This document shows positions 1-64,000 of a stretch of DNA of 64,000 nt, in pieces. A program made the position numbers and the translations under genes. This DNA is from Mycobacterium florentinum (lineage in GTDB: Bacteria > Actinomycetota > Actinomycetes > Mycobacteriales > Mycobacteriaceae), in contig NZ_AP022576.1 in NCBI RefSeq assembly GCF_010730355.1, forward strand, positions 5,394,001-5,458,000, in the 5' to 3' direction. The notes beneath the pieces were generated by a model. It did no database searches, was not told the DNA's origin, and was given only the letters and a program-made list of their open reading frames with translations. Positions within the stretch are counted from its first letter, which is position 1, and each line of letters opens with the position of its first letter.

Positions 1-311
1 CCGAAACAGCAACCGAGACCGACGACTTCGAACAGCATCGTGAACAGCACGGCCTTCTGGAACACGATCGGCTCCGACCACCACGCGGTGACGTCGGTGA
101 AGCCGCCGACGCCCGTCGTGCACCAACCGAAGAACCAGCCGCCCAAGATGTAGAGCGCGATCTTCACGCCGTACATCACATGCATGATCAGGGGAGTACC
201 GAAACCGTTCTGGGCGACATGGCGCTGCATCGGGATGATCCGCTCGGCGCGTGGGAGCTTGCTCCACTCGGCCACGTCGACGACGGGCAGGTTGGGCTGG
301 ATGAACCCCAT
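1..311 (-). CDS. DUF3556-family transmembrane protein (5' part only)
   Basis: Reading leftwards from an ATG at 311 gives a protein that starts MGFIQPNLPVVDVAEWSKLP and runs off the window edge after about 103 residues. A short cytoplasmic-looking N-terminus is followed by a hydrophobic stretch (VMYGVKIALYILGGWFFGW, about residues 46-64) and another (about 88-103), so it is a multi-pass membrane protein. The opening resembles the mycobacterial DUF3556 family, whose function is unknown. A purine-rich GGAGCTGCA lies just upstream of the ATG. The C-terminus is outside the window, so nothing can be said about completeness. Confidence 0.7.
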   Translation of the reverse strand, partial: MGFIQPNLPVVDVAEWSKLPRAERIIPMQRHVAQNGFGTPLIMHVMYGVKIALYILGGWFFGWCTTGVGGFTDVTAWWSEPIVFQKAVLFTMLFEVVGLGCCF

Positions 312-477
312 TGCAGCTCCTTAAGCGCGGCATTTCACCAGGGGCGCCGACCGACGGTCCGGCATCGGCGCCACGAAGAAACTACAGCTAATGACCGCCA
401 ATGCGTAGGGATATCCCGTCTACCGGAACGGACAAATCCGCAGCGGCGGGGTTGCGGGCCGGCGCGCTGGACTAGCA

Positions 478-2466
478 TCACGCCTTCTGCTTGAGAGACG
501 CACCCGCGCATTGCAACTCGTAGTCGTCGGGGTTTGGACGGTTGGTCCATCTCCAATAGTCGAAGATGCGGAACCCGTACAACGTGGGTACGTGGCCCGC
601 CGCGTTCTTGTAGTAGCTGCTCGAGACCGCCGGGTGCGTGTACACCATCTCCTTCAGCCGCTCCTGGCTGCGGCGGTTGTATTCGTCGCATACGTCCGCC
701 CGTGGCATAGCCGAGGCGAAGCCGCCCGCCAGCACCATGTCGATACAACCCATGATGTAGCGCATCTGGCACTCCGAGTTGTAGATGATGCTGGCGCCGT
801 TCACCGCGTTGGTGCCCGGCCCGAACATGCAGAAGAAGTTCGGGAAGCCCGGCACCGTGACGCCCAGATAGGCGTACGCGGAATCGCCCCAGGCCGTGTT
901 GAGTTCGACGCCATCGAGCCCGCGAACGTTGATGGGTCCGAGTTGGTGATTGACGTCGAATCCGGTGGCCCACACCAGCACATCGGCGGGTCGATGCACC
1001 CCATCGATGGTCCGCACTCCGTCAGCTGTGATCTCGATGATGCCGTCGGTGATCAGCTCGACGTCCTCGCGTTGCAGTGTCGTGAGCCAGGTTCCGTTGT
1101 CTTGCAAGGTCCGCTTACCCATTGGGGGATAGTTCGGGGTCACCTTCGTCAGGAGTTCCTCGTCGGCGCAGAAGACCCGCATCCACGCGATGAACATCTC
1201 GCGGATCGCGTGGTTCGACTCGCTGCACGAGAGTCCGCCGTTGTCCCAGGCCGGGTCGATCTTCACCTGTTCGTCGAGCGCGTCGGCGATCGGCCACCAC
1301 GACACGAACCGCGACCATCTTCCGTAGTACGGCAGATGGCGGATCGCCCACCTGGCTCCGTCGGGGATGGCGTCGTGGTAGATAGGGTTGGGCGCCATCC
1401 ACTGCGGCGTGCGCTGGTACACGTCGACGTGTTGAGTCGAGTCGGCGATCGCGGGCACGAGCTGGAATCCGCTGGCGCCGGCCCCGATGACCGCGACCCG
1501 CTGACCCGTCAGATCGATATCGTCGCGCCAATCCGCGGTGTGGAATGACGGCCCGCGGAAGTCCTTGGCGCCCTTGATGTCCGGAATCACCGAGTTGCTG
1601 AACTGGCCGACCGCGCAGATCACGGCACGCGCGGTCAGCATTTCCTGCCCGCCGTCCGCCCCGCGGGTCGTCACCCGCCAGGTTGCCGATTCCTCGTCCC
1701 AGTCCGCGCCGATCACCTCGGTGTTGAATCGCACATTGCGGGCGATGTTGTAGCGGGTGGCGACTTCGTCGAGGTACCGCAGGATCTCGGGCTGTTCGGA
1801 GAAGTAATGCGTCCAATGGTCAAGTGGCTCAAATGAGTACGCGTAGTACTGGCTGGCGATGTCTACGCGACAACCCGGATAGCGATTGGCCAGCCATGTT
1901 CCGCCGATGCCCGACTGTTTTTCGATGATCGTGAACGGTATGTTCGCCGCCTGGAGCTTGATCCCGGCCAGCAGCCCACCCTCACCGCACCCGATGACGA
2001 CGACGGGGAAGTCAGCGCGCTGCTCGGGTGTCGACGACAGTACCGGCCCACACTGATCGGCATCGCTGAACCGCAGGTCCGCGGCGACGTATTCCAGGTA
2101 TTCCTCGGTGACCTGTCCGGCGGATATCGTCTCGAACATCACCCGCATCTGTTCAGCGTTCGGCACGAACGGGGGCGGACAGCCGCGGTCGCGGTAGTCG
2201 CGAATCACGTCGAAGGCACGCTTGCGTACCAACTCCTTGTCAGGCTCGCTCATAGCGCCCTGCAGATCCATCGCGATGAGCATGAACGGCCGTGGAAGCT
2301 CGTCGAGCAGACCCATGTCGCCGGTCATGTGAACCATCGACATCAGCAGCGCCGGAACGCTCGCCTGATCAACGGCCGCCTGGATTACGTCATCGGAGTC
2401 GTCGAACGGCAGACCAAGCAATCGGTCCAGGTCCTTCGGTGCGGATGTCGAGGCAGGGTGGGACAC
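478..2466 (-). CDS. Baeyer-Villiger-type flavin monooxygenase
   Basis: A 662-residue FAD- and NADPH-dependent monooxygenase, expected to oxidise ketones to esters or hydroxylate hydrophobic substrates in the cytosol. It has an FAD-binding GxGxxG motif (GCGEGG, 159-164), a second nucleotide-binding motif (GAGASG, 328-333) and between them the class I Baeyer-Villiger fingerprint FRGPSFHTADWRD (303-315). About 150 residues precede the first Rossmann motif, longer than cyclohexanone monooxygenase but seen in several mycobacterial members. The start is GTG at 2466 with GGAGGA six bases upstream. A perfect inverted repeat (2480-2509) sits in the promoter. Upstream and divergent is a 41-codon ORF, then a TetR gene that may control it. 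The substrate cannot be read from the sequence. Confidence 0.9.
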   Translation of the reverse strand: MSHPASTSAPKDLDRLLGLPFDDSDDVIQAAVDQASVPALLMSMVHMTGDMGLLDELPRPFMLIAMDLQGAMSEPDKELVRKRAFDVIRDYRDRGCPPPFVPNAEQMRVMFETISAGQVTEEYLEYVAADLRFSDADQCGPVLSSTPEQRADFPVVVIGCGEGGLLAGIKLQAANIPFTIIEKQSGIGGTWLANRYPGCRVDIASQYYAYSFEPLDHWTHYFSEQPEILRYLDEVATRYNIARNVRFNTEVIGADWDEESATWRVTTRGADGGQEMLTARAVICAVGQFSNSVIPDIKGAKDFRGPSFHTADWRDDIDLTGQRVAVIGAGASGFQLVPAIADSTQHVDVYQRTPQWMAPNPIYHDAIPDGARWAIRHLPYYGRWSRFVSWWPIADALDEQVKIDPAWDNGGLSCSESNHAIREMFIAWMRVFCADEELLTKVTPNYPPMGKRTLQDNGTWLTTLQREDVELITDGIIEITADGVRTIDGVHRPADVLVWATGFDVNHQLGPINVRGLDGVELNTAWGDSAYAYLGVTVPGFPNFFCMFGPGTNAVNGASIIYNSECQMRYIMGCIDMVLAGGFASAMPRADVCDEYNRRSQERLKEMVYTHPAVSSSYYKNAAGHVPTLYGFRIFDYWRWTNRPNPDDYELQCAGASLKQKA

Positions 2467-2479
2467 AATTCCTCCGAAT

Positions 2480-2509
2480 GACTAGACAGATCTCCAGCGA
2501 TGTCTAGTC
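2480..2509. promoter_or_regulatory. Perfect 9-bp inverted repeat, probable repressor operator
   Basis: GACTAGACA (2480-2488) and TGTCTAGTC (2501-2509) are exact reverse complements separated by 12 bp. They lie 13 bp from the monooxygenase start and 40 bp from the divergent small ORF, where a repressor could cover both promoters. The nearby TetR gene (2676-3365) is the obvious candidate ligand, but that link is inference. Confidence 0.6.
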
Positions 2510-2549
2510 GTAGGTTAGCATCGTGGCCAACGCAGGTGAAGGAGACGCA

Positions 2550-2675
2550 ATGAGCACGGCGCCCGAGCCCATTCCCTTCAAGATCGCGATTTACGGATTC
2601 TCGGGTCCGACAACCGAACTCGGCGTCGATACCGCGAAGGACGCGGCCGCGGCGGACGACATCTGGCGGCGATGA
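2550..2675 (+). pseudogene. 41-codon ORF, probable 5' remnant of a luciferase-like oxidoreductase
   Basis: An ATG at 2550 preceded by a strong ribosome site (GAAGGAGA, 2538-2545) opens a 41-codon frame ending TGA at 2673-2675, directly abutting the stop of the convergent TetR gene at 2676. The peptide starts MSTAPEPIPFKIAIYGFSGP and contains VDTAKDAAAA, which resembles the first strand and helix of F420-dependent luciferase-like monooxygenases (family pattern ...DAAKDAAAAGF..W..Q). The likeliest reading is the surviving head of such a gene whose body was deleted. A genuine small protein is possible, because the translation signals are intact. The family assignment is from memory and weak. Confidence 0.4.
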
Positions 2676-3365
2676 TCACTTCCGCGGAACGGATGGCTGG
2701 CGGCGCGACTTCGGTTGTGGCGCACGCTTAGTCGTGCCCTTACCCGTCCGGGCCGGCGTAGCTGCCGCAGCGTTGAGGGAGATGGCCGGCGCAACCCACC
2801 TATGCAGGAATGCCCGCAATTCCTTGCCGCGATGTGGTGGGCGCCCCGGGTCGATGACCAACGACTGAAAGATCCGCAGCATGAACTCAACGAGTCGGTC
2901 GAGTTCATCGTCGGCGATGCCCGCACTGGCCCAATCGACGTTGAACCTCTCCACTATTGAGCGGCCGAAGGTCATGGCCGTCTCGGAGGTGACGCCTGCC
3001 GAGAAGGTGCTGGCCTTGCCGGGGGTCAGCAGCAGGCTCAGGTACCGCTCGTGCGGAAGCCTTTCCAGGGTGTGCGCCATTGCCTCGACAACCGCGTCGG
3101 CCGGCTCGTGAATCTTGTGCACGTGCGCCGCCAAGCTGTCCAGGAACGGGCCGGCCTCGGCGATTGACGTCGCGACCAGCAGCGCTTCGGTGCTGGGGAA
3201 GTAGCGATAGACCGTCTGGCGGGTGACGCCGACGTCCTTCGCCACATCGGAAATGCCGAAGTCCGTGCCGGACCGATCGATCCTGCGCCGCGTGGCGTCG
3301 AGGAGACGGGCGATCGCTTCCTCGTCGTTGGCCGGCGTCGCACCGGACCACCCATGTGTTCGCAT
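2676..3365 (-). CDS. TetR-family transcriptional regulator
   Basis: About 229 residues from the ATG at 3365; an in-frame ATG at 3383 is an alternative, and longer versions would run into the amidohydrolase gene. The N-terminal helix-turn-helix reads GISDVAKDVGVTRQTVYRYF, followed by a ligand-binding domain and a basic, low-complexity tail rich in Lys, Arg and Pro. A 7-bp inverted repeat overlaps the start codon (3357-3374), typical of autorepression. The gene lies about 60 bp downstream of the amidohydrolase stop on the same strand and is convergent with the 41-codon ORF. Likely targets are itself, the amidohydrolase or the monooxygenase; the ligand is unknown. Confidence 0.85.
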   Translation of the reverse strand: MRTHGWSGATPANDEEAIARLLDATRRRIDRSGTDFGISDVAKDVGVTRQTVYRYFPSTEALLVATSIAEAGPFLDSLAAHVHKIHEPADAVVEAMAHTLERLPHERYLSLLLTPGKASTFSAGVTSETAMTFGRSIVERFNVDWASAGIADDELDRLVEFMLRIFQSLVIDPGRPPHRGKELRAFLHRWVAPAISLNAAAATPARTGKGTTKRAPQPKSRRQPSVPRK

Positions 3366-3374
3366 CAGCGAACA
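3357..3374. promoter_or_regulatory. Inverted repeat over the TetR start, probable autoregulatory operator
   Basis: TGTTCGC (3357-3363), ATCA spacer, GCGAACA (3368-3374): a perfect 7-bp dyad with a 4-bp spacer spanning the ATG at 3365. Its position fits autorepression. It differs in sequence from the 2480-2509 dyad, so a single repressor may not serve both. Confidence 0.5.
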
Positions 3375-3423
3375 GGATCCCATACGTCCACTACCGGGAC
3401 GTTGCGATGGCATCAGTCCATGG

Positions 3424-5238
3424 TCAGACGGAGGAGGCGGCGGAGCGTTCCTCGCGCGCGCTGGGCTCCGCCGACTGCGCGGCCGCCGCGGGTGATCGGC
3501 GGCCTGCGCGCAGGAAGCTGCCGGTGCGTACCTTCCCGAGGATTTCGGTGGGTCGGCCGTGTGCCACCACCTGCTGGCCGCCGATGAACACCGCAACGAC
3601 GGTGGCGTCGTTGCGATTCACCATGCGCGACAACCCACCGTACTGTTCGACGCGCTCCTCGGCGTACTCGTCCAGGGAGTCATCGAGGCGCTCGGGATCG
3701 ATGATCGACAGATCCGCCCGGTCGCCGACCCGTAGGTGGCCGGCGTCGAGTCCGTACCAGTCGGCGATCTCGCCGCTGAGGCGGTGGATGGCGTATTCGA
3801 TTGACATGAACGGAGTTCCGGCATTTTCCGCATCCCGCACGTGTCTGAGCAGCCGTAGGCCCATGTTGTAGAAGGCCATGTTCCGCAGGTGCGCACCGGC
3901 ATCCGAGAACCCCAACTGGATGTAGGGCTCCGTGGCGAATTTCTTGAGCACCTCGGGGCGGTGGTTGGAGATGGTGGTGAACCAGCGGAGTTTGGTGCCA
4001 TGCTCGAGGACCAGGTCGAGGAACGCGTCGACAGGGTGCAGGCCGCCGCGATCAAGGCCGACCTCACCGAACGACTTTCCGATGACGGTCGAGTCCGGGC
4101 AATCCGTGATCATCGCGTCGAAAAAGTCGCGGTGCCACACCCGAATTCCGAACTTCTGGTCATAGTCTTTGCGGAACCGCCGCCGGTAGGCCTCGTCGCG
4201 CATCAACTCATCACGTTCCAGACAGTCCGCCAGGTGCATCGCTTCCTGCCCCGATCCGAACTCCTCGAAGATGACGAAGTCGATGCCGTCGGCGTAGACG
4301 GTGAACGGTACCGGGAGATGCTGGAAGCGGAAGTTGGCGCCGAGCGAATTGACAGCCGTGGCCAATCCCTTGAGGAAGTAGAAAGCGACAGGATTTGACT
4401 TGGCGTCCGCCGCGGCCAGCAGGCTGGTCTTCAGCGGCTTGCGATACAGGCCGATCGACTGCAGTGCCTGAAAGACCAGATTCACCGGCATCGCGATGTC
4501 GGGAGCCGATTGCAGGATGCGGCCCCGGTCGCGCACCAATTTCTTGAGCCGACGGTTTTCGCGCCATTTCGCGTAGGTCGACGGCAGGGTGCGGGACCGG
4601 CAGGTCTGGCCGTCGAGTTTGTCGAACCGAAGCTGGTTGGTGGACAACCCGATGAAGCCGGCGTCCAGCGCGTCGGTCAGCATCCGCTCCATGCGTGCGA
4701 TTTCGGCGCGGGTGGGTTTGATGTCGTCGTTGGTGGAGCGGTCGAGTCCCATCGTGACGGTGCGGATGTCCGAATGTCCGATGAAGGAGCACAGGTTTGG
4801 GCCCAGCGGCAGGTCCTCGATGGCGGTGATGTACTGCTCGCCGCTGTTCCACGTCTTGTGTGCGCCGATTGACTTGATCACGTGTTCGCGCGGAATTGCC
4901 TCGACCCGGCCGAATAGGTCGCCGGCGTCTTCGGCGTCGACGTGAATGGTTGATATCGAGCACGATCCCGTGGCCACAGTCGTCACGCCGTGCCGGACCG
5001 ACTCTGCCAACCCGGGGCCTTCGAGGACCTCGATGTCGTAGTGCGTGTGAATGTCGAGGAACCCGGGGACAACCCACTTTCCGGATGCGTCAATGACGTT
5101 GCGGCAACCGGCTTCGTCGAGGTCGTTGGTCGAGACCGCGGTCACGTGCCCGCCCGAAATTCCGATATTGCGGATAGCCGAGGGCGCTCCCGTCCCGTCA
5201 AACCACCGTCCGTTGCGGATGATCGTGTCGTATGACAT
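3424..5238 (-). CDS. Amidohydrolase of the N-acyl-D-amino-acid deacylase type
   Basis: A 604-residue metal-dependent hydrolase. It opens with the small beta-domain seen in D-aminoacylases and dihydroorotase-like enzymes (YDTIIRNGRWFDGTG), then the metal-binding DIHTHYD at 62-68, a further FSDAGAHLRNM motif, and the closing GHLRVGDRADLSIIDP beta-domain. The length matches the large actinobacterial branch of the family; the last 30 residues are Ala/Ser-rich. These enzymes cleave the amide of N-acyl amino acids or related compounds in the cytosol, but the natural substrate of this branch is not known. Start ATG 5238 has GAGGAA six bases upstream. The TetR gene follows on the same strand, so the two may share a transcript. 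Confidence 0.8.
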   Translation of the reverse strand: MSYDTIIRNGRWFDGTGAPSAIRNIGISGGHVTAVSTNDLDEAGCRNVIDASGKWVVPGFLDIHTHYDIEVLEGPGLAESVRHGVTTVATGSCSISTIHVDAEDAGDLFGRVEAIPREHVIKSIGAHKTWNSGEQYITAIEDLPLGPNLCSFIGHSDIRTVTMGLDRSTNDDIKPTRAEIARMERMLTDALDAGFIGLSTNQLRFDKLDGQTCRSRTLPSTYAKWRENRRLKKLVRDRGRILQSAPDIAMPVNLVFQALQSIGLYRKPLKTSLLAAADAKSNPVAFYFLKGLATAVNSLGANFRFQHLPVPFTVYADGIDFVIFEEFGSGQEAMHLADCLERDELMRDEAYRRRFRKDYDQKFGIRVWHRDFFDAMITDCPDSTVIGKSFGEVGLDRGGLHPVDAFLDLVLEHGTKLRWFTTISNHRPEVLKKFATEPYIQLGFSDAGAHLRNMAFYNMGLRLLRHVRDAENAGTPFMSIEYAIHRLSGEIADWYGLDAGHLRVGDRADLSIIDPERLDDSLDEYAEERVEQYGGLSRMVNRNDATVVAVFIGGQQVVAHGRPTEILGKVRTGSFLRAGRRSPAAAAQSAEPSAREERSAASSV

Positions 5239-5363
5239 ACCCGTTCCTCGCCGTTGGGAGCGGCAGGCGCCTTGCGGCGCTGGCTCGCGTTCTCTAGACC
5301 ATACGCCCTTACCGCACGTGGATGGTGACGGGTGGAAAAATCAATACCATACAAAAACCAAAA

Positions 5364-5550
5364 ATGTATGCTCTGACGAAGCCCGTCGACGAGCCTGGGG
5401 ATGCGGAAATGACCGATCTGGCTATTCGCAAGATGCCGTGGACCTTTGATGCCGCCCTGCCGTTCCAGTGGCAGCCGGCAAACCCGCTGGTGGGGGTATT
5501 CGGCAACCTGTTCACCTTTTTCGCTGTGCCGTTCGAGCAATACATCATCA
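5364..5550 (+). pseudogene. 5' remnant of a predicted metal-dependent hydrolase (PF10118-like)
   Basis: From ATG 5364 (or the in-frame ATG at 5409, MTDLAIRKMPWTFD) the frame gives about 60 residues that look like the conserved N-terminus of the predicted metal-dependent hydrolase family PF10118: a basic start, WTFD, the PFQWQPANP stretch and FAVPFEQYI. After IINA (around 5545) the reading becomes Arg-rich and unlike any protein. It is exactly there that the opposing membrane-protein gene also stops abruptly. Two convergent genes have therefore lost their 3' ends in one deletion. The remnant could still be translated, but the metal-binding core is gone. Family assignment is from memory. Confidence 0.6.
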
Positions 5551-6006
5551 ATGCGCGCCGACGAGGGCGTTGTAGCGGCGAAATATTCCGGTGCGCTGCA
5601 CCAGAACCCACGACGCGTACCCGAAGAACGGGTACATGGCCACGATGTAGAGCGGCAGTCGGTCGTACAGAAACTGGACGCTGAATTGGTTGTGTACGAA
5701 CGCCAGGCCCATCGATTTCTCCACGCCGAACCACTGCCGAAAATAGGCGACGGGTTCGATCAGCAGCAGGCAGAAGATGCCGGCGAACCAGATCACGAGA
5801 TTGGACGAGTCACCCTGAGCGCGTCGCCACCCCAGGGCATGCACTAGGCAGGCGATGGCGCCGACGGCGAGGGTCACCTCGATCAGCGGCAGCGTCCAGT
5901 GCTGCAGCGAGAACGGGTTTCTCAGCGTGATGAAAGGGTTACCGGCACAGTCGAGTCCGCCCATCTTGGCGGTGAGACGCGCGTATTCGGCAGTACAAGT
6001 CTCCAT
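5548..6006 (-). pseudogene. 5' portion of a multi-pass membrane protein, 3' end deleted
   Basis: From ATG 6006 (GGAAGG seven or so bases upstream; the frame is open to 6060) the gene encodes 152 residues: METCTAEYARLTAKMGGLDC, then at least three hydrophobic segments (around LIEVTLAVGAIACLVHAL, VIWFAGIFCLLLIEPVAYF and LYIVAMYPFFGYASWVLV), ending RRYNALVGAH and a stop. The last three codons come from the fused sequence of the opposing hydrolase remnant, so the natural C-terminus is missing. Related mycobacterial membrane proteins are longer, as far as I recall, and their function is unknown. It could still make a shortened membrane protein. Confidence 0.55.
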
Positions 6007-6264
6007 TGCGCCACCTTCCGGCCGGTCGGAATGGCTGCCCTGACTGGCGACCATACACATAGGCCAATGTGGTTTGTCTAGAGCGAGAGCGCTTGGCGGA
6101 ACTGATCCTTGTGCTCGACACGACGATCATGCATTTGTTGTTGCGTGTCTACCCTGTGGAACTGGGCTGGATCGGGCACGGTGGGGTGTCTTTCCTGCGG
6201 CCAACGACAACGCGCTGCTCTTTCGGCGGATGTCTGATGACGGTTGTCGAATTCGCGGGAGCGC
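6007..6264. other. Intergenic region without a supported gene
   Basis: Between the truncated membrane gene and the molybdopterin oxidoreductase there is about 350 bp with only shadow frames. The left part would hold the promoter of the minus-strand membrane gene and contains TGTCTAGA at 6075-6082, sharing the TGTCTAG half-site of the 2480-2509 dyad. The right part carries the inverted repeat listed separately. Confidence 0.5.
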
Positions 6265-6288
6265 AACCTAATCTAAGGCGATTAGGTT
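6265..6288. promoter_or_regulatory. Perfect 9-bp inverted repeat in the molybdopterin oxidoreductase promoter
   Basis: AACCTAATC (6265-6273) and GATTAGGTT (6280-6288) are exact reverse complements with a 6-bp spacer. A plausible -10 element TAGACT (6289-6294) follows immediately, so a bound repressor would block RNA polymerase. The gene starts 72 bp further on. No adjacent regulator has an obviously matching site. Confidence 0.6.
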
Positions 6289-6359
6289 TAGACTCACTTG
6301 CGCAGCCCCCGATGCCCGACCAGGCATTTCAGACCCCGGCCGACCTGTGAGGTGAGTCG

Positions 6360-8567
6360 ATGACCGCGTTGGAGAGCACCGTCCCGGCAGTGCGGACCGA
6401 AAGCGAATTGGCGGATGCCAAAACGGTGCATACGTTCTGCAGGTACTGCCTGGCGTCGTGTGGCGTGGAGGTGACGGTCAAAGACAATCGGGTGCTGAAG
6501 ATCTCGGCCGACAAACAGAATCCGCATAGCTGGCACGACTTCTGCGCCAAAGGCCGGACCGCCAATCAGATGGTCGAACACCCGCGGCGCATCCTGGCCC
6601 CGATGCGCCGCGTCGGCGATAGCTATGTGGAGGCCAGCTGGGAAGAGGCGATCACCGATATCGCCACCCGGATGAATGCGCTTATCGAAGCCGGCGGCCC
6701 CGATGCCGTCGGCTGCTACTGGGGCAATGCGGCGGCCTTCTCGGCGCCCAACGTCATGTTCATGACCGCGTTCATGGATGCGCTCGGCAGCTACAGCCGC
6801 TACTTCGTCGGTTCCGTCGACCAGAACGCGATGCACGTCGTCGCCACGGCGATGTATGGCTCCCAGCTGATGGCGCCGGTGTCCGATATCGACTACTGCG
6901 ACTACTTCCTGCTGGTGGGGACCAACCCGGCGGTCAGCGCCTGGAATTGGCTGGAGACGGTCCCGGCGGGGTGGAAGCGCACCCTGGACCGGCAGCGGCA
7001 GGGCGCGACGGTCGTCGTGGTCGATCCGGTTCGATCCGAGACGGCGGCCAAGGCGGACATGCACCTGGCCGTCCGGCCGGGGCAGGACTGGGCGCTACTG
7101 CTCGGCATGGTCAAGGTCATCCTCGACGAGGGACGCGAACATCGGCAGGACTGCCTCGAATTGGCAACGGGCGTACCCGAACTGCGCAACCTGGTCGCCG
7201 AGGCCGACCTCGACGACCTCGCCGCCCGGTGCGACATCCCGCGAACCCAGATCGAAGCGGTGGCACGCGATTTCGCGGCGGCGCGCGGCGCGATGGTGGT
7301 GACCCGGACCGGGGTGTCGCTGCATCTGGCCGGCACCATCGGCGAGTGGCTCGGTCACGTTCTCAACGTCATTACCGGGCGGATGGATCGGCCGGGCGGT
7401 CGCCGCTACGAGCAGGGCTACGTGGACTCGCTCAAGCTCTTCGACATGATGGCCAAGCCGGTCGCGCACAAATCCAGGTTGCAGCGTCGTGACATGGTCG
7501 CCGGCCATCACGGCCTCGACGAATTGCCGGACGAGATCACCACGCCCGGCCACGGACAGATCCGCGGGATGATCATCAATGGTGGCAATCCGGTGGTGGC
7601 CGGACCCGACGGCGCCAAACTGGATCAGGCCCTGGCGGACCTTGACCTGCTGGTGGCCGTCGACCTGGTCCAGCGCGAAAGCCACCGGCACGCGCACTGG
7701 CTGCTGCCCGTCGTGCACTGGCTGGAACGCGACGACCTGCACGCCCTCACCAGTGGTCTGCACGACGAGCCGTTCGCCATCTATGGCCTCAAGGCCATCG
7801 AGCCGCCCCCGGGTGCGCGGCCGGAGTGGCGGATCTTCACCGACCTCGCGCTGGCAATGCGCAAGCCGTTGTTCGGCATCAAGGGTGTCAACGGCTTCGT
7901 CAAGGCATCGCGCACGCTCGCCAGGATCACAAGACGGCCTGCGCTGGAATTCAACCCGCAGTGGATCGACCGCCTGCTGGTGGCCACCGGCCGCAAGGTG
8001 AAGTGGCGCGACATCGTGGCCCATCCGCACGGTTTCGTCTTCGGCAAGCCCGAATACGGCCACTTCAAGGCCGCGCTCAAGACCGACGACAAGATGGTGC
8101 ACGCCGCGCCGCCGGAATTCCTGGCCAGGTGCCGGGAACTGCTGGCCGATCCGCATCCGTGCGCCCCGCCGGGCTACCCGTTCCAGTTGGCGAACCGGCG
8201 ACACCGGCATTCCATGAACTCGTGGATGAACGACCTGCCGGGACTGCACCCGTCCGGCAAACGCAACGAAGTGGTGATTCATCCCGACGATGCCGCACCG
8301 CTGGGCATCGCGACCGGAGACCGGGTCAAGGTGTTCTCACCCGTCGGTGAGATCGAACTGCCCGCACTGATCAGCGATCAGCCGCGTCGTGGTGTCGTGA
8401 TCGTCGACCACGGCTGGGGCTCAAGGACTTTCGATCCCCGCGGCGGCGGCGCGCCGGAGTCGTTCGGGGTCAACCGCAACTTGCTGATCGACGGGTCGAA
8501 ACACGACCCGCTTTCGCAGTCGCCCGCGATGAGTTCTTCCTACGTGGGTCTCGCCCCCGCCGAATGA
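6360..8567 (+). CDS. Molybdopterin-dependent oxidoreductase, FeS-containing
   Basis: A 735-residue DMSO-reductase-family protein. The N-terminal [4Fe-4S] ligands are visible as C27, C30, C34 and C62 (CRYCLASCG, then DFCAKG). It has the long molybdopterin-guanine-dinucleotide domains (LLVGTNPAVSAWNW, VVDPVRSETA) and a C-terminal dinucleotide-binding domain (NSWMNDLPG, EVVIHPDDAAPLGIATGD). There is no twin-arginine signal, so it should be cytoplasmic. Family members include formate dehydrogenase and nitrate-reductase-like enzymes; the electron partner and substrate cannot be deduced, and no partner subunit is adjacent. The gene ends 10 bp from the convergent acyltransferase. A perfect inverted repeat in the promoter suggests repressor control. 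Confidence 0.88.
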   Translation: MTALESTVPAVRTESELADAKTVHTFCRYCLASCGVEVTVKDNRVLKISADKQNPHSWHDFCAKGRTANQMVEHPRRILAPMRRVGDSYVEASWEEAITDIATRMNALIEAGGPDAVGCYWGNAAAFSAPNVMFMTAFMDALGSYSRYFVGSVDQNAMHVVATAMYGSQLMAPVSDIDYCDYFLLVGTNPAVSAWNWLETVPAGWKRTLDRQRQGATVVVVDPVRSETAAKADMHLAVRPGQDWALLLGMVKVILDEGREHRQDCLELATGVPELRNLVAEADLDDLAARCDIPRTQIEAVARDFAAARGAMVVTRTGVSLHLAGTIGEWLGHVLNVITGRMDRPGGRRYEQGYVDSLKLFDMMAKPVAHKSRLQRRDMVAGHHGLDELPDEITTPGHGQIRGMIINGGNPVVAGPDGAKLDQALADLDLLVAVDLVQRESHRHAHWLLPVVHWLERDDLHALTSGLHDEPFAIYGLKAIEPPPGARPEWRIFTDLALAMRKPLFGIKGVNGFVKASRTLARITRRPALEFNPQWIDRLLVATGRKVKWRDIVAHPHGFVFGKPEYGHFKAALKTDDKMVHAAPPEFLARCRELLADPHPCAPPGYPFQLANRRHRHSMNSWMNDLPGLHPSGKRNEVVIHPDDAAPLGIATGDRVKVFSPVGEIELPALISDQPRRGVVIVDHGWGSRTFDPRGGGAPESFGVNRNLLIDGSKHDPLSQSPAMSSSYVGLAPAE

Positions 8568-8577
8568 GTGGGCTGGC

Positions 8578-9438
8578 TCAGCCGACCGCCACCGCGTGGG
8601 GCCAGGCCAGTGGGTTGAGCTCGCGGTAAGGGTCGTTGGCGCGGACGGCCAGCAGATCGCTCAGGATCGTCTCCAGCGATTGCTGGGTCGCGGTGCGCAC
8701 CGATTCCACCCAATTCTCGGTCGATGCGTTTTCTGGCTTCGCGGTGTCGATCGGCTGACCGAAACTCAGATACATCCGCTGTGGGCGGGGGATGAACGTG
8801 GGTCCGACGCCGCGCATCAACGGCATCGCCATATCCGCATTGCCGGACAGTCTCGTGCTGAGGGCCTGGCTGAGCCGGCCCATTCTGCTGTCGCGGGTAA
8901 CCAGGCTCTTGTAGACGTCGTCGCCGCCGACCAAGCCGACGGGAACGATCGGGTAGTCGTTTTCCACGGCGATGCGGGCGAACCCGGAACGGCCGCGCCA
9001 ATTGAGGTGGTACTCCTCGCCTTTGAACTTGGCGATTTCTCGGCCCCCGCCCGGGAAAACCAGGATGGTCTCGTTGTGCCGCATCAGTTCTCGTGCGGTC
9101 TCCGGCGCACCGACAACGCCGCCGTAGGCGGTGATCAGATCGTGCCCGAACCCGGGCCGTTGGGAGAACCTTCGGTCCGCCAGCGGCCGCACCCGAACCC
9201 CCAGCGCGCGCCGCACGAAGTGTGGAATCAGCAGCACTTCACCGCCAATGAACTGAGTGTGGTTGCCTACCAACAGGAATCGGCCGTCTCCCGGCAGCGT
9301 CTCGAGGCCGGCGACGTAGGGCCGCCACAGGTCGATCAGGGGCGTGACGCCGTCATGAACCTTCTCGAGCACGACACGCAAGAACTGCGCGCGGTGTGGA
9401 TGGTTCATCACGGCATCGATATCGATCGGCATGTTCAC
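8578..9438 (-). CDS. Lysophospholipid/diacylglycerol acyltransferase-like protein (LPLAT family)
   Basis: A 286-residue acyltransferase, likely moving a fatty acyl group onto a lipid acceptor at the membrane. The catalytic block is NHTQFIGGE (H60), and the second block is FPGGGRE (128-134), corresponding to the FPEG motif. The usual H-x4-D is not perfect: the fifth residue after H60 is Gly, with E67 nearby, as in some MGAT/DGAT-like relatives. The start is GTG 9438 or ATG 9432. It diverges from a TetR gene and shares with it a palindrome at 9484-9497; a TATAGT -10-like hexamer (9475-9480, minus strand) is next to that site, so the TetR probably controls it. Confidence 0.82.
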   Translation of the reverse strand: MNMPIDIDAVMNHPHRAQFLRVVLEKVHDGVTPLIDLWRPYVAGLETLPGDGRFLLVGNHTQFIGGEVLLIPHFVRRALGVRVRPLADRRFSQRPGFGHDLITAYGGVVGAPETARELMRHNETILVFPGGGREIAKFKGEEYHLNWRGRSGFARIAVENDYPIVPVGLVGGDDVYKSLVTRDSRMGRLSQALSTRLSGNADMAMPLMRGVGPTFIPRPQRMYLSFGQPIDTAKPENASTENWVESVRTATQQSLETILSDLLAVRANDPYRELNPLAWPHAVAVG

Positions 9439-9483
9439 GGCAACCTCGGCTCGGGCTCGGGAAAGATGACACCACTATACCGA

Positions 9484-9497
9484 ACGAACTAGTTCGT
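9484..9497. promoter_or_regulatory. 14-bp perfect palindrome between acyltransferase and TetR
   Basis: ACGAACTAGTTCGT is its own reverse complement. It sits between divergent genes, beside a minus-strand TATAGT -10-like box and just ahead of the plus-strand TATGAT box (9504-9509), exactly where a TetR dimer would repress both directions. Confidence 0.65.
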
Positions 9498-9516
9498 ATG
9501 GGATATGATCCTGCTC

Positions 9517-10089
9517 ATGCGGACCACGACCGAACTGCGCGAGACGATCCTGACGGCCGCGCGGTCGGAGTTCGCGCAGTACGGGCTGGCCGGCGCCCGG
9601 ATCGATCGCATTGCGCGCGCCGCGGACGCCAGCAAGGAGCGCCTTTACGCGCACTTCAAGGACAAGGAGACGCTGTTCCGCGGGGTGGTCGCCGCCGACA
9701 TGGCGGAGTTCTTCGCCGCCGTCACGCTGCGTGCGGACGCGGTGCCGGAATTCGTGGGCGACATCTACGACCTGGCCTGTCGACGGCCCGAGCACTTGCG
9801 GATGATGACCTGGGCCAACCTGGAGGGTCTGGTGTTCGACCCGCCGCCCGTCGAGGGTCGTGAATCCGTCGCGGCCCGCGACATCGCCACCATCGAGGCG
9901 GCCCAGGCGGCGGGCTACGTGGACGCCTTCTGGCAGCCCATGGACTTGCTGGTGCTCTTGTTCGGCATCGCCTTGGCCTGGGCGCAATCGCCGCATCCCG
10001 ACGCTGAGACGGCCGATGTTGCGGTGATTACCGCGCGCCGCGCGGCCGCTGTGGAGGCGGCCCGGCGGATTGTTGCTCCCACAACCTGA
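9517..10089 (+). CDS. TetR-family transcriptional regulator
   Basis: A 190-residue regulator with the N-terminal helix-turn-helix ARIDRIARAADASKERLYAHF and a helical C-terminal ligand domain. An upstream in-frame ATG lies at 9505, but a -10-like TATGAT at 9504-9509 would put the transcription start at the ATG at 9517, implying a leaderless message starting MRTTTELRETIL; no ribosome site precedes either ATG. The 14-bp palindrome 20 bp upstream is the likely binding site and is shared with the divergent acyltransferase. The ligand is unknown. The gene is followed by tRNA-Lys on the opposite strand. Confidence 0.85.
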   Translation: MRTTTELRETILTAARSEFAQYGLAGARIDRIARAADASKERLYAHFKDKETLFRGVVAADMAEFFAAVTLRADAVPEFVGDIYDLACRRPEHLRMMTWANLEGLVFDPPPVEGRESVAARDIATIEAAQAAGYVDAFWQPMDLLVLLFGIALAWAQSPHPDAETADVAVITARRAAAVEAARRIVAPTT

Positions 10090-10097
10090 AATTGTGG

Positions 10098-10170
<73 letters not shown>

Positions 10171-10357
10171 TTGGTCAGCCGAGATTGCGTTGCGACTTTA
10201 ACAGGCATCCTGTCGCAGCGCGAAATCGCTGGATCTTCCAGTGTAGAGCCGGCGCGACGGGCGACGCTGCCACGTTTTGCGGACGTGATCGACGCCGGCT
10301 TAAGGTCACGGGCCGGATAAACCAGTTGAGTTGCCATGAGCACCGGGCGTAACCCAT

Positions 10358-10378
10358 TAGAATATTTGCAAGTATTCT
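10358..10378. promoter_or_regulatory. Probable ldtB promoter -10 with overlapping dyad
   Basis: TAGAAT (10358-10363) is a good mycobacterial -10 hexamer. It overlaps a short dyad, AGAATA (10359-10364) and TATTCT (10373-10378), about 50 bp upstream of the ldtB start. The regulatory role is inference. Confidence 0.4.
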
Positions 10379-10428
10379 CCGGTCAGCGGTGACCGTACAT
10401 AAGCCTGAACATTGTGGAAGGTCACTTG

Positions 10429-11625
10429 ATGGCGCCTTTGCGTAGACGTCGATCGTGGCTGGCTGCTGGGTTGGTCATGTTTGCCGTAATCGGTGTCGCT
10501 TGCAGCAGCAACCAGGCCGCCACGCCGCCGAAGATCATCTTCGACAAGGGCACACCGTTTGCCGATCTGCTGGTCCCCAAGCTCACCTCCTCGGTGTCGG
10601 ACGGCGCCGTCGGTGTCACCGTCGATGCGCCGGTCACGGTGAACGTCGCCGATGGCGTGCTGGCGTCGGTCACGATGGTCAACGACAACGGCCGTGCGAT
10701 CGCCGGCCAACTCAGCCCCGACGGACTGCGCTGGTCGACCACCGAGCAGCTCGGCTACAACCGGCACTACACGCTGAACGTCAAGGCGACCGGGCTGGGC
10801 GGCGCGGCGAGCCGCCAGATGAGCTTCTCGACCAGTTCGCCCGCACACCTGACGATGCCGTACGTCGCTCCGGGCGACGGCGAGGTCGTGGGCGTCGGCG
10901 AACCGGTGGCGATCCGGTTCGACGAGAACATCGCCGACCGCGCCGCCGCGCAGAAGGCGATCAAAATCACCACCAACCCGCCCGTCGAGGGCGCGTTCTA
11001 CTGGCTGAACAACCGCGAAGTGCGTTGGCGCCCAGAGCATTTCTGGAAGTCGGGAACCGCGGTCGACGTGGCGGTCAACACCTACGGCGTCGATTTGGGC
11101 GACGGGATGTTCGGCGAGGACAACGTCAAGACCCACTTCACCATCGGTGACGAGGTCATCTCGACCGCCGACGACAACACCAAGATCGTGACCGTCCGGG
11201 TCAACGGTGAAGTCGTGAAGACGATGCCCACCTCGATGGGCAAGGACAGCACCCCGACGGCCAACGGCTTCTACATCATCGGCGGCCGGTACAGGCACAT
11301 CATCATGGACTCGTCGACCTACGGCGTTCCGGTCAACTCACCCAACGGATATCGCACCGAAGTCGACTGGGCCACCCAGATGTCCTACAGCGGCGTCTTC
11401 GTGCACTCCGCGCCGTGGTCGGTTGGTGCGCAGGGCCATACCAACACCAGCCACGGCTGCCTGAACGTGAGCCCGAGCAACGCCGAGTGGTTCTACGACC
11501 ACAGCAAGAGCGGGGACATCGTCGAGGTCGTCAACACGGTCGGGTCGACGCTGCCCGGCACCGAGGGCCTGGGCGACTGGAACATCCCCTGGCCGCAGTG
11601 GAAAGCCGGCAACGCCAACACCTGA
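10429..11625 (+). CDS. ldtB: L,D-transpeptidase LdtB (LdtMt2-like), lipoprotein
   Basis: A 398-residue periplasmic enzyme that makes 3-3 cross-links in peptidoglycan and is the main L,D-transpeptidase of M. tuberculosis (Rv2518c). The order is: an Arg-rich N-terminus and hydrophobic signal, a lipobox ending GVAC (C25), two bacterial Ig-like domains ([13 protein letters not shown] onward, then [16 protein letters not shown]), and the YkuD catalytic domain with the [12 protein letters not shown] motif; the nucleophile is C344 with His in the same motif. Start ATG 10429 has GGAAGG eight bases upstream; a GTG at 10414 would overlap that site. The closing [14 protein letters not shown] tail is typical of the orthologue. 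It is the target of carbapenems in the family. Confidence 0.95.
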
Positions 11626-11629
11626 CGCC

Positions 11630-13291
11630 CTAACCCTCGGGCTTGGGCCCGATGCTGCCGGCGTGCTCCAGCCGCTGCTCGACGATCGCCTTGATCGCGT
11701 CCTGGGTGGTCGAATTTCCGGTGATGGCGCGCAGGAAATCTTCCCGGCGTAGCCGCCAGAGCGTGCCCGGCTGCAGGCACCGCACCGTGGCGGTGCGGGG
11801 CACATCGAACAGCAGGGCGATCTCCCCGAAGTGGTCACCGTCCTGCAGCGTTCGCACCGGCCGGCCGTCGACGACGGTTTCGAAGACGCCGGAGCCGATC
11901 AGGAACATGTCGTCGGCGGAGTCGTCTTGCCGGACAACGACATCGCCCTCGGCGGCCGCGACGGCGATCAAGGCCGAGGCAAGCTGGTCGGTGGCCGCGA
12001 CCGACAACGGCCGGAACGCTTGCACGCTCCTGATGGCGTCCAGTTCCTCGCGCTGCACCGGAGAGCGGCGTTCCACCCGCAGGACGCGCCACAGGCCGTA
12101 GATCGCACCCAGCAGCGCCAAACCGGCTGCCACCCGCAGCGTCCCGCGCACCCCGATCGCGGCGTTGACCTGAGCGGCGCAGAACCCGGCCACGCCGACG
12201 ACCGAGACGGCGATCACCGCGTTGATTCCGGCGAGCAGGTCCAGCGACCGCCCCGACGCGCTGCGCTGCAGCAGGGTGCGCCCGCACACGATTTGATACG
12301 CGATCCCGATGCCGAACACGCTCAGCAGCGGGATGGCCAGAGCCTGCGCCGAGGTCACCGCGAGGGCGAACAAGACCAGTGCGCAACCGAGAAATCCGGC
12401 GACCATCGGGAGCGACATCGAGTGGCGACCGAGCGAGAGACTGGCGATGCCGCCCACCAGTCCGCCGATGCCGACCGCCCCGATCAGCACCGGCGTCCCC
12501 GACGCGCCCATGTGCAGCAGGTCGGTCGTGATGCTGGTGACGATGCTTTGCGCGGTACCGGTCAGCGACGCGGTGATGGCCATGACGGCGACCACTACCC
12601 GGGCGTTCGTCGACCTCCGGAGGACACCGATTCCACCGGCGAGTTCGTTGACGACTCGGGAGCCTTCGTTGCGCACCCGGGTGTCTATCCCGCGAATGGT
12701 GAGAAGCGGCCACGCTCCCAGCGCGCAAAACGCCACGATGGTCACCAACGCGGCGGTGGGTCCGGAGGACCCCAGGGCCACCGCGGCCACACCCGCACCC
12801 ACCAACACCCCGGAGGTCTCGAGCAGGGCGGAAACGGCGTTCGCGGCGACCAGCTGGGCGGCAGAGTCGGCCAGCCACGGCATCAGGGCGTCGTTCAGTG
12901 CCTTCGGGGCGGACTGGGTGAACCCTTCCAACGCGATCACCGCAAACAGCAGCGCGGTCACGGTGTGGTGTCCCAACAGCGGAATCACAAGCGCCACTGC
13001 GGCTCCGCGGGCGATGATCGAGCCGGCCAGTACGCGCTCGCGCCGGAACCTGCCCGCCAGGGCGGCATAGACCGGGGCGCTGATCGCCCCCGCGATCTGC
13101 CGAACGATCAGGAACCAGCCGGGGCCGATCGGGCCGCGTAGGTCGAAGGTGACGACCAACATCGTCGACACCCAGGCCACATGGGCGACCACCCCGGCGG
13201 CGATCGACGATTCCGCTCTGACGATATTCGCGTTGGAGAAGGCATTGCGGAATGCGGACCACCGACTTGCTCGTGCCGGCGCCTCGGCCAT
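11630..13291 (-). CDS. MFS transporter fused to a cyclic-nucleotide-binding domain
   Basis: A 553-residue two-part membrane protein. Residues about 25-400 give ten to twelve hydrophobic segments of major facilitator type (for example GPGWFLIVRQIAGAISAPVY and the LAIPLLSVFGIGIAYQIVCG stretch). Residues about 415-535 form a cNMP-binding domain with the phosphate-binding cassette GDHFGEIALLFDVPRTATVR; the FGEIALL...PRTATV core with its Arg is what cAMP-binding proteins need. The arrangement suggests transport gated by cAMP or cGMP, though the transported molecule is unknown. The final residues converge on ldtB with a 4-bp gap. The Ala/Gly-rich composition matches its neighbours. Confidence 0.85.
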   Translation of the reverse strand: MAEAPARASRWSAFRNAFSNANIVRAESSIAAGVVAHVAWVSTMLVVTFDLRGPIGPGWFLIVRQIAGAISAPVYAALAGRFRRERVLAGSIIARGAAVALVIPLLGHHTVTALLFAVIALEGFTQSAPKALNDALMPWLADSAAQLVAANAVSALLETSGVLVGAGVAAVALGSSGPTAALVTIVAFCALGAWPLLTIRGIDTRVRNEGSRVVNELAGGIGVLRRSTNARVVVAVMAITASLTGTAQSIVTSITTDLLHMGASGTPVLIGAVGIGGLVGGIASLSLGRHSMSLPMVAGFLGCALVLFALAVTSAQALAIPLLSVFGIGIAYQIVCGRTLLQRSASGRSLDLLAGINAVIAVSVVGVAGFCAAQVNAAIGVRGTLRVAAGLALLGAIYGLWRVLRVERRSPVQREELDAIRSVQAFRPLSVAATDQLASALIAVAAAEGDVVVRQDDSADDMFLIGSGVFETVVDGRPVRTLQDGDHFGEIALLFDVPRTATVRCLQPGTLWRLRREDFLRAITGNSTTQDAIKAIVEQRLEHAGSIGPKPEG

Positions 13292-13438
13292 CCGGTCAGC
13301 ATATCGTCACGCCGGCGGGAGCGCTTGGCTTTGCGTCGACGAACTAGTTGCGGCGCAACAGATTACAACAGATACATGAGTTCGACTGCGGCGCAGTCGC
13401 TTTACGCGCCGCGCAGGATAGTCGGCCGCCGCAGACCG

Positions 13439-13552
13439 CTATGCGCAGGTGAAGAGCGGGTCGCACACGACGGTGAACGTGCACCCCGATGCCGCGGGGG
13501 CAGTGAACGCGAGGACCAGGGCGAGGACGACCTTGTACTTCAGACCAGACAT
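13439..13552 (-). CDS. Small secreted cysteine-containing peptide
   Basis: A 37-codon gene starting ATG 13552 with GGAG five bases upstream. The peptide has a short basic start, a hydrophobic core (VVLALVLAFTAPAASG) and a mature tail of about 15 residues with three cysteines (CTFTVVCDPLFTCA). A signal peptidase cut after APAAS or ASG would release a tiny Cys-rich peptide; a lipobox reading around ASGC is an alternative. I recall similar short mycobacterial proteins ending in FTVVCDPLFTCA but cannot confirm this here. The function is unknown. It is followed downstream by the transporter gene on the same strand. Confidence 0.55.
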   Translation of the reverse strand: MSGLKYKVVLALVLAFTAPAASGCTFTVVCDPLFTCA

Positions 13553-13780
13553 GACCACTCCGTACCTATGCAATGGGGTGATAGTACGCCATGCGATCTT
13601 GAATAGACATGGCGCTGGCAAACATCGGTGGCGGCGTTTCATCGTCCCCGGGTGCCGGGGTGAACCGGGCCGCTGCCCGGGTGGCAAGGCCGCTGCGCCA
13701 CAACGCAATAGGTGACCGGGTTCGACACCGGCCGCACGTCGATTCCGGCCCCGCCGAGCCGGCTATGGTCGCGGACAAGC
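13553..13780. other. Intergenic stretch without a supported gene
   Basis: The only long frames here are Arg- and Pro-rich shadows on both strands. It must contain the promoter of the small secreted gene on the minus strand. No tRNA, repeat or strong hairpin was seen before the terminator at 13781. Confidence 0.4.
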
Positions 13781-13816
13781 AAAAAGGTCAGAGGGCGGAT
13801 AAGCCCTCTGACCTTG
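13781..13816 (-). terminator. Rho-independent terminator of tRNA-His
   Basis: On the minus strand AAGGTCAGAGGGC (pairing positions 13804-13816 with 13784-13796) folds into a perfect 13-bp stem with a 7-nt loop, followed at once by TTTTT. It starts right after the tRNA CCA end, so it terminates tRNA-His transcripts. Confidence 0.9.
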
Positions 13817-13820
13817 TGGG

Positions 13821-13894
13821 GTGAGTGACGGGACTCGAACCCGCGACATTCAGGATCACAACCTGACGCTCTACCAGCTGAACTACACCCACCA
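13821..13894 (-). tRNA. tRNA-His (anticodon GTG)
   Basis: The minus strand reads GTGGGTG at the 5' acceptor, pairing with CACTCAC; the D-arm is GTTCAGCTGGTAGAGC, the anticodon loop is TTGTGAT (GTG) and the T-loop is TTCGAGT. The extra G at position -1 (13894) and the C discriminator (13821) are the identity elements of tRNA-His. CCA is encoded at 13820-13818. Confidence 0.97.
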
Positions 13895-13924
13895 CGGCCG
13901 CCTAAGAGGCGGCGACTGTCGATA

Positions 13925-14572
13925 CTAGCGGTTCGGTGGCTCGACGGCCGAATCAATTGGCTGTGCTGCGCCGTCGGTGCCCGCTAGATCGGCGGCCGCT
14001 GCCGCGATTTCGCTGGTAGATGGCCCCGGCAGGGGCACGAACGCGGTCCGGCGGTAGAACTGCAGCTCGCGGATGGACTCGCGGATGTCGGCCAGTGCCC
14101 GGTGGGCCAGCCCCTTGGCCGGCTGGCCGAAGTACACGCGGGGGTACCACCGGCGGCAGAGTTCCTTGATCGAGCTGACGTCGATAATCCGGTAATGCAG
14201 AAACGAGTCCAGGGCGGGCATGTCGCGGGCGATGAACGACCGATCAGTGGCGATCGAATTGCCCGCGAGCGGCGCCGTCTTGGGCTGCTTGACGTGCTTG
14301 CCGATGTATTCGAGCACCATCGCCTCGGCGGTGGCCAGGTCGACGGTCGATGCCCGCACTTCGTCGATCAGCCCCGAGCGGGTGTGCATTTCGGTGACCA
14401 CGTCGATCATCGACGACAGGGCGGCGTCGTCGGCGTGAATCACCACGTCGACGCCGTCGCCGAGAATGTTCAGATCGGCGTCGGTGACCAGGGCTGCGAT
14501 CTCGATCAACTTGTCCGCTCCCAGATCCAGGCCGGTCATCTCGCAGTCGATCCATACCAATTCGTCACGCAC
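13925..14572 (-). CDS. orn: Oligoribonuclease
   Basis: A 215-residue 3'-5' exoribonuclease of the DEDDh family that degrades 2-5 nt RNA fragments and pGpG in the cytosol. The first metal-binding motif is [12 protein letters not shown] (D9, E11); later motifs include [15 protein letters not shown] and the [11 protein letters not shown] block carrying the general base His and last Asp. Start GTG 14572 gives the conserved start [12 protein letters not shown]; the frame is open further upstream, but that extension is Arg/Gly-rich and not part of the family. Length fits the mycobacterial orthologue (Rv2511). It lies divergent to the HerA-like ATPase and just downstream of tRNA-His relative to the window. 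Confidence 0.95.
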
Positions 14573-14668
14573 AGCGCTCAGCGTATGCCCACGTGAGCCC
14601 TGCCCCTGTCTCCCCCTGGCAAGTAGTGTTGAGCGTTGCAACTTTCGTCGGGAGAGGGGCGGGGCGCG

Positions 14669-16237
14669 ATGACCACCGATTCAGCGGCCGGACCCGCGCA
14701 GCGGATCGCGGGCGGCTACGCCGTCGAAGGCCAGGCACTGGAACTGGGCACCGTCGTCATCGACGGCAACGCCGACCCGAGCGCGCAGATCCACATCCCG
14801 CTCGCCACCGTCAACCGGCATGGTCTGGTGGCCGGGGCGACCGGAACGGGCAAGACCAAGACGCTGCAGCTGATCGCCGAACAGCTCAGCGCCGCCGGGG
14901 TTCCGGTGCTGATGGCCGACGTGAAGGGCGACCTGTCCGGTCTGTCCCGTCCGGGGGAGGCCAACGACAAAACGGCGGCGCGGGCAAAGGACACCGGGGA
15001 CGCGTGGGCGGCGACCGGCTTCCCGGTGGAGTTCCTGTCGTTGGGCACCGGCGGGCTCGGCGTGCCGATACGCGCGACCGTCGCCAGTTTCGGTCCCGTG
15101 TTGCTATCAAAAGTGTTGGGGCTCAACGCCACTCAAGAGTCGACCCTGGGCCTGATCTTCCATTGGGCGAAGGAGAACAACCGCTCGCTGGTCACCCTGG
15201 ATCAACTTCGCACCATCATCAGCCACCTGGCCGGCGAGGAAGGCAAAGCCGACCTGAAATCGCTGGGCGGGGTGTCGTCGACGACGGCCGGCGTCATCTT
15301 GCGTGCGCTGGTCAACCTCGAAGGCGAGGGCGGCGACACCTTCTTCGGTGAACCGAAGCTCGACCCGCAAGACCTGCTGCGCGTCGACAACCAGGGCCGC
15401 GGCACCATCTCGCTGCTCGAGTTCAGCGGCCAGTCACTGCGTCCGGTCATCTTCTCGACGTTCCTGATGTGGTTGCTCGCCGACCTGTTCAACGAGCTCC
15501 CCGAGGTCGGCGACATCGGCAAACCCAAGCTGGTGTTCTTCTTCGACGAGGCGCATCTGTTGTTCACCGACGCGTCCAAGGCGTTCCTCGAGCAGGTCGA
15601 GCAGACCGTCAAGCTGATCCGCTCCAAGGGCGTGGGGGTGTTCTTCTGCACCCAGTTGCCCACCGATCTGCCCAACGATGTGCTGTCCCAGCTGGGCGCG
15701 CGCATCCAGCACGCCCTGCGCGCGTTCACCCCCGACGACCAGAAGGCGCTGTCGAAGACCGTCCGCACCTATCCGAAAACCGATGCCTACGACCTGGAGT
15801 CGGCATTGACCTCGCTGGGCATCGGTGAGGCCGTCGTCACCGTGCTGTCCGAAAAGGGCGCACCGACACCGGTTGCGTGGACGCGCATGCGGGTGCCCCG
15901 CTCGTTGATGGGCGCCATCGACACCGACGAGATCGTCAAGGCGGCGAAAGACAGCCCGCTGCAAGCCAAGTACGGCCAGACGAAGCAGCAGCCGTCAGAA
16001 CCCGAAATACCCTCGGCACCATCGGCTCCAGAGGCTCCGGCGCCGCGGGGTCAATACGACCCGCTGCCTTCTTTTCCTGACCCGTACGACATCCCGCCGA
16101 TGCCCGCGCCGGCCGAGCCGAAGGGCCCGGCCATGTGGGAGGAAGTGCTGCAGAACCCGACCGTGAAAAGCGGTATCAACACCGCGATTCGCGAGGCGGT
16201 GAAAAGCATCTTCGGCACCGGTCGCCGCCGTCGGTGA
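14669..16237 (+). CDS. HerA/DUF853-type P-loop ATPase
   Basis: A 522-residue ATPase related to HerA/VirD4-like DNA translocases and annotated in mycobacteria as DUF853 (Rv2510c orthologue). Walker A is GATGTGKT (56-63) and Walker B FFFDEAH (289-295). A central [12 protein letters not shown] block and the [21 protein letters not shown] segment are characteristic. The C-terminal 100 residues are Pro/Ala-rich and end GTGRRRR. Its role in mycobacteria is not established; the fold implies ATP-driven movement of DNA or another polymer. The start ATG 14669 follows a purine-rich stretch (GGGAGAGG). It is divergent from orn and is followed by a long dyad repeat (16238-16297). Confidence 0.85.
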
Positions 16238-16297
16238 CGCGAGCGTAACGCCACGGCGAAATATCGGGCCGATTTTCGCCGCCAGGTTACGCTCGCG
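16238..16297. repeat. Dispersed GAGCGTAAC palindrome, copy 1
   Basis: CGCGAGCGTAAC (16238-16249) and GTTACGCTCGCG (16286-16297) are exact reverse complements; between them GGCGAA and TTCGCC form an inner dyad. It lies directly after the ATPase stop and before the convergent SDR gene. A second copy at 46451-46524 shares both arms and much of the interior (CACGGCG, GATTTTCGC), so it is a repeated element and possibly a bidirectional terminator. Confidence 0.75.
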
Positions 16298-16306
16298 GGA
16301 GAATGC

Positions 16307-17113
16307 TCAGCCGCCGCCGAGTTTCTTGTAGAAGCTGCCGACGATCGGCGCCACGATCGCGCGGGGGGCATACCCGCTGCCGACCGACATGGCCTTGGAG
16401 GTCAGGCCCGGGACGACGCGCATCTTGTTGCGCTCCAACGCATCCAGCGAGATCCGCGCGGTGTGTTCGGTCGAGATCCACAGGAAGTCGGGCACCAGCC
16501 GTTCGACCAGTGACCTCTCGGCGTCATCCGGCAGGTCGGTGCGCACCGGGCCCGGCGCCAGCAGCGTGACATGCACACCCGAGCGGCGCAGTTCGCCGCG
16601 CAACGACTCGCTGAAGGTGTTGACGAACGCTTTGGATGCGGCGTAGGTCGCGTTGTAAGGGATCGGCGAATTACCCGCCGCTGAACCGGAAATCAAGATG
16701 CCGCCCGCCGCGCGCTCGACCATCCCCGGCAGTACCGCCAACGTAAGGTCGTGCACCGCCACGGTATTCAGTTGCACCTGAGCCTTTTCGCCGGCCGGGT
16801 CGAGGCCGGAGATCGGGCCGAACGTTCCGGTACCGGCGTTGGCGCACAGGATCGAGATGTTGCGGGTGGCCAATTCGTCGCACAGTTTGGCCCGTTCTGC
16901 CGGGTCGGCGAGGTCGGCGGCGCGCACTTCCACGGTGACGCCGTACTTCTCGGCTAGCCGTGCGGCGAGGTCGTTGAGTTTGTCTTCGCGTCGCGCGGTG
17001 ACGATCAGGTGGTGTCCGCGCGCGGCCAATTCCGTGGCCAGCGCCTCGCCGATGTTTTGCGAAGCTCCGGTGACAACGGCGCGTGCATCGGGGCTGGGAG
17101 CGGGTACCGGCAT
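16307..17113 (-). CDS. Short-chain dehydrogenase/reductase
   Basis: A 268-residue NAD(P)-dependent oxidoreductase (Rv2509 orthologue). The cofactor motif is TGASQNIG (15-22), NAG occurs at 92-94, and the catalytic set is S144 (or S142), Y157 and K161 in the ATYAASK motif. The Arg pair after the second strand (TARRED) suggests NADPH preference. The C-terminal region has a hydrophobic segment that may sit on the membrane. The M. tuberculosis protein is reported among SDRs linked to lipid or mycolate metabolism, but the substrate here cannot be told from the sequence. It converges on the HerA-like gene across the dyad repeat. Confidence 0.88.
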   Translation of the reverse strand: MPVPAPSPDARAVVTGASQNIGEALATELAARGHHLIVTARREDKLNDLAARLAEKYGVTVEVRAADLADPAERAKLCDELATRNISILCANAGTGTFGPISGLDPAGEKAQVQLNTVAVHDLTLAVLPGMVERAAGGILISGSAAGNSPIPYNATYAASKAFVNTFSESLRGELRRSGVHVTLLAPGPVRTDLPDDAERSLVERLVPDFLWISTEHTARISLDALERNKMRVVPGLTSKAMSVGSGYAPRAIVAPIVGSFYKKLGGG

Positions 17114-17212
17114 GCGCCAATCGTAGACAGCGGCCGAATCTCGACGACAATGGCTGCAACGGGCCGGCGCCGCGGGCGGCGGCTTGTCGGCTCACCAAAT
17201 AGAGTGCCGGGC

Positions 17213-18562
17213 ATGGGTCAGCCAGAACCGGGGGCGGGCGAGGTCGCGCGATCTCGGGTGCTGGCGTGGGCGCTGTGGGACTGCGGGTCAACGGGTCTGA
17301 ACGCGATCGTGGCGACGTTCGTGTTCTCCGTCTACCTGACCAGCAGCGTGGGAGAGGGCCTGCCCGGCAGGACCACGCCGGAGAGTTGGCTGGGCCGCGC
17401 GGGGGCGCTCGCCGGATTGACGGTTGCGCTGCTGGCGCCGCTGGTCGGCGTGTGGGTGGAGTCGCCGCATCGCCGACGCGTGGCCCTGAGCGTGTTGACC
17501 GGCCTGGCGGTGACGCTGACCTGCGCGATGTTCCTGATCCACGATCGCCCCGCCTACTTGTGGGCCGGGTTGGTGCTGCTGGGCGCAACAGCGGCCTGCG
17601 GTGACCTGGCCAGCGTCCCGTACAACGCGATGCTGCGTCAGCTGTCGACTCCGCAGACGGCCGGCCGGATCTCGGGGCTGGGCTGGGCGTCGGGTTACCT
17701 GGGCAGCGTCCTGCTGTTGTTGCTGATCTACACCGGCTTCATCGCGGGCTCCGGCTCCGGGCCCGACGCGGTGCGGGGGCTGCTGCGGGTGCCCCTGGCC
17801 GACGGGCTCTACGTCCGGGAGGCCATGCTGGGCGCCGCGGCGTGGCTGGCGGTGCTGGCGTTGCCGTTGCTTCTCGTCGCGCACCGGCTGCCCGACACCG
17901 GCGAGGTGTACCAGCCGACGACCATGCTGGGCGGCTATCGCAAGCTGTGGACCGAGATCTCCGCGGAGTGGCGGCGCGACCGCAACCTGGTCTACTTCCT
18001 GGGCGCCAGCGCGCTCTTCCGCGACGGGCTTGCGGCGATATTCGCCTTCGGCGCCGTGCTGGGTGTCAACGTGTACGGCATCTCGCAGGCCAACGTGCTG
18101 ATATTCGGTGTGGCGGCCAGCATCGTCGCCGCCGTCGGCGCGGTGGCGGGCGGCTTCATCGATCACCGGATCGGATCCAAACCGGTCATCGTCGGGTCGC
18201 TGGTGGCAATCATCGCCATGGCGCTCACCATGATGGTGCTCTCCGGTCCGGTGGCCTTCTGGGCGTGCGGCCTGCTGCTCTGCCTGTTCATCGGGCCATC
18301 GCAGTCCTCGGCGCGTGCCCTGCTGTTGCAAATGGCCACCAACGGCCGGGAAGGCGTGGCGTTCGGCCTCTACACGATGACGGGCCGAGCCGTCGCGTTC
18401 GTGGCGCCCTGGCTTTTCTCGGTGTTTGTCGATGTGTTCGGCGCGGTGCGCGCCGGGCTGGGCGGGATATCGCTGGTGCTGATCGCCGGACTGATCGCGA
18501 TGATCGCCGTCCGTGTCCCGCCCCGGCACACCGCCGCGGTCGAACGGGTCGAACAGGCCTAG
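17213..18562 (+). CDS. MFS transporter (Rv2508c-like, Atg22/UMF1-type)
   Basis: A 449-residue integral membrane protein with about twelve hydrophobic helices, starting MGQPEPGAGEVARSRVLAWA at ATG 17213. The pattern WALWDCGSTGLNAIVATFVF in helix 1 and the long loop in the middle (RLPDTGEVYQPTTMLGGYRK) resemble the UMF1/Atg22 branch of the major facilitator superfamily, whose eukaryotic members export amino acids from vacuoles. Substrate unknown. The gene is divergent from the SDR, with about 100 bp between starts, and its last 4 bp overlap the convergent proline-rich gene. Confidence 0.85.
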   Translation: MGQPEPGAGEVARSRVLAWALWDCGSTGLNAIVATFVFSVYLTSSVGEGLPGRTTPESWLGRAGALAGLTVALLAPLVGVWVESPHRRRVALSVLTGLAVTLTCAMFLIHDRPAYLWAGLVLLGATAACGDLASVPYNAMLRQLSTPQTAGRISGLGWASGYLGSVLLLLLIYTGFIAGSGSGPDAVRGLLRVPLADGLYVREAMLGAAAWLAVLALPLLLVAHRLPDTGEVYQPTTMLGGYRKLWTEISAEWRRDRNLVYFLGASALFRDGLAAIFAFGAVLGVNVYGISQANVLIFGVAASIVAAVGAVAGGFIDHRIGSKPVIVGSLVAIIAMALTMMVLSGPVAFWACGLLLCLFIGPSQSSARALLLQMATNGREGVAFGLYTMTGRAVAFVAPWLFSVFVDVFGAVRAGLGGISLVLIAGLIAMIAVRVPPRHTAAVERVEQA

Positions 18563-19356
18563 CGTCCGGCGGCGTCGCAGACCGTGATGCCGGCACCGAG
18601 GCGTTGGCGCACCTGCACGCCGTCCACGCTGACCGAGCAGGTGACGTTGTGGCCGATGTTGATGATCGTGACGCTGGCCGGATGAGCAGGCGACTGCGAC
18701 AGGCTGACCTGCTTGGTCCACGGCAGCGAGACATTGAACTCGGTCTGGAGGACGTCGCCGGTATCCCAGTAGGTGATGCTGATCGCGCGTCCCTCGCCGC
18801 TGACGTTGTAGACGACGTTTTGCATCGCGCCCGGGGTGGGCGCGGATCCGGCCGAGCTGCTCGGCGGCGGTATCGGCAGCGCCGTCTGTGACGGCCGCGA
18901 CGCCCGGGTCGACGGGGTCGGCGTCGGGCTCTCGCTCGAGCCGGGCATCGCGGGTAGCGGCGGCACCGCGGTCTGGGTCTTCAGCGCGCCATTGGTGAGA
19001 ACCAGCGCGATCAGCAGCGCGACGACCAACAACACCGCCGCGCCGGCGCCGATCAACAGCCAACGCGGCAATCTCGGGCCCTCCGGCGGCGGGGGACCCA
19101 CGTCACCGGGCGGCAAGCCGCCCGGTGGGGGCTGGTCCTGGTCTTGCTGCCAGTACGCCGGCAGCCGCCTCGTCGTATTGGTTTCGTTCAGGCTCGGCGC
19201 CCACTGCGGCGCATAGCCGCCGTAGGTAGGCGCAAAGGGAGCTTGGTCGGCATAGGCCGGATCAGCGGGCGGCGCGTTCCGCGGGCCAATCGGCCCGGTC
19301 GGTTCCGCCCCCGCTTGAGGGGGACTAAACCACTCGGGTCGACGTGGATCGTTCAT
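18559..19356 (-). CDS. Proline-rich single-pass membrane protein with MmpS-like C-terminus
   Basis: A 265-residue protein (Rv2507 orthologue). The first 100 residues are Pro/Gly/Gln-rich and cytoplasmic, followed by one transmembrane helix (WLLIGAGAAVLLVVALLIAL), a Ser/Thr/Pro linker, and an extracytoplasmic beta-rich domain (NVVYNVSGEGRAISITYWDTG) resembling the MmpS accessory proteins of mycobacterial lipid transport. Two cysteines (NVTCSVSVDG and ITVCDAAG) may pair. Start ATG 19356 has TGAGG five bases upstream; GTG 19362 is an alternative. Its partner is unknown; no MmpL lies nearby. It overlaps the convergent transporter by 4 bp. Confidence 0.8.
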   Translation of the reverse strand: MNDPRRPEWFSPPQAGAEPTGPIGPRNAPPADPAYADQAPFAPTYGGYAPQWAPSLNETNTTRRLPAYWQQDQDQPPPGGLPPGDVGPPPPEGPRLPRWLLIGAGAAVLLVVALLIALVLTNGALKTQTAVPPLPAMPGSSESPTPTPSTRASRPSQTALPIPPPSSSAGSAPTPGAMQNVVYNVSGEGRAISITYWDTGDVLQTEFNVSLPWTKQVSLSQSPAHPASVTIINIGHNVTCSVSVDGVQVRQRLGAGITVCDAAGR

Positions 19357-19425
19357 GTCCACCTCACAGTTTGCAGGGTACCTAAGCCGAGCGGCTGGGC
19401 GTGGAATCTCCCGATGACGCCCGAT

Positions 19426-20070
19426 TCAGCGGACTTGGCCCCCGGCTCCCAGTGCGGCGATCGTCATGGCCCGCATGACGGCACGCGACCGCGTCCCGCG
19501 GGCCGGCTTTTCCGCCGCCTTCATGCTGTGCGGCGTCGAGTTCAGCAGGCCGAACACCGCGTGCGCCGCCAGCCGAGCATCGGCTTCGGCCAGCGCCGGA
19601 TCCAGCTCGCGCAGCACGCCGACCCATACCTCTACATATTGGCGTTGCGCCTTGCGTACCTGCCGCTCGGCGGCCGCGGGCAGGTGTGCCAGGTCGCGGT
19701 CCTGGATGCGGATCAGGTCTGGCTCGCCGAAGGCGAAGTCGAGGTGAAAATCGATCAGCCCGTCCAGCGCTGCGGCCGCGTCCGCGCTGCGCGCGGTCAC
19801 TTCGCGGGCCCCGGCGAGCAGCCGAGCGCTGATCCCGACCAGCAACTCGACCAGCATCGATTCCTTGTTGGGGAAGTGGCGGTAGATGGCCGGGCCGCTC
19901 ACCCCGGTGGCGGCGCCGATGTCTTCGAGTCGCACCGCGAGAAATCCGCGCTCGGCGAAGAGCCGTTCGGCCGCGGCCAGCAGTTGCAGTCGCCGGTCGG
20001 ATTTCAACTGGCTGCGGCGATTTGGCGGTTCGGATTGACCGGGCGGACTGTCCGGGGTGGACGCTGTCAT
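19426..20070 (-). CDS. TetR-family regulator of the acyl-CoA catabolic operon (Rv2506-like)
   Basis: A 214-residue regulator with the helix-turn-helix VRLEDIGAATGVSGPAIYRHF and the long C-terminal domain of acyl-CoA-sensing TetR proteins. The start is ATG 20070 with GGAGGG upstream; a GTG at 20103 lies inside the putative operator and is less likely. Two 16-bp pseudo-palindromes upstream (20092-20107 and 20117-20132) each match 13 of 16 positions of the perfect palindrome in front of accD1, so this protein very probably represses itself and the accD1 operon. In M. tuberculosis the orthologue is also beside this operon. The effector is likely an acyl-CoA, which is inference. Confidence 0.88.
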   Translation of the reverse strand: MTASTPDSPPGQSEPPNRRSQLKSDRRLQLLAAAERLFAERGFLAVRLEDIGAATGVSGPAIYRHFPNKESMLVELLVGISARLLAGAREVTARSADAAAALDGLIDFHLDFAFGEPDLIRIQDRDLAHLPAAAERQVRKAQRQYVEVWVGVLRELDPALAEADARLAAHAVFGLLNSTPHSMKAAEKPARGTRSRAVMRAMTIAALGAGGQVR

Positions 20071-20091
20071 GACGGCCCTCCGGAAGTTTCG

Positions 20092-20107
20092 GTTAATCGT
20101 CACTAAC
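20092..20107. promoter_or_regulatory. TetR operator copy A
   Basis: GTTAATCGTCACTAAC matches the accD1 operator core GTTAATGATCATTAAC at 13 of 16 positions and sits just upstream of the TetR start. Confidence 0.7.
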
Positions 20108-20116
20108 GTAGCACGA

Positions 20117-20132
20117 GTTATTGGTGATTAAC
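20117..20132. promoter_or_regulatory. TetR operator copy B
   Basis: GTTATTGGTGATTAAC also matches the accD1 operator core at 13 of 16 positions. It is 25 bp from copy A and overlaps the stop codon end of the SnoaL-like gene. Confidence 0.65.
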
Positions 20133-20619
20133 TCAGATCGCGCAGATACCCGGACACCGCCGCGACGTCCGCGACCGGCAGGTTCGGATCGATCAGGCCC
20201 AGCTGGCGCAGCAATGCGGCCTGATCCCAGTAAAGCCGTTCGCTTGCCATCAGGTCGCCGCGGAATCTGACGATCACGACGGCGGGCACTTCCACGGTTT
20301 TGCCGGTCGCAGCCAGTCCCGGCAGGAGGAACGGCACGACTCGGTCGTGGGTCATCCGCATGATGAACTCATCGACAAGCAAGCCGTCACCGACCGATCG
20401 GGCGATCGGCTCATTGGTGGTGTCGGCGGGAATCCCTGGAATGAATACGTCGGCGTAGTAGCGCCGCAGGTTCTCCCTGCCGGAGCCGCCGCTCATGGTC
20501 GGCAGATGCATGACGGTCGCGTCGTCGACCATCGTGGCCACCGCGAGGTCGGCGTCCTTGGTCGCGAATTCGCTCGCCATGTGGCGTTCCCACAGCTCGA
20601 CCATCTGATCGTGGTTCAT
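20128..20619 (-). CDS. SnoaL/NTF2-like protein
   Basis: A 163-residue protein of the SnoaL-like cone fold (NTF2 superfamily): N-terminal helix MVELWERHMASEFATKD, the LATM..DATVMHLPTM strand, and RRYYADVFIPGIP. Members bind or isomerise small hydrophobic molecules. The conserved H/D pocket pattern is only partly visible, so enzymatic or carrier function remains open. Start ATG 20619 lies 3 bp after the end of the next upstream gene, so both are in one operon transcribed towards the TetR gene. In M. tuberculosis other genes (fadD35, scoAB) occupy this place, so this pair is lineage-specific. Confidence 0.75.
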   Translation of the reverse strand: MNHDQMVELWERHMASEFATKDADLAVATMVDDATVMHLPTMSGGSGRENLRRYYADVFIPGIPADTTNEPIARSVGDGLLVDEFIMRMTHDRVVPFLLPGLAATGKTVEVPAVVIVRFRGDLMASERLYWDQAALLRQLGLIDPNLPVADVAAVSGYLRDLS

Positions 20620-20621
20620 GG

Positions 20622-20990
20622 CTAGGAACCTAGCAACTGGTGGTAGATCTGCGAGCGCACCGCGCGGGCCTCGGGCAGCCACGAGGCCATGGCCCAGCAG
20701 TGAATTTCGCCGTCGCGCAGGTCGAAGGTGAACTTGGCGCCCGGTGTGGCGCGCGATTTCGCTTGCAGTGCAACGGTATCGGGGCCCAGCACGGCCAGGG
20801 CCCGGGTGGTGGTATGCCGCGGCGGGTGACGGCTGGCAATCAATGCGTTGATGCTGGCGCCCAGATCAATACCGACCAGGCCGACAATCGAGCGCAAGAG
20901 TTGCAGCGTCGGCGCGCCGATCCGCGCCTGCCACGAAGGTCGACCGGTGAATACGGACGCGCCCTTTGTTTGGGCCGGCGTGCCTGGCAT
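20622..20990 (-). CDS. Conserved hypothetical protein, 122 residues
   Basis: I do not recognise this family. The protein has a basic, polar N-terminus, a moderately hydrophobic helix (TLQLLRSIVGLVGIDLGASI) and a C-terminal half with alternating strands (TRALAVLGPDTVALQAKS, KFTFDLRDGEIHCWAMASW). There is no signal peptide. The gene is 3 bp upstream of the SnoaL-like gene and divergent from accD1, so it may be induced together with the catabolic operon. Codon use resembles that of its neighbours. It could be a small ligand-binding partner of the SnoaL-like protein, but that is a guess from position only. Confidence 0.6.
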   Translation of the reverse strand: MPGTPAQTKGASVFTGRPSWQARIGAPTLQLLRSIVGLVGIDLGASINALIASRHPPRHTTTRALAVLGPDTVALQAKSRATPGAKFTFDLRDGEIHCWAMASWLPEARAVRSQIYHQLLGS

Positions 20991-21208
20991 GACTTCCCCT
21001 GTGGCGATTGCGCATTCTCGCTAGCGATGATCAACGAAAAATGTAGGCAATTTGGGGACTCCGGGTAAAGCAAACACCCGTTGTCTTCGCCCGGGGACAC
21101 CGGATCTATCAGGGAGCGTTCGCCGCCGCGGCTCGGGTCAGGCCGGCCTCAGCTGCACTGTGGCAGCCGTCCCTGGACGCGGATGCACACCCGATGGTAT
21201 TCTCGCTG

Positions 21209-21226
21209 AGTTAATGATCATTAACT
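21209..21226. promoter_or_regulatory. accD1 operon operator, 18-bp perfect palindrome
   Basis: AGTTAATGATCATTAACT is its own reverse complement and lies 30 bp before the accD1 start. Two near copies flank the TetR gene at 20092-20132, which identifies the likely repressor. Confidence 0.8.
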
Positions 21227-21255
21227 GAAGTCGCGTGACGGCGAGGAGGCCTGTC

Positions 21256-22842
21256 GTGACTGTGACCGCAAAGGTCGCACCGTCGTTCGCCGACGAGCAC
21301 CGCCGGCTCGTCGATGAGTTGAACGTCAAGCTGGCGGCCGCGGCATTGGGCGGCAATGAGCGCGCGCGGGAGCGTCACGTCAGCCGCGGCAAGCTGTTGC
21401 CGCGCGAACGGGTGGACCGGCTGCTCGATCCCGGCAGCCCGTTTCTGGAACTGACCCCGCTGGCCGCGAACGGGATGTACGACGACGAATCCCCGGGGGC
21501 CGGGATCATCACCGGCATCGGGCGGGTGTCGCAGCGCGAGTGCGTGATCGTCGCGAACGACGCGACGGTCAAGGGCGGCACCTACTACCCGATCACGGTC
21601 AAGAAGCACCTGCGCGCCCAAGAAGTCGCATTGCAGAACCGGCTGCCGTGCATTTACCTCGTCGACTCCGGCGGCGCCTTCCTGCCGCGCCAAGACGAGG
21701 TGTTTCCCGACCGCGAGCATTTCGGGCGAATCTTCTACAACCAGGCGACCATGAGCGCCAAGGAGATTCCTCAGGTCGCCGCGGTGCTCGGCTCGTGCAC
21801 GGCCGGCGGTGCGTATGTGCCGGCGATGAGCGACGAGGCCGTCATCGTCCGCGAGCAGGGCACGATCTTCCTGGGTGGCCCACCACTGGTCAAAGCCGCT
21901 ACCGGAGAGATCGTTTCGGCCGAAGACCTCGGCGGCGGCGACCTGCACTCGCGCGTCTCCGGGGTCACCGACCATCTCGCCGACGACGACGAGCATGCAC
22001 TGCGCATCGTGCGTGCGATCGCCGCGACATTCGGTCCGCGTGAGCCCAGCCCGTGGGAAGTGCTGCCGCCGGTCGAACCCAAGCACGCGCAGACCGAGCT
22101 CTACGACGTCGTCCCGCCCGATCCGCGGGTGCCCTACGACGTGCACGAGGTCATCCTGCGGCTGGTCGACGGCAGCGAATTCAGTGAGTTCAAGGCCTTA
22201 TATGGCAAGACACTGGTAACCGGATTCGCGCGCATCCACGGCCACCCGGTCGGGATCATCGCCAACAACGGCGTGCTGTTCAGCGAATCCGCGCTCAAGG
22301 GAGCACATTTCATCGAGCTGTGCGACAAGCGCAAGATTCCGCTGCTGTTCCTGCAGAACATCGCCGGCTTCATGGTCGGCCGCGACTACGAGGCCGGCGG
22401 CATCGCCAAACACGGCGCCAAGATGGTCACCGCCGTGGCCTGCGCCCGGGTACCCAAGCTGACCGTCGTGATCGGCGGATCCTATGGCGCGGGCAACTAT
22501 TCGATGTGCGGGCGGGCGTACTCGCCGCGCTTTCTGTGGATGTGGCCCAATGCCCGGATCTCGGTGATGGGTGGCGAACAGGCGGCCTCCGTGCTGGCCA
22601 CGGTGCGGGGCGAACAGCTCAGTGCGGCGGGCAAGCCATGGTCGCCCGACGACGAAGAGACGTTCAAGGCGCCGATCCGGGCCCAGTACGAGGACCAGGG
22701 CAACCCGTACTACTCGACGGCCCGGCTCTGGGACGATGGCATCATCGACCCGGCCGATACGAGAATGTATGTCGGGCTGGCCCTTTCGGTGTGCGCCCAG
22801 GCGCCGCTGGAACCGGTCTCCTACGGCGTCTTCCGGATGTGA
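21256..22842 (+). CDS. accD1: Acyl-CoA carboxylase beta subunit AccD1
   Basis: A 528-residue carboxyltransferase, the orthologue of Rv2502c, which with AccA1 forms methylcrotonyl-CoA carboxylase in leucine breakdown. The N-terminal half has the acyl-CoA site ([34 protein letters not shown]) and the C-terminal half the biotin site ([31 protein letters not shown]). The chosen start is GTG 21256 with GAGGAGG six bases upstream; the frame is open to 21235. The gene opens an operon with accA1, fadE19, maoC and citE, with a 4-bp overlap to accA1. An 18-bp palindrome in the promoter points to TetR control. Confidence 0.95.
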
Positions 22843-24833
22843 GTGCAGTGTTCGACACCGTCTTAGTGGCCAACCGCGGCGAGATCGCCGTGCGAGTGAT
22901 CCGAACCTTGCGCCGGCTGGGTATCCGGTCGGTGGCCGTCTACAGCGATCCCGACGCCGACGCGCGACACGTGCGGGAAGCCGACGCGGCGGTACGGCTG
23001 GGCGCGGCACCCGCCCGCGAAAGCTACCTCGATATCGAGAAGGTGCTCGATGCCGCCGCGCGCACCGGCACTCAGGCGATTCACCCGGGTTACGGGTTCC
23101 TTTCGGAGAACGCCCATTTCGCTGCCGCATGCGAGCGCGCCGGGGTGGTGTTCCTCGGCCCGCCGGCCCGCGCGATCGAGGTGATGGGCGACAAGATCAC
23201 CGCCAAGAACGCGGTCGCCGCCTTCGATGTGCCGGTGGTTCCCGGTGTGGCGAAATCGGGATTGACGGACGACGAGCTCGTCGCCGCGGCCGCCGACGTC
23301 GGCTACCCGGTGTTGATCAAGCCGTCGGCCGGCGGCGGCGGCAAGGGCATGCGGCTGGTGGAAGATCCGGCCCGGCTGCCCGAGGCGCTGGTCGGTGCGC
23401 GCCGGGAGGCGGCGTCCTCGTTCGGCGACGACACTCTGTTCCTGGAGCGATTCGTGTTGCGGCCCAGGCATATCGAGGTACAGGTCCTTGCCGACGGCCA
23501 CGGCAACGTGGTGCATCTCGGCGAGCGTGAATGCAGCCTGCAGCGGCGTCACCAGAAGGTCATCGAGGAGGCGCCCTCGCCGTTGCTGGACCCGCAGACC
23601 CGCGCGCGGATCGGGACCGCGGCCTGCAACACCGCCCGCAGCGTCGACTACGTCGGGGCCGGCACGGTGGAGTTCATCGTCTCCGCCGAGCGACCCGACG
23701 AGTTCTTCTTCATGGAGATGAACACCCGGCTACAGGTGGAGCACCCCGTCACCGAGGCGATCACCGGGCTGGACCTCGTCGAGTGGCAGCTGCGCGTGGG
23801 CGCCGGTGAGAAGCTCACGTTCGCCCAGGACGACATCGAGTTGCGCGGGCACGCGATTGAGGCCCGGGTGTACGCGGAGGATCCGGGGCGGGGCTTCCTG
23901 CCGACCGGCGGGCGGGTGCTCGATGTCTTCGAACCCTCGGGTCCCGGTGTGCGAGTTGACTCGTCGCTGCTGGCGGGCACGGTGGTGGGCAGCGACTACG
24001 ACCCGATGTTGAGCAAGGTGATCGCGCACGGAGCCGATCGCGACGAGGCGCTCGCCGAACTCGTCCGGGCGCTGGCGCAGACGACGATTCTCGGCGTGCA
24101 GACCAACATCGAATTCCTGCGCTTCCTGCTCGCCGACGAACGAGTGCGCGCGGGCGACCTGGACACCGCGCTGCTCGAGGAGCGGCTGCCTGACTTCGCG
24201 CCGCTGCCGGCGCCCGACGACGTGCTCGCGGCGGGCGGGCTGTACGTCCAGTGGGTGTTGGCCCGTCGCGCGCGAGGCAACGTGTGGGCGCAACCGTCGG
24301 GCTGGCGCGTCGGCGCTGACGCGGCGCCGGTACGCACCGCGATGCGCACGCCGCTGCGCACCGAGACCGTCTCGGTGTCCGGCCTGCCGGCGGCCGCCAC
24401 GGTACGGGTCGGCGACGGCGAAAACCTCTCGGCGAGCGTGGAAGTCGAGCGACGACGGATGAGTGCGACGCTGGCCGGGCTGCGCCGCGAGTACCGGTGG
24501 GCCGAGGCCGACCGCCATCTGTGGATCGCCGACGAGCGGGGCACCTGGCATCTGCGCGAGGCCGAGGAAACCAAGATCCATCGCGGGAGCGACACCAGGC
24601 AGGCCGAGGTGCTCAGTCCGATGCCCGGCAGTGTGATCGCCGTGCAGGTCGACGCCGGCGCCGAGGTGTCCGAGGGCGACGTGGTCGTGGTCGTAGAGGC
24701 GATGAAGATGGAACACTCGTTGGCCGCACCGGTTTCGGGACGTGTCGAGCTACTGGTGTCGGTCGGCGATCAGGTGACGGTTGACCAGGTGCTGGCCCGC
24801 CTGGTCCCAGACTCCGAAGAGAAAAAGGATTAG
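22839..24833 (+). CDS. accA1: Biotin carboxylase/carrier subunit AccA1
   Basis: A 664-residue acyl-CoA carboxylase alpha subunit (Rv2501c orthologue). It starts at a GTG overlapping the accD1 stop (GTGA), giving [20 protein letters not shown]. The biotin carboxylase part has the ATP-grasp glycine loop SAGGGGKGM (163-171) and the [14 protein letters not shown] block. The C-terminal carrier domain has EAMKMEH with the biotinylated lysine at K623, 41 residues before the end. It carboxylates biotin with ATP and bicarbonate for transfer by AccD1 to 3-methylcrotonyl-CoA. Length and domain order are standard. Confidence 0.95.
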
Positions 24834-24839
24834 AGGATC

Positions 24840-26006
24840 ATGACGACAACGATCTCCGCGGGGACGCTACCCAAGGAATACGAAGACCTTCGCGCCACCG
24901 TCGCCGATTTTGCGCGCAGCGTGGTCGCTCCCGTTTCGGCCAGACACGATGAGGAGCACAGCTTTCCCTACGAAGTCGTCGCCAAGATGGGCGAGATGGG
25001 ACTGTTCGGGCTGCCGTTCCCCGAGGAGTACGGCGGCATGGGTGGTGACTACTTCGCGTTGTCACTGGCCCTCGAGGAACTCGGCAAGGTCGACCAGTCG
25101 GTGGCGATCACGCTGGAGGCCGGGGTGGGTCTCGGTGCCATGCCGATCTACCGGTTCGGCAGCGAGGAACAGAAGCAAACGTGGCTGCCCGACCTGGTGG
25201 CCGGCCGGGCGCTGGCCGGCTTCGGGCTCACCGAGCCCGGCGCGGGTTCGGACGCCGGAGGTACCCGCACCACGGCCAAACTCGACAACGGCGAGTGGGT
25301 GATCAACGGGTCCAAGCAGTTCATCACGAACTCGGGTACCGACATCACCTCACTGGTCACCATCACCGCGGTCACCGGGACCATCGGAGACGGCAAGAAG
25401 CAGATCTCGACAATCGTCGTGCCCAATGGCACACCGGGTTTCACCGTCGAACCGGTTTACAACAAGGTCGGCTGGAACGCGTCGGACACCCACCCGTTGA
25501 CGTTCGCCGACGCCCGTGTTCCGGAGGAGAACCTGCTGGGCATCCGCGGCAAGGGGTACGCGAACTTTCTGTCGATCCTCGACGAGGGCCGCATCGCGAT
25601 CGCCGCACTGGCCACCGGTGTGGCACAGGGCTGTGTCGACGAGAGCGTCAAGTACTCCAAGGAGCGCGAGTCGTTCGGCCAGCCGATCGGCTCTTACCAG
25701 GCGATCAGCTTCAAGATCGCACGCATGGAGGCGCGCGCGCACGTCGCGCGCACCGCGTACTACGATGCAGCCGCAAAGATGTTGGCGGGTAAGCCATTCA
25801 AGAAGGAGGCGGCCATCGCCAAGATGATCTCGTCGGAGGCGGCCATGGACAACGCCCGCGACGCCACTCAGATCCACGGCGGATACGGCTTCATGAACGA
25901 GTATCCGGTGGCGCGTCACTACCGCGACAGCAAGATCCTCGAGATCGGTGAGGGCACCACCGAGGTGCAACTCATGCTCATCGCGCGTTCGCTGGGCCTG
26001 TCATGA
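24840..26006 (+). CDS. fadE19: Acyl-CoA dehydrogenase FadE19
   Basis: A 388-residue FAD-dependent acyl-CoA dehydrogenase (Rv2500c orthologue), probably acting on isovaleryl- or 2-methyl-branched acyl-CoA in leucine/isoleucine breakdown. Visible motifs are [15 protein letters not shown] (FAD and substrate binding), the [14 protein letters not shown] strand, and the C-terminal [20 protein letters not shown] and [10 protein letters not shown] segments typical of the family. Start ATG 24840 lies 6 bp after the accA1 stop; its stop overlaps the next start by 4 bp (ATGA). Which electron-transfer partner it uses is not visible here. Confidence 0.93.
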
Positions 26007-26497
26007 CCGAAAGCAAGTCGGTTGTCCAGCGCGGCTTGTGGTTCGAGGAATTCGAGATCGGCACGACGTACCTGCATCGGCCGGGCCGGACCGTCACCGA
26101 GGCCGACAACGTGTTGTTCACCACGCTGACCATGAACACCCAGTCGCTGCACCTCGACGCCGCGTGGGCCGCCGAACAGCCCGGCTTCCGCGGGGAGCGG
26201 CTGGTGAATTCGATGTTCACCCTCTCGACGCTGGTCGGGCTCTCGGTCAGCCAGCTGACCCTGGGCACCATCGTGGCCAATCTCGGCTTCTCCGAGGTGT
26301 CCTTTCCGAAGCCGGTTTTTCACGGCGACACGTTGTACGCGGAGACCGTTTGCACCGGCAAGCGCGAGTCGAAGAGCCGACCCGGCGAAGGCATCGTCAC
26401 CCTGGAGCACACCGGGCGAAATCAAGATGGTGAGATCGTTGCGCGTGCGGTCCGCACCACCCTGGTGCAGAAGCGACCAGCCTCCGAAACCAGCTGA
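26003..26497 (+). CDS. MaoC-like hot-dog-fold dehydratase
   Basis: A 164-residue hydratase (Rv2499c orthologue) starting at ATG 26003 inside the fadE19 stop. The conserved block is [20 protein letters not shown] followed by [17 protein letters not shown], in which D/N and H form the hydratase active site, and later [19 protein letters not shown], the core strand of the fold. It probably hydrates an unsaturated acyl-CoA made by FadE19 or acts on the CitE substrate. Context in the operon supports a branched-chain acyl-CoA role. The next gene starts 12 bp on. Confidence 0.9.
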
Positions 26498-26509
26498 CGA
26501 GGAGCCCCG

Positions 26510-27325
26510 ATGAACCTAGCCGCCGCCGGGCCCGGGTGGCTGTTCTGCCCGGCCGATAGGCCCGAGCGATTCGCGAAGGCCGCCGCCGCGGCCGACGTGG
26601 TGATCCTTGACCTCGAGGACGGCGTGGCGGAGGCGGACAAGCCCGCCGCCCGCAAGGCGCTGCAGGAGAACCCGCTGGACCCGGAGCGCACCGTGGTGCG
26701 GATCAACGCGGCCGACACCACGGAATACCCTCTTGACCTCGAAGCCTTGGCGGGTACCGCCTATTCGACGGTGATGTTGTCCAAGACCGAATCGGCGGCA
26801 CAGGTGACGGCACTGGCGCCGCGCGACGTGATCGCGCTACTGGAAACACCGCGTGGCGTGGTGTTCGCGACGGAAATCGCCGCGGCGCAGGGCACGGTGG
26901 CGCTGATGTGGGGCGCCGAGGATCTGGTCGCCACGCTCGGTGGCAGCTCCAGCCGCAAAGCCGACGGCACCTACCGGGATGTCGCCCGGCACGTGCGGTC
27001 CACGGCGTTGCTCACGGCGAACGCCTTCGGCCGGGTCGCCCTCGATGCGGTGCATCTGGACATCGGCGACCTGGACGGCTTGCGCGCCGAGGCCGAGGAC
27101 GCCGTCGCCGTGGGCTTCGCCGGCACCGTCTGCATTCACCCGACCCAGGTCCCGGTGGTGCGCAAGGCATTTCGGCCCACCGAGGAGAAGCTGGACTGGG
27201 CGCGCCGGGTACTGGCGGCGGCGCAGAACGAGCGCGGAGTGTTCGCCTTCGAAGGGCAGATGGTCGACTCGCCGGTGCTCAAGCACGCTGCCGCGCTGGT
27301 GCGCCGGGCCGGAGATTCCGGCTAG
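26510..27325 (+). CDS. citE: CitE-like beta-hydroxyacyl-CoA lyase
   Basis: A 271-residue HpcH/HpaI aldolase-family protein (Rv2498c orthologue), which in M. tuberculosis cleaves (R)-HMG-CoA and citramalyl-CoA-type substrates, linking leucine breakdown and itaconate removal. Metal- and substrate-binding motifs are LDLEDGVAEADK, ALLETPRGV (metal Glu) and MWGAEDLVATLGG (second acidic ligand), with CIHPTQVPVVRKAF near the end. RBS GAGGAG lies just upstream of ATG 26510. It closes the accD1 operon. In M. tuberculosis the branched-chain dehydrogenase genes follow, but they are absent here. Confidence 0.92.
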   Translation: MNLAAAGPGWLFCPADRPERFAKAAAAADVVILDLEDGVAEADKPAARKALQENPLDPERTVVRINAADTTEYPLDLEALAGTAYSTVMLSKTESAAQVTALAPRDVIALLETPRGVVFATEIAAAQGTVALMWGAEDLVATLGGSSSRKADGTYRDVARHVRSTALLTANAFGRVALDAVHLDIGDLDGLRAEAEDAVAVGFAGTVCIHPTQVPVVRKAFRPTEEKLDWARRVLAAAQNERGVFAFEGQMVDSPVLKHAAALVRRAGDSG

Positions 27326-27469
27326 GAGTTCGGCCCTGCTCGCGGCGTCGTAAATTCGGCGAGCCTACGTGTTCTGAAAACGTCAATTGTCGCCTCTGGG
27401 CCTGGTCAGGAGCGGATACTCGGGTTCACGGTTGTTGCCATCCGTCGAGCAGTCGGAGGAATCATGGCA

Positions 27470-28297
27470 ATGCAGTTTGACGGCAAGGTGGCGTTTATAA
27501 CCGGCGCCGCGCGTGGGCAGGGTCGTTCGCACGCGGTTCGGTTCGCCGAAGAGGGCGCCGACATCATCGCGTTCGATCTGTGTGAGCAGATCGACAGCGT
27601 CGCCTACCCGACGGCCACGCCCGAGGACCTCGACGAGACCGTCAACCTGGTCGAGAAGACGGGTCGGCGCATCGTCGCCGAACGGGGTGACGTCCGGGAC
27701 TTCGACCGGCTCAAGGCCGCCGTCGCGACGGGCGTCGCCGAATTGGGCCGGGTTGACTTTGTGCTCGCCAATGCCGGGATACTGCCCGCCTTTGGCGACC
27801 AGGGTTATGAGATGAAGTCATTTGCCGACGCGGTCGACGTCCTGCTCAATGGCGTCTATTACACCGTCGAAGCGGCGGTGCCCGCCCTGGTGGAACAGGG
27901 CGAGGGCGGCGCCATCGTCATCACCAGCTCATCGGCCGGCCTGAACAGCCTGTGCCCGACGTTCAGCGTGCGCAACCACGGGTTCGCCGGCTACCACGCC
28001 GCCAAACACGGCGTGGTGGGTCTGATGCGGTATTTCGCGACCACGCTGGCGGAGAAAAACATTCGCGTCAATGCCGTGCATCCCTGCGGGGTCGCCACGC
28101 CGATGCTCGAGAACGAGTCGGTCGCGCAACGCATGGCCGAATTTCCGGAGGGCGCCAGTGCATTGGAAAACCTGTTGCCGGTCCCGATGATTGAAGCCTC
28201 CGACGTGACCGAGGCAATGGTTTATCTGTGCGGGCAGTCCGGCCGATATGTCACCGGAATCTCACTTCCCGTCGACGCGGGTTACACCGTCAAATAG
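27470..28297 (+). CDS. Mycofactocin-type SDR oxidoreductase
   Basis: A 275-residue short-chain dehydrogenase of the mycofactocin-coupled subfamily. The N-terminus MQFDGKVAFITGAARGQGRS, the IIAFDLC segment and the RGDVRD motif are hallmarks; NAG occurs at the end of strand 4, and the catalytic YHAAK follows the SSSAGLNS block. These enzymes hold NAD tightly and pass electrons to mycofactocin. The frame also has an ATG at 27464, but GGAGGA (27455-27460) is better spaced for ATG 27470. The 145-bp gap after citE suggests its own promoter. Its substrate, probably an alcohol, is unknown. Confidence 0.88.
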   Translation: MQFDGKVAFITGAARGQGRSHAVRFAEEGADIIAFDLCEQIDSVAYPTATPEDLDETVNLVEKTGRRIVAERGDVRDFDRLKAAVATGVAELGRVDFVLANAGILPAFGDQGYEMKSFADAVDVLLNGVYYTVEAAVPALVEQGEGGAIVITSSSAGLNSLCPTFSVRNHGFAGYHAAKHGVVGLMRYFATTLAEKNIRVNAVHPCGVATPMLENESVAQRMAEFPEGASALENLLPVPMIEASDVTEAMVYLCGQSGRYVTGISLPVDAGYTVK

Positions 28298-28466
28298 CGG
28301 CCCCCACCACCAGTTGCGGGATTGCGTACCCGGTGTTTCGCGTCTTAACGAGATCGCAAAAAAGCGGAAACATTCGCGAACGCCCAGGCCGCAAATCTGT
28401 CGTAATCTTTGATCCACCAGAACAGTTGCTCGCTGCACTGACTAGCTCCACGGAAGGAACCAAATC

Positions 28467-28886
28467 ATGACCATCGCCCGGGGCTTCGCCGCAACCGTCG
28501 TTTGCGCCGGTTTAGCTGTCGGAACAGCCGGCACAGCGTGGGCTACACCGACGATGAACGGCAGCTACACCGAGACCGTCACAACGCCGAGTGGCAAAAC
28601 CATCGACAACACCTGGGCCGTCAACTCTTGCGGTGACGGATGCCTCTGGATCAGGGCCGGGTTGGGCGCTAGCCAGGCCCGCTTGGTCGATGGTCAATGG
28701 GTCTTGGACACGATGAGCAACGTCAGTTGCCCGGACGGCTCCTACACCCTCTATGGCACGACCACTCACACGGTGTGGGATCCCAACAGCCTTACCGGCA
28801 CGTCCGCGCACACCTACATCTTGGGAGCCTGCGGCAACCCGCCGGGATACACGCAGGTCGACCAGATTGCGATCAAGTCGGCTTAG
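28467..28886 (+). CDS. Secreted mycobacterial protein of unknown function
   Basis: A 139-residue protein with a classical signal peptide (hydrophobic core AATVVCAGLAVGTAGTAWA, cut likely after AWA). The mature part is Thr/Gly/Ser-rich and beta-strand-like (MNGSYTETVTTPSGKTIDN) and carries two cysteine pairs (SCGDGC and SC...ACG). It resembles small mycobacterial secreted proteins annotated only as hypothetical. RBS GGAAGGA lies just before ATG 28467. A perfect terminator hairpin follows 16 bp after the stop, so it is monocistronic. No enzymatic motif is recognised. Confidence 0.75.
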   Translation: MTIARGFAATVVCAGLAVGTAGTAWATPTMNGSYTETVTTPSGKTIDNTWAVNSCGDGCLWIRAGLGASQARLVDGQWVLDTMSNVSCPDGSYTLYGTTTHTVWDPNSLTGTSAHTYILGACGNPPGYTQVDQIAIKSA

Positions 28887-28901
28887 CGACACATTCTCAC
28901 T

Positions 28902-28942
28902 CTCAAAACCCCTGAAGCCCTTGGGATTTCAGGGGTTTTGAG
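28902..28942. terminator. Strong intrinsic terminator hairpin
   Basis: CTCAAAACCCCTGAA (28902-28916) pairs perfectly with TTCAGGGGTTTTGAG (28928-28942) through an 11-nt loop: 15 bp of stem with a T-run built into the 3' arm. It ends the secreted-protein transcript. Confidence 0.88.
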
Positions 28943-29068
28943 CTATCACAACGGTTGCGTGCTCTCGGCCGGCTGGTTGGACGCCGAGCAGATAACTGCT
29001 GTATAAGGCAAGCTAACTAATCGCGCCGCTCAACCGACGGCGGCCGGCCGACGACACCGTGGAGCGCT

Positions 29069-29968
29069 ATGGGCAGCCAGTACTTTCCGTACGTCATTGC
29101 GGTGGTCATGCTCGCCCTCGGGCTGACGCTCACCGTGGATGACTTCAAGCGGGCCGCCACGCTGCGGCGACCGCTGGCGGTGGCGCTGCTGTGCCAGGCC
29201 TTGCTTTTGCCGAGCCTGTGTCTGCTGATCGCCGAGGCCTTCCACCTCGAGCCGCATCTGGCGGTCGGGCTGATGCTGATGGCCGCCACACCGGGCGGGA
29301 CGATGGCGAACATCGTCAGTCATCTGTTCAACGGGGACCTGGCGCTCAACCTGACGCTGGCGGCGATCAACGCCGCCCTGTCGGTCGTGGCCCTGCCGGC
29401 GATCCTGGCCGCATCGATGACCTGGTTCCTCGGCGAGGGACGCTTCATCCCGCTCCAGCTGGACAAGTTCGTCATGGTGTTCGCCCTGGTGCTCATCCCT
29501 ACGGCGATCGGCATCGCGATACGCAACCGTTTCCCCGAGCTGGCCCGGCGATTGAAAACGCCCGTCAAGATCGTCGCGGTACTGCTGCTGGTCGTCGCGA
29601 TCGGCGGGGCGATCGCCCAAGGCGAGACCACGCTGCTGAACAACTTCGGCGTGGTGAGCGGGGCGGTCGTCTCCTTCTGCGCGGTCAGCCTGACCGTCGG
29701 TTATCTGGCGCCCCGGTTGATGCGCCTGGGTCCGCCGCAGGGGATTGCCATCAGCCTGGAGATCGGTCTGCACAACACCGTGGTGGCCCTCGGTGTGGCG
29801 CTCAGCCCGCAACTGCTCAACAGTGTCGAAATGGCAACTCCGGTAGCGATTTACGGCGCTCTCTCGCCGCTGATGGCCCTGACGTTCATCGGCGCGGTTC
29901 GCCTGCTGGACCCCGCGTTCCGGGTCAAGGCCCAGCCCGAGGCCGTCGCGAGCGAACCCGCGGCGTAA
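29069..29968 (+). CDS. Bile acid:sodium symporter family transporter
   Basis: A 299-residue membrane protein with about nine to ten hydrophobic helices, beginning MGSQYFPYVIAVVMLALGLT. The LMLMAATPGGTMANIVSHLF segment and the later EIGLHNTVVALGV motif are signatures of the BASS (SBF-like) family, which carries organic anions such as pantoate, pyruvate or bile-acid-like compounds with Na+. The substrate in mycobacteria is unknown. It converges on echA14 with only 3 bp between stops. Confidence 0.88.
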   Translation: MGSQYFPYVIAVVMLALGLTLTVDDFKRAATLRRPLAVALLCQALLLPSLCLLIAEAFHLEPHLAVGLMLMAATPGGTMANIVSHLFNGDLALNLTLAAINAALSVVALPAILAASMTWFLGEGRFIPLQLDKFVMVFALVLIPTAIGIAIRNRFPELARRLKTPVKIVAVLLLVVAIGGAIAQGETTLLNNFGVVSGAVVSFCAVSLTVGYLAPRLMRLGPPQGIAISLEIGLHNTVVALGVALSPQLLNSVEMATPVAIYGALSPLMALTFIGAVRLLDPAFRVKAQPEAVASEPAA

Positions 29969-29971
29969 GCC

Positions 29972-30742
29972 TTACTTGCGCCGGGCCGCGGCCAGACGTT
30001 CGGCGAACTCCGCTGACCGGATCGAGGTCACCTGCGGTCCAAGCTCGGTGCGCATCGCTAAGCGGTGGTGCTCGGTATCGAGTGACCCGGGGCTCGCCGT
30101 GGCACGCATGGTGGCCTTGGTGGCCAGCACCACCTCGCGCGGAGCGGACGCGGGTCCGGCGGCCAGTTCCAATGCCGCGGCGACGGGATCGTCGGCGACG
30201 CTGAGCACCAGCCCGTGCCGCACGGCGGCTTCGGCGTCCAATCGCAAGCCGAACAGCAGCGCGGCGCGAGCGACTTGTGGCCCCACGGCCCGCTGCAGCA
30301 TCCAGGTCGCACCGCCGCCGGGGTGCAGCCCCAGCTTCTGGAAACGGGGATCGAACAGCGCACCGGGCCCGGCGATGCGCACGTCGGCGGCCAGGGCCAG
30401 GTTCAGGCCCGCACCGACCGCCGCGCCGTTGACCGCCGCAATGGTCGGCAGCGTGCAACTGCCGACTGCCATGAAGCCGTCGTAGACCTGCTGTAGACCC
30501 GATTCCGCGGCTCCGGCACCCGCGGCGGCCAGCGCACTGAGGTCGGCGCCGGCGCAAAACGCTTTGCCCGCCCCGGTGACCACGACGGCGTGCACACCCG
30601 GGTCGGCCTCGGCCCGCTCGACCGCGGCGCGCAACCGAGCCGAGCTCTCGCTCGTCAGCGCGTTGCGCCGATCGGGGTCGTTGACGGTGATCAGCGCGAC
30701 GCGATTGTCCACGCTGAACAGGATGGAATCGGACTCGGCCAT
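29972..30742 (-). CDS. echA14: Enoyl-CoA hydratase EchA14
   Basis: A 256-residue crotonase-family protein (Rv2486 orthologue). The oxyanion-hole motifs are [15 protein letters not shown] and [22 protein letters not shown]; the [16 protein letters not shown] segment replaces the usual second catalytic Glu region (LGL-x-PGG), so the hydratase glutamates are not both obvious and it may act as an isomerase or another crotonase type. Start ATG 30742 gives [20 protein letters not shown]. It is convergent with the BASS transporter. Conserved synteny with lipQ in M. tuberculosis is broken here by about 6 kb of accessory genes (30,881-37,100). Confidence 0.9.
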
Positions 30743-30880
30743 CGGGCACCTCCGCAGTCGATCGTTGGGCGAGCTAAAGGGTACTTGGAGCAGCGGCTTC
30801 AAGAATCCGTAGAGGATGCCGCAAGCCCCGCTGCTGATGCTGAAAACACCAGTGAAAGGCATCACGACGAAGGGGCATCC

Positions 30881-31117
30881 ATGCGCACCACGATCAGCAC
30901 CACATCGCAGGCGATCCGCTGGGCGATCTTCTCGGCGATAACGGTGGGCTTGACCGCGCTCGGCCTCGGTGTCGCGGCGGCCAACCCGCCGCAGCAGGAC
31001 CAGCCGTGCTCGCTGCGGTACGCCACGATGCGCGACGCCGACGGACACATGATGCAGTGCGACCGGATGATGAACGGAAACCACGGCCTGGTGTGGCAGA
31101 GCACCCCGGGGTCGTGA
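30881..31117 (+). CDS. Small secreted protein, 78 residues
   Basis: ATG 30881 follows GAAGGGG and opens a 78-residue frame: a basic start ([13 protein letters not shown]), a hydrophobic core ([21 protein letters not shown]) with likely cleavage after AAA or AAN, and a 45-residue mature region rich in Gln, Met and Asp with two cysteines ([25 protein letters not shown]). No family is recognised. The [13 protein letters not shown] stretch could bind metal, but this is speculation. It is divergent from echA14. Confidence 0.6.
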
Positions 31118-31136
31118 TCGTCGCTAGTCTGGCCGG

Positions 31137-31481
31137 GTGAGCGACCAAGTGCCCGGTGGGGTGGTGCACACGCTGCCCGCGGATCTGCGCGAGGCGCTGA
31201 CGACGAACTCCACCGCACTCGCGGCGTGGAAGGACATCACGCCCCTGGCGCGCAACGAATTCATCTGCTGGGTCGAGGACGCCAAGCAAGAGGCCACCCG
31301 CCAGCGCCGCATTCGCCGGACTCAGGAGGAACTGGAAGAAGGCCAGCGCCGGCCCTGTTGCTGGCCGGGCTGCAAGCATCGGGAGCGCACCGGCCACCTG
31401 GCTGTTGTCGATCGCCCGCCGCGTGGTTGTCGATCAGATCCGCTACAACTCGAGCAGGCTCCGCACCGCCCACGCGGCTGA
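31137..31481 (+). CDS. YdeI/OmdA-family protein with abnormal, fused C-terminus
   Basis: A 114-codon frame from GTG 31137; a -10-like TAGTCT (31125-31130) seven bases before it suggests a leaderless message. Residues 1-83 match the C-terminal part of the YdeI/OmpD-associated family: LAAWKDITPLARNEFICWVE, then RRIRRTQEELEEG and CCWPGCKHRER, which in relatives is the natural end of the protein. Here no stop follows; translation runs about 30 residues into an out-of-frame sigma-factor remnant. The core may still fold. In Gram-negatives relatives are linked to bacteriocin or cell-surface stress resistance; the role in mycobacteria is unknown. Confidence 0.65.
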   Translation: MSDQVPGGVVHTLPADLREALTTNSTALAAWKDITPLARNEFICWVEDAKQEATRQRRIRRTQEELEEGQRRPCCWPGCKHRERTGHLAVVDRPPRGCRSDPLQLEQAPHRPRG

Positions 31482-31727
31482 CCTCGAGGACGCAACGGCA
31501 CGACTGAGCTCCGGCAGCCGGATCGAAAACATCGTCGAAATGCGCATGCTGCTCGACCGACTGGCGTCCGAACGCCGCGAAGCCCTGATACCACTCAGGT
31601 CGTCGGCCTCTCCTACGCCGAAGCGGCCGGTGTCGCCGGATGCCCCGTCGGCACCATCCGCTCCCGTGTGGCGCGGGCCCGCGACGAATTGCTGCGCGTC
31701 GCCGACGAGAGCGAACAGGCCGGCTAG
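31393..31727 (+). pseudogene. SigC-like ECF sigma factor, 5'-truncated and frameshifted
   Basis: From 31393 one frame reads ATWLLSIARRVVVDQIRYNS, the end of sigma region 2, through a linker to [14 protein letters not shown] at about 31592. A change of frame consistent with one missing base then restores [20 protein letters not shown] and [13 protein letters not shown], the sigma region 4 helix-turn-helix, ending at TAG 31725-31727. The order and wording resemble mycobacterial SigC. The first half of the gene (promoter -10-binding region) is missing, replaced by the YdeI-like gene. It cannot give a working sigma factor without repair, so it is a clear pseudogene. Confidence 0.75.
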
Positions 31728-31753
31728 TTGTACTGCCTGGGCAGTACAACTAG
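31724..31753. terminator. Perfect hairpin between convergent ends, probable bidirectional terminator
   Basis: CTAGTTGTACTGCC (31724-31737) pairs perfectly with GGCAGTACAACTAG (31740-31753) across TG. The stop codon of the sigma remnant (TAG 31725-31727) is inside the left arm. The cutinase gene ends at 31760 on the other strand. There is no long T-run. Confidence 0.65.
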
Positions 31754-31759
31754 CCGTCT

Positions 31760-32449
31760 TTAGAGATGGCTTGCCACGAAAGTCGCGGCCTGACCGGGCA
31801 TTCCGGATCCTGCGTAAGACAGGTGCACGGGAGAAAACAGCTCGTCATGTGAGGGCAGCGCCAGGGCCCCGCCCGGCGTGCACACGGGATCGCCGGCCGC
31901 GCACAGGTCGATGGCCTTGGCGCCGTACCACGGGCTGACCTCGCTGACCGGCCCTCCTAGGTATCTGTCCGACGGATTGCCGAACAGCGCGAGCGCCGCG
32001 ACGTGACCGGCTTCGTCGGCCGTGAGTATGTCGGGGATCAGGCCGGCAATCGGTGCCCGGGCGATGGTGGCCTCGTCTATCGCCATGGCGCCCAACGAAT
32101 ATCCACCAAGCACCAGCTTGGTGCTGGGACAGGTGGCAACCATGGACCGGACGTGAGCGTGGACGTCGCTTCCCCCGGCGGATGCCGACGGCGCGAAATC
32201 GTCGCCGGCGGGGTAGTCCACGGGATACACCCCAAGGGACCGACCGCCGACCTGCGAGCGCAGTGCGTCGATGAATTGCTGGCCGACCACTCCGACGCCG
32301 GGTGGTTCATCGGTGGCGCGGGCGAACGTCACCTCGACGTCGGGGCACGGGGCGGCGGATGCGGGGGCGATCAGGGTCGGTGCACTCACGAGCGCTGCGA
32401 AAGTCAGCACCGCGGCACCTAGCGGGTAAGCGAACTGGCGCGCGTTCAC
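31760..32449 (-). CDS. Cutinase-family secreted esterase
   Basis: A 229-residue serine esterase from GTG 32449. It has a signal peptide (YPLGAAVLTFAALVSAPTLI, cut near ASA), then APCPDVEVTFARATDEPPG, the conserved cutinase start with the first disulfide Cys, the nucleophile motif GGYSLGAMA, the DLCAAGDPVC segment carrying the catalytic Asp, and LPSHDEL containing the catalytic His. Mycobacterial cutinase-like proteins hydrolyse esters, phospholipids or triacylglycerols outside the cell. It is divergent from the DinB-fold gene; the tandem TetR sites between them (32514-32551) lie 65 bp or more from its start and might affect it too. Confidence 0.9.
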   Translation of the reverse strand: MNARQFAYPLGAAVLTFAALVSAPTLIAPASAAPCPDVEVTFARATDEPPGVGVVGQQFIDALRSQVGGRSLGVYPVDYPAGDDFAPSASAGGSDVHAHVRSMVATCPSTKLVLGGYSLGAMAIDEATIARAPIAGLIPDILTADEAGHVAALALFGNPSDRYLGGPVSEVSPWYGAKAIDLCAAGDPVCTPGGALALPSHDELFSPVHLSYAGSGMPGQAATFVASHL

Positions 32450-32513
32450 GTCCCCATGCTGACATATCGCCCCAACCGCTGAAAGACAACGCCAGTGGCA
32501 CCTCTTGCATCTG

Positions 32514-32551
32514 ATACATACGGTCTGTATCTTCATACATACCGTATGTAT
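32514..32551. promoter_or_regulatory. Two tandem TetR operators in front of the DinB-fold gene
   Basis: ATACATACGGTCTGTAT (32514-32530) and ATACATACCGTATGTAT (32535-32551) match at 15 of 17 positions. The second is a perfect 8-bp dyad around one central base. Their centres are 21 bp apart, two helical turns, so two dimers could bind one face. A third related site precedes the TetR gene at 33349. Confidence 0.8.
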
Positions 32552-32571
32552 CTAAATAGAGGTAGGTTCGA

Positions 32572-33318
32572 ATGAATGATGTGCTGAGGGCTATCGAAGA
32601 GGACCGCAAGGCCGTCTTGGCGCTGTGCGCGCAACTTCCTGAGGGGGTGTGGGCCAAGGAGAGTGGGTGCCCGGGCTGGTCGGTGCAGGATCTCGTGTCG
32701 CACCTGGCGTGCAGCTTCTGGCTCGCCGTCGACCCGGCCAAGCTGCCCGATCCCGCTGGATTGCCCGCCGAACGGGCCGCGGACCTCTACGTCGACTCGC
32801 GCCGTTCGATGACTCCCGAACAGGTGGTCGCCGACTATGAGCAAGTCAGCCGCAAGGGTCTCGAGATGCTGGCCGCGGTGGCGGACCAGGACTTCGAGGT
32901 TCCGCTGGGCGATGTCGGTACCTATCCCGCGTCCGTGGTGCCGACGGCCTTCGCGTTCGAGGAGTTCATCCATCTTCGGTTCGATCTGTTCGCCCCCGAC
33001 GGCCCGTTGGAGGGCGAGCCCCCGCCCGCCGACGAGCTACGGCTGGCTCCGACGCTCGACTGGATCGAGGCGTCGTTGCCGCAGCAGAACGCGAATCTCC
33101 TTGAGGCGGTGGAAAAGTCGGTCGAGGTCCGCCTCGAGGGACTGTGCGCGCGGACGCTGAACATCGGTCGCGGGACGGACGTCGCCGCCCACATCTCCAG
33201 CGATTCCTTAGCGTTCGTGCGGTGGGTGACGCAGCGGGGCAGCTGGGAGGAGTTGGGTGTGCGAGCCGAAGGCGATCCGTCGACCCTGGAGACGATCCGC
33301 AAGCTCAGAGTCTTCTGA
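32572..33318 (+). CDS. DinB-fold, maleylpyruvate isomerase/mycothiol-dependent family protein
   Basis: A 248-residue protein starting MNDVLRAIEEDRKAVLALCA at ATG 32572, with a weak GAGG upstream. The KESGCPGWSVQDLVSHLACS segment is the signature of the actinobacterial mycothiol-dependent maleylpyruvate isomerase N-terminal domain (four-helix DinB fold); the His after DLV and the later EEFIHLRFD motif would form the metal site. Most members have unknown substrates and use mycothiol as thiol partner. Two strong TetR sites lie in its promoter and the TetR gene follows 62 bp after its stop, so it is almost certainly that regulator's target, possibly a detoxification enzyme. Confidence 0.82.
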   Translation: MNDVLRAIEEDRKAVLALCAQLPEGVWAKESGCPGWSVQDLVSHLACSFWLAVDPAKLPDPAGLPAERAADLYVDSRRSMTPEQVVADYEQVSRKGLEMLAAVADQDFEVPLGDVGTYPASVVPTAFAFEEFIHLRFDLFAPDGPLEGEPPPADELRLAPTLDWIEASLPQQNANLLEAVEKSVEVRLEGLCARTLNIGRGTDVAAHISSDSLAFVRWVTQRGSWEELGVRAEGDPSTLETIRKLRVF

Positions 33319-33348
33319 CGAGCGGCGCGGTTGGCGCCGATTCCTCGG

Positions 33349-33365
33349 CGACATGCGGTATGTAT
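33349..33365. promoter_or_regulatory. TetR operator, third copy
   Basis: CGACATGCGGTATGTAT matches the perfect operator at 32535-32551 at 13 of 17 positions, with the right half-site intact. It lies just before the TetR start, consistent with autoregulation. Confidence 0.65.
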
Positions 33366-33380
33366 GAAGCCGTGGGCTCG

Positions 33381-33986
33381 ATGCAGGAAAAGCGCCGCAC
33401 GCAGGCCGAACGTGCCGCCGACACGCGTGACGCTCTGATTGCCGCCGCCCGCCCTTTGTTCGCATCGCCGGGCTTCGCCGAGGTTTCCCTGGAAACGATC
33501 GTGCACGACGCCGGGGTGACGCGCGGTGCCCTGTACCACCATTTCGCTGACAAAACGGAGCTGTTCGCCGCGGTATTCGAGAAGGTCGAGGGCGAAATGG
33601 CCGACCGAATGGGCGAGGCGATCGCCGCCGCGGGGGAGACCGACCCGGTCGAAATCATGCGCCTGGGCTCGGCCTTCTGGCTGGATGCCTGCGCCGATCC
33701 CGAGGTGCAACGCATTGTGCTGATGGACGCGCCCGGGGTGCTGGGGTGGGAACGCTGGAGCGAGATCGGGCAGCGCTACAACATCGGGCTGGTGCGGAGT
33801 CTGATCACCGCCGCGATCGAGTCCGGACGCATACCGCCGCAGCCGGTGGAGGCGACGGCGTTGACGATGCTGGGCGCACTCCGAGAAGCAACTCTCTTCA
33901 TCGCCCGCGCCGACGATCAGCGGCAAGCGCGCAAAGACGCCGGCGCGGTGATCAATCGACTCGTCGATTCCCTGCGGGCGTGTTAG
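33381..33986 (+). CDS. TetR-family regulator of the DinB-fold gene
   Basis: About 201 residues from ATG 33381 (MQEKRRTQAERAADTRDAL); in-frame alternatives are GTG 33372 and ATG 33360, the last being inside the operator. The helix-turn-helix is VSLETIVHDAGVTRGALYHHF, a very typical TetR form, and the C-terminal domain is of the TetR_C type with WLDACADPEVQRIVLMDAPG. A matching operator overlaps the region upstream, and two more sit before the DinB-fold gene, so it is probably a local repressor sensing the substrate of that enzyme. Its last 4 bp overlap the stop of the convergent gene. Confidence 0.85.
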   Translation: MQEKRRTQAERAADTRDALIAAARPLFASPGFAEVSLETIVHDAGVTRGALYHHFADKTELFAAVFEKVEGEMADRMGEAIAAAGETDPVEIMRLGSAFWLDACADPEVQRIVLMDAPGVLGWERWSEIGQRYNIGLVRSLITAAIESGRIPPQPVEATALTMLGALREATLFIARADDQRQARKDAGAVINRLVDSLRAC

Positions 33987-34621
33987 GCCAACGCAATTGG
34001 GTCCAAACCGAAATCGGTTCGTACGGCCTCGACAAAGTCACTGACAGCCGCATTCGAGGCCTGGTTCCAGTTATTCGACGGTGTGCCGGCCCCGGAAATG
34101 AGGGCCGCAAAAAGCGTGACGACCGCGGCGTACTGAGCTTTTCGCAGGATGTCGTTAGGCATTATCAACTTCATTTCCGACATAACGCTATTCAATTCAA
34201 CCATTTGAGGCGCCGCGCGGAGTGCCGCGCGGAGCGTGGCAGCTGCAATTTGCTCGACCATGGGAGGAGTCGGCTCCGCGGCGCGGGAGAGAAGCTCGAG
34301 CGCCGGGGAAGCTGTCGCCACGGCCGCGCCGCTTTTTTCCTGCTCGACGAGGTTCTTGACGTCTTGATTGGACGACACCAGTTCATCAAATTCCGCGGAT
34401 AATTCTTTGAACTTCGACGAACTAATCTCGCCCTGCACTATATCCAAGGTTTTCACGAAGCGAACCGATACATCGCGCAGTAATACGTCGTGCTGCCTTT
34501 TGGTTTCAAGGGTTTCCCCTCGATGAAATGCAGCTTTCGAGGACATGAATGTCGTTACGCCGCCAACACCGGCACCTAGCAACGTCGCAAGCGATGTGAG
34601 TACAGCCTGATCCATGTGCAT
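33983..34621 (-). CDS. Stand-alone copy of the neighbouring PPE C-terminal domain
   Basis: A 212-residue protein from ATG 34621 (ATG 34615 also possible). It has no PPE domain; instead the whole length aligns with the last 197 residues of the upstream PPE protein: LTS..ATLLG near the start, RGET, RFVK(T/S)LDI, then EQIAAATLRAA, MPNDILRKAQYAA, TLFAA and the end FGLDPIA. About half the residues are identical by eye. It begins with a Gly-rich hydrophobic segment (VLTSLATLLGAGVGGVTTFM) that could be membrane-inserted and is otherwise helical. It is 33 bp from the PPE stop on the same strand, so co-transcribed. The function is unknown; the DNA is visibly more AT-rich than its surroundings. Confidence 0.75.
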   Translation of the reverse strand: MHMDQAVLTSLATLLGAGVGGVTTFMSSKAAFHRGETLETKRQHDVLLRDVSVRFVKTLDIVQGEISSSKFKELSAEFDELVSSNQDVKNLVEQEKSGAAVATASPALELLSRAAEPTPPMVEQIAAATLRAALRAAPQMVELNSVMSEMKLIMPNDILRKAQYAAVVTLFAALISGAGTPSNNWNQASNAAVSDFVEAVRTDFGLDPIALA

Positions 34622-34653
34622 ATGTGAATCCTTGTCCCTCGAGAGTCCTAGGC

Positions 34654-36696
34654 TTACGCTATGGGGTCCAAACCGAAATTGCTACGCACCGCGTCGACAA
34701 AGTCAGCGACGGCCGCACTTGAGGCTTGGTTTCCGTTACTGGCGCCGGCCTCGGAAACATGGGCCGCGAAAAGTGTGACGATCGCGGCGTACTGGGCTTT
34801 TAGCAGGATATCGCGAGGCATTGTGAACTTCATTTCTGCCATGATGCCATGCAGTTCAGCCATTCGAGGTGCCGCCCGGAACGTGGCGGCCGCAATTTGG
34901 TCAAGTTCCGTTGCGTCCGAGAGGAGTGCGAGCGCCTGATCGGCTGTTGCCGGGGCCCCGCCTGCTTTTATCCGTTCGAAGAGAATTCCGGCGGCTTGAT
35001 TGGACGCGATTACTTCATTAAGTCCCGCGGATAATTCTAATGTCGGTACCGAATTAATCACGCCCTGTGCAATGTCCAGGCTTTTCACGAAGCGGAGCGA
35101 TGAATCGCGCATTAATGCCTCATGCTGTATTTTCGTTACAACAGTTTCGCCGCGATAAAAATAGGGTTTGGTGGAAGCAAATGCAGTAAGGCCGCCACCG
35201 CCGGTACCTAGTAGCGTCGCACTCGAAGAAGTGAGTACAACCGGGTCGGTGTGCACCAACGGGAGCCAGCTCAGCGGCCCCCCGAGCGCCAAATCCGGCG
35301 CAGCCCCCGCGGCCGGGGGCGCCCCGGCAGCCACCACCAACGGATCGCCAACGATCGCCGGTGGCGGCGCCCCGACGGCCGGTACGGCAACCCCGGGAAC
35401 AGCGAGCGGCGCAGCCAATCCCGGTACGCCGTGCGGCGGGGCCAACCCCGGTACAGCCTGCGGTACCGAGGCCGGCTGAGCCGCCGGAGCCTGGACTCCT
35501 GGAACCTGCTCGGCGGGCGCCGCCGTCGTCCCGGACGTCGTCCCCGACGTCGTCGTCCCGGACGTCGATGTCGACGAGGTTGTCGAAGCCGACGAGGTTG
35601 TCGACGTCGATGACGTTGTCGATGTGCCAGCCGTTGCCGCCGGCGCCGCCGCTGTCGGCGTCGCTGTCGTTGCCGGCGTGACTGCCGGCGCCGCCGGGGC
35701 GATGGAGCCGTTGATGACGGTGACGTTGGCGCCCTCAATCCCGCCGGTGAGGGTGCTGCCGGAGGGGAAGGTGACCGTGGAGCCCGCTGGGACATTGACA
35801 GTGCCGGATACGACGGTGAGGTTGCCGGTGGGGAAGCCGCGGGGGAGCACTTGGCCGGGAGCGAGGTAGAAGGGCTCTTGGAACTCGGGGTAGCTGAGGT
35901 AGGCGCCGTTGACTCCACCGGTGATGGGGTTGTCGCCTTGGAAAGGGGAGAAGATGGTGACACCCTGGCCGACGGTGACGGCGCCTTGGTTGACGCTGAC
36001 CGATGCGCCGTTGGGGCCGGCGGTGTAGGCGGAACCGGGGTCGATGGTGGTTGTGGGCTTTTCCTCGGGGGGTGGCTGCAGCGACTGCATCAGGGATTGG
36101 GTGCGCTGGGTGGCGGTCTTGCCGGCGTTTTGGGCCTGCGCGCGGGCCTGGTCGAGCTGCCCGTCGGACTTGGTGGTCTGTGGCGGCTCGTCGAATGATT
36201 CCAGGGTGCTGGCGGTTTCGGCCGCGGCGGCGTAGCCGTACATCGCGGTGGCGTCTTGAACCCACATCTCCATGTACTGGGCTTCGGTGGCCGCGATCGC
36301 CGCCGTGTTCTGCCCGAAAAAGTTGGTTGCGATCAACGCCAGCAACAGCGCCCGGTTGGTCGCGATCACCGGCGGGGGCACCGTCAGCGCAAACGCCGCC
36401 TCGTAGGCCGCCGCCGCCGCGTAGGCCTGAACGCCGGTCTGCACGGCCACAGCGCCGGTCGCTGACAGCCACCCCGCATAGGGTGTCGCCGCGGCCGCCA
36501 TCGCCATCGAAGCCGGGCCCAACCACACCTGGCCGGTCAGCCCCGCAATAACCGAGGAGTAGCCGACCGCGGTGTACTCCAGCTCGCCGGCCAGCGCGTG
36601 CCATCCCGCCGCGGCGGCCAGCATGGGACCCGCCCCCGGCCCGGCATACATGAGCCCAGAGTTGACCTCGGGCGGTAAAAGGGCAAAATCCGGCAT
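34654..36696 (-). CDS. PPE-family protein with a distinct C-terminal domain
   Basis: A 680-residue PPE protein, expected to be exported by a type VII (ESX) system. Order: the PPE domain ([20 protein letters not shown], with the WLG turn of GQVWLGPAS) to about residue 175; a polar helical linker ([20 protein letters not shown]); a beta-rich Gly/Thr section ([20 protein letters not shown]); a Ser/Thr-rich repeat ([10 protein letters not shown] and related); a VPG-rich repeat ([16 protein letters not shown]); and residues 484-680, a separate helical domain repeated in the gene just downstream. No PE gene is adjacent. That last domain is not one I recognise and its DNA is more AT-rich, hinting at a later addition. 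Confidence 0.85.
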
Positions 36697-37103
36697 GTCT
36701 TTTCGCTTTGGGAGTTAAGCGCTGATTTGTCAGCAGGAGCGTACTCGCAAATGGTGGGACATGACGTGTCTGAGAGAAACCCCGAGTGACGGCTCGCTTA
36801 ACGATTGAATTCCGCGGTGAACCACCCCGCGGACATGTGAAATAGACGCGGTCGCTGGGCCTTTCGGGACCGTGCCGCTCGTCGGTCCCAGGCGACTTCA
36901 GGCATTGCGATGTGAGGATTCCACGACTCCGGCGCAGGCCGGCCGCGACCCGGACTTTATGCTGACCGTCCCAATTCTCAATGACCCCCGCAGCGCCCGC
37001 AAGTCGGCCCACAGCAAACGATAGAGCCGTCCGCGACGGGCTCGAGACGCCCGGCGTGACGCCGCACGGCTTCCTCAAGACCGTGGCAACGCTTTCTGAT
37101 CGG
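36697..37103. other. Intergenic region between PPE and tRNA-Arg
   Basis: About 400 bp with only shadow frames (Arg/His-rich). It must contain the PPE promoter. Short dyads such as two CCGCGG sites lie near 36820-36835. No tRNA, repeat or convincing small gene is visible. Confidence 0.5.
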
Positions 37104-37177
37104 TGCCCCCGGCACGACTCGAACGTGCGACCTAGGGATTAGAAGGCCCTTGCTCTATCCACCTGAGCTACGGAGGC
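37104..37177 (-). tRNA. tRNA-Arg (anticodon TCT)
   Basis: On the minus strand, GCCTCCG pairs with CGGGGGC (one T-G wobble) as the acceptor stem; the D-arm is GCTCAGGTGGATAGAGC, the anticodon loop is CTTCTAA (TCT, decoding AGA) and the T-loop is TTCGAGT. The discriminator is A and CCA is not fully encoded (CCG follows). It marks the edge of the accessory PPE segment. Confidence 0.95.
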
Positions 37178-37363
37178 AATGCGCAGGTCAGTCTATCCAA
37201 CGAACGGCGACTCCCCGACTCGCCGACGCGACACGCGCGAAAAGCCTTGCACCGCTATTGAAATCGGTTATTGTATTGAGCCTCGACACACGTACAACAC
37301 CAGCTGGTAAGCAGCTGTTAACCGCAACGAGGCGTGTGCACAGGGTCGAGGAGACCGTTTCAA

Positions 37364-38611
37364 ATGGGCGTGGCCATGAGCATGACTGCGAGGTACGCGA
37401 GGGCGGGCTCCCAAGCGTTTCGCCTGGTAGCGGATGCCAGAGGTGCCTCAAAGGCCGCCGCCCTGCTGCTGCGCGGATCGCCATTTGCCCTGGGCTGGTT
37501 TGCCGGCTGGTTGTCCACGGAATTTCCCCCGCATGTCGTGACCGGGCACGCGTTGTCCCGGGTATCGGCACCCGCCATCGGTCGCGTCGGCGCGTCCTGG
37601 GCCGGGCAGCGTGCGGACCAAACGCTCACCGCTGCCCTCGAGGAGTCCTTCGGGCCGGACTACGCGGACCTGGTGAGCCACCCGACCAGCGAGGAATCCG
37701 AGTGCGCACCCCGTGGCGGGCTGTTGCACCGGCCCGGGCCACATGCCCGGTATGCCGCAGAGACGTCGGACATTTCATACGGACCTAGTGCTCGCGACAA
37801 CCTCCTCGACATCTGGCGGCGCCATGACCTGGCGCCGGGCCGCCGCGCACCGGTGCTGATCCAGGTCCCCGGCGGGGCATGGGCCGTCAACGGCAAACGC
37901 GGCCAGGCCTACACGTTGATGAGCCGCATGGTCGAACTCGGCTGGATCTGCGTGTCGATCGACTACAGCAAGAGCCCACGGTCCACCTTTCCCGCGCACC
38001 TGATCGACGTGAAGCGGGCGATCGCCTGGGTCCGCGAGAACATCGCCGACTACGGCGGCGATCCCGGCTTCATCGCGATCACCGGCGGCTCGGCCGGTGG
38101 CCACCTGGCCTCGTTGGCGGCGCTGACGCCCAACGACCCGCGCTTTCAGCCCGGGTTCGAACACGCCGACACCACGGTTCAGGCGGCGGTGCCGTACTAC
38201 GGCGTTTACGACTTCACCAACGCCGAGGTGATGCACGAACTGATGCTGCCGTTCCTCGAGCAGTTCGTGATGCGCGCTCGATACGCCGACACACCCGAGC
38301 GATTCGCGGCGGCGTCGCCGATCACCTACGTGCACGACGAAGCGCCCCCGTTCTTCGTGCTGCACGGCGCGAAGGACGAATTGGTTCCCTGCACGCAGGC
38401 CCGCACCTTCTGCGCGGCGATGCGCGCCGCCGGGGCCCCGCTGGTGGCGTACGCCGAACTCGGCAACGCTCACCACGCGTTCGACATCCTGTCCACGGCC
38501 CGCTCGCGGCTGGCGGCGAAGTCCGTCGCGGATTTCCTGGGCATCGTCTACGGGCGCCGGGCGAGCTCGCTGCTCGATTCGTGGCCGCTGTCGGCGACGC
38601 CGGCCAGCTGA
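37364..38611 (+). CDS. lipQ: Carboxylesterase/lipase LipQ
   Basis: A 415-residue alpha/beta-hydrolase (Rv2485c orthologue). The start ATG 37364 has GAGGAG about ten bases upstream; later ATGs at 37376 and 37382 are possible. A Leu/Ala-rich N-terminal segment may contact the membrane. The oxyanion motif is VPGGAW (in place of HGGG), the nucleophile motif TGGSAGGHL, the acidic residue lies in HGAKDELVP and the catalytic His in NAHHAF. It is expected to cleave short-chain esters or lipids. The gene follows tRNA-Arg and starts the conserved lipid block with the acyltransferase, plsC and plsB2. Two CAGCTG sites one helical turn apart lie 50 bp upstream. Confidence 0.9.
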   Translation: MGVAMSMTARYARAGSQAFRLVADARGASKAAALLLRGSPFALGWFAGWLSTEFPPHVVTGHALSRVSAPAIGRVGASWAGQRADQTLTAALEESFGPDYADLVSHPTSEESECAPRGGLLHRPGPHARYAAETSDISYGPSARDNLLDIWRRHDLAPGRRAPVLIQVPGGAWAVNGKRGQAYTLMSRMVELGWICVSIDYSKSPRSTFPAHLIDVKRAIAWVRENIADYGGDPGFIAITGGSAGGHLASLAALTPNDPRFQPGFEHADTTVQAAVPYYGVYDFTNAEVMHELMLPFLEQFVMRARYADTPERFAAASPITYVHDEAPPFFVLHGAKDELVPCTQARTFCAAMRAAGAPLVAYAELGNAHHAFDILSTARSRLAAKSVADFLGIVYGRRASSLLDSWPLSATPAS

Positions 38612-38795
38612 GTTGCGCAGCTCCACTACCGGCGACAACGTTTCAACCGCCGGTTCGCTGCACCTGCCGTAGCGACCGAATCGTGCCTTTCACCAGTGCG
38701 TCAACGCGACTAGCGTTGGTGAGGCTATCCGGTTGGCGGAGCTGAGGCAGGAGGCTTGACGGCGGTGACGAGGTTGGCGCGTCGGGTGGGCGAGC

Positions 38796-40268
38796 ATGAC
38801 TGAGGCCGAGGGGGCCGCCGGATTGTCCGACGAGCTCGGGCCGGTCGACTATCTGCTGCATCGAGGCGAAGCGAACCCGCGGACCCGGTCGGGGATCATG
38901 GCGCTGGAACTCCTCGACACGACGCCGGACTGGGACCGGTTCCGCACCCGGTTTGAAAATGCGTCGCGAAAGGTGCTGCGGCTGCGGCAGAAGGTCGTCG
39001 TGCCGACGCTGCCGACGGCCAATCCGCGCTGGGTGGTGGACCCCGACTTCAACCTGGACTTCCATGTCCGGCGGGTGCGCGTCTCCGAACCCGGCACGCT
39101 GCGTGAGGTATTCGATCTCGCCGAGCTGATCCTGCAGTCGCCGCTGGACATCTCGCGGCCGCTGTGGACGGCCACCCTGGTCGAGGGCCTGCCCGACGGC
39201 AAGGCCGCGACGTTGCTGCACGTCAGCCACGCCGTCACCGACGGTGTCGGCGGTGTCGAGATGTTCGCCGAGATCTACGACCTCGAGCGCGATCCGCCAG
39301 CCCGGCCGACGCCGCCGCTGCCGGTCCCGCAGGATCTGTCGCCCAACGACCTGATGCGCGAGGGCTTCAACCACTTGCCGGTCGCCGTGATCGGTGGCGT
39401 CGTGGGTGCGCTGTCCGGCGCGGTGTCGGCGGCCGGGCGGGTGCTGATGGAACCGGTGTCGACGGTGTCGGGGATCGTGAACTACGCCATCTCCGGCATC
39501 CGGGTCGTCAACCGGGCCGCCGAGCCGTCGCCGCTGCTGCGCCGGCGCAGTCTGGCCACCCGTTCCGAAGCGATCGACATCCCGCTCGCCGATCTGCACA
39601 AGGCCGCCAAAGCCGGCGGGGGATCGATCAACGACGCGTATCTGGCCGGCTTGTGCGGCGCCTTGCAGCGCTACCACCAGGCCCTCGGTGTCCCGATCGG
39701 CTCGCTGCCGATGGCGGTGCCGGTCAGCCTGCGGGCCGACGCCGACACGGCCGGCGGCAATCGGTTCACCGGTGTCAATCTGTCGGCGCCGGTGGGGGCC
39801 GGGGATCCGGTGTCTCGGATGCGCAAGATCCGTGCCCAGATGACACAGCGCCGCGACGAGCCCGCGATGAACATCATCGGCTCGATCGCACCGGTGCTCA
39901 GTGTGCTGCCCACCGCCGTGCTGGAGGGAATCACCGGATCAGTGGTCGGCGCCGACGTGCAGGCCAGCAATGTTCCCGTTTACCCGGGCGACACCTACAT
40001 CGCCGGTGCAAAGGTATTGCGGCAGTATGGAATCGGCCCGCTGCCCGGTGTGGCGATGATGGTGGTGCTAATTTCGCGGGGCGGGTGGTGCACCATCACG
40101 GTGCGTTACGACAGAGCATCGGTACGAAAGGAAGCCTTGTTCGCTCAATGCCTGTTGGAGGGCTTCGACGAGATTCTCGCGCTGGCCGGCGATCCGGCGC
40201 CGCATGCGGTGCCGGCATCGTTCGCTGTGCAAGCCGATTCGGTTTCCCGATCGGAGTCGGGCTCATGA
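38796..40268 (+). CDS. Wax ester synthase/diacylglycerol acyltransferase family protein
   Basis: A 490-residue acyltransferase (Rv2484c orthologue) of the WS/DGAT family, which joins acyl-CoA to diacylglycerol or long-chain alcohols. The active-site motif HHxxxDG appears as SHAVTDG (144-150): the second, catalytic His (H145) is present but the first is Ser, as in the M. tuberculosis protein. The C-terminal NVPVYPGDTYIAGAKVL and GIGPLPGVAMM segments are typical. Start ATG 38796; the stop overlaps the plsC start by 4 bp. It probably feeds triacylglycerol storage together with PlsC and PlsB2. Confidence 0.92.
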   Translation: MTEAEGAAGLSDELGPVDYLLHRGEANPRTRSGIMALELLDTTPDWDRFRTRFENASRKVLRLRQKVVVPTLPTANPRWVVDPDFNLDFHVRRVRVSEPGTLREVFDLAELILQSPLDISRPLWTATLVEGLPDGKAATLLHVSHAVTDGVGGVEMFAEIYDLERDPPARPTPPLPVPQDLSPNDLMREGFNHLPVAVIGGVVGALSGAVSAAGRVLMEPVSTVSGIVNYAISGIRVVNRAAEPSPLLRRRSLATRSEAIDIPLADLHKAAKAGGGSINDAYLAGLCGALQRYHQALGVPIGSLPMAVPVSLRADADTAGGNRFTGVNLSAPVGAGDPVSRMRKIRAQMTQRRDEPAMNIIGSIAPVLSVLPTAVLEGITGSVVGADVQASNVPVYPGDTYIAGAKVLRQYGIGPLPGVAMMVVLISRGGWCTITVRYDRASVRKEALFAQCLLEGFDEILALAGDPAPHAVPASFAVQADSVSRSESGS

Positions 40269-42034
40269 GCGCGGCAAAGGATCGCGAGATACCAACGCCC
40301 CCAAAGGATTTACGGTTGCCCGGCTCGGTCGCCGAGATCCGTGCCAGCGCCCCCGGGCCCAAAGTCGGCGCATTCTTCGACATGGACGGAACGCTGGTCG
40401 CGGGGTTTACCGCGGTTATCCTCACCCAGGAGCGCTTGCGCCGACGAGACATGGGCGTGGGGGAGCTGCTCAGCATGGTTCAGGCCGGTCTGAACCATAG
40501 GCTCGGACGCCTCGAGTTCGAAGATCTGATCAGCAAGGCATCCGAGGCGCTGCGCGGCCGGATGCTGAGCGACCTCGAGGAGATCGGCGAGCGGCTCTTC
40601 GCCCAGCGGATCGAGTCGCGGATCTACCCGGAGATGCGCGAGCTGGTGCGCGCCCACGTAGCGCGCGGCCACACCGTGGTGCTCAGCTCGTCGGCGCTGA
40701 CCATCCAGGTCAATCCGGTGGCCCGCTTCCTCGGGATCGCCAACACGCTCACCAACAAATTCAAGGTCAACGAGGACGGCTTGCTGACCGGCGAGGTCGT
40801 CGAGCCGATCTTGTGGGGGCCGGGCAAAGCCGATGCGGTGCAACGGTTTGCGGCCGAGCACGACATCGACCTGAAAGACAGCTACTTCTATGCCGACGGC
40901 GACGAGGACGTCGCGTTGATGTACCTGGTGGGCAATCCGCGGCCCACCAACCCTGAAGGCAAGATGGCCGCCGTCGCCAAGCGCCGGGGTTGGCCGGTCC
41001 TGGAATTCAGCAGTCGCGGCAGCGTGGGCATCCGGCCGCAGGTGCGCACGCTGGCCGGCATCGGTTCGATGATCCCGGTCGCGGCCGGCGCACTCGGGGT
41101 CGGTCTACTCACGCTGAGCCGCCGGCGTGGGGTGAACTTCTTCACCTCGACGTTCCCCCAGACGCTATTGGGAGCCAGCGGCGTGAGCTTGAACGTCATC
41201 GGCAAGGAGCATCTGACCGCACAGCGTCCGGCGGTGTTTATCTTCAACCACCGCAACCAGGTTGACCCCGTCATCGCCGGCGCGCTGGTGCGCGACAACT
41301 GGATCGCGGTCGGCAAAAAGGAACTGCAAAAAGACCCGCTCGTCGGCACGCTGGGCAGGCTGACCGACGGGGTGTTCATCGACCGCGACGATCCGGTCGC
41401 CGCGCTCGAGACGATGGCCGAGGTTGAGGAGCGCGCCAAGAAGGGCCTGTCGATTCTGATCGCCCCCGAGGGCACCCGGATCGACACCACCGAGGTCGGG
41501 CCGTTCAAGAAGGGGCCGTTCCGCATTGCGATGGCGGCGGGAATTCCGATCGTGCCCATCGTTATTCGCAACGCGGAGATCGTCGCCGCCCGCAACTCCA
41601 CCACGATCAACCCCGGCACGGTCGACGTCGCGGTGTTCCCGCCGATCCCCGTGACGGACTGGACGGTCGAGTCGCTACCCGACCACATCGCCGAGGTGCG
41701 CCAGCTGTATCTGGACACCTTGGCCAACTGGCCCGAAGACGAACTGCCCGAGGCCGATCTGTACGCCGAGAAGAAGGCGGCCAAGAAGCCCCGGGCCAAG
41801 CCGGCCGCCAAGGCCGCCGCGACAAAGGCTCCCGCGAAGAAAGCTGCCGCGAAGAAAGCCCCGGCGAAAAAGGCCGCGCCTGGAAAGTCCGCGGCCAAGG
41901 CCAAGCCCCCGGCCAAATCGCAGCCACCGCAGCTGAATTCGAGTGAGTCCTCGCTCAACGACGGCGAGGCGCTGCAGCCCGGTGCCGACCAGCCCGGCAC
42001 CAGCGAGTCGCCCAGGCCCCGAGGGCGCACGTGA
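40265..42034 (+). CDS. plsC: Bifunctional HAD hydrolase/1-acylglycerol-3-phosphate acyltransferase PlsC
   Basis: A 589-residue two-domain enzyme (Rv2483c orthologue). Residues about 30-250 are a HAD phosphatase with FFDMDGTL (D39, D41), SSSAL and the [11 protein letters not shown] acidic motif, as in SerB-like proteins. Residues about 300-490 are the PlsC acyltransferase with NHRNQVD (H329, D334) and APEGTR (400-405), which acylates lysophosphatidic acid at the membrane. The last 90 residues are Lys/Ala/Pro repeats ([14 protein letters not shown]) like histone H1 tails. Translation is coupled to both neighbours by ATGA overlaps. The fusion suggests coupled phosphatase and acyltransferase steps. 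Confidence 0.92.
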
Positions 42035-44385
42035 CACAACCGGCCGCAAACACCAGCGCAGTCCTGACCGCGCAAGATTCGCTGGTGCTGGCGTCCATGG
42101 AGTCCGGCATCGAGACGCAGCTGGTGATGGAATGGCTGAGCCAGCAGCGAGCCCGGAATCCGGATGTGAAGTTCGACGTGCTCAAACTGCCCTCCGGCGA
42201 TGCGCCGCCAACCGCGCTGAATCTGCTGGTGGATCAGCTGGATTCGGTCGAAGACCGCTCGATCGTGCCGGTGCGCGTGTTCTGGCTACCGGCACCGGAT
42301 CGCGGCCGGGCCGCGAAGCTGGCCGGGCTGCTTCCCGGGTGGGATCCCTACCACCCCAACCAACGTCGGCAGCGTCACATCCTGAGCAAGGATCGCCACC
42401 GGGCCCGGGTGGTGGCCGGTGAGGCCGCCAAGGTGTCCGAACTCCGCCAGCAGTGGCGCGACACCACCGTCGGCGAGGACGGGCGTGATTTCGCCCAATT
42501 CGTCACGCGCCGTGCCCTTTTGGCGTTGGAGCGGGCCGAGTACCGGATCCTCGGGCCGCAATACAAATCACCGCGACTGCTGAAGCCGGAGATTCTGGCA
42601 TCCGCGCGATTTCGCGCCGGCCTGAAAAAGATCCCGGGCGCCAGCGTCGACGAGGCCGGCAGGATGCTCGACGAATTGGCCACCGGCTGGAGCCGGGTGT
42701 CCGTCGACCTGGTTTCCGTTCTGGCCAGGGCGATTTGCCGCGGATTCGAACCGGAGATCGACTACGACGCGTTCCAGATCGCGGCGATGCGCACCGGGCT
42801 GGAAATTCACCCGGCGGTGCTGCTGTTCTCGCACCGGTCCTACATCGACGGCGCGGTGGTGCCGGTCGCGATGCAGGAAAACCGGTTGCCGCCGGTGCAC
42901 GTGTTCGCGGGGATCAACCTGTCGTTCGGATTGATGGGCCCGCTGCTGCGGCGCTCCGGCGTCATCTTCATCCGCCGCGACATCGCCGATAATCCGCTCT
43001 ACAAGTACGTGCTGCGTGAATACGTCGGCTACATCGTCGAGAAGCGTTTCAACCTGAGCTGGTCCATCGAGGGAACTCGGTCGCGCACCGGCAAGATGCT
43101 GCCCCCCAAGCTTGGTCTGATGTCGTACGTGGCCAACGCGTATCTGGATGGCCGCAGCGAAGACATTCTGCTGCAACCCGTTTCGATCGGCTTCGACCAG
43201 CTGCACGAGACAGCCGAATACGCCGCCTACGCCCGCGGTGGAGAGAAGACCCCGGAGGGCGTGCTGTGGCTGTACAACTTCATCAAGGCCCAGGGTGAAC
43301 GCAACTACGGCAAGATCTACGTCCGATTCCCCGAAGCGGTCTCCATGCGGCAGTACCTCGGCCCGCAGCATGGCCCGCTGGCTCAGGATGAGGACGCGAA
43401 ACGTCTTGCGCTGCAGAAGATGTCGTTCGAGGTAGCGTGGCGGATCCTGCGCGCAACCCCGGTGACGGCGACCGGTTTGGTGTGCGCGTTGCTGCTGACC
43501 ACTCGCGGTGCGGCGCTGACGCTCGACCAACTGCACCACACCTTGCAGGACTCACTGGACTACCTGGACCGTAAGCACACCCCGGTGTCGACGAGCGCGT
43601 TGCGGCTGCGCAGGCCCGACGGTGTGCGCGCGGCCGTCGACGCATTGTCCAACGGGCATCCGATCACCCGCGTGGACGGTGGTCGCGAGCCCGTGTGGCT
43701 GATCGCGCCCGACAAGGAGCACGCCGCGGCGTTCTACCGGAACTCGGTGATCCACGCGTTCCTGGAGACCTCGATCGTCGAACTCGCCCTGGCGCATGCC
43801 CGGCACACCGAAGGCGACCGCATGGAGGCGTTTTGGGCGCAGGCGATGCGGCTGCGCGATCTGCTGAAATTCGACTTCTACTTTGCCGATTCGACCGCGT
43901 TCCGCGACAACATCGCCGAAGAGATGGCATGGCATGACGATTGGGAGGCCCACGTCGCGACCGGCGGCGCCGCGATCGACGCGCTGCTGTTCGCCAAGCG
44001 GCCGTTGATGTCCGACGCGATGCTGCGGGTGTTCTTCGAGGCCTACGAGATCGTCGCCGACGTGTTGCGTGATGCGCCGGCCGATGTCGGGCAGCAGGAA
44101 CTCACCGAGTCCGCACTCGGGGTCGGCCGGCAATACGTGGCGCAGACCCGGGTGCGCAGCAGCGAGTCGGTGTCGACACTGCTCTTTGCCACCGCGCGTC
44201 AGGTCGTCGCCGATCAGGATCTGATCGCGCCGGCCCCGGATCTCACCGAACGCCGGATCGCCTTCCGGCGGGAATTGCGGGCGATTCTGCGGGACTTCAG
44301 TTACGTCGAGCACATCGCCCGCAACCAATTCGTGGCCCGCGAATTCCAGGCGCGACAGGAGCGCACCGCTCACCAGGCCGGGTAG
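42031..44385 (+). CDS. plsB2: Glycerol-3-phosphate acyltransferase PlsB2
   Basis: A 784-residue membrane-associated acyltransferase (Rv2482c orthologue) that adds the first acyl chain to glycerol-3-phosphate. The GTG start overlaps the plsC stop. The catalytic H-x4-D is HRSYIDG (H268, D273); other blocks are [30 protein letters not shown] and the downstream [14 protein letters not shown]. Length is close to the M. tuberculosis protein. With the adjacent DGAT-like enzyme and PlsC it makes a near-complete set for phosphatidic acid and triacylglycerol assembly. The stop is 37 bp before the next gene. Confidence 0.93.
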
Positions 44386-44422
44386 TGGGGGTGTTGCGGG
44401 CGCCCGCCCATACCCTGGATGT

Positions 44423-46468
44423 ATGACGGTCGGCCAGTCCGCAGCCAAAGCCAGAGAGCTGGTGTGGCCGCTGCTTACCGGCGTCGCGGTGCTGGCCGGT
44501 TGCACGGCCGCCGGCATCGGGGCGTTGTCGCTGGCCGACGCGCTGACCGCCACCGGACTGCCCAATCCGGGCCCGGCAACCACGCTGGGTCTGCCGTTCG
44601 TCCGGGCGGCGGGTGAGATCGCCGCGGTGCTGGCCGTGGGGTCGTTTCTGTTCGCGGCCTTCCTGGTGCCGCCGCAGAAGTCCGGCGTGCTCGACGCCGA
44701 TGGATACCGCGCGCTTCGGGTGGGGACGGTCGCGTCGGGCGCCTGGGCGGTGTGTGCTCTCCTGCTGATCCCGCTGACCATCTCCGACGTCTCCGGGCAC
44801 CGGCTGGCCGAGATCCTCAATCCGGTGCGGCTCTGGTCGCTGGCCAGCCTGGTCAACACCGCCTCGTCGTGGCGCTGGACGGCGTTTCTGGCCGCCGGCG
44901 TCACGCTGGCCAGCTTGGCGGTGCTGCGCTGGTCGTGGACGCCGCTGCTGTTGGCCGGCTCGCTGGTCACCCTGATCCCGCTGGGCCTGACGGGCCACTC
45001 GTCGGCCGGCGGCTCGCATGACCTGGCCACCAATAGCCTGTTGATCCACCTCGTCGCCGCCAGCCTGTGGGCCGGCGGGCTGCTGGCCGTGCTCGCACAC
45101 GCGCTGCGCGGTGGCGACCACCTCGCCCTGGCCGCCCGGCGGTTCTCGACGATCGCATTGTGGTGCTGGGTCGCGATGGCGCTCAGCGGCGTGATGAACG
45201 CCCTGGTGCGGCTGCTGCCGTCGGACCTGCTGACCACGACATACGGGCGGCTGGTGCTGGTCAAGGTCGTCGCGCTGGGTGCGCTCGGGGTCCTGGGCTG
45301 GCGGCAACGGCGCGCCGGAGTCGTTGCGCTGCAACGTGATCCCACGTCGCGCAGCGGCCTGATCCGGCTGGCGCTGGTCGAGGCGGCCCTGTTCGGCGTG
45401 ACGTTCGGCGTCGCGGTCGGACTCGGCCGTACCCCACCGCCACCACCGCCGGTCCGGCTGCCGTCGATTCCTGAGGCCGAGATCGGTTACGACTTCGAGG
45501 GCGGGCCGACGGTGGCGCGCGTCCTGTTCGATTGGCGCTTCGATCTGGTCTTCGGTACGGCCGCAATCCTTTTGGCCGCGCTGTATGTGGCGGGGGTGCT
45601 GCGGCTGCGCCGCCGCGGCGATCACTGGCCGTCCGGCCGGATCGTGGCCTGGTTGTTGGGCTGTCTGACCCTGCTGTTCGTCACATCATCCGGGGTCGGC
45701 CGCTACATGCCGGCGATGTTCAGCATGCACATGGCCGCGCACATGGGGCTGTCGATGCTGGTGCCGATCCTGCTGGTGCTGGGCGCGCCGGTGAGCCTGG
45801 CGCTGCGGGCGCTGCCCGCCGCCGGCCGCGACGACCCGCCGGGCATGCGCGAATGGCTGCTGGCCGCCCTGCACAGCCGGGTGTCGCGCATCCTGACCAA
45901 TCCGATCGTGGCCACGGTGCTGTTCGTCGCGGGCTTCTACGGCCTGTACTTCACCTCGATCTTCGACGGCGCGGTCGCCAGCCACGCCGGGCATCTGGCG
46001 ATGAACGTGCACTTCCTGGTCAGCGGCTACCTCTTCTATTGGGTGGTGATCGGTGTGGACCCCACGCCGCGTCCGATCCCGCCGCTGGCCAAGGTGGGCG
46101 TGGTGTTCGCGTCGCTGCCCATGCACGCGTTCTTCGGCGTGGAACTGATGGGCACCCCGACCGTGCTGGGCGAGGCCTACTACCGGTCGCTGGGCTTGAG
46201 TTGGCATACCGACCTGCTGGGCGATCAACACTTGGGCGGCGGAATCGCTTGGGCGGCAGGCGAAGTGCCGCTCGTCATCGTCATGCTCGCGCTGCTGGTG
46301 CAGTGGGCCCGCAGCGACGCGCGCACCGCGCGGCGCCTGGATCGGGCCGCCGACCGCGACGACGACGCCGATCTGACCGCCTACAACGCGATGCTGGCCG
46401 AAATGGCCCGCGGCTCGAGGCCGCGGCCCGCGTCTCAGGGACCCGCTTCGCCCGATCCGCGAGCGTAA
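44423..46468 (+). CDS. CopD-CtaG fused membrane protein (Rv0102-like)
   Basis: A 681-residue integral membrane protein. The N-terminal 320 residues look like a CopD copper-resistance domain (the HSSAGGSHDLATNSLLIHLV region with His ligands and LWAGGLLAVLAHAL), and the C-terminal 280 like the CtaG/caa3 oxidase assembly domain (MFSMHMAAHMGLSMLVP, HAGHLAMNVHFLVSGYLFYW). Met/His clusters suggest copper handling, perhaps for cytochrome oxidase assembly. As I recall, the M. tuberculosis homologue Rv0102 lies elsewhere, so this copy has moved or is a paralogue. The stop TAA is inside the second copy of the dispersed palindrome. Confidence 0.82.
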   Translation: MTVGQSAAKARELVWPLLTGVAVLAGCTAAGIGALSLADALTATGLPNPGPATTLGLPFVRAAGEIAAVLAVGSFLFAAFLVPPQKSGVLDADGYRALRVGTVASGAWAVCALLLIPLTISDVSGHRLAEILNPVRLWSLASLVNTASSWRWTAFLAAGVTLASLAVLRWSWTPLLLAGSLVTLIPLGLTGHSSAGGSHDLATNSLLIHLVAASLWAGGLLAVLAHALRGGDHLALAARRFSTIALWCWVAMALSGVMNALVRLLPSDLLTTTYGRLVLVKVVALGALGVLGWRQRRAGVVALQRDPTSRSGLIRLALVEAALFGVTFGVAVGLGRTPPPPPPVRLPSIPEAEIGYDFEGGPTVARVLFDWRFDLVFGTAAILLAALYVAGVLRLRRRGDHWPSGRIVAWLLGCLTLLFVTSSGVGRYMPAMFSMHMAAHMGLSMLVPILLVLGAPVSLALRALPAAGRDDPPGMREWLLAALHSRVSRILTNPIVATVLFVAGFYGLYFTSIFDGAVASHAGHLAMNVHFLVSGYLFYWVVIGVDPTPRPIPPLAKVGVVFASLPMHAFFGVELMGTPTVLGEAYYRSLGLSWHTDLLGDQHLGGGIAWAAGEVPLVIVMLALLVQWARSDARTARRLDRAADRDDDADLTAYNAMLAEMARGSRPRPASQGPASPDPRA

Positions 46469-46524
46469 CGTCACGGCGGTTTCCGGCGCGGATTTTCGCA
46501 GTGAGGTTACGCTCGCGGATCGGG
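46451..46524. repeat. Dispersed GAGCGTAAC palindrome, copy 2
   Basis: CCCGATCCGCGAGCGTAAC (46451-46469) and GTTACGCTCGCGGATCGGG (46506-46524) are exact 19-bp reverse complements around a 36-bp centre containing GATTTTCGC. It shares arms and interior with 16238-16297 and overlaps the stop codon of the CopD-CtaG gene. A bidirectional terminator role is plausible; neither copy has a T-run. Confidence 0.8.
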
Positions 46525-46731
46525 CGGGGAGCGGATGTGCGTTTCACCGGGTGTCGCGCAATTGAGCGGCCCGTCGGTGACCTGGCCGCCGCCGACGGCG
46601 CCTCGCGTCCTTTCCACAGTCGCGAGTTTGTCCACAGAGCCTGCCGGCGATCGGACCGGATTGCCGGTGAGTCGTCGGTGCCCCAGCGCTCAATGGGCAT
46701 CAGTCACGCGCAATACGAAAGGAACCAAGTC

Positions 46732-47214
46732 ATGTTCGAAACACCCCTTACCGTGGTCGGTCACATCGTCAACAATCCCGAGCGTCGGCAGGTCGGAAGT
46801 CAGGAGGTCATGAAGTTTCGCGTCGCCAGCAATTCGCGCCGCCGCACCGCCGACGGCGGCTGGGAGCCGGGGAATTCGCTGTTCATCAATGTCAATTGCT
46901 GGGGCAAGTTGGTCACCGGCGTCGGGGCCGCGCTCGGCAAGGGCGCCCCGGTGATCGTGGTCGGCTTCGTCTACACCAGCGAGTACGAGGACCGTGATGG
47001 CAATCGGCGTTCGTCGCTGGAGATGCGCGCGACGTCCGTGGGGCCCGATGTCTCGCGCGCGATCGTGCGCGTCGAAAAGCCCGGCTACACCGGCCCCGAC
47101 GCGGAACCGGCGGCCGTGGTCGGCGACACCACGGTCGAGCCGGTCGCCGAGGATGACGCGGCCGAATCCGGCGACGGCGCCGAGGACCCCAGCTCGCTGT
47201 CTCTGTCCGCCTAG
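46732..47214 (+). CDS. ssbB: Single-stranded DNA-binding protein paralogue
   Basis: A 160-residue OB-fold protein (Rv2478c orthologue), not the main SSB. The OB core is MFETPLTVVGHIVNNPERRQ, with the fold-typical TWINVxCW equivalent SLFINVNCWGKLVTGVG and KGAPVIVVGFVYTSEY. The acidic C-terminal tail (AEDDAAESGDGAEDP) lacks the DDDIPF end of replicative SSB, consistent with a paralogue that does not recruit the usual partners. RBS AAAGGA precedes ATG 46732. The 260 bp upstream has the dyad repeat and no gene. The symbol ssbB is used for mycobacterial second SSBs. Confidence 0.85.
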   Translation: MFETPLTVVGHIVNNPERRQVGSQEVMKFRVASNSRRRTADGGWEPGNSLFINVNCWGKLVTGVGAALGKGAPVIVVGFVYTSEYEDRDGNRRSSLEMRATSVGPDVSRAIVRVEKPGYTGPDAEPAAVVGDTTVEPVAEDDAAESGDGAEDPSSLSLSA

Positions 47215-47299
47215 CCGACGGCGTCGGGTCGGCGCCCTTGGGTGATGCCTAGGATGGTCGCGAGATCATTCTCGAACACCAGAAAGGCAAAACCGCGGC

Positions 47300-48976
<1,677 letters not shown>

Positions 48977-49078
48977 TGTCAGCTCTGCCAGCTGCCCCGC
49001 GACGACGCGGCCGATCGGTCGCCGAGAAGTGCGGTGACTGAGCGTAGGGCCATCCGTGCGGAGTAGGGAGCTAGCGGC

Positions 49079-52000
49079 ATGACGATCCGTTCGGGACCGA
49101 AGCAGCAAACGACGCCGTGGACCGCGTTCTCCTCGATGTCGGACGTGCCCGAGTGGATCTCCAAGGCCTACATCGAGACCTATCGCGGCCCCCACGACAA
49201 AGAACCCGGAACCCTCGAAACCGGCGTCATCGACCTGAACATCCCGGCCGCCATCCTCACCCCGGCGTTGCTGAGTGCCCACTACCGGCTCGGCGAGCAC
49301 CGGCCGCCCGGCGAGAGCTGCGTCGCGGTCTACCCGCCCGAGGATCCCGCGGGTTTCGGGCCCGCGCTGCAGGTCGTCACCGACCACGGTGGCATGTTGA
49401 TGGACTCCGTCACGGTGCTGCTGCACCGACTCGGCGTCTCATACTCCGCACTGATGACCCCGGTGTTCGACGTCCAGCGCAACCCGTCGGGCGACCTACT
49501 CAGCATCGAACCCAAAGCGCCCGGCACGCCGCAATACGTCGGCGAGGCCTGGATCCACATCCAGTTCGTGCCGTCGGTCGACACCAAGGCGCTCGCCGAG
49601 GTCGAAAAATTGCTGCCGCGGGTTCTCAGCGACGTCCAACAGGTGGCCTCCGATGCGGCGGGGATCATCGCCGCCCTGAGCAATCTGGCCGCAGACGTCG
49701 AAACCAACGTCGGTGGGCGATTCACGGCGCCCGACCGCGAGGATGTCGCGGCACTGCTGCGCTGGCTGGGTGACGGCAATTTTCTGTTGCTGGGCTACCA
49801 GCGATGCCGGGTGCATGACGGTCTGGTCTCCGGCGACGGGACCAGCGATCTCGGCGTGCTGCGCAGTCGGACCGGTTCTCGGCCGCGGCTGACCGACGAC
49901 GACAAACTGCTGGTCCTGGCTCAGGCCACGGTCGGTAGCTATCTGCGCTACGGGGCCTACCCCTATGCCGTCGGGGTGCGCGAATACGTCGACGGCGGCG
50001 TGATCGAGCACCGCTTCGTCGGGCTGTTCACCGTCGCCGCGATGAACGCCGATGTCCTGGAGATCCCGGCGATCTCGCGCCGGGTCCGCGAGGCGCTGGC
50101 GATGGCCGACAACGACCCCGCCCATCCGGCTCAGTTGATCCTCGACGTGATCCAGACCGTCCCGCGCTCGGAGCTGTTCACGCTCAGCGGCGAGCGGCTT
50201 TTCACGATGGCCAAGGCCGTCGTGGATCTGGGATCCCAACGGCGAGCGTTGTTGTTCGTGCGGGCCGACCGGCTGCGCTACTTCGTCTCGTGCCTGGTGT
50301 ATGTGCCGCGGGATCGCTACACCACCGCCGTGCGGTTGCAGATCGAGGACATCCTGGTTCGCGAATTCGGTGGCACGCGGCTGGAATTCACCGCGCGCGT
50401 CAGTGAATCGCCTTGGGCGCTCATGCATTTCATGGTGAGACTGCCCGAAGATGCGGGCCCGGTCGACGTCTCCGAAACCAACCGGATGCGAATCCAGGCG
50501 CTGGTCAGCGAGGCCGCGCGCACCTGGTCCGACCGGCTCGTCGCCGCCGCGCCTGCCGGCGGGATCTCGCACGCCGACGCCGAGCACTACGCCGACGCCT
50601 TCTCCGAGGGCTACAAGTCGGCGCTGACGCCCGACGACGCGCTCGGCCACATCAGCATCATCAAGGAGCTGACCGACGATTCGGTCAAGCTGGTATTCAC
50701 CGATCGCGGCGAGGAAACCGCGCAACTGACCTGGTTCCTGGGCGGGCACAGCGCCTCGCTGAGCCAGCTGCTGCCGATGCTGCAGAGCATGGGTGTGGTG
50801 GTGCTCGAGGAGCGCCCGTTCACGGTCGTCCGGCCGGACGGATTGCCGGTGTGGATCTATCAGTTCCGCATCTCGCCGCACCCGACCATCCAGCTGGCGC
50901 AGACGCAGGCCGACCGGGACGCGACGGCGGAACGATTCGCCGAAGCGGTCACCGCGATTTGGCACGGCCGCGTCGAGGTCGACCGGTTCAACGAGCTGGT
51001 GATGCGCGCCGGGCTGAGCTGGCAGCAGGTCGTGCTGCTGCGCGCCTACGCAAAGTACTTGCGGCAGGCCAACTTTCCCTACAGCCAGGCCTACATCGAA
51101 TCGGTGCTCAACGAGCACCCCTCGACCGCGCGATCGCTGGTGCGGCTGTTTGAAGCGCTTTTCGATCCCAGCACCGCGGGATCGGCGACGAGCCGCGATG
51201 CGCAAACGGCCGCCGCCGCGGTCGCCGCGGACATCGACGCGCTGGTCAGTCTGGACACCGACCGCATCCTGCGCGCCTTCGCGTCACTGGTGCAGGCGAC
51301 GTTGCGCACGAATTACTTTGTGACACGCGAAGGTTCGGCCCGGGCTCGCAACGTGCTGGCGATCAAGCTGGATGCCCAGCTGGTCGACGAGCTTCCGCTG
51401 CCGCGGCCCAAGTACGAAATCTTCATCTACTCACCGCGTGTCGAGGGCGTGCACCTGCGGTTCGGCCCGGTGGCGCGCGGCGGGTTGCGCTGGTCGGACC
51501 GGCGCGACGACTTCCGCACCGAGATCCTGGGCCTGGTCAAGGCGCAGGCGGTCAAGAACGCCGTCATCGTGCCGGTCGGGGCCAAGGGTGGATTCGTCCT
51601 CAAGCGACCGCCGCTGCCCACCGGGGATGCCGCGGCCGACCGCGACGCGACCCGCGCCGAGGGCGTCGCCTGCTATCAGCTCTTCATCTCCGGATTGCTC
51701 GACGTCACCGACAATGTCGACCACTCCACCGGCAAGGTCAGCCCGCCACCGCAGGTGATTCGCCGCGACGGCGACGACGCCTACCTGGTGGTCGCCGCGG
51801 ACAAGGGCACCGCCACCTTCTCCGACATCGCCAACGACGTCGCCCACTCCTACGGCTTCTGGCTGGGCGACGCCTTCGCGTCCGGCGGATCGGTCGGCTA
51901 CGACCACAAGGCGATGGGCATCACCGCCAAGGGCGCCTGGGAAGCCGTCAAGCGACACTTCCGCGAGATGGGCGTCGACACCCAAACCGAGGACTTCACG

Positions 52001-53911
52001 GTGGTCGGCGTCGGCGACATGAGCGGCGACGTGTTCGGCAACGGCATGCTGTTGAGCAAGCACATCAGGCTGATCGCCGCCTTCGATCACCGGCACATCT
52101 TCTTGGACCCCGACCCCGACGCGGCGGCGACGTGGCCGGAACGCCGGCGGATGTTCGACCTGCCGCGGTCCAGCTGGGAGGACTACGACAAGTCGTTGAT
52201 CAGCGAGGGCGGCGGGGTGTACAGCCGCGAGCAAAAGGCGATCCCGATCAGCCCGCAGGTGCGCCTGGCGCTCGGCATCGACGACGAGATCACCGAGATG
52301 GCTCCGCCCAACCTGATCAAGGCGATCCTGCTGGCGCCGGTGGACCTGCTGTTCAACGGCGGCATCGGTACCTACGTCAAAGCCGAGTCCGAGTCCGACG
52401 CCGACGTCGGCGATCGTGCCAACGACCCGGTGCGGGTCAACGGAAACCAGTTGCGCGCCAAGGTGATCGGCGAGGGCGGCAACCTCGGCGTGACGGCCCT
52501 GGGTCGCGTCGAGTTCGACCTGGCCGGTGGGCGGGTCAACACCGACGCGATGGACAACTCCGCCGGCGTGGATTGCTCCGACCACGAGGTCAACATCAAG
52601 ATCCTGATCGACTCGCTGGTCACCGGCGGCAAGGTGAACGCCGACGAGCGCAGCGCGCTGCTGGAATCGATGACCGACGAGGTCGCCAAACTGGTGCTCG
52701 CCGACAACGAGGACCAGAACGACCTGGTGGGCACCAGCCGCGCCAACGCCGCGAGCCTGCTGCCGGTGCACGCGATGCAGATCAAGTACCTCGAGGAGAA
52801 CGGCGTCGACCGCGAACTGGAAGCCCTGCCATCGGAGAAGGAAATCGCGCGGCGCACCGAGGCCGGTCTCGGGCTCACCTCGCCCGAGCTGTGCACGCTG
52901 ATGGCTCACGTCAAGCTGCTCCTCAAAGCGGAGATGCTGACCACCGAGCTGCCGGAGCAGGACGTCTTCGCCTCACGGCTGCCCCGGTATTTCCCAACAC
53001 CTTTGCGCGAACGGTTCACCCCGGAGATCCGTACTCATCAGCTACGCCGCGAGATCGTCACGACGATGCTGATCAACGACATGGTGGACGCCGCCGGCAT
53101 CAGCTATGCCTACCGGCTCACCCAGGATGTCGGCGTCGGGCACATCGACGCGGTGCGCACCTGGGTCGCCACCGACGCGATCTTCGGTATCGACCAGATC
53201 TGGCGCGGTATCCGCGCGGCGGACATCCCGGTCGCGGTGTCGGACCGGATGACGCTGGACACGCGACGACTGATCGACCGGGCCGGACGCTGGCTGCTCA
53301 ACTACCGGCCGCAGCCGCTGGCCGTCGGCGCCGAGATCAACCGGTTCGCCGCCAAGGTCAAAACGCTGACCCCGCGCATGTCGGATTGGCTGCGCGGTGA
53401 CGACAAGGCCATCGTCGAACAGGAAGCCGCGGCGTTCGCCGCCCAAGGCGCGCCCGAAGAGCTGGCCTACCTGGTGGCGGCCGGGCTGTACCGCTTCAGC
53501 CTGCTCGACATCATCGACATCGCCGACATCACCGAGACCGATCCCGCCGACGTCGCGGACACGTACTTCGCGCTGATGGACCGGCTGGGCACCGACGGCC
53601 TGCTCACCGCGATCTCCGCGCTGCCGCGCTACGACCGCTGGCATTCGTTGGCGCGCTTGGCGATTCGCGACGACATCTACGCCTCGCTGCGATCGCTGTG
53701 TCTCGACGTGCTGGCGGTGGGGGAACCGGACGAAAGTGGGGAAGAGAAGATCGCGGAGTGGGAGCACATCAGCGCGTCCCGGGTGGAGCGGGCGCGGCGC
53801 ACGCTCACCGAAATCTATGCCAGCGGCGGCGAGGACCTCGCGACGCTGTCGGTGGCCGCCCGGCAGATCCGTCGCATGACCCGCACCAGCGGGCGGGGGA
53901 CGTCCGGGTGA
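49079..53911 (+). CDS. gdh: NAD-dependent glutamate dehydrogenase, large (180-kDa) type
   Basis: A 1,610-residue enzyme (Rv2476c orthologue, similar length) oxidising glutamate to 2-oxoglutarate and ammonia with NAD+. The N-terminal 700 residues are the regulatory ACT-containing part; the catalytic domain begins near [17 protein letters not shown], with [19 protein letters not shown] and [20 protein letters not shown] carrying the substrate Lys residues, then the Rossmann part ([16 protein letters not shown]). In mycobacteria this enzyme is inhibited by GarA. Start ATG 49079 follows GGAGCTAG. The GTG of the thioesterase gene overlaps its stop, so the two are coupled. Confidence 0.95.
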
Positions 53912-54321
53912 CCGTCGGATACGTCGCGTCGGTGCCGGTGCGCTGGTCGGACATCGACATGTATCAACACGTCAACCACGCCACGATGGTCACGCTGCTG
54001 GAAGAGTCACGGGTTCCCTTCCTCAAGCCGGCCTTCGAGGTCGATATCTTGGAGATCGGCCTGCTGATCGCCGACGTGCGCGTCACCTACAAAGCGCAGC
54101 TGAAGTTGGTGGATTCGCCTCTGCAGGTGACCATCTGGACCAAGCAGCTGCGGACGGTCGACTTCACGCTGGGCTACGAGGTGCGGTCGGTCAGTGCCGA
54201 TCCGGAGTCCAAGCCGGCCGTCATCGCCGAGTCGCAGCTGGCCGCCGTTCACATCCAGGAGCAGCGGCTGGTGCGACTTTCGCCACAGCATCGGGAGTAT
54301 TTGCAACGGTGGCTGCGTTAG
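53908..54321 (+). CDS. Acyl-CoA thioesterase, 4HBT hot-dog fold
   Basis: A 137-residue thioesterase (Rv2475c orthologue) starting at GTG 53908 inside the gdh stop (GTGA). The active-site motif is [19 protein letters not shown], with the Asp and His/Asn of the 4-hydroxybenzoyl-CoA thioesterase family; [19 protein letters not shown] is the central strand. It should cleave acyl-CoA esters in the cytosol; the chain specificity is unknown. Translational coupling to gdh is conserved in mycobacteria. The next gene overlaps its end by 13 bp. Confidence 0.9.
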
Positions 54322-54980
54322 CCGATCGCGGACTGTGGCTGGGCCCGGCATCGATGCAGGCCCACCGCGCCGACCTGGCCGCGTTCGTCGATCACGCTGT
54401 ACGCCTTGACGATGCCGCGGTCGTTCGGTTGCGGGCTCGATCTTCGGGCTTGCTAACCGCCTGGATGGCAACGGGTTTCGACGTGCTGGCCAGCCGGGTG
54501 GTGGTGGGCCAGGTGCGGCCCGAGGACATGACCGTCGCCGCGAACGGGCTGGCGCGTGGGCTGTCGGCGATGGACGACACCGGCTACGTCGATCCCGGTT
54601 TCACGATGGACTCGTCGTGGCGCAGTGCGCTGCCACCGGAATCCGGCTTCACCTACCTCGACGACGTGCCGGCCCAGGTGATGCTGGACCTGGCGCAAGA
54701 AGGAGTGCGACTGGCCAAGGAGCACAGCAGCGCGCACGGCCCGCCGGCCTCGCTACTCGACCAGGAGGTGGTCCGGGTCAGCTCCGCTGACACCAGCGTG
54801 GGGCTGCCGATGCGTTGTGTGTTCGCTTTGACCGCAATGGGTTTCCTGCCGCAGTCAAGGGATGCAATCGACGCGAGCGAAATGATCCGGGTCCGGACCC
54901 TTCCGGCGTGGTTACGTCTCGACGCGCGCTTCGGATCGGTGTACCGCCGTCGCGGCCAGGCGGCGCTGCTGCTGCGCTGA
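54309..54980 (+). CDS. Conserved mycobacterial protein of unknown function (Rv2474c-like)
   Basis: A 223-residue protein from GTG 54309, overlapping the thioesterase by 13 bp. It is mostly helical and acidic/Ala-rich: [20 protein letters not shown], then RARSSGLLTAWMATGFDVLA, a central YVDPGFTMDSSWRSALPPES loop, and a basic C-terminus (GSVYRRRGQAALLLR). There is no signal, membrane helix or known catalytic motif. Its place at the end of the ettA-gdh-thioesterase run is conserved with M. tuberculosis, so a link with that operon is likely, but no function can be assigned. Confidence 0.75.
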   Translation: MAALADRGLWLGPASMQAHRADLAAFVDHAVRLDDAAVVRLRARSSGLLTAWMATGFDVLASRVVVGQVRPEDMTVAANGLARGLSAMDDTGYVDPGFTMDSSWRSALPPESGFTYLDDVPAQVMLDLAQEGVRLAKEHSSAHGPPASLLDQEVVRVSSADTSVGLPMRCVFALTAMGFLPQSRDAIDASEMIRVRTLPAWLRLDARFGSVYRRRGQAALLLR

Positions 54981-54988
54981 GCGGTGCG

Positions 54989-56026
54989 TCAGGCCCGGTA
55001 CTGCACCCACAACGGCAAGACGGCGTCCAGGTAATCCATAAACTTCTTGAGCCCCACCCGGTATTGCCCGAATCCGTATGGATCTTCGGCATATTCCGGA
55101 AATGCGATGCCCAGTCCGAAGAGCCCCGGGGCAAGGATTCCGTTTCTCCTGTTGTAATCCAGTGGGCCCCACTGCGGTGTCTCGGGCAGGTTTCTCCGCT
55201 CGAAGCCCACGGTGTAGACCACACGGTCGCACTGGCCGAGTTTCTCGTCGAATTCCGGGCTGGACACCCAACATCTCTCCAGCCGCTCCGGGTAGACCCC
55301 GTCGATGTTTTCCCGAGCCCACGCGGCCGCTCGGCCCTTGAGGCCGGTGTCGTCGAACAGGATCCAATCATCAAGATACACAGCGTATTTCAATGGGCTC
55401 TGGTAGAAGTTGATCACCCTCTTGACGGGGTGGCGCAGCAGATTCGGCAGTACGATCATCGACGAGTGCGACGAGCCGAAGACGGCCACCGTCGCGCCGT
55501 CGAGCGACTGCTCGGCGAGCCGGTCGGGATCCAGCGCCACCTCCACCGCAATCTCGTCGAGGCCGGGATAGGCAAGCTTCTTGGGCACCGCGCCGACGGC
55601 GAGGATCACATTTTCGGAGACAACTTCTTGGTGCTCCGTTTCAATTCTCCATCGCCTGTTGCCCAGGAAAAGCGACGTCGCTGTGGTTTGAAAGACGTCT
55701 ACCCGCTCGCGCAAGTGCGCGGTAATCCACACCAGTGGATCGGCGACCAGGTCAAGGGCGCATGTCTGGCCCGGGTCGATATCGTGCAGCGGCAGCGCCG
55801 GTGCCTCCGAGAAACGAAACGCCGCAGAGCCATTCAGGAAGTGCAGGAAGGTTTCGGCGATGGTGTTGCTCGACACCGCCCGCCACTTCTGGCCGAGATC
55901 GCCTGCCGCAAAAGCGGGATCGATCCAGGCGATCTTGTCCGCCGCGACGCCCTGATCTAAAAGCCTTCCGACCGCAGCAATTCCGGCGGGGCCGGCTCCG
56001 ATCACTGCCCACGCATACGCTGCCAT
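54989..56026 (-). CDS. FAD-dependent pyridine nucleotide-disulfide-like oxidoreductase
   Basis: A 345-residue flavoprotein starting MAAYAWAVIGAGPAGIAAVG. The FAD-binding GAGPAG follows the first strand, and a second nucleotide-binding region is VAVFGSSHSSMIVLPNLL. There is no CxxC, so it is not a classic disulfide reductase; it resembles the FAD/NAD(P)-binding lysine- or ornithine-monooxygenase-like proteins. A -10-like TATATG six bases before the ATG at 56026 suggests a leaderless start; the upstream ATG at 56035 lies in that box. It lies where other genes occur in M. tuberculosis, so it is probably an acquired gene. Substrate unknown. Confidence 0.75.
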   Translation of the reverse strand: MAAYAWAVIGAGPAGIAAVGRLLDQGVAADKIAWIDPAFAAGDLGQKWRAVSSNTIAETFLHFLNGSAAFRFSEAPALPLHDIDPGQTCALDLVADPLVWITAHLRERVDVFQTTATSLFLGNRRWRIETEHQEVVSENVILAVGAVPKKLAYPGLDEIAVEVALDPDRLAEQSLDGATVAVFGSSHSSMIVLPNLLRHPVKRVINFYQSPLKYAVYLDDWILFDDTGLKGRAAAWARENIDGVYPERLERCWVSSPEFDEKLGQCDRVVYTVGFERRNLPETPQWGPLDYNRRNGILAPGLFGLGIAFPEYAEDPYGFGQYRVGLKKFMDYLDAVLPLWVQYRA

Positions 56027-56080
56027 GTAACACATATAGGCCAGCGCGGGCCGCGACGCGAATCGGCCCCCGGTGGGAAG

Positions 56081-57649
56081 CTAGACCAACCAGGCCGCCG
56101 CGTCGGTCGGCAGCTGGCCGTCGACCAACGGCGCACTGGCGAAAATGGGTTCGCCGGCGGGCAGCGGCATCGGACGTTTTCCGGTGTTCAGCGCGCACAC
56201 CAGACCGCCTGCGCGGCGCCGGAATACCAGCCCATCGTCGGTCGCGGTCAGCCACTCCAGCTCGAGGCCGTCGAATTCGGCACGCTCCCTGCGCAATTTG
56301 AGCGCCGTGCGGAAAAACGCCAGCGTCGAGTCGGGATCGGCGTCCTGCTTCTCCACCGTCAACGGCGCCCAATCCGCGGGCATCGGCAACCAGGTATCGG
56401 GCGAACTGGAGAACCCGAACGGGGGAGCATCGCCCGACCACGGCAGCGGAACCCGGACCTTGTCGCGGCCCCGCTCGGTGTGTCCGGACCGTTCCCAGGT
56501 CGGGTCCTGCAGCACCTCTTCGGGCAGGTCCAGTACGTCGGGCAGCCCGAGCTCCTCGCCGTTGTAGATGAACACCGTGCCCGGCAGGGCGAGCATCACC
56601 AGCAGCATCGCCCGCGCCCGGCGCAGCCCGATCTCGCCGCCGCCGTAGCGGGTGACCTCTCGGTCGATGTCGTGGTTGGACAGCGTCCAGGTCGGAACGG
56701 AGTCATAGATCGCGGTGGCCGCGAGCGAATTCTCGACGGCGTCGTGAATTTGGTGCGCGTCGAAGCCGACCTTCGTCAGCCGGAAATTGAAGCCGAGATG
56801 CAGTTCGTCGGGCCGCAGGTATTCGGCCCAGAGCATGTTGTCCAGCACCCACACCTCGCCGATGGTCACCGCGCCGTCGTACTCGTCGACGATCTTGCGG
56901 ATCTTGCGGTGGATGTCGTGCACGGCCGGGTTGTTGAAGCGCGGGTCGTCGTCGCTGTGCGACAGCACCTTGACGGCTTCCTTCGCGTCGGGCAGGCCGG
57001 CCGGCTTGGCCATCCCGTGTGCCACGTCGATGCGGAAGCCGTCCACGCCGCGGTCCAGCCAGAACCGCAGTGATGCCTCGAAGTCGTCGAAGACCTCGGG
57101 GTTGTCCCAGTTCAGATCGGGCTGGTGGGTGTCGAACAGGTGCAGGTAGTACTGGCCGGGATTGCCGTCGGGCTCGACCACTCGCTCCCAGGCGGACCCG
57201 CCGAAGACCGACGTCCAGTTGTTCGGCGGCAGCGCTCCGTCGGGCCCCTTGCCGTCGCGGAAGTGGTACAGCTCCCGGGCGTCGGTTCCCGGGCCGGCGG
57301 CCAGCGCGGCCGCAAACCACGCGTGCTGCGAGCTGGTGTGGTTGGGCACCACGTCCATGGTGATCTTGATCCCGCGCTGGTGGGCCTGCGCGATCAGCCG
57401 TTCGATCGCGGGCATCCCGCCGAACAGCGGGTCGATGTCGCGAGGATCGGAGACGTCGTAGCCGTGGTCGGCCATCGGGGAGACGGTGACGGGGCTGAGC
57501 CAAATCGCGTCGATCCCCAGCCGTTCGAGGTGGTCGAGGTGGGCAACGATTCCGTCGATGTCGCCGACGCCGTCGCCGTTGCTGTCGGCGAATGACCGGG
57601 GATAGACCTGGTAGAAAACCGCGTTCGACCACCATGCTGCGGGGCTCAT
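56081..57649 (-). CDS. aglA: Alpha-glucosidase AglA (GH13)
   Basis: A 522-residue glycoside hydrolase family 13 enzyme (Rv2471 orthologue), cleaving terminal alpha-glucosides such as maltose or related sugars in the cytosol. Conserved GH13 regions: DVVPNHTSSQH (region I), GFRIDVAHG with nucleophile D208, IGEVWV with acid/base E265, and LSNHDIDR with D327. The start MSPAAWWSNAVFYQVYPRSF is typical. Length is standard. It lies directly after glbO on the same strand (24 bp), an order shared with M. tuberculosis, so the two may be co-transcribed. Confidence 0.93.
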   Translation of the reverse strand: MSPAAWWSNAVFYQVYPRSFADSNGDGVGDIDGIVAHLDHLERLGIDAIWLSPVTVSPMADHGYDVSDPRDIDPLFGGMPAIERLIAQAHQRGIKITMDVVPNHTSSQHAWFAAALAAGPGTDARELYHFRDGKGPDGALPPNNWTSVFGGSAWERVVEPDGNPGQYYLHLFDTHQPDLNWDNPEVFDDFEASLRFWLDRGVDGFRIDVAHGMAKPAGLPDAKEAVKVLSHSDDDPRFNNPAVHDIHRKIRKIVDEYDGAVTIGEVWVLDNMLWAEYLRPDELHLGFNFRLTKVGFDAHQIHDAVENSLAATAIYDSVPTWTLSNHDIDREVTRYGGGEIGLRRARAMLLVMLALPGTVFIYNGEELGLPDVLDLPEEVLQDPTWERSGHTERGRDKVRVPLPWSGDAPPFGFSSSPDTWLPMPADWAPLTVEKQDADPDSTLAFFRTALKLRRERAEFDGLELEWLTATDDGLVFRRRAGGLVCALNTGKRPMPLPAGEPIFASAPLVDGQLPTDAAAWLV

Positions 57650-57673
57650 GCTGCTCCGTTCGGTTTGGGGGAA

Positions 57674-58069
57674 TCAGAAGGGCGAATTGACCAGTGAGTG
57701 CGCAGCCATCTCGAGGTAGTTGAGCAACTCTCGGCGGTGCTCGTCGTCGAGAGTCTGCGAGTCGATCGACGCGACGGCGGTGTGCATGCACCGCAGCCAC
57801 GCGTCCCGCTCGATCGGGGTAATCCGGAACGGCACGTGACGCATCCGCAGCCGGGGGTGTCCGCGCTGGTCGGAGTAGGTGCGCGGGCCGCCCCAGTACT
57901 GCTCGAGGAACATGCGTAACCGCTCCTCGGCGCCCTCTAGGTCGTCCAGCGGATACAGCTCACGCAGGATCTCATCCTCGGGGACCTGGGCGTAGAAGCG
58001 CGCCACGATCGTCTTGAATGTCTCGGCACCGCCGACAGCGTCGTAGAAGGATTGTTGTACCTGATCCAT
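57674..58069 (-). CDS. glbO: Group II truncated haemoglobin GlbO
   Basis: A 131-residue haem protein (Rv2470 orthologue) that binds oxygen tightly and is linked to membrane-associated respiration and oxidative protection. Visible features: [20 protein letters not shown], the [23 protein letters not shown] region with the distal Tyr/Trp pocket, and the proximal His in [20 protein letters not shown]. The M. tuberculosis protein is 128 residues, so the extra N-terminal residues here (MDQVQQ) may be real or the start may be slightly later. GTG 58072 is an alternative. It is divergent from the HNH gene. Confidence 0.93.
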
Positions 58070-58212
58070 CACCCCCCATTGTGGTGCATCGGCCGGCTGG
58101 CGCAGTCAAACGGCCGGATGCGCAACTGCTGTTCACCGGCTCGACACGGCGAGCACCTGCAATTAGGCGTGCGATTGGCGGCGAATCATGGTGGACTATC
58201 CGCGGAGGATTT

Positions 58213-58908
<696 letters not shown>

Positions 58909-58966
58909 CCGCGAATCTTGTGTCCAGGCGCGCCGCGGGATCACTCGGTGGGATACGGTTTCGGTC

Positions 58967-59194
58967 GTGAGTGCTATGGAGATTCACCTTTACTTGGTCG
59001 GAATCCCGGCGTTGCTGGTGATCGTGCTGGCGGCGCTGATCTGGTCGCGCAAGGGGCCGCACCCCGCGACCTACAAGATGTCCGAACCGTGGACGCATCC
59101 ACCGGTGCTGTGGGCTGCCACCGACGAATTCGTCGGCCACTCACACGGACACCACGAGTTCTCAGTCGGAGGTGGCGCCAGTGGCACATGGTGA
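58967..59194 (+). CDS. ctaJ: Cytochrome aa3 oxidase small subunit CtaJ
   Basis: A 75-residue membrane protein starting GTG 58967 (ATG 58976 possible). One transmembrane helix ([19 protein letters not shown]) is followed by [20 protein letters not shown] and a His-rich tail ([10 protein letters not shown]). It matches the small actinobacterial cytochrome oxidase subunit I recall as CtaJ (MSMEG_4693) from the M. smegmatis III2-IV2 supercomplex structures. A -10-like TACGGT seven bases upstream suggests a leaderless message. The following DUF5130 gene overlaps its end by 14 bp. Confidence 0.75.
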
Positions 59195-59648
59195 GGTAGC
59201 GACGAAGGCGCCCGCCGCGCTGCCGGTGGGCTTTGCGATCACCACGAGCGGACGGGTGTCTGGCGTCACCGAGCCCGGTGAGCTCTCGGTGCACTACCCG
59301 TTCCCGATCACGGACCTCGTCGCCATCGACGACGCCCTGAAGTACGGCTCGCGCCAGTCGATGACGCGGTTTGCCATCTACATCGGCGATCTCGGGAGCG
59401 ACACCGCGGCCCGGGCTCGCGAGATCCTGGCCGACGTGCCGACGCCGAACAACGCGGTGCTGCTGGCCGTCTCGCCCGACCAAGCCGTCATCGAGGTCGT
59501 CTACGGCTCGGAGGTCCGTGGCCGTGGCGCCGAGTCGGCCGCCCCGCTGGGCGTGGCCGCGGCCTCGTCGGCGTTCGAGCAGGGCCACCTGGTCGACGGC
59601 CTGGTCAGCGCGATCCGCGTGCTCAGCGCCGGGATCTCGCCGGCCTAG
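59181..59648 (+). CDS. DUF5130 protein, possible respiratory supercomplex factor
   Basis: A 155-residue protein (Rv2468c orthologue) from GTG 59181 with GGAGG nine bases upstream; GTG 59172 is in frame but closer to that site. The sequence [40 protein letters not shown] and [20 protein letters not shown] is the TPM-like DUF5130 fold. I recall the M. smegmatis counterpart (MSMEG_4692) as PRSAF1, found bound to the III2-IV2 supercomplex; this is from memory. Overlap with ctaJ fits a shared role. No membrane helix, so it is likely peripheral. Confidence 0.78.
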
Positions 59649-59651
59649 CGG

Positions 59652-62231
59652 CTAAGCACCGTCGAAGGTGCGGGCCCGCAGCGCCCGCTTCACCCCGGCC
59701 TGGCCCTCCAGCACCAGGCGGCGCAGGGCCGGGGGCACCTCGGAGTCCGGTGCGGACAGGAACGTGTCGGCAGCGGCGATGCCGTCCTCGCTGATGTCCC
59801 AGGACGGATACAGCCCGATCACCACGGTCTGCGCGACCTCGCTGGAGCGCCGCGCCCAGACGCCGGGAATGGCCTGGAAATAGCGCGCGGCGAACGGCTT
59901 GAGCAATTCGCCCTGGCCGGGCGCCCCGAAGCCCGCGATGATCGAGCGGGCCGACGTGTTGGCCACGGTGTCGTCCTCGACCACGGTGGTGAACGCCTGC
60001 TCCTTGACCTCCAGCTGGGGACGGGCCGCGGCGGCCTGGGCGCCGTGGCGCTTGCCGGTCGCCGTCGGGTCGCGCCGCACCTCGGCGTCGATGAACGGCG
60101 TCTCCATGCCGTCGGCGTCGATATCCCCGGCGGTGGCCAGCGCGGTCACGATGCGCCAGCGCAGGTCGGTGTCGACCTCGAGGCCCGCCAGGCCCAGTTC
60201 GGCCGGGTCGCGGTCGAGCAGGTCGGCCAGCGCGCCGATGTGCCGGTCGGACAACACCGACGAGCAGAGCGTGTTGACGAAGGCGAGCTGGTGATCCGAG
60301 CCCGATTGGGCCGCCCGGGCCAACTCCAGTACCCGATCGGCGAACTGCGGCCAGCCGTGTTCGCGAGCCCAGCCCGGCTCGGCGTAAGCGCCCAGAGCCG
60401 TCTGCGCCTGCAGCAGCAGCCGTTGTGCCACACCGACTTCCGTCTCGGCCTGCACACCAGCTGAGACCAGGGCGACGAAATCGCGGGCACGCAGTTCGGC
60501 CTCACGGGTCATCTCCCACGCCGCGGACCACACCAGCGAGCGGGGCAGTGGCTCGGCGATGTCGGCGATGCGGTCCAGCGCGGTCCGCAACGACTGGGCG
60601 TCCAGGCGCAGCGAGCAATAGGTCAGGTCGTCATCGTTGACCAGAATCAGCTGCCCGGACGAAACACCAACCAGCCCAGGCACTTCCGTCTCGGCTCCTT
60701 CGACGTCGAGCTCCTCACGGTGCAGCCGCACCAACTTGCCCGAGCCGTCGTCGTCGTAGATCCCGACCGCCAGCCGGTGCACCCGGGTCTCACCCGCGCC
60801 CGGAGCCGCGCCGCTCTGCGCCACCACGAACCGGGTGAACTTCCCGTCGGCGTCGGTGTCGAACTCCGCGCGCAGGGTGTTCAGCCCGGTGGTCTTCAGC
60901 CACTGCTGGCCCCAATTCGACAGGTCGCGGCCCGACGCCTGCTCCAGCGCGGACAGCAGGTCGCTGAAGGTGGCGTTGCCGAATGCGTGGGTACGGAAGT
61001 AATCACGCAGCCCGGCCAGGAAGTGCTCCAGCCCGACGTAGGCGACCAGCTGCTTGAGCACCGAAGCGCCCTTGGCGTAGGTGATGCCGTCGAAGTTCAC
61101 CTCGACCGCGTGCAGGTCGGGGATGTCGGCGGCGATGGGGTGCGTCGATGGCAGTTGGTCCTGGCGGTACGCCCATGACTTCTCGACGGTCGCAAAGGTC
61201 GTCCACGCCGAGGTGTATTCGGTCGACTCGGCCTGGCACAGCACCGACGCGAACGTCGCGAACGATTCGTTGAGCCACAGGTCGTCCCACCACGTCATGG
61301 TGACCAGGTCGCCGAACCACATGTGCGCCATCTCGTGCAGCACCGTCTCGGCGCGCCGCTCGTAGGAAGCGCGAGTCACCTTGCTGCGGAAGACGTAGTC
61401 CTCGAGGAAGGTCACCGCCCCGGCGTTTTCCATTGCGCCGGCGTTGAATTCGGGGACGAACAGCTGGTCGTACTTGCCGAATGCGTACGGCACACCGAAG
61501 TTCTTGTGGTAGAAGCTAAATCCCTGCTTGGTCTCGGTGAACAGCCGCTCGGCGTCCATGTGCTGGGCCAGTGAGGACCGGCAGTAGATGCCCAGCGGGA
61601 TCTCGCCGTGCTCGTCACGGTAGGAGTCGTTCCACTCCGAATACGGACCCGCGATCAACGCCACCAGATAGGTGCTCATCCGCGGTGTGACCGCAAAACT
61701 GTGCACGCCGTTGTCGACCGAGGTGGTGGCGCCGTTCGAGATCACCTTCCAGTGCGCCGGCGCGGTCACCCGCAGGTCGAAGGTGGCCTTGAGGTCGGGC
61801 TGATCGAAGCAGGCGAACATGCGCTTGGCGTCGGCGGTCTCGAACTGTGAGTACAGGTAGGTCTCGTTGTCGACCGGGTCGACGAAGCGGTGCAGTCCTT
61901 CGCCGGTGTTGGAGTAACGGCAGTCGGCGTCGACGACGACGACGTTGCGGTCGGCCAGTCCGCGCAGCGGGATGCCGGTCGACTCGTCGTAGCCGGAGAC
62001 GTCCACGTCGCGCCCGTTGAGGGTGGCGCTGCGCACGGTCTCGGCGGAAAGGTCGATGACCGTGTCGGCGCCGGCGAGTGCGTCGAACACCACGGTGGTG
62101 GTGGAGCGGAAGGTTCGTTCGCCGGGCCCGCCGTTGCCGTCGGTGACGTCGAGGCTGATCTGGTAGCTGTCGACGGTGATCAATGCCGAACGCTCGACGG
62201 CCTGGTCTCGGGTCAGGTTAGGTAATGCCAC
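59652..62231 (-). CDS. pepN: Aminopeptidase N, zinc metalloprotease
   Basis: An 859-residue M1-family aminopeptidase (Rv2467 orthologue) that removes N-terminal residues from peptides. The exopeptidase motif is GAMEN (265-269), the zinc motif HEMAH (299-303) with the third ligand E322 in NESFA; the C-terminal half is the helical domain (LVWSAAWEMTREAELRARDF and onward). No signal peptide, so cytosolic or leaderless. GTG start 62231. It converges on the DUF5130 gene with 3 bp between ends. Confidence 0.95.
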   Translation of the reverse strand: MALPNLTRDQAVERSALITVDSYQISLDVTDGNGGPGERTFRSTTTVVFDALAGADTVIDLSAETVRSATLNGRDVDVSGYDESTGIPLRGLADRNVVVVDADCRYSNTGEGLHRFVDPVDNETYLYSQFETADAKRMFACFDQPDLKATFDLRVTAPAHWKVISNGATTSVDNGVHSFAVTPRMSTYLVALIAGPYSEWNDSYRDEHGEIPLGIYCRSSLAQHMDAERLFTETKQGFSFYHKNFGVPYAFGKYDQLFVPEFNAGAMENAGAVTFLEDYVFRSKVTRASYERRAETVLHEMAHMWFGDLVTMTWWDDLWLNESFATFASVLCQAESTEYTSAWTTFATVEKSWAYRQDQLPSTHPIAADIPDLHAVEVNFDGITYAKGASVLKQLVAYVGLEHFLAGLRDYFRTHAFGNATFSDLLSALEQASGRDLSNWGQQWLKTTGLNTLRAEFDTDADGKFTRFVVAQSGAAPGAGETRVHRLAVGIYDDDGSGKLVRLHREELDVEGAETEVPGLVGVSSGQLILVNDDDLTYCSLRLDAQSLRTALDRIADIAEPLPRSLVWSAAWEMTREAELRARDFVALVSAGVQAETEVGVAQRLLLQAQTALGAYAEPGWAREHGWPQFADRVLELARAAQSGSDHQLAFVNTLCSSVLSDRHIGALADLLDRDPAELGLAGLEVDTDLRWRIVTALATAGDIDADGMETPFIDAEVRRDPTATGKRHGAQAAAARPQLEVKEQAFTTVVEDDTVANTSARSIIAGFGAPGQGELLKPFAARYFQAIPGVWARRSSEVAQTVVIGLYPSWDISEDGIAAADTFLSAPDSEVPPALRRLVLEGQAGVKRALRARTFDGA

Positions 62232-62350
62232 GCGTCCAACTTAGTAGCGTCGCGAGCCGGCAGCGCGGACCGGGAACACGCGCGCGGCGGCTACGGTTGT
62301 GCTGAACGGTGTTCTAACCGTTCCCGATCTCGTCCGGAGAGGACTGCGCA

Positions 62351-62974
62351 ATGTCCGAGAAGGCCCCCGCGAAAAACCAAGCCGATTTCTGGTTCGACCC
62401 GCTGTGCCCCTGGGCATGGATCACGTCGCGCTGGATTCTTGAAGTCGAAAAGGTTCGCGACATCGACGTGAATTTCCACGTGATGAGCCTGGCGGTGCTC
62501 AATGAGAACCGCGAAGACCTGCCCGAGCAGTACCGCGAGAACATGAAGCGGGCCTGGGGACCGGTGCGGGTCGCGATCGCCGCCGAGCAGGCGCACGGCG
62601 CCGAGGTGTTGGCCCCGCTCTACACCGCGATGGGCACCCAAATTCACAACAAGGGCAACAAGGAACTCGAAGACGTCATCAAGCTGGCGCTCGACGAGGT
62701 CGGTCTGCCCGCCGAGCTGGCGGACGCCGCGACCAGCGAGGCCTACGACGAGGCGCTGCGCAAGAGCCACCACGCCGGCATGGACGCGGTCGGTCCGGAC
62801 GTCGGCACGCCGACCATCCACGTCAACGGCGTCGCGTTCTTCGGGCCGGTGCTGTCGCGGATCCCGCGCGGCGAAGAGGCCGGCAAACTGTGGGACGCCT
62901 CGGTGACGTTCGCCGCCTATCCGCACTTCTTCGAGCTCAAGCGCTCGCGCCACGAGGCGCCCGAGTTCGACTGA
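62351..62974 (+). CDS. DsbA-like mycothiol-dependent reductase (Rv2466c family) with CPWA active site
   Basis: A 207-residue thioredoxin-fold protein matching the M. tuberculosis Rv2466c mycothiol-dependent nitroreductase/disulfide reductase. The active site reads [15 protein letters not shown]19 is present, but position 22 is Ala (GCA codon) where the Rv2466c motif is CPWC. The DsbA alpha-helical insert ([20 protein letters not shown]) and cis-Pro region ([17 protein letters not shown]) are intact. It may therefore work as a monothiol enzyme using mycothiol. Start ATG 62351 has AGAGGA nine bases upstream. Confidence 0.88.
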
Positions 62975-63044
62975 CCTTGCTCCGCTCGGCGACGTGACAC
63001 CCCGCGCGTTGCGTCGCTGAGCGCACCGGGTAAGGATTGCGGGC

Positions 63045-63524
63045 ATGCGCGTCTACCTGGGTTCAGACCACGCTGGATTCGAGCTCAAGCAAGCGATCGT
63101 CGAGCACCTGAAAAAGACCGGACACGAGCCGATCGACTGCGGCGCCTTCACCTATGACGCCGAGGACGATTACCCGGCGTTTTGCATCGATGCCGCAATA
63201 CGCACCGTGGCCGACCCGGACAGCCTCGGCATCGTGATCGGGGGATCGGGCAACGGCGAGCAGATCGCGGCCAACAAGGTGCCGGGCGCCCGCTGCGCGC
63301 TGGCGTGGAGCGTCGAGACCGCGTCGCTGGCGCGTCAGCACAACAACGCACAGCTGATCGGCATCGGCGGCCGGATGCACACCGTTGCTGAGGCGCTCAC
63401 GTTCGTCGACGCCTTCCTCACCACGCCGTGGTCGAAAGCCGAACGCCACCAACGGCGTATCGACATTCTCGACGAATACGAGCGCACCCACAAGGCACCG
63501 CCGGTGCCGGGCGCGCAGGCTTAG
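63045..63524 (+). CDS. rpiB: Ribose-5-phosphate isomerase B
   Basis: A 159-residue enzyme (Rv2465c orthologue) interconverting ribose-5-phosphate and ribulose-5-phosphate in the pentose phosphate pathway. It starts MRVYLGSDHAGFELKQAIVE; the phosphate/ring-opening residues are in GSDHAGF, and the catalytic Glu (the mycobacterial replacement for the Cys of E. coli RpiB) is in GGSGNGEQIAANK. Later blocks ARCALAWSVETASLAR and GIGGRMHTVAEALTFVD are standard. The length is normal. The DNA glycosylase gene follows after 8 bp. Confidence 0.95.
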   Translation: MRVYLGSDHAGFELKQAIVEHLKKTGHEPIDCGAFTYDAEDDYPAFCIDAAIRTVADPDSLGIVIGGSGNGEQIAANKVPGARCALAWSVETASLARQHNNAQLIGIGGRMHTVAEALTFVDAFLTTPWSKAERHQRRIDILDEYERTHKAPPVPGAQA

Positions 63525-63532
63525 GGACCGTC

Positions 63533-64000
63533 TTGCCCGAAGGGCATACGCTGCACCGCTTGGCCCGGCTGCACCAACGACGCTTCGGCGGTGCGCCCGT
63601 CGCGGTGTCCAGTCCGCAGGGCCGCTTCGCCGAGGCTGCGGCCGCCGTCGACGGTCGCGTGCTGCGCAAGTCGAACGCCTGGGGCAAGCACCTGTTCCAT
63701 CACTACGCCGGCGGGCCGACCGTGCACGTGCATCTCGGTCTCTACGGCACCTTCACCGAATGGGAACGCTCCGACGAGCTTCCGGAACCGGTCGGACAGG
63801 TACGGATGCGGATGGTCGGCGCCGAGTACGGAACCGACCTGCGCGGGCCGACGGTGTGCGAGGTGATCGACGAGGCTCAGGTCAGCGAAGTCGTCGCGAA
63901 ACTCGGTCCCGACCCGTTGCGCAGCGACGCCGACCCAGCGTGGGCGTGGAATCGAATCGCGAAGTCCCGCAGGCCTATTGGTGCATTGTTGATGGACCAG
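63533..64000 (+). CDS. nei2: Fpg/Nei-type DNA glycosylase, 5' part
   Basis: A partial 156-residue frame running off the window end (Rv2464c/Nei2 orthologue). Start TTG 63533 gives LPEGHTLHRLARLHQRRFGG, with the catalytic Pro2 and Glu3 immediately after; AGGGA lies six bases upstream. The central beta-strands (GKHLFHHYAGGPTVHVHLGL, YGTFTEWERS) and the KSRRPIGALLMDQ helix before the zinc finger match the family. It excises oxidised bases; the C-terminal zinc finger is outside the window. Confidence 0.9.
   Translation, partial: MPEGHTLHRLARLHQRRFGGAPVAVSSPQGRFAEAAAAVDGRVLRKSNAWGKHLFHHYAGGPTVHVHLGLYGTFTEWERSDELPEPVGQVRMRMVGAEYGTDLRGPTVCEVIDEAQVSEVVAKLGPDPLRSDADPAWAWNRIAKSRRPIGALLMDQ

What the first reader, a model, noticed from the sequence alone, without database searches (positions are those of the whole stretch)
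33983..35247. PPE C-terminal domain duplicated as an adjacent stand-alone gene
Residues 484-680 of the PPE protein and the whole 212-residue downstream product share the same blocks in order (RGET, RFVK.LDI, QIAAAT.RAA, MP.DIL.KAQYAA, TLFAA, FGLDPIA), about half identical by eye. DNA similarity is also visible between 33988-34070 and 34660-34740. The domain is not one I recognise, and its DNA is more AT-rich than the PPE part. A PPE-exported domain with a free paralogue could be an effector plus decoy or immunity-like partner, or an unfinished duplication.
Basis: partly seen in the sequence, partly recalled or inferred. Interest (0 to 1): 0.8.

Follow-up and report, generated by a model that had tools for sequence, protein, structure and literature searches.

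The report
PPE protein with membrane-anchored domain twin
A group of mycobacteria carries, side by side, two old versions of one unknown helical domain, one probably anchored in the cell membrane and one attached to a PPE protein (a class of exported proteins) with its anchor eroded, and selection appears to have kept both.

Summary
The 212-aa product and the last 200 residues of the 680-aa PPE protein are paralogues (58% identity over 211 aa, E 6e-64). The domain ("X") has no Pfam or NCBIfam family. Of 396 Mycobacterium genomes searched, 33 match: 9 carry the PPE-X + free-X pair in one conserved neighbourhood, 24 only a distant homologue, and none was seen with one half alone. Fused copies are monophyletic (100/100) and both copies are under purifying selection in the 8 genomes with intact genes: an old retained pair, not an unfinished duplication. 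The free copy has a transmembrane-like N-terminal segment; in the 16 fused copies compared it has lost hydrophobicity (Val19 to Gly 16/16), while several family-invariant residues are kept. A PPE-linker remnant lies in frame upstream of the free gene in 4 of 9 loci, strongest in one. I read it as an exported and a membrane-anchored version of one domain. Docking of PPE-X by free X at the inner membrane is the mechanism I favour (about 0.35), untested. No feature found supports effector/decoy or immunity.

The parts
34654..36696 (-). PPE-X gene, 680 aa
   Evidence: ORF; PF00823 E 6.9e-63 at residues 3-164
36205..36690 (-). PPE domain (residues 3-164), with PPE motif at residue 8 and WLG (WxG) at residue 58
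35257..36204 (-). middle Gly/Val/Thr-rich region and Pro/Ala/Thr/Ser linker (residues 165-480), GC 0.71
   Evidence: sequence; GC; the 7 homologues found with residues 205-500 are all PPE proteins
34657..35256 (-). fused X domain (residues 481-680), GC 0.56
   Evidence: 58% identical to the free gene product; GC
35179..35241 (-). degraded former transmembrane-like segment of the fused X ([21 protein letters not shown])
   Evidence: hydropathy and fixed differences
34622..34653 (-). 32-nt spacer between PPE-X stop and free-X start; the two genes are probably one transcript (inference)
33983..34621 (-). free X gene, 212 aa, GC 0.56
   Evidence: ORF; start ATGCAC in 9 of 9 loci
34547..34603 (-). 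transmembrane-like segment of the free X (residues 7-25); 0 K/R before and 4 K/R in the 20 residues after
   Evidence: AF2 helix 6-68 (low confidence at residues 1-33)

Best explanation
Shown: an old tandem pair encoding one mycobacterial domain (X, predicted helical) twice. The downstream copy is a free small protein with an N-terminal transmembrane-like segment; the upstream copy is the C-terminal part of a PPE protein and has lost that segment's hydrophobicity. The fused form arose once, lies in one conserved neighbourhood in 9 genomes, and selection keeps both halves in the 8 intact ones. Inferred: free X is an inner-membrane protein with its helical domain facing the cytoplasm, and the PPE domain carries the other X out through a type VII (ESX) secretion system; loss of the anchor made this possible. 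Committed mechanism (inferred, about 0.35): like many paralogous helical bundles, the two X domains bind each other, and free X docks or chaperones PPE-X at the inner face of the membrane before export. Likely history (about 0.6): free X, then fusion to a PPE gene, then partial 3' duplication releasing a free copy, then loss of the anchor in the fused copy.
For: Homology. Pair in 9 of 9 carriers, none seen with only one half among 33 matching of 396 genomes (7 candidates scored per genome), shared flanking genes. Fused clade 100/100. dN/dS medians 0.22 free, 0.28 fused X, 0.23 PPE domain, 28 pairs of 8 genomes each. Maximum 19-residue hydropathy 1.35-1.74 in 32 free vs 0.78-1.19 in 16 fused; V19 to G 16/16, L11 to G or S 16/16. 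R49, F55, E149, P155, A162, R201 kept in 16/16 fused. 4-5 K/R after the segment, none before, 9 of 9. In-frame PPE-linker-like remnant before the free ATG in the 4 of 9 loci with long spacers: scores 97, 64, 57, 51 against shuffle maxima 58, 51, 57, 44. PPE motif and WxG in 9 of 9.
Against: No direct evidence of export, membrane insertion or X-X binding. The free segment's hydropathy (median 1.47) is only a little above the interior maximum (1.36), and AF2 gives residues 1-33 low confidence. The broken fused copy of G076, left out, scored 1.33, near the free range. No PE gene lies in the window (0 of 11 PE hits of the genome), so the usual secretion partner is unknown. Near-invariants L152 (8/16) and R34 (12/16) are relaxed in the fused copy. 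For the history: the remnant also fits a free X whose upstream flank was duplicated and then captured as PPE linker; for G244 2 of 200 shuffles reached the score, for G164 an out-of-frame reading scored 63 against 64 in frame; at DNA level the likeness is clear for G110 only. Contig 744946 holds a broken PPE-X (P0048, P0032) and no listed free-X cluster gives that contig.
Confidence: 0.4

Rival explanations
1. Plain division of labour: free X keeps the ancestral inner-membrane role, and PPE-X carries the same domain to the cell surface for a separate role. The two proteins never meet; they are neighbours only because the duplication was in tandem.
For: Both copies under purifying selection; 24 of 33 matching genomes have a distant homologue and no PPE-X found; anchor loss fits export.
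Against: Co-retention in 9 of 9 genomes and short spacers (13-32 nt) in 5 of 9 fit a partnership slightly better; not decisive, since one event at one site explains both.
Confidence: 0.38
2. Effector plus immunity or decoy: PPE-X is a toxic or host-directed effector and free X protects the producer or titrates it.
For: Adjacent paralogue; one exported in principle, one probably at the producer's membrane.
Against: No toxin, enzyme or meaningful defence-family match. Immunity proteins are rarely paralogues of the toxin domain (recalled). Distant homologues occur without a PPE-X, 3 of the 7 surroundings read being a whiA and glycolysis-gene region.
Confidence: 0.07
3. Neutral leftover of a recent tandem duplication, not yet lost.
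For: Both copies and several neighbours are broken in M. genavense (G076), so the pair can be lost.
Against: dN/dS medians 0.22-0.28, paralogue dS 0.35-0.95, fused clade 100/100 across species; 34 diagnostic columns mostly sort by kind.
Confidence: 0.04

Closest known systems
[quoted passage not shown] LipY is the usual example
   Same: N-terminal PPE domain with PPE and WxG motifs followed by a domain foreign to the family. [quoted passage not shown] a PPE-lipase form of LipY is recalled
   Different: The C-terminal domain is an unnamed, predicted helical domain with a free, probably membrane-anchored paralogue next door; LipY's is a lipase. No SVP, PPW or MPTR motif in 9 of 9.
Distant X proteins of Mycobacterium (for example L044:8716-9357, beside a whiA-like gene)
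   Same: Similar length and layout: N-terminal hydrophobic segment ending in GG, then conserved E-x-x-L-x-x-P and F-x-x-x-V-R blocks
   Different: 24-35% identity, no PPE fusion in the 13 of 24 whose frames I read; GC3 0.92 in L044, 0.64 in L040, 0.74 in L049. M. tuberculosis Rv1424c, annotated 'possible membrane protein' (PMC8157059, passages), is next to whiA by my recall; whether it belongs here was not tested.
PE-PPE heterodimer with EspG chaperone
   Same: A PPE substrate with a small partner candidate encoded beside it
   Different: Free X is a paralogue of the PPE's C-terminus, not a PE protein, lies downstream and has an anchor-like segment; no PE in the window.

Membership tests
PPE family (PF00823) | N-terminal PPE domain above Pfam cut-off | tested here: met
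   E 6.9e-63, 212 bits vs cut-off 26
PPE family (PF00823) | Pro-Pro-Glu near the N-terminus and WxG motif | tested here: met
   9 of 9 loci
PPE family (PF00823) | Secreted by a type VII system as a PE-PPE heterodimer | not testable with these tools
   no PE gene in the window (0 of 11 PE hits of the genome); export needs an experiment
PPE-SVP, PPE-PPW and PPE-MPTR subfamilies | G-x-x-S-V-P-x-x-W; GFxGT and PxxPxxW; NxGxGNxG repeats | tested here: not met
   none in 9 of 9; SVP and PPW motif definitions from PMC1660551 passages, MPTR motif recalled
Distant X family of Mycobacterium | Sequence homology over most of the length | tested here: met
   E 3.8e-17 to 7.4e-5 to the free X in 24 genomes, 23 of them over about query residues 7-208, one (G382) over 8-61 only; shared invariant columns
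Distant X family of Mycobacterium | N-terminal transmembrane-like segment | tested here: met
   maximum hydropathy median 1.47 in free X vs 1.68 in 100 distant proteins (range 0.15-2.17)
Toxin/immunity or anti-phage defence pair | Match to a known toxin, immunity or defence family | tested here: not met
Four-helix sensor/chemoreceptor ligand-binding domains | Same fold | tested here: inconclusive

The most novel reading that the evidence does not exclude
A PPE secretion substrate that travels with a dedicated membrane-anchored twin of its own C-terminal domain: free X captures PPE-X at the inner membrane by paralogous heterodimerisation and hands it to an ESX machine, a substrate-docking arrangement distinct from PE partners and EspG chaperones.
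Probability: 0.25. Interest if true: 0.75.

Novelty: new variant of a known kind. Interest (0 to 1): 0.45.

Why it matters
What PPE C-terminal domains do is mostly unknown. Here the domain can be traced to a family of small mycobacterial proteins with an anchor-like segment, the erosion of that segment can be read residue by residue, and a retained unfused twin gives a natural internal control. That makes 'what does fusion to PPE do to a domain' testable in one gene pair.

Full report
Observation. The PPE gene (36696..34654, minus) and the gene behind it (34621..33983, minus) were confirmed. The 212-aa product matches PPE residues 481-680 with 58% identity, E 6e-64. Both copies have GC 0.56 while the rest of the PPE gene has 0.69-0.71, and the contrast holds in all 8 genomes with intact genes (GC3 of X 0.54-0.72, of the PPE domain 0.84-0.88). 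No Pfam or NCBIfam model hits X at E<=1. The genome search finds two copies.

Distribution. Of 396 Mycobacterium genomes, drawn evenly from a larger group, 33 match (7 candidates scored per genome). Nine have the pair: G000 (own), G110, G235, G164, G361, G244, G277, G143 and G076. M. ahvazicum is called a species of the M. simiae complex (title of PMC5841666, listing); that the others belong there is recalled. The other 24 have one distant homologue (24-35% identity); I read the frames of 13 of these and all 13 are free-standing. In M. genavense both copies and several neighbours are broken. On the PPE side the same esterase gene lies within 6 kb in 9 of 9 loci; on the other side the cutinase gene is found in 8 of 9 (not in the 18-kb stretch of G143). 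A relative with a 94% identical esterase, G031, has no X match and no PPE, TetR or MDMPI match at the same site. Among database proteins, P0002/P0046, P0009/P0045, P0020/P0050, P0021/P0047 and P0023/P0031 show equal contig lengths, which suggests further pairs but was not checked on DNA; P0032/P0048 (contig 744946), a broken PPE-X, has no listed free partner of that contig length, and P0049 has none either.

Family. In an alignment of near and distant members conserved columns run along the length (G20, G21, R34, R49, F55, E149, L152, P155, F196, R201). In 298 genomes of the order, 76 genera, 6 genomes match, all Mycobacterium. Of seven distant loci whose surroundings were listed, three (L041, L044, L046) lie between whiA-like and gap-like genes (recognised by eye). 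One (L049) lies next to genes with EspA/EspE and EspC domains, and in one (L040) two genes separate X from a PE gene; two cases are a lead only. The surroundings of L050 and L051 suggested nothing.

History. In a tree of 47 chosen sequences the fused copies form one clade (100/100) on a long stem; where it joins the free copies is not firmly resolved, and the nearest outgroup proteins, P0027 and P0041, are free. dN/dS medians are 0.22 (free), 0.28 (fused X) and 0.23 (PPE domain), 28 pairs of 8 genomes each; the two paralogues in one genome differ by dS 0.35-0.95. Thirty-four diagnostic columns mostly sort by kind, with P0046 the most mixed fused copy (8 free-type). This is an old, kept pair. 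In the four loci with long spacers (211-542 nt) the DNA just before the free start codon reads, in the frame of the free gene, like the end of the PPE linker (for example VPGLAAPNLALGEQPGWQPSTFTH in G110 against LPAPAAPNLALGGQPGWQPATLVH in P0047): scores 97, 64, 57 and 51 against 200 shuffles each, reached by 0, 0, 2 and 0 of them; in G164 another frame scored 63. At DNA level, against the PPE gene of the same genome, G110 scored 54 (shuffle maximum 30), G164 37 (35) and G244 32 (34; 2 of 100 reached it), both elsewhere in the spacer, and G076 26 (29; 24 of 100), so DNA support is clear for G110 only. I take it that the duplicated unit included PPE-linker sequence. The simplest order is fusion first and release of a free copy second, but capture of a duplicated upstream flank cannot be excluded.

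Anchor. Free X starts with six residues without K or R, then about 19 mostly apolar residues, then 4-5 K/R in 20 (9 of 9), which by the positive-inside rule (recalled) puts the domain in the cytoplasm. Hydropathy of this segment is 1.35-1.74 in 32 free and 0.78-1.19 in 16 fused copies; the broken G076 fused copy, left out there, gave 1.33. Of seven columns that differ strongly between the kinds, three lie in or at this segment (L11 to G or S, V19 to G, S28 to T). R49, F55, E149, P155, A162 and R201 are kept in 16 of 16 fused copies, while L152 (8/16) and R34 (12/16) are relaxed. So the domain was kept and the anchor was eroded, as expected for something that must leave the membrane. Against this, the free segment is only modestly hydrophobic (interior maximum 1.36) and the model is weak there (mean pLDDT 65.3 overall, under 50 at residues 1-33).

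Mechanism. The PPE part has the PF00823 domain, the PPE motif and WxG, so export by a type VII system is the standard expectation (PMC7028111, passages), though no PE gene is in the window and export is not shown. Before export both X domains would be in the cytoplasm, one at the membrane. Paralogous helical domains often dimerise (general knowledge), so docking of PPE-X by free X is the mechanism I commit to, at about 0.35, tied with separate roles. Immunity or decoy has no support.

Novelty. Variable and unique C-terminal domains of PE/PPE proteins are known (PMC7028111, passages); one with a retained, anchor-bearing twin is not named in the titles and abstract starts listed. I file it as a new variant of a known kind.

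Noticed in passing
window 33381-33986 and 33983-34621: A TetR-family regulator gene (PF00440, PF21351) ends tail to tail with the free X gene, overlapping by 4 bases; it was not found in 5 of the 8 related loci.
   Followed up: partly
L049:5617-8740: A distant free X homologue lies next to genes with EspA/EspE and EspC (type VII) domains.
   Followed up: partly
L040:8561-11873: A distant free X homologue is followed by an Mrr-type restriction endonuclease domain protein, a Cu/Zn superoxide dismutase gene and a PE gene.
   Followed up: partly
L039 (M. genavense): Several genes of the neighbourhood (plsB, plsC, WS/DGAT, PPE-X, free X, cutinase) match in pieces, consistent with genome decay.
   Followed up: no
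L071:11443-12135: At the syntenic site a close relative has a 230-aa ORF that looks like a GAF-ANTAR regulator (by eye, not searched).
   Followed up: no
L090 (own genome 5482287-5483267, +): A PPE paralogue 24 kb beyond the window continues into a very long Val/Gly/Thr-rich repeat that looks like a beta-solenoid (by eye; at least 827 aa read).
   Followed up: no
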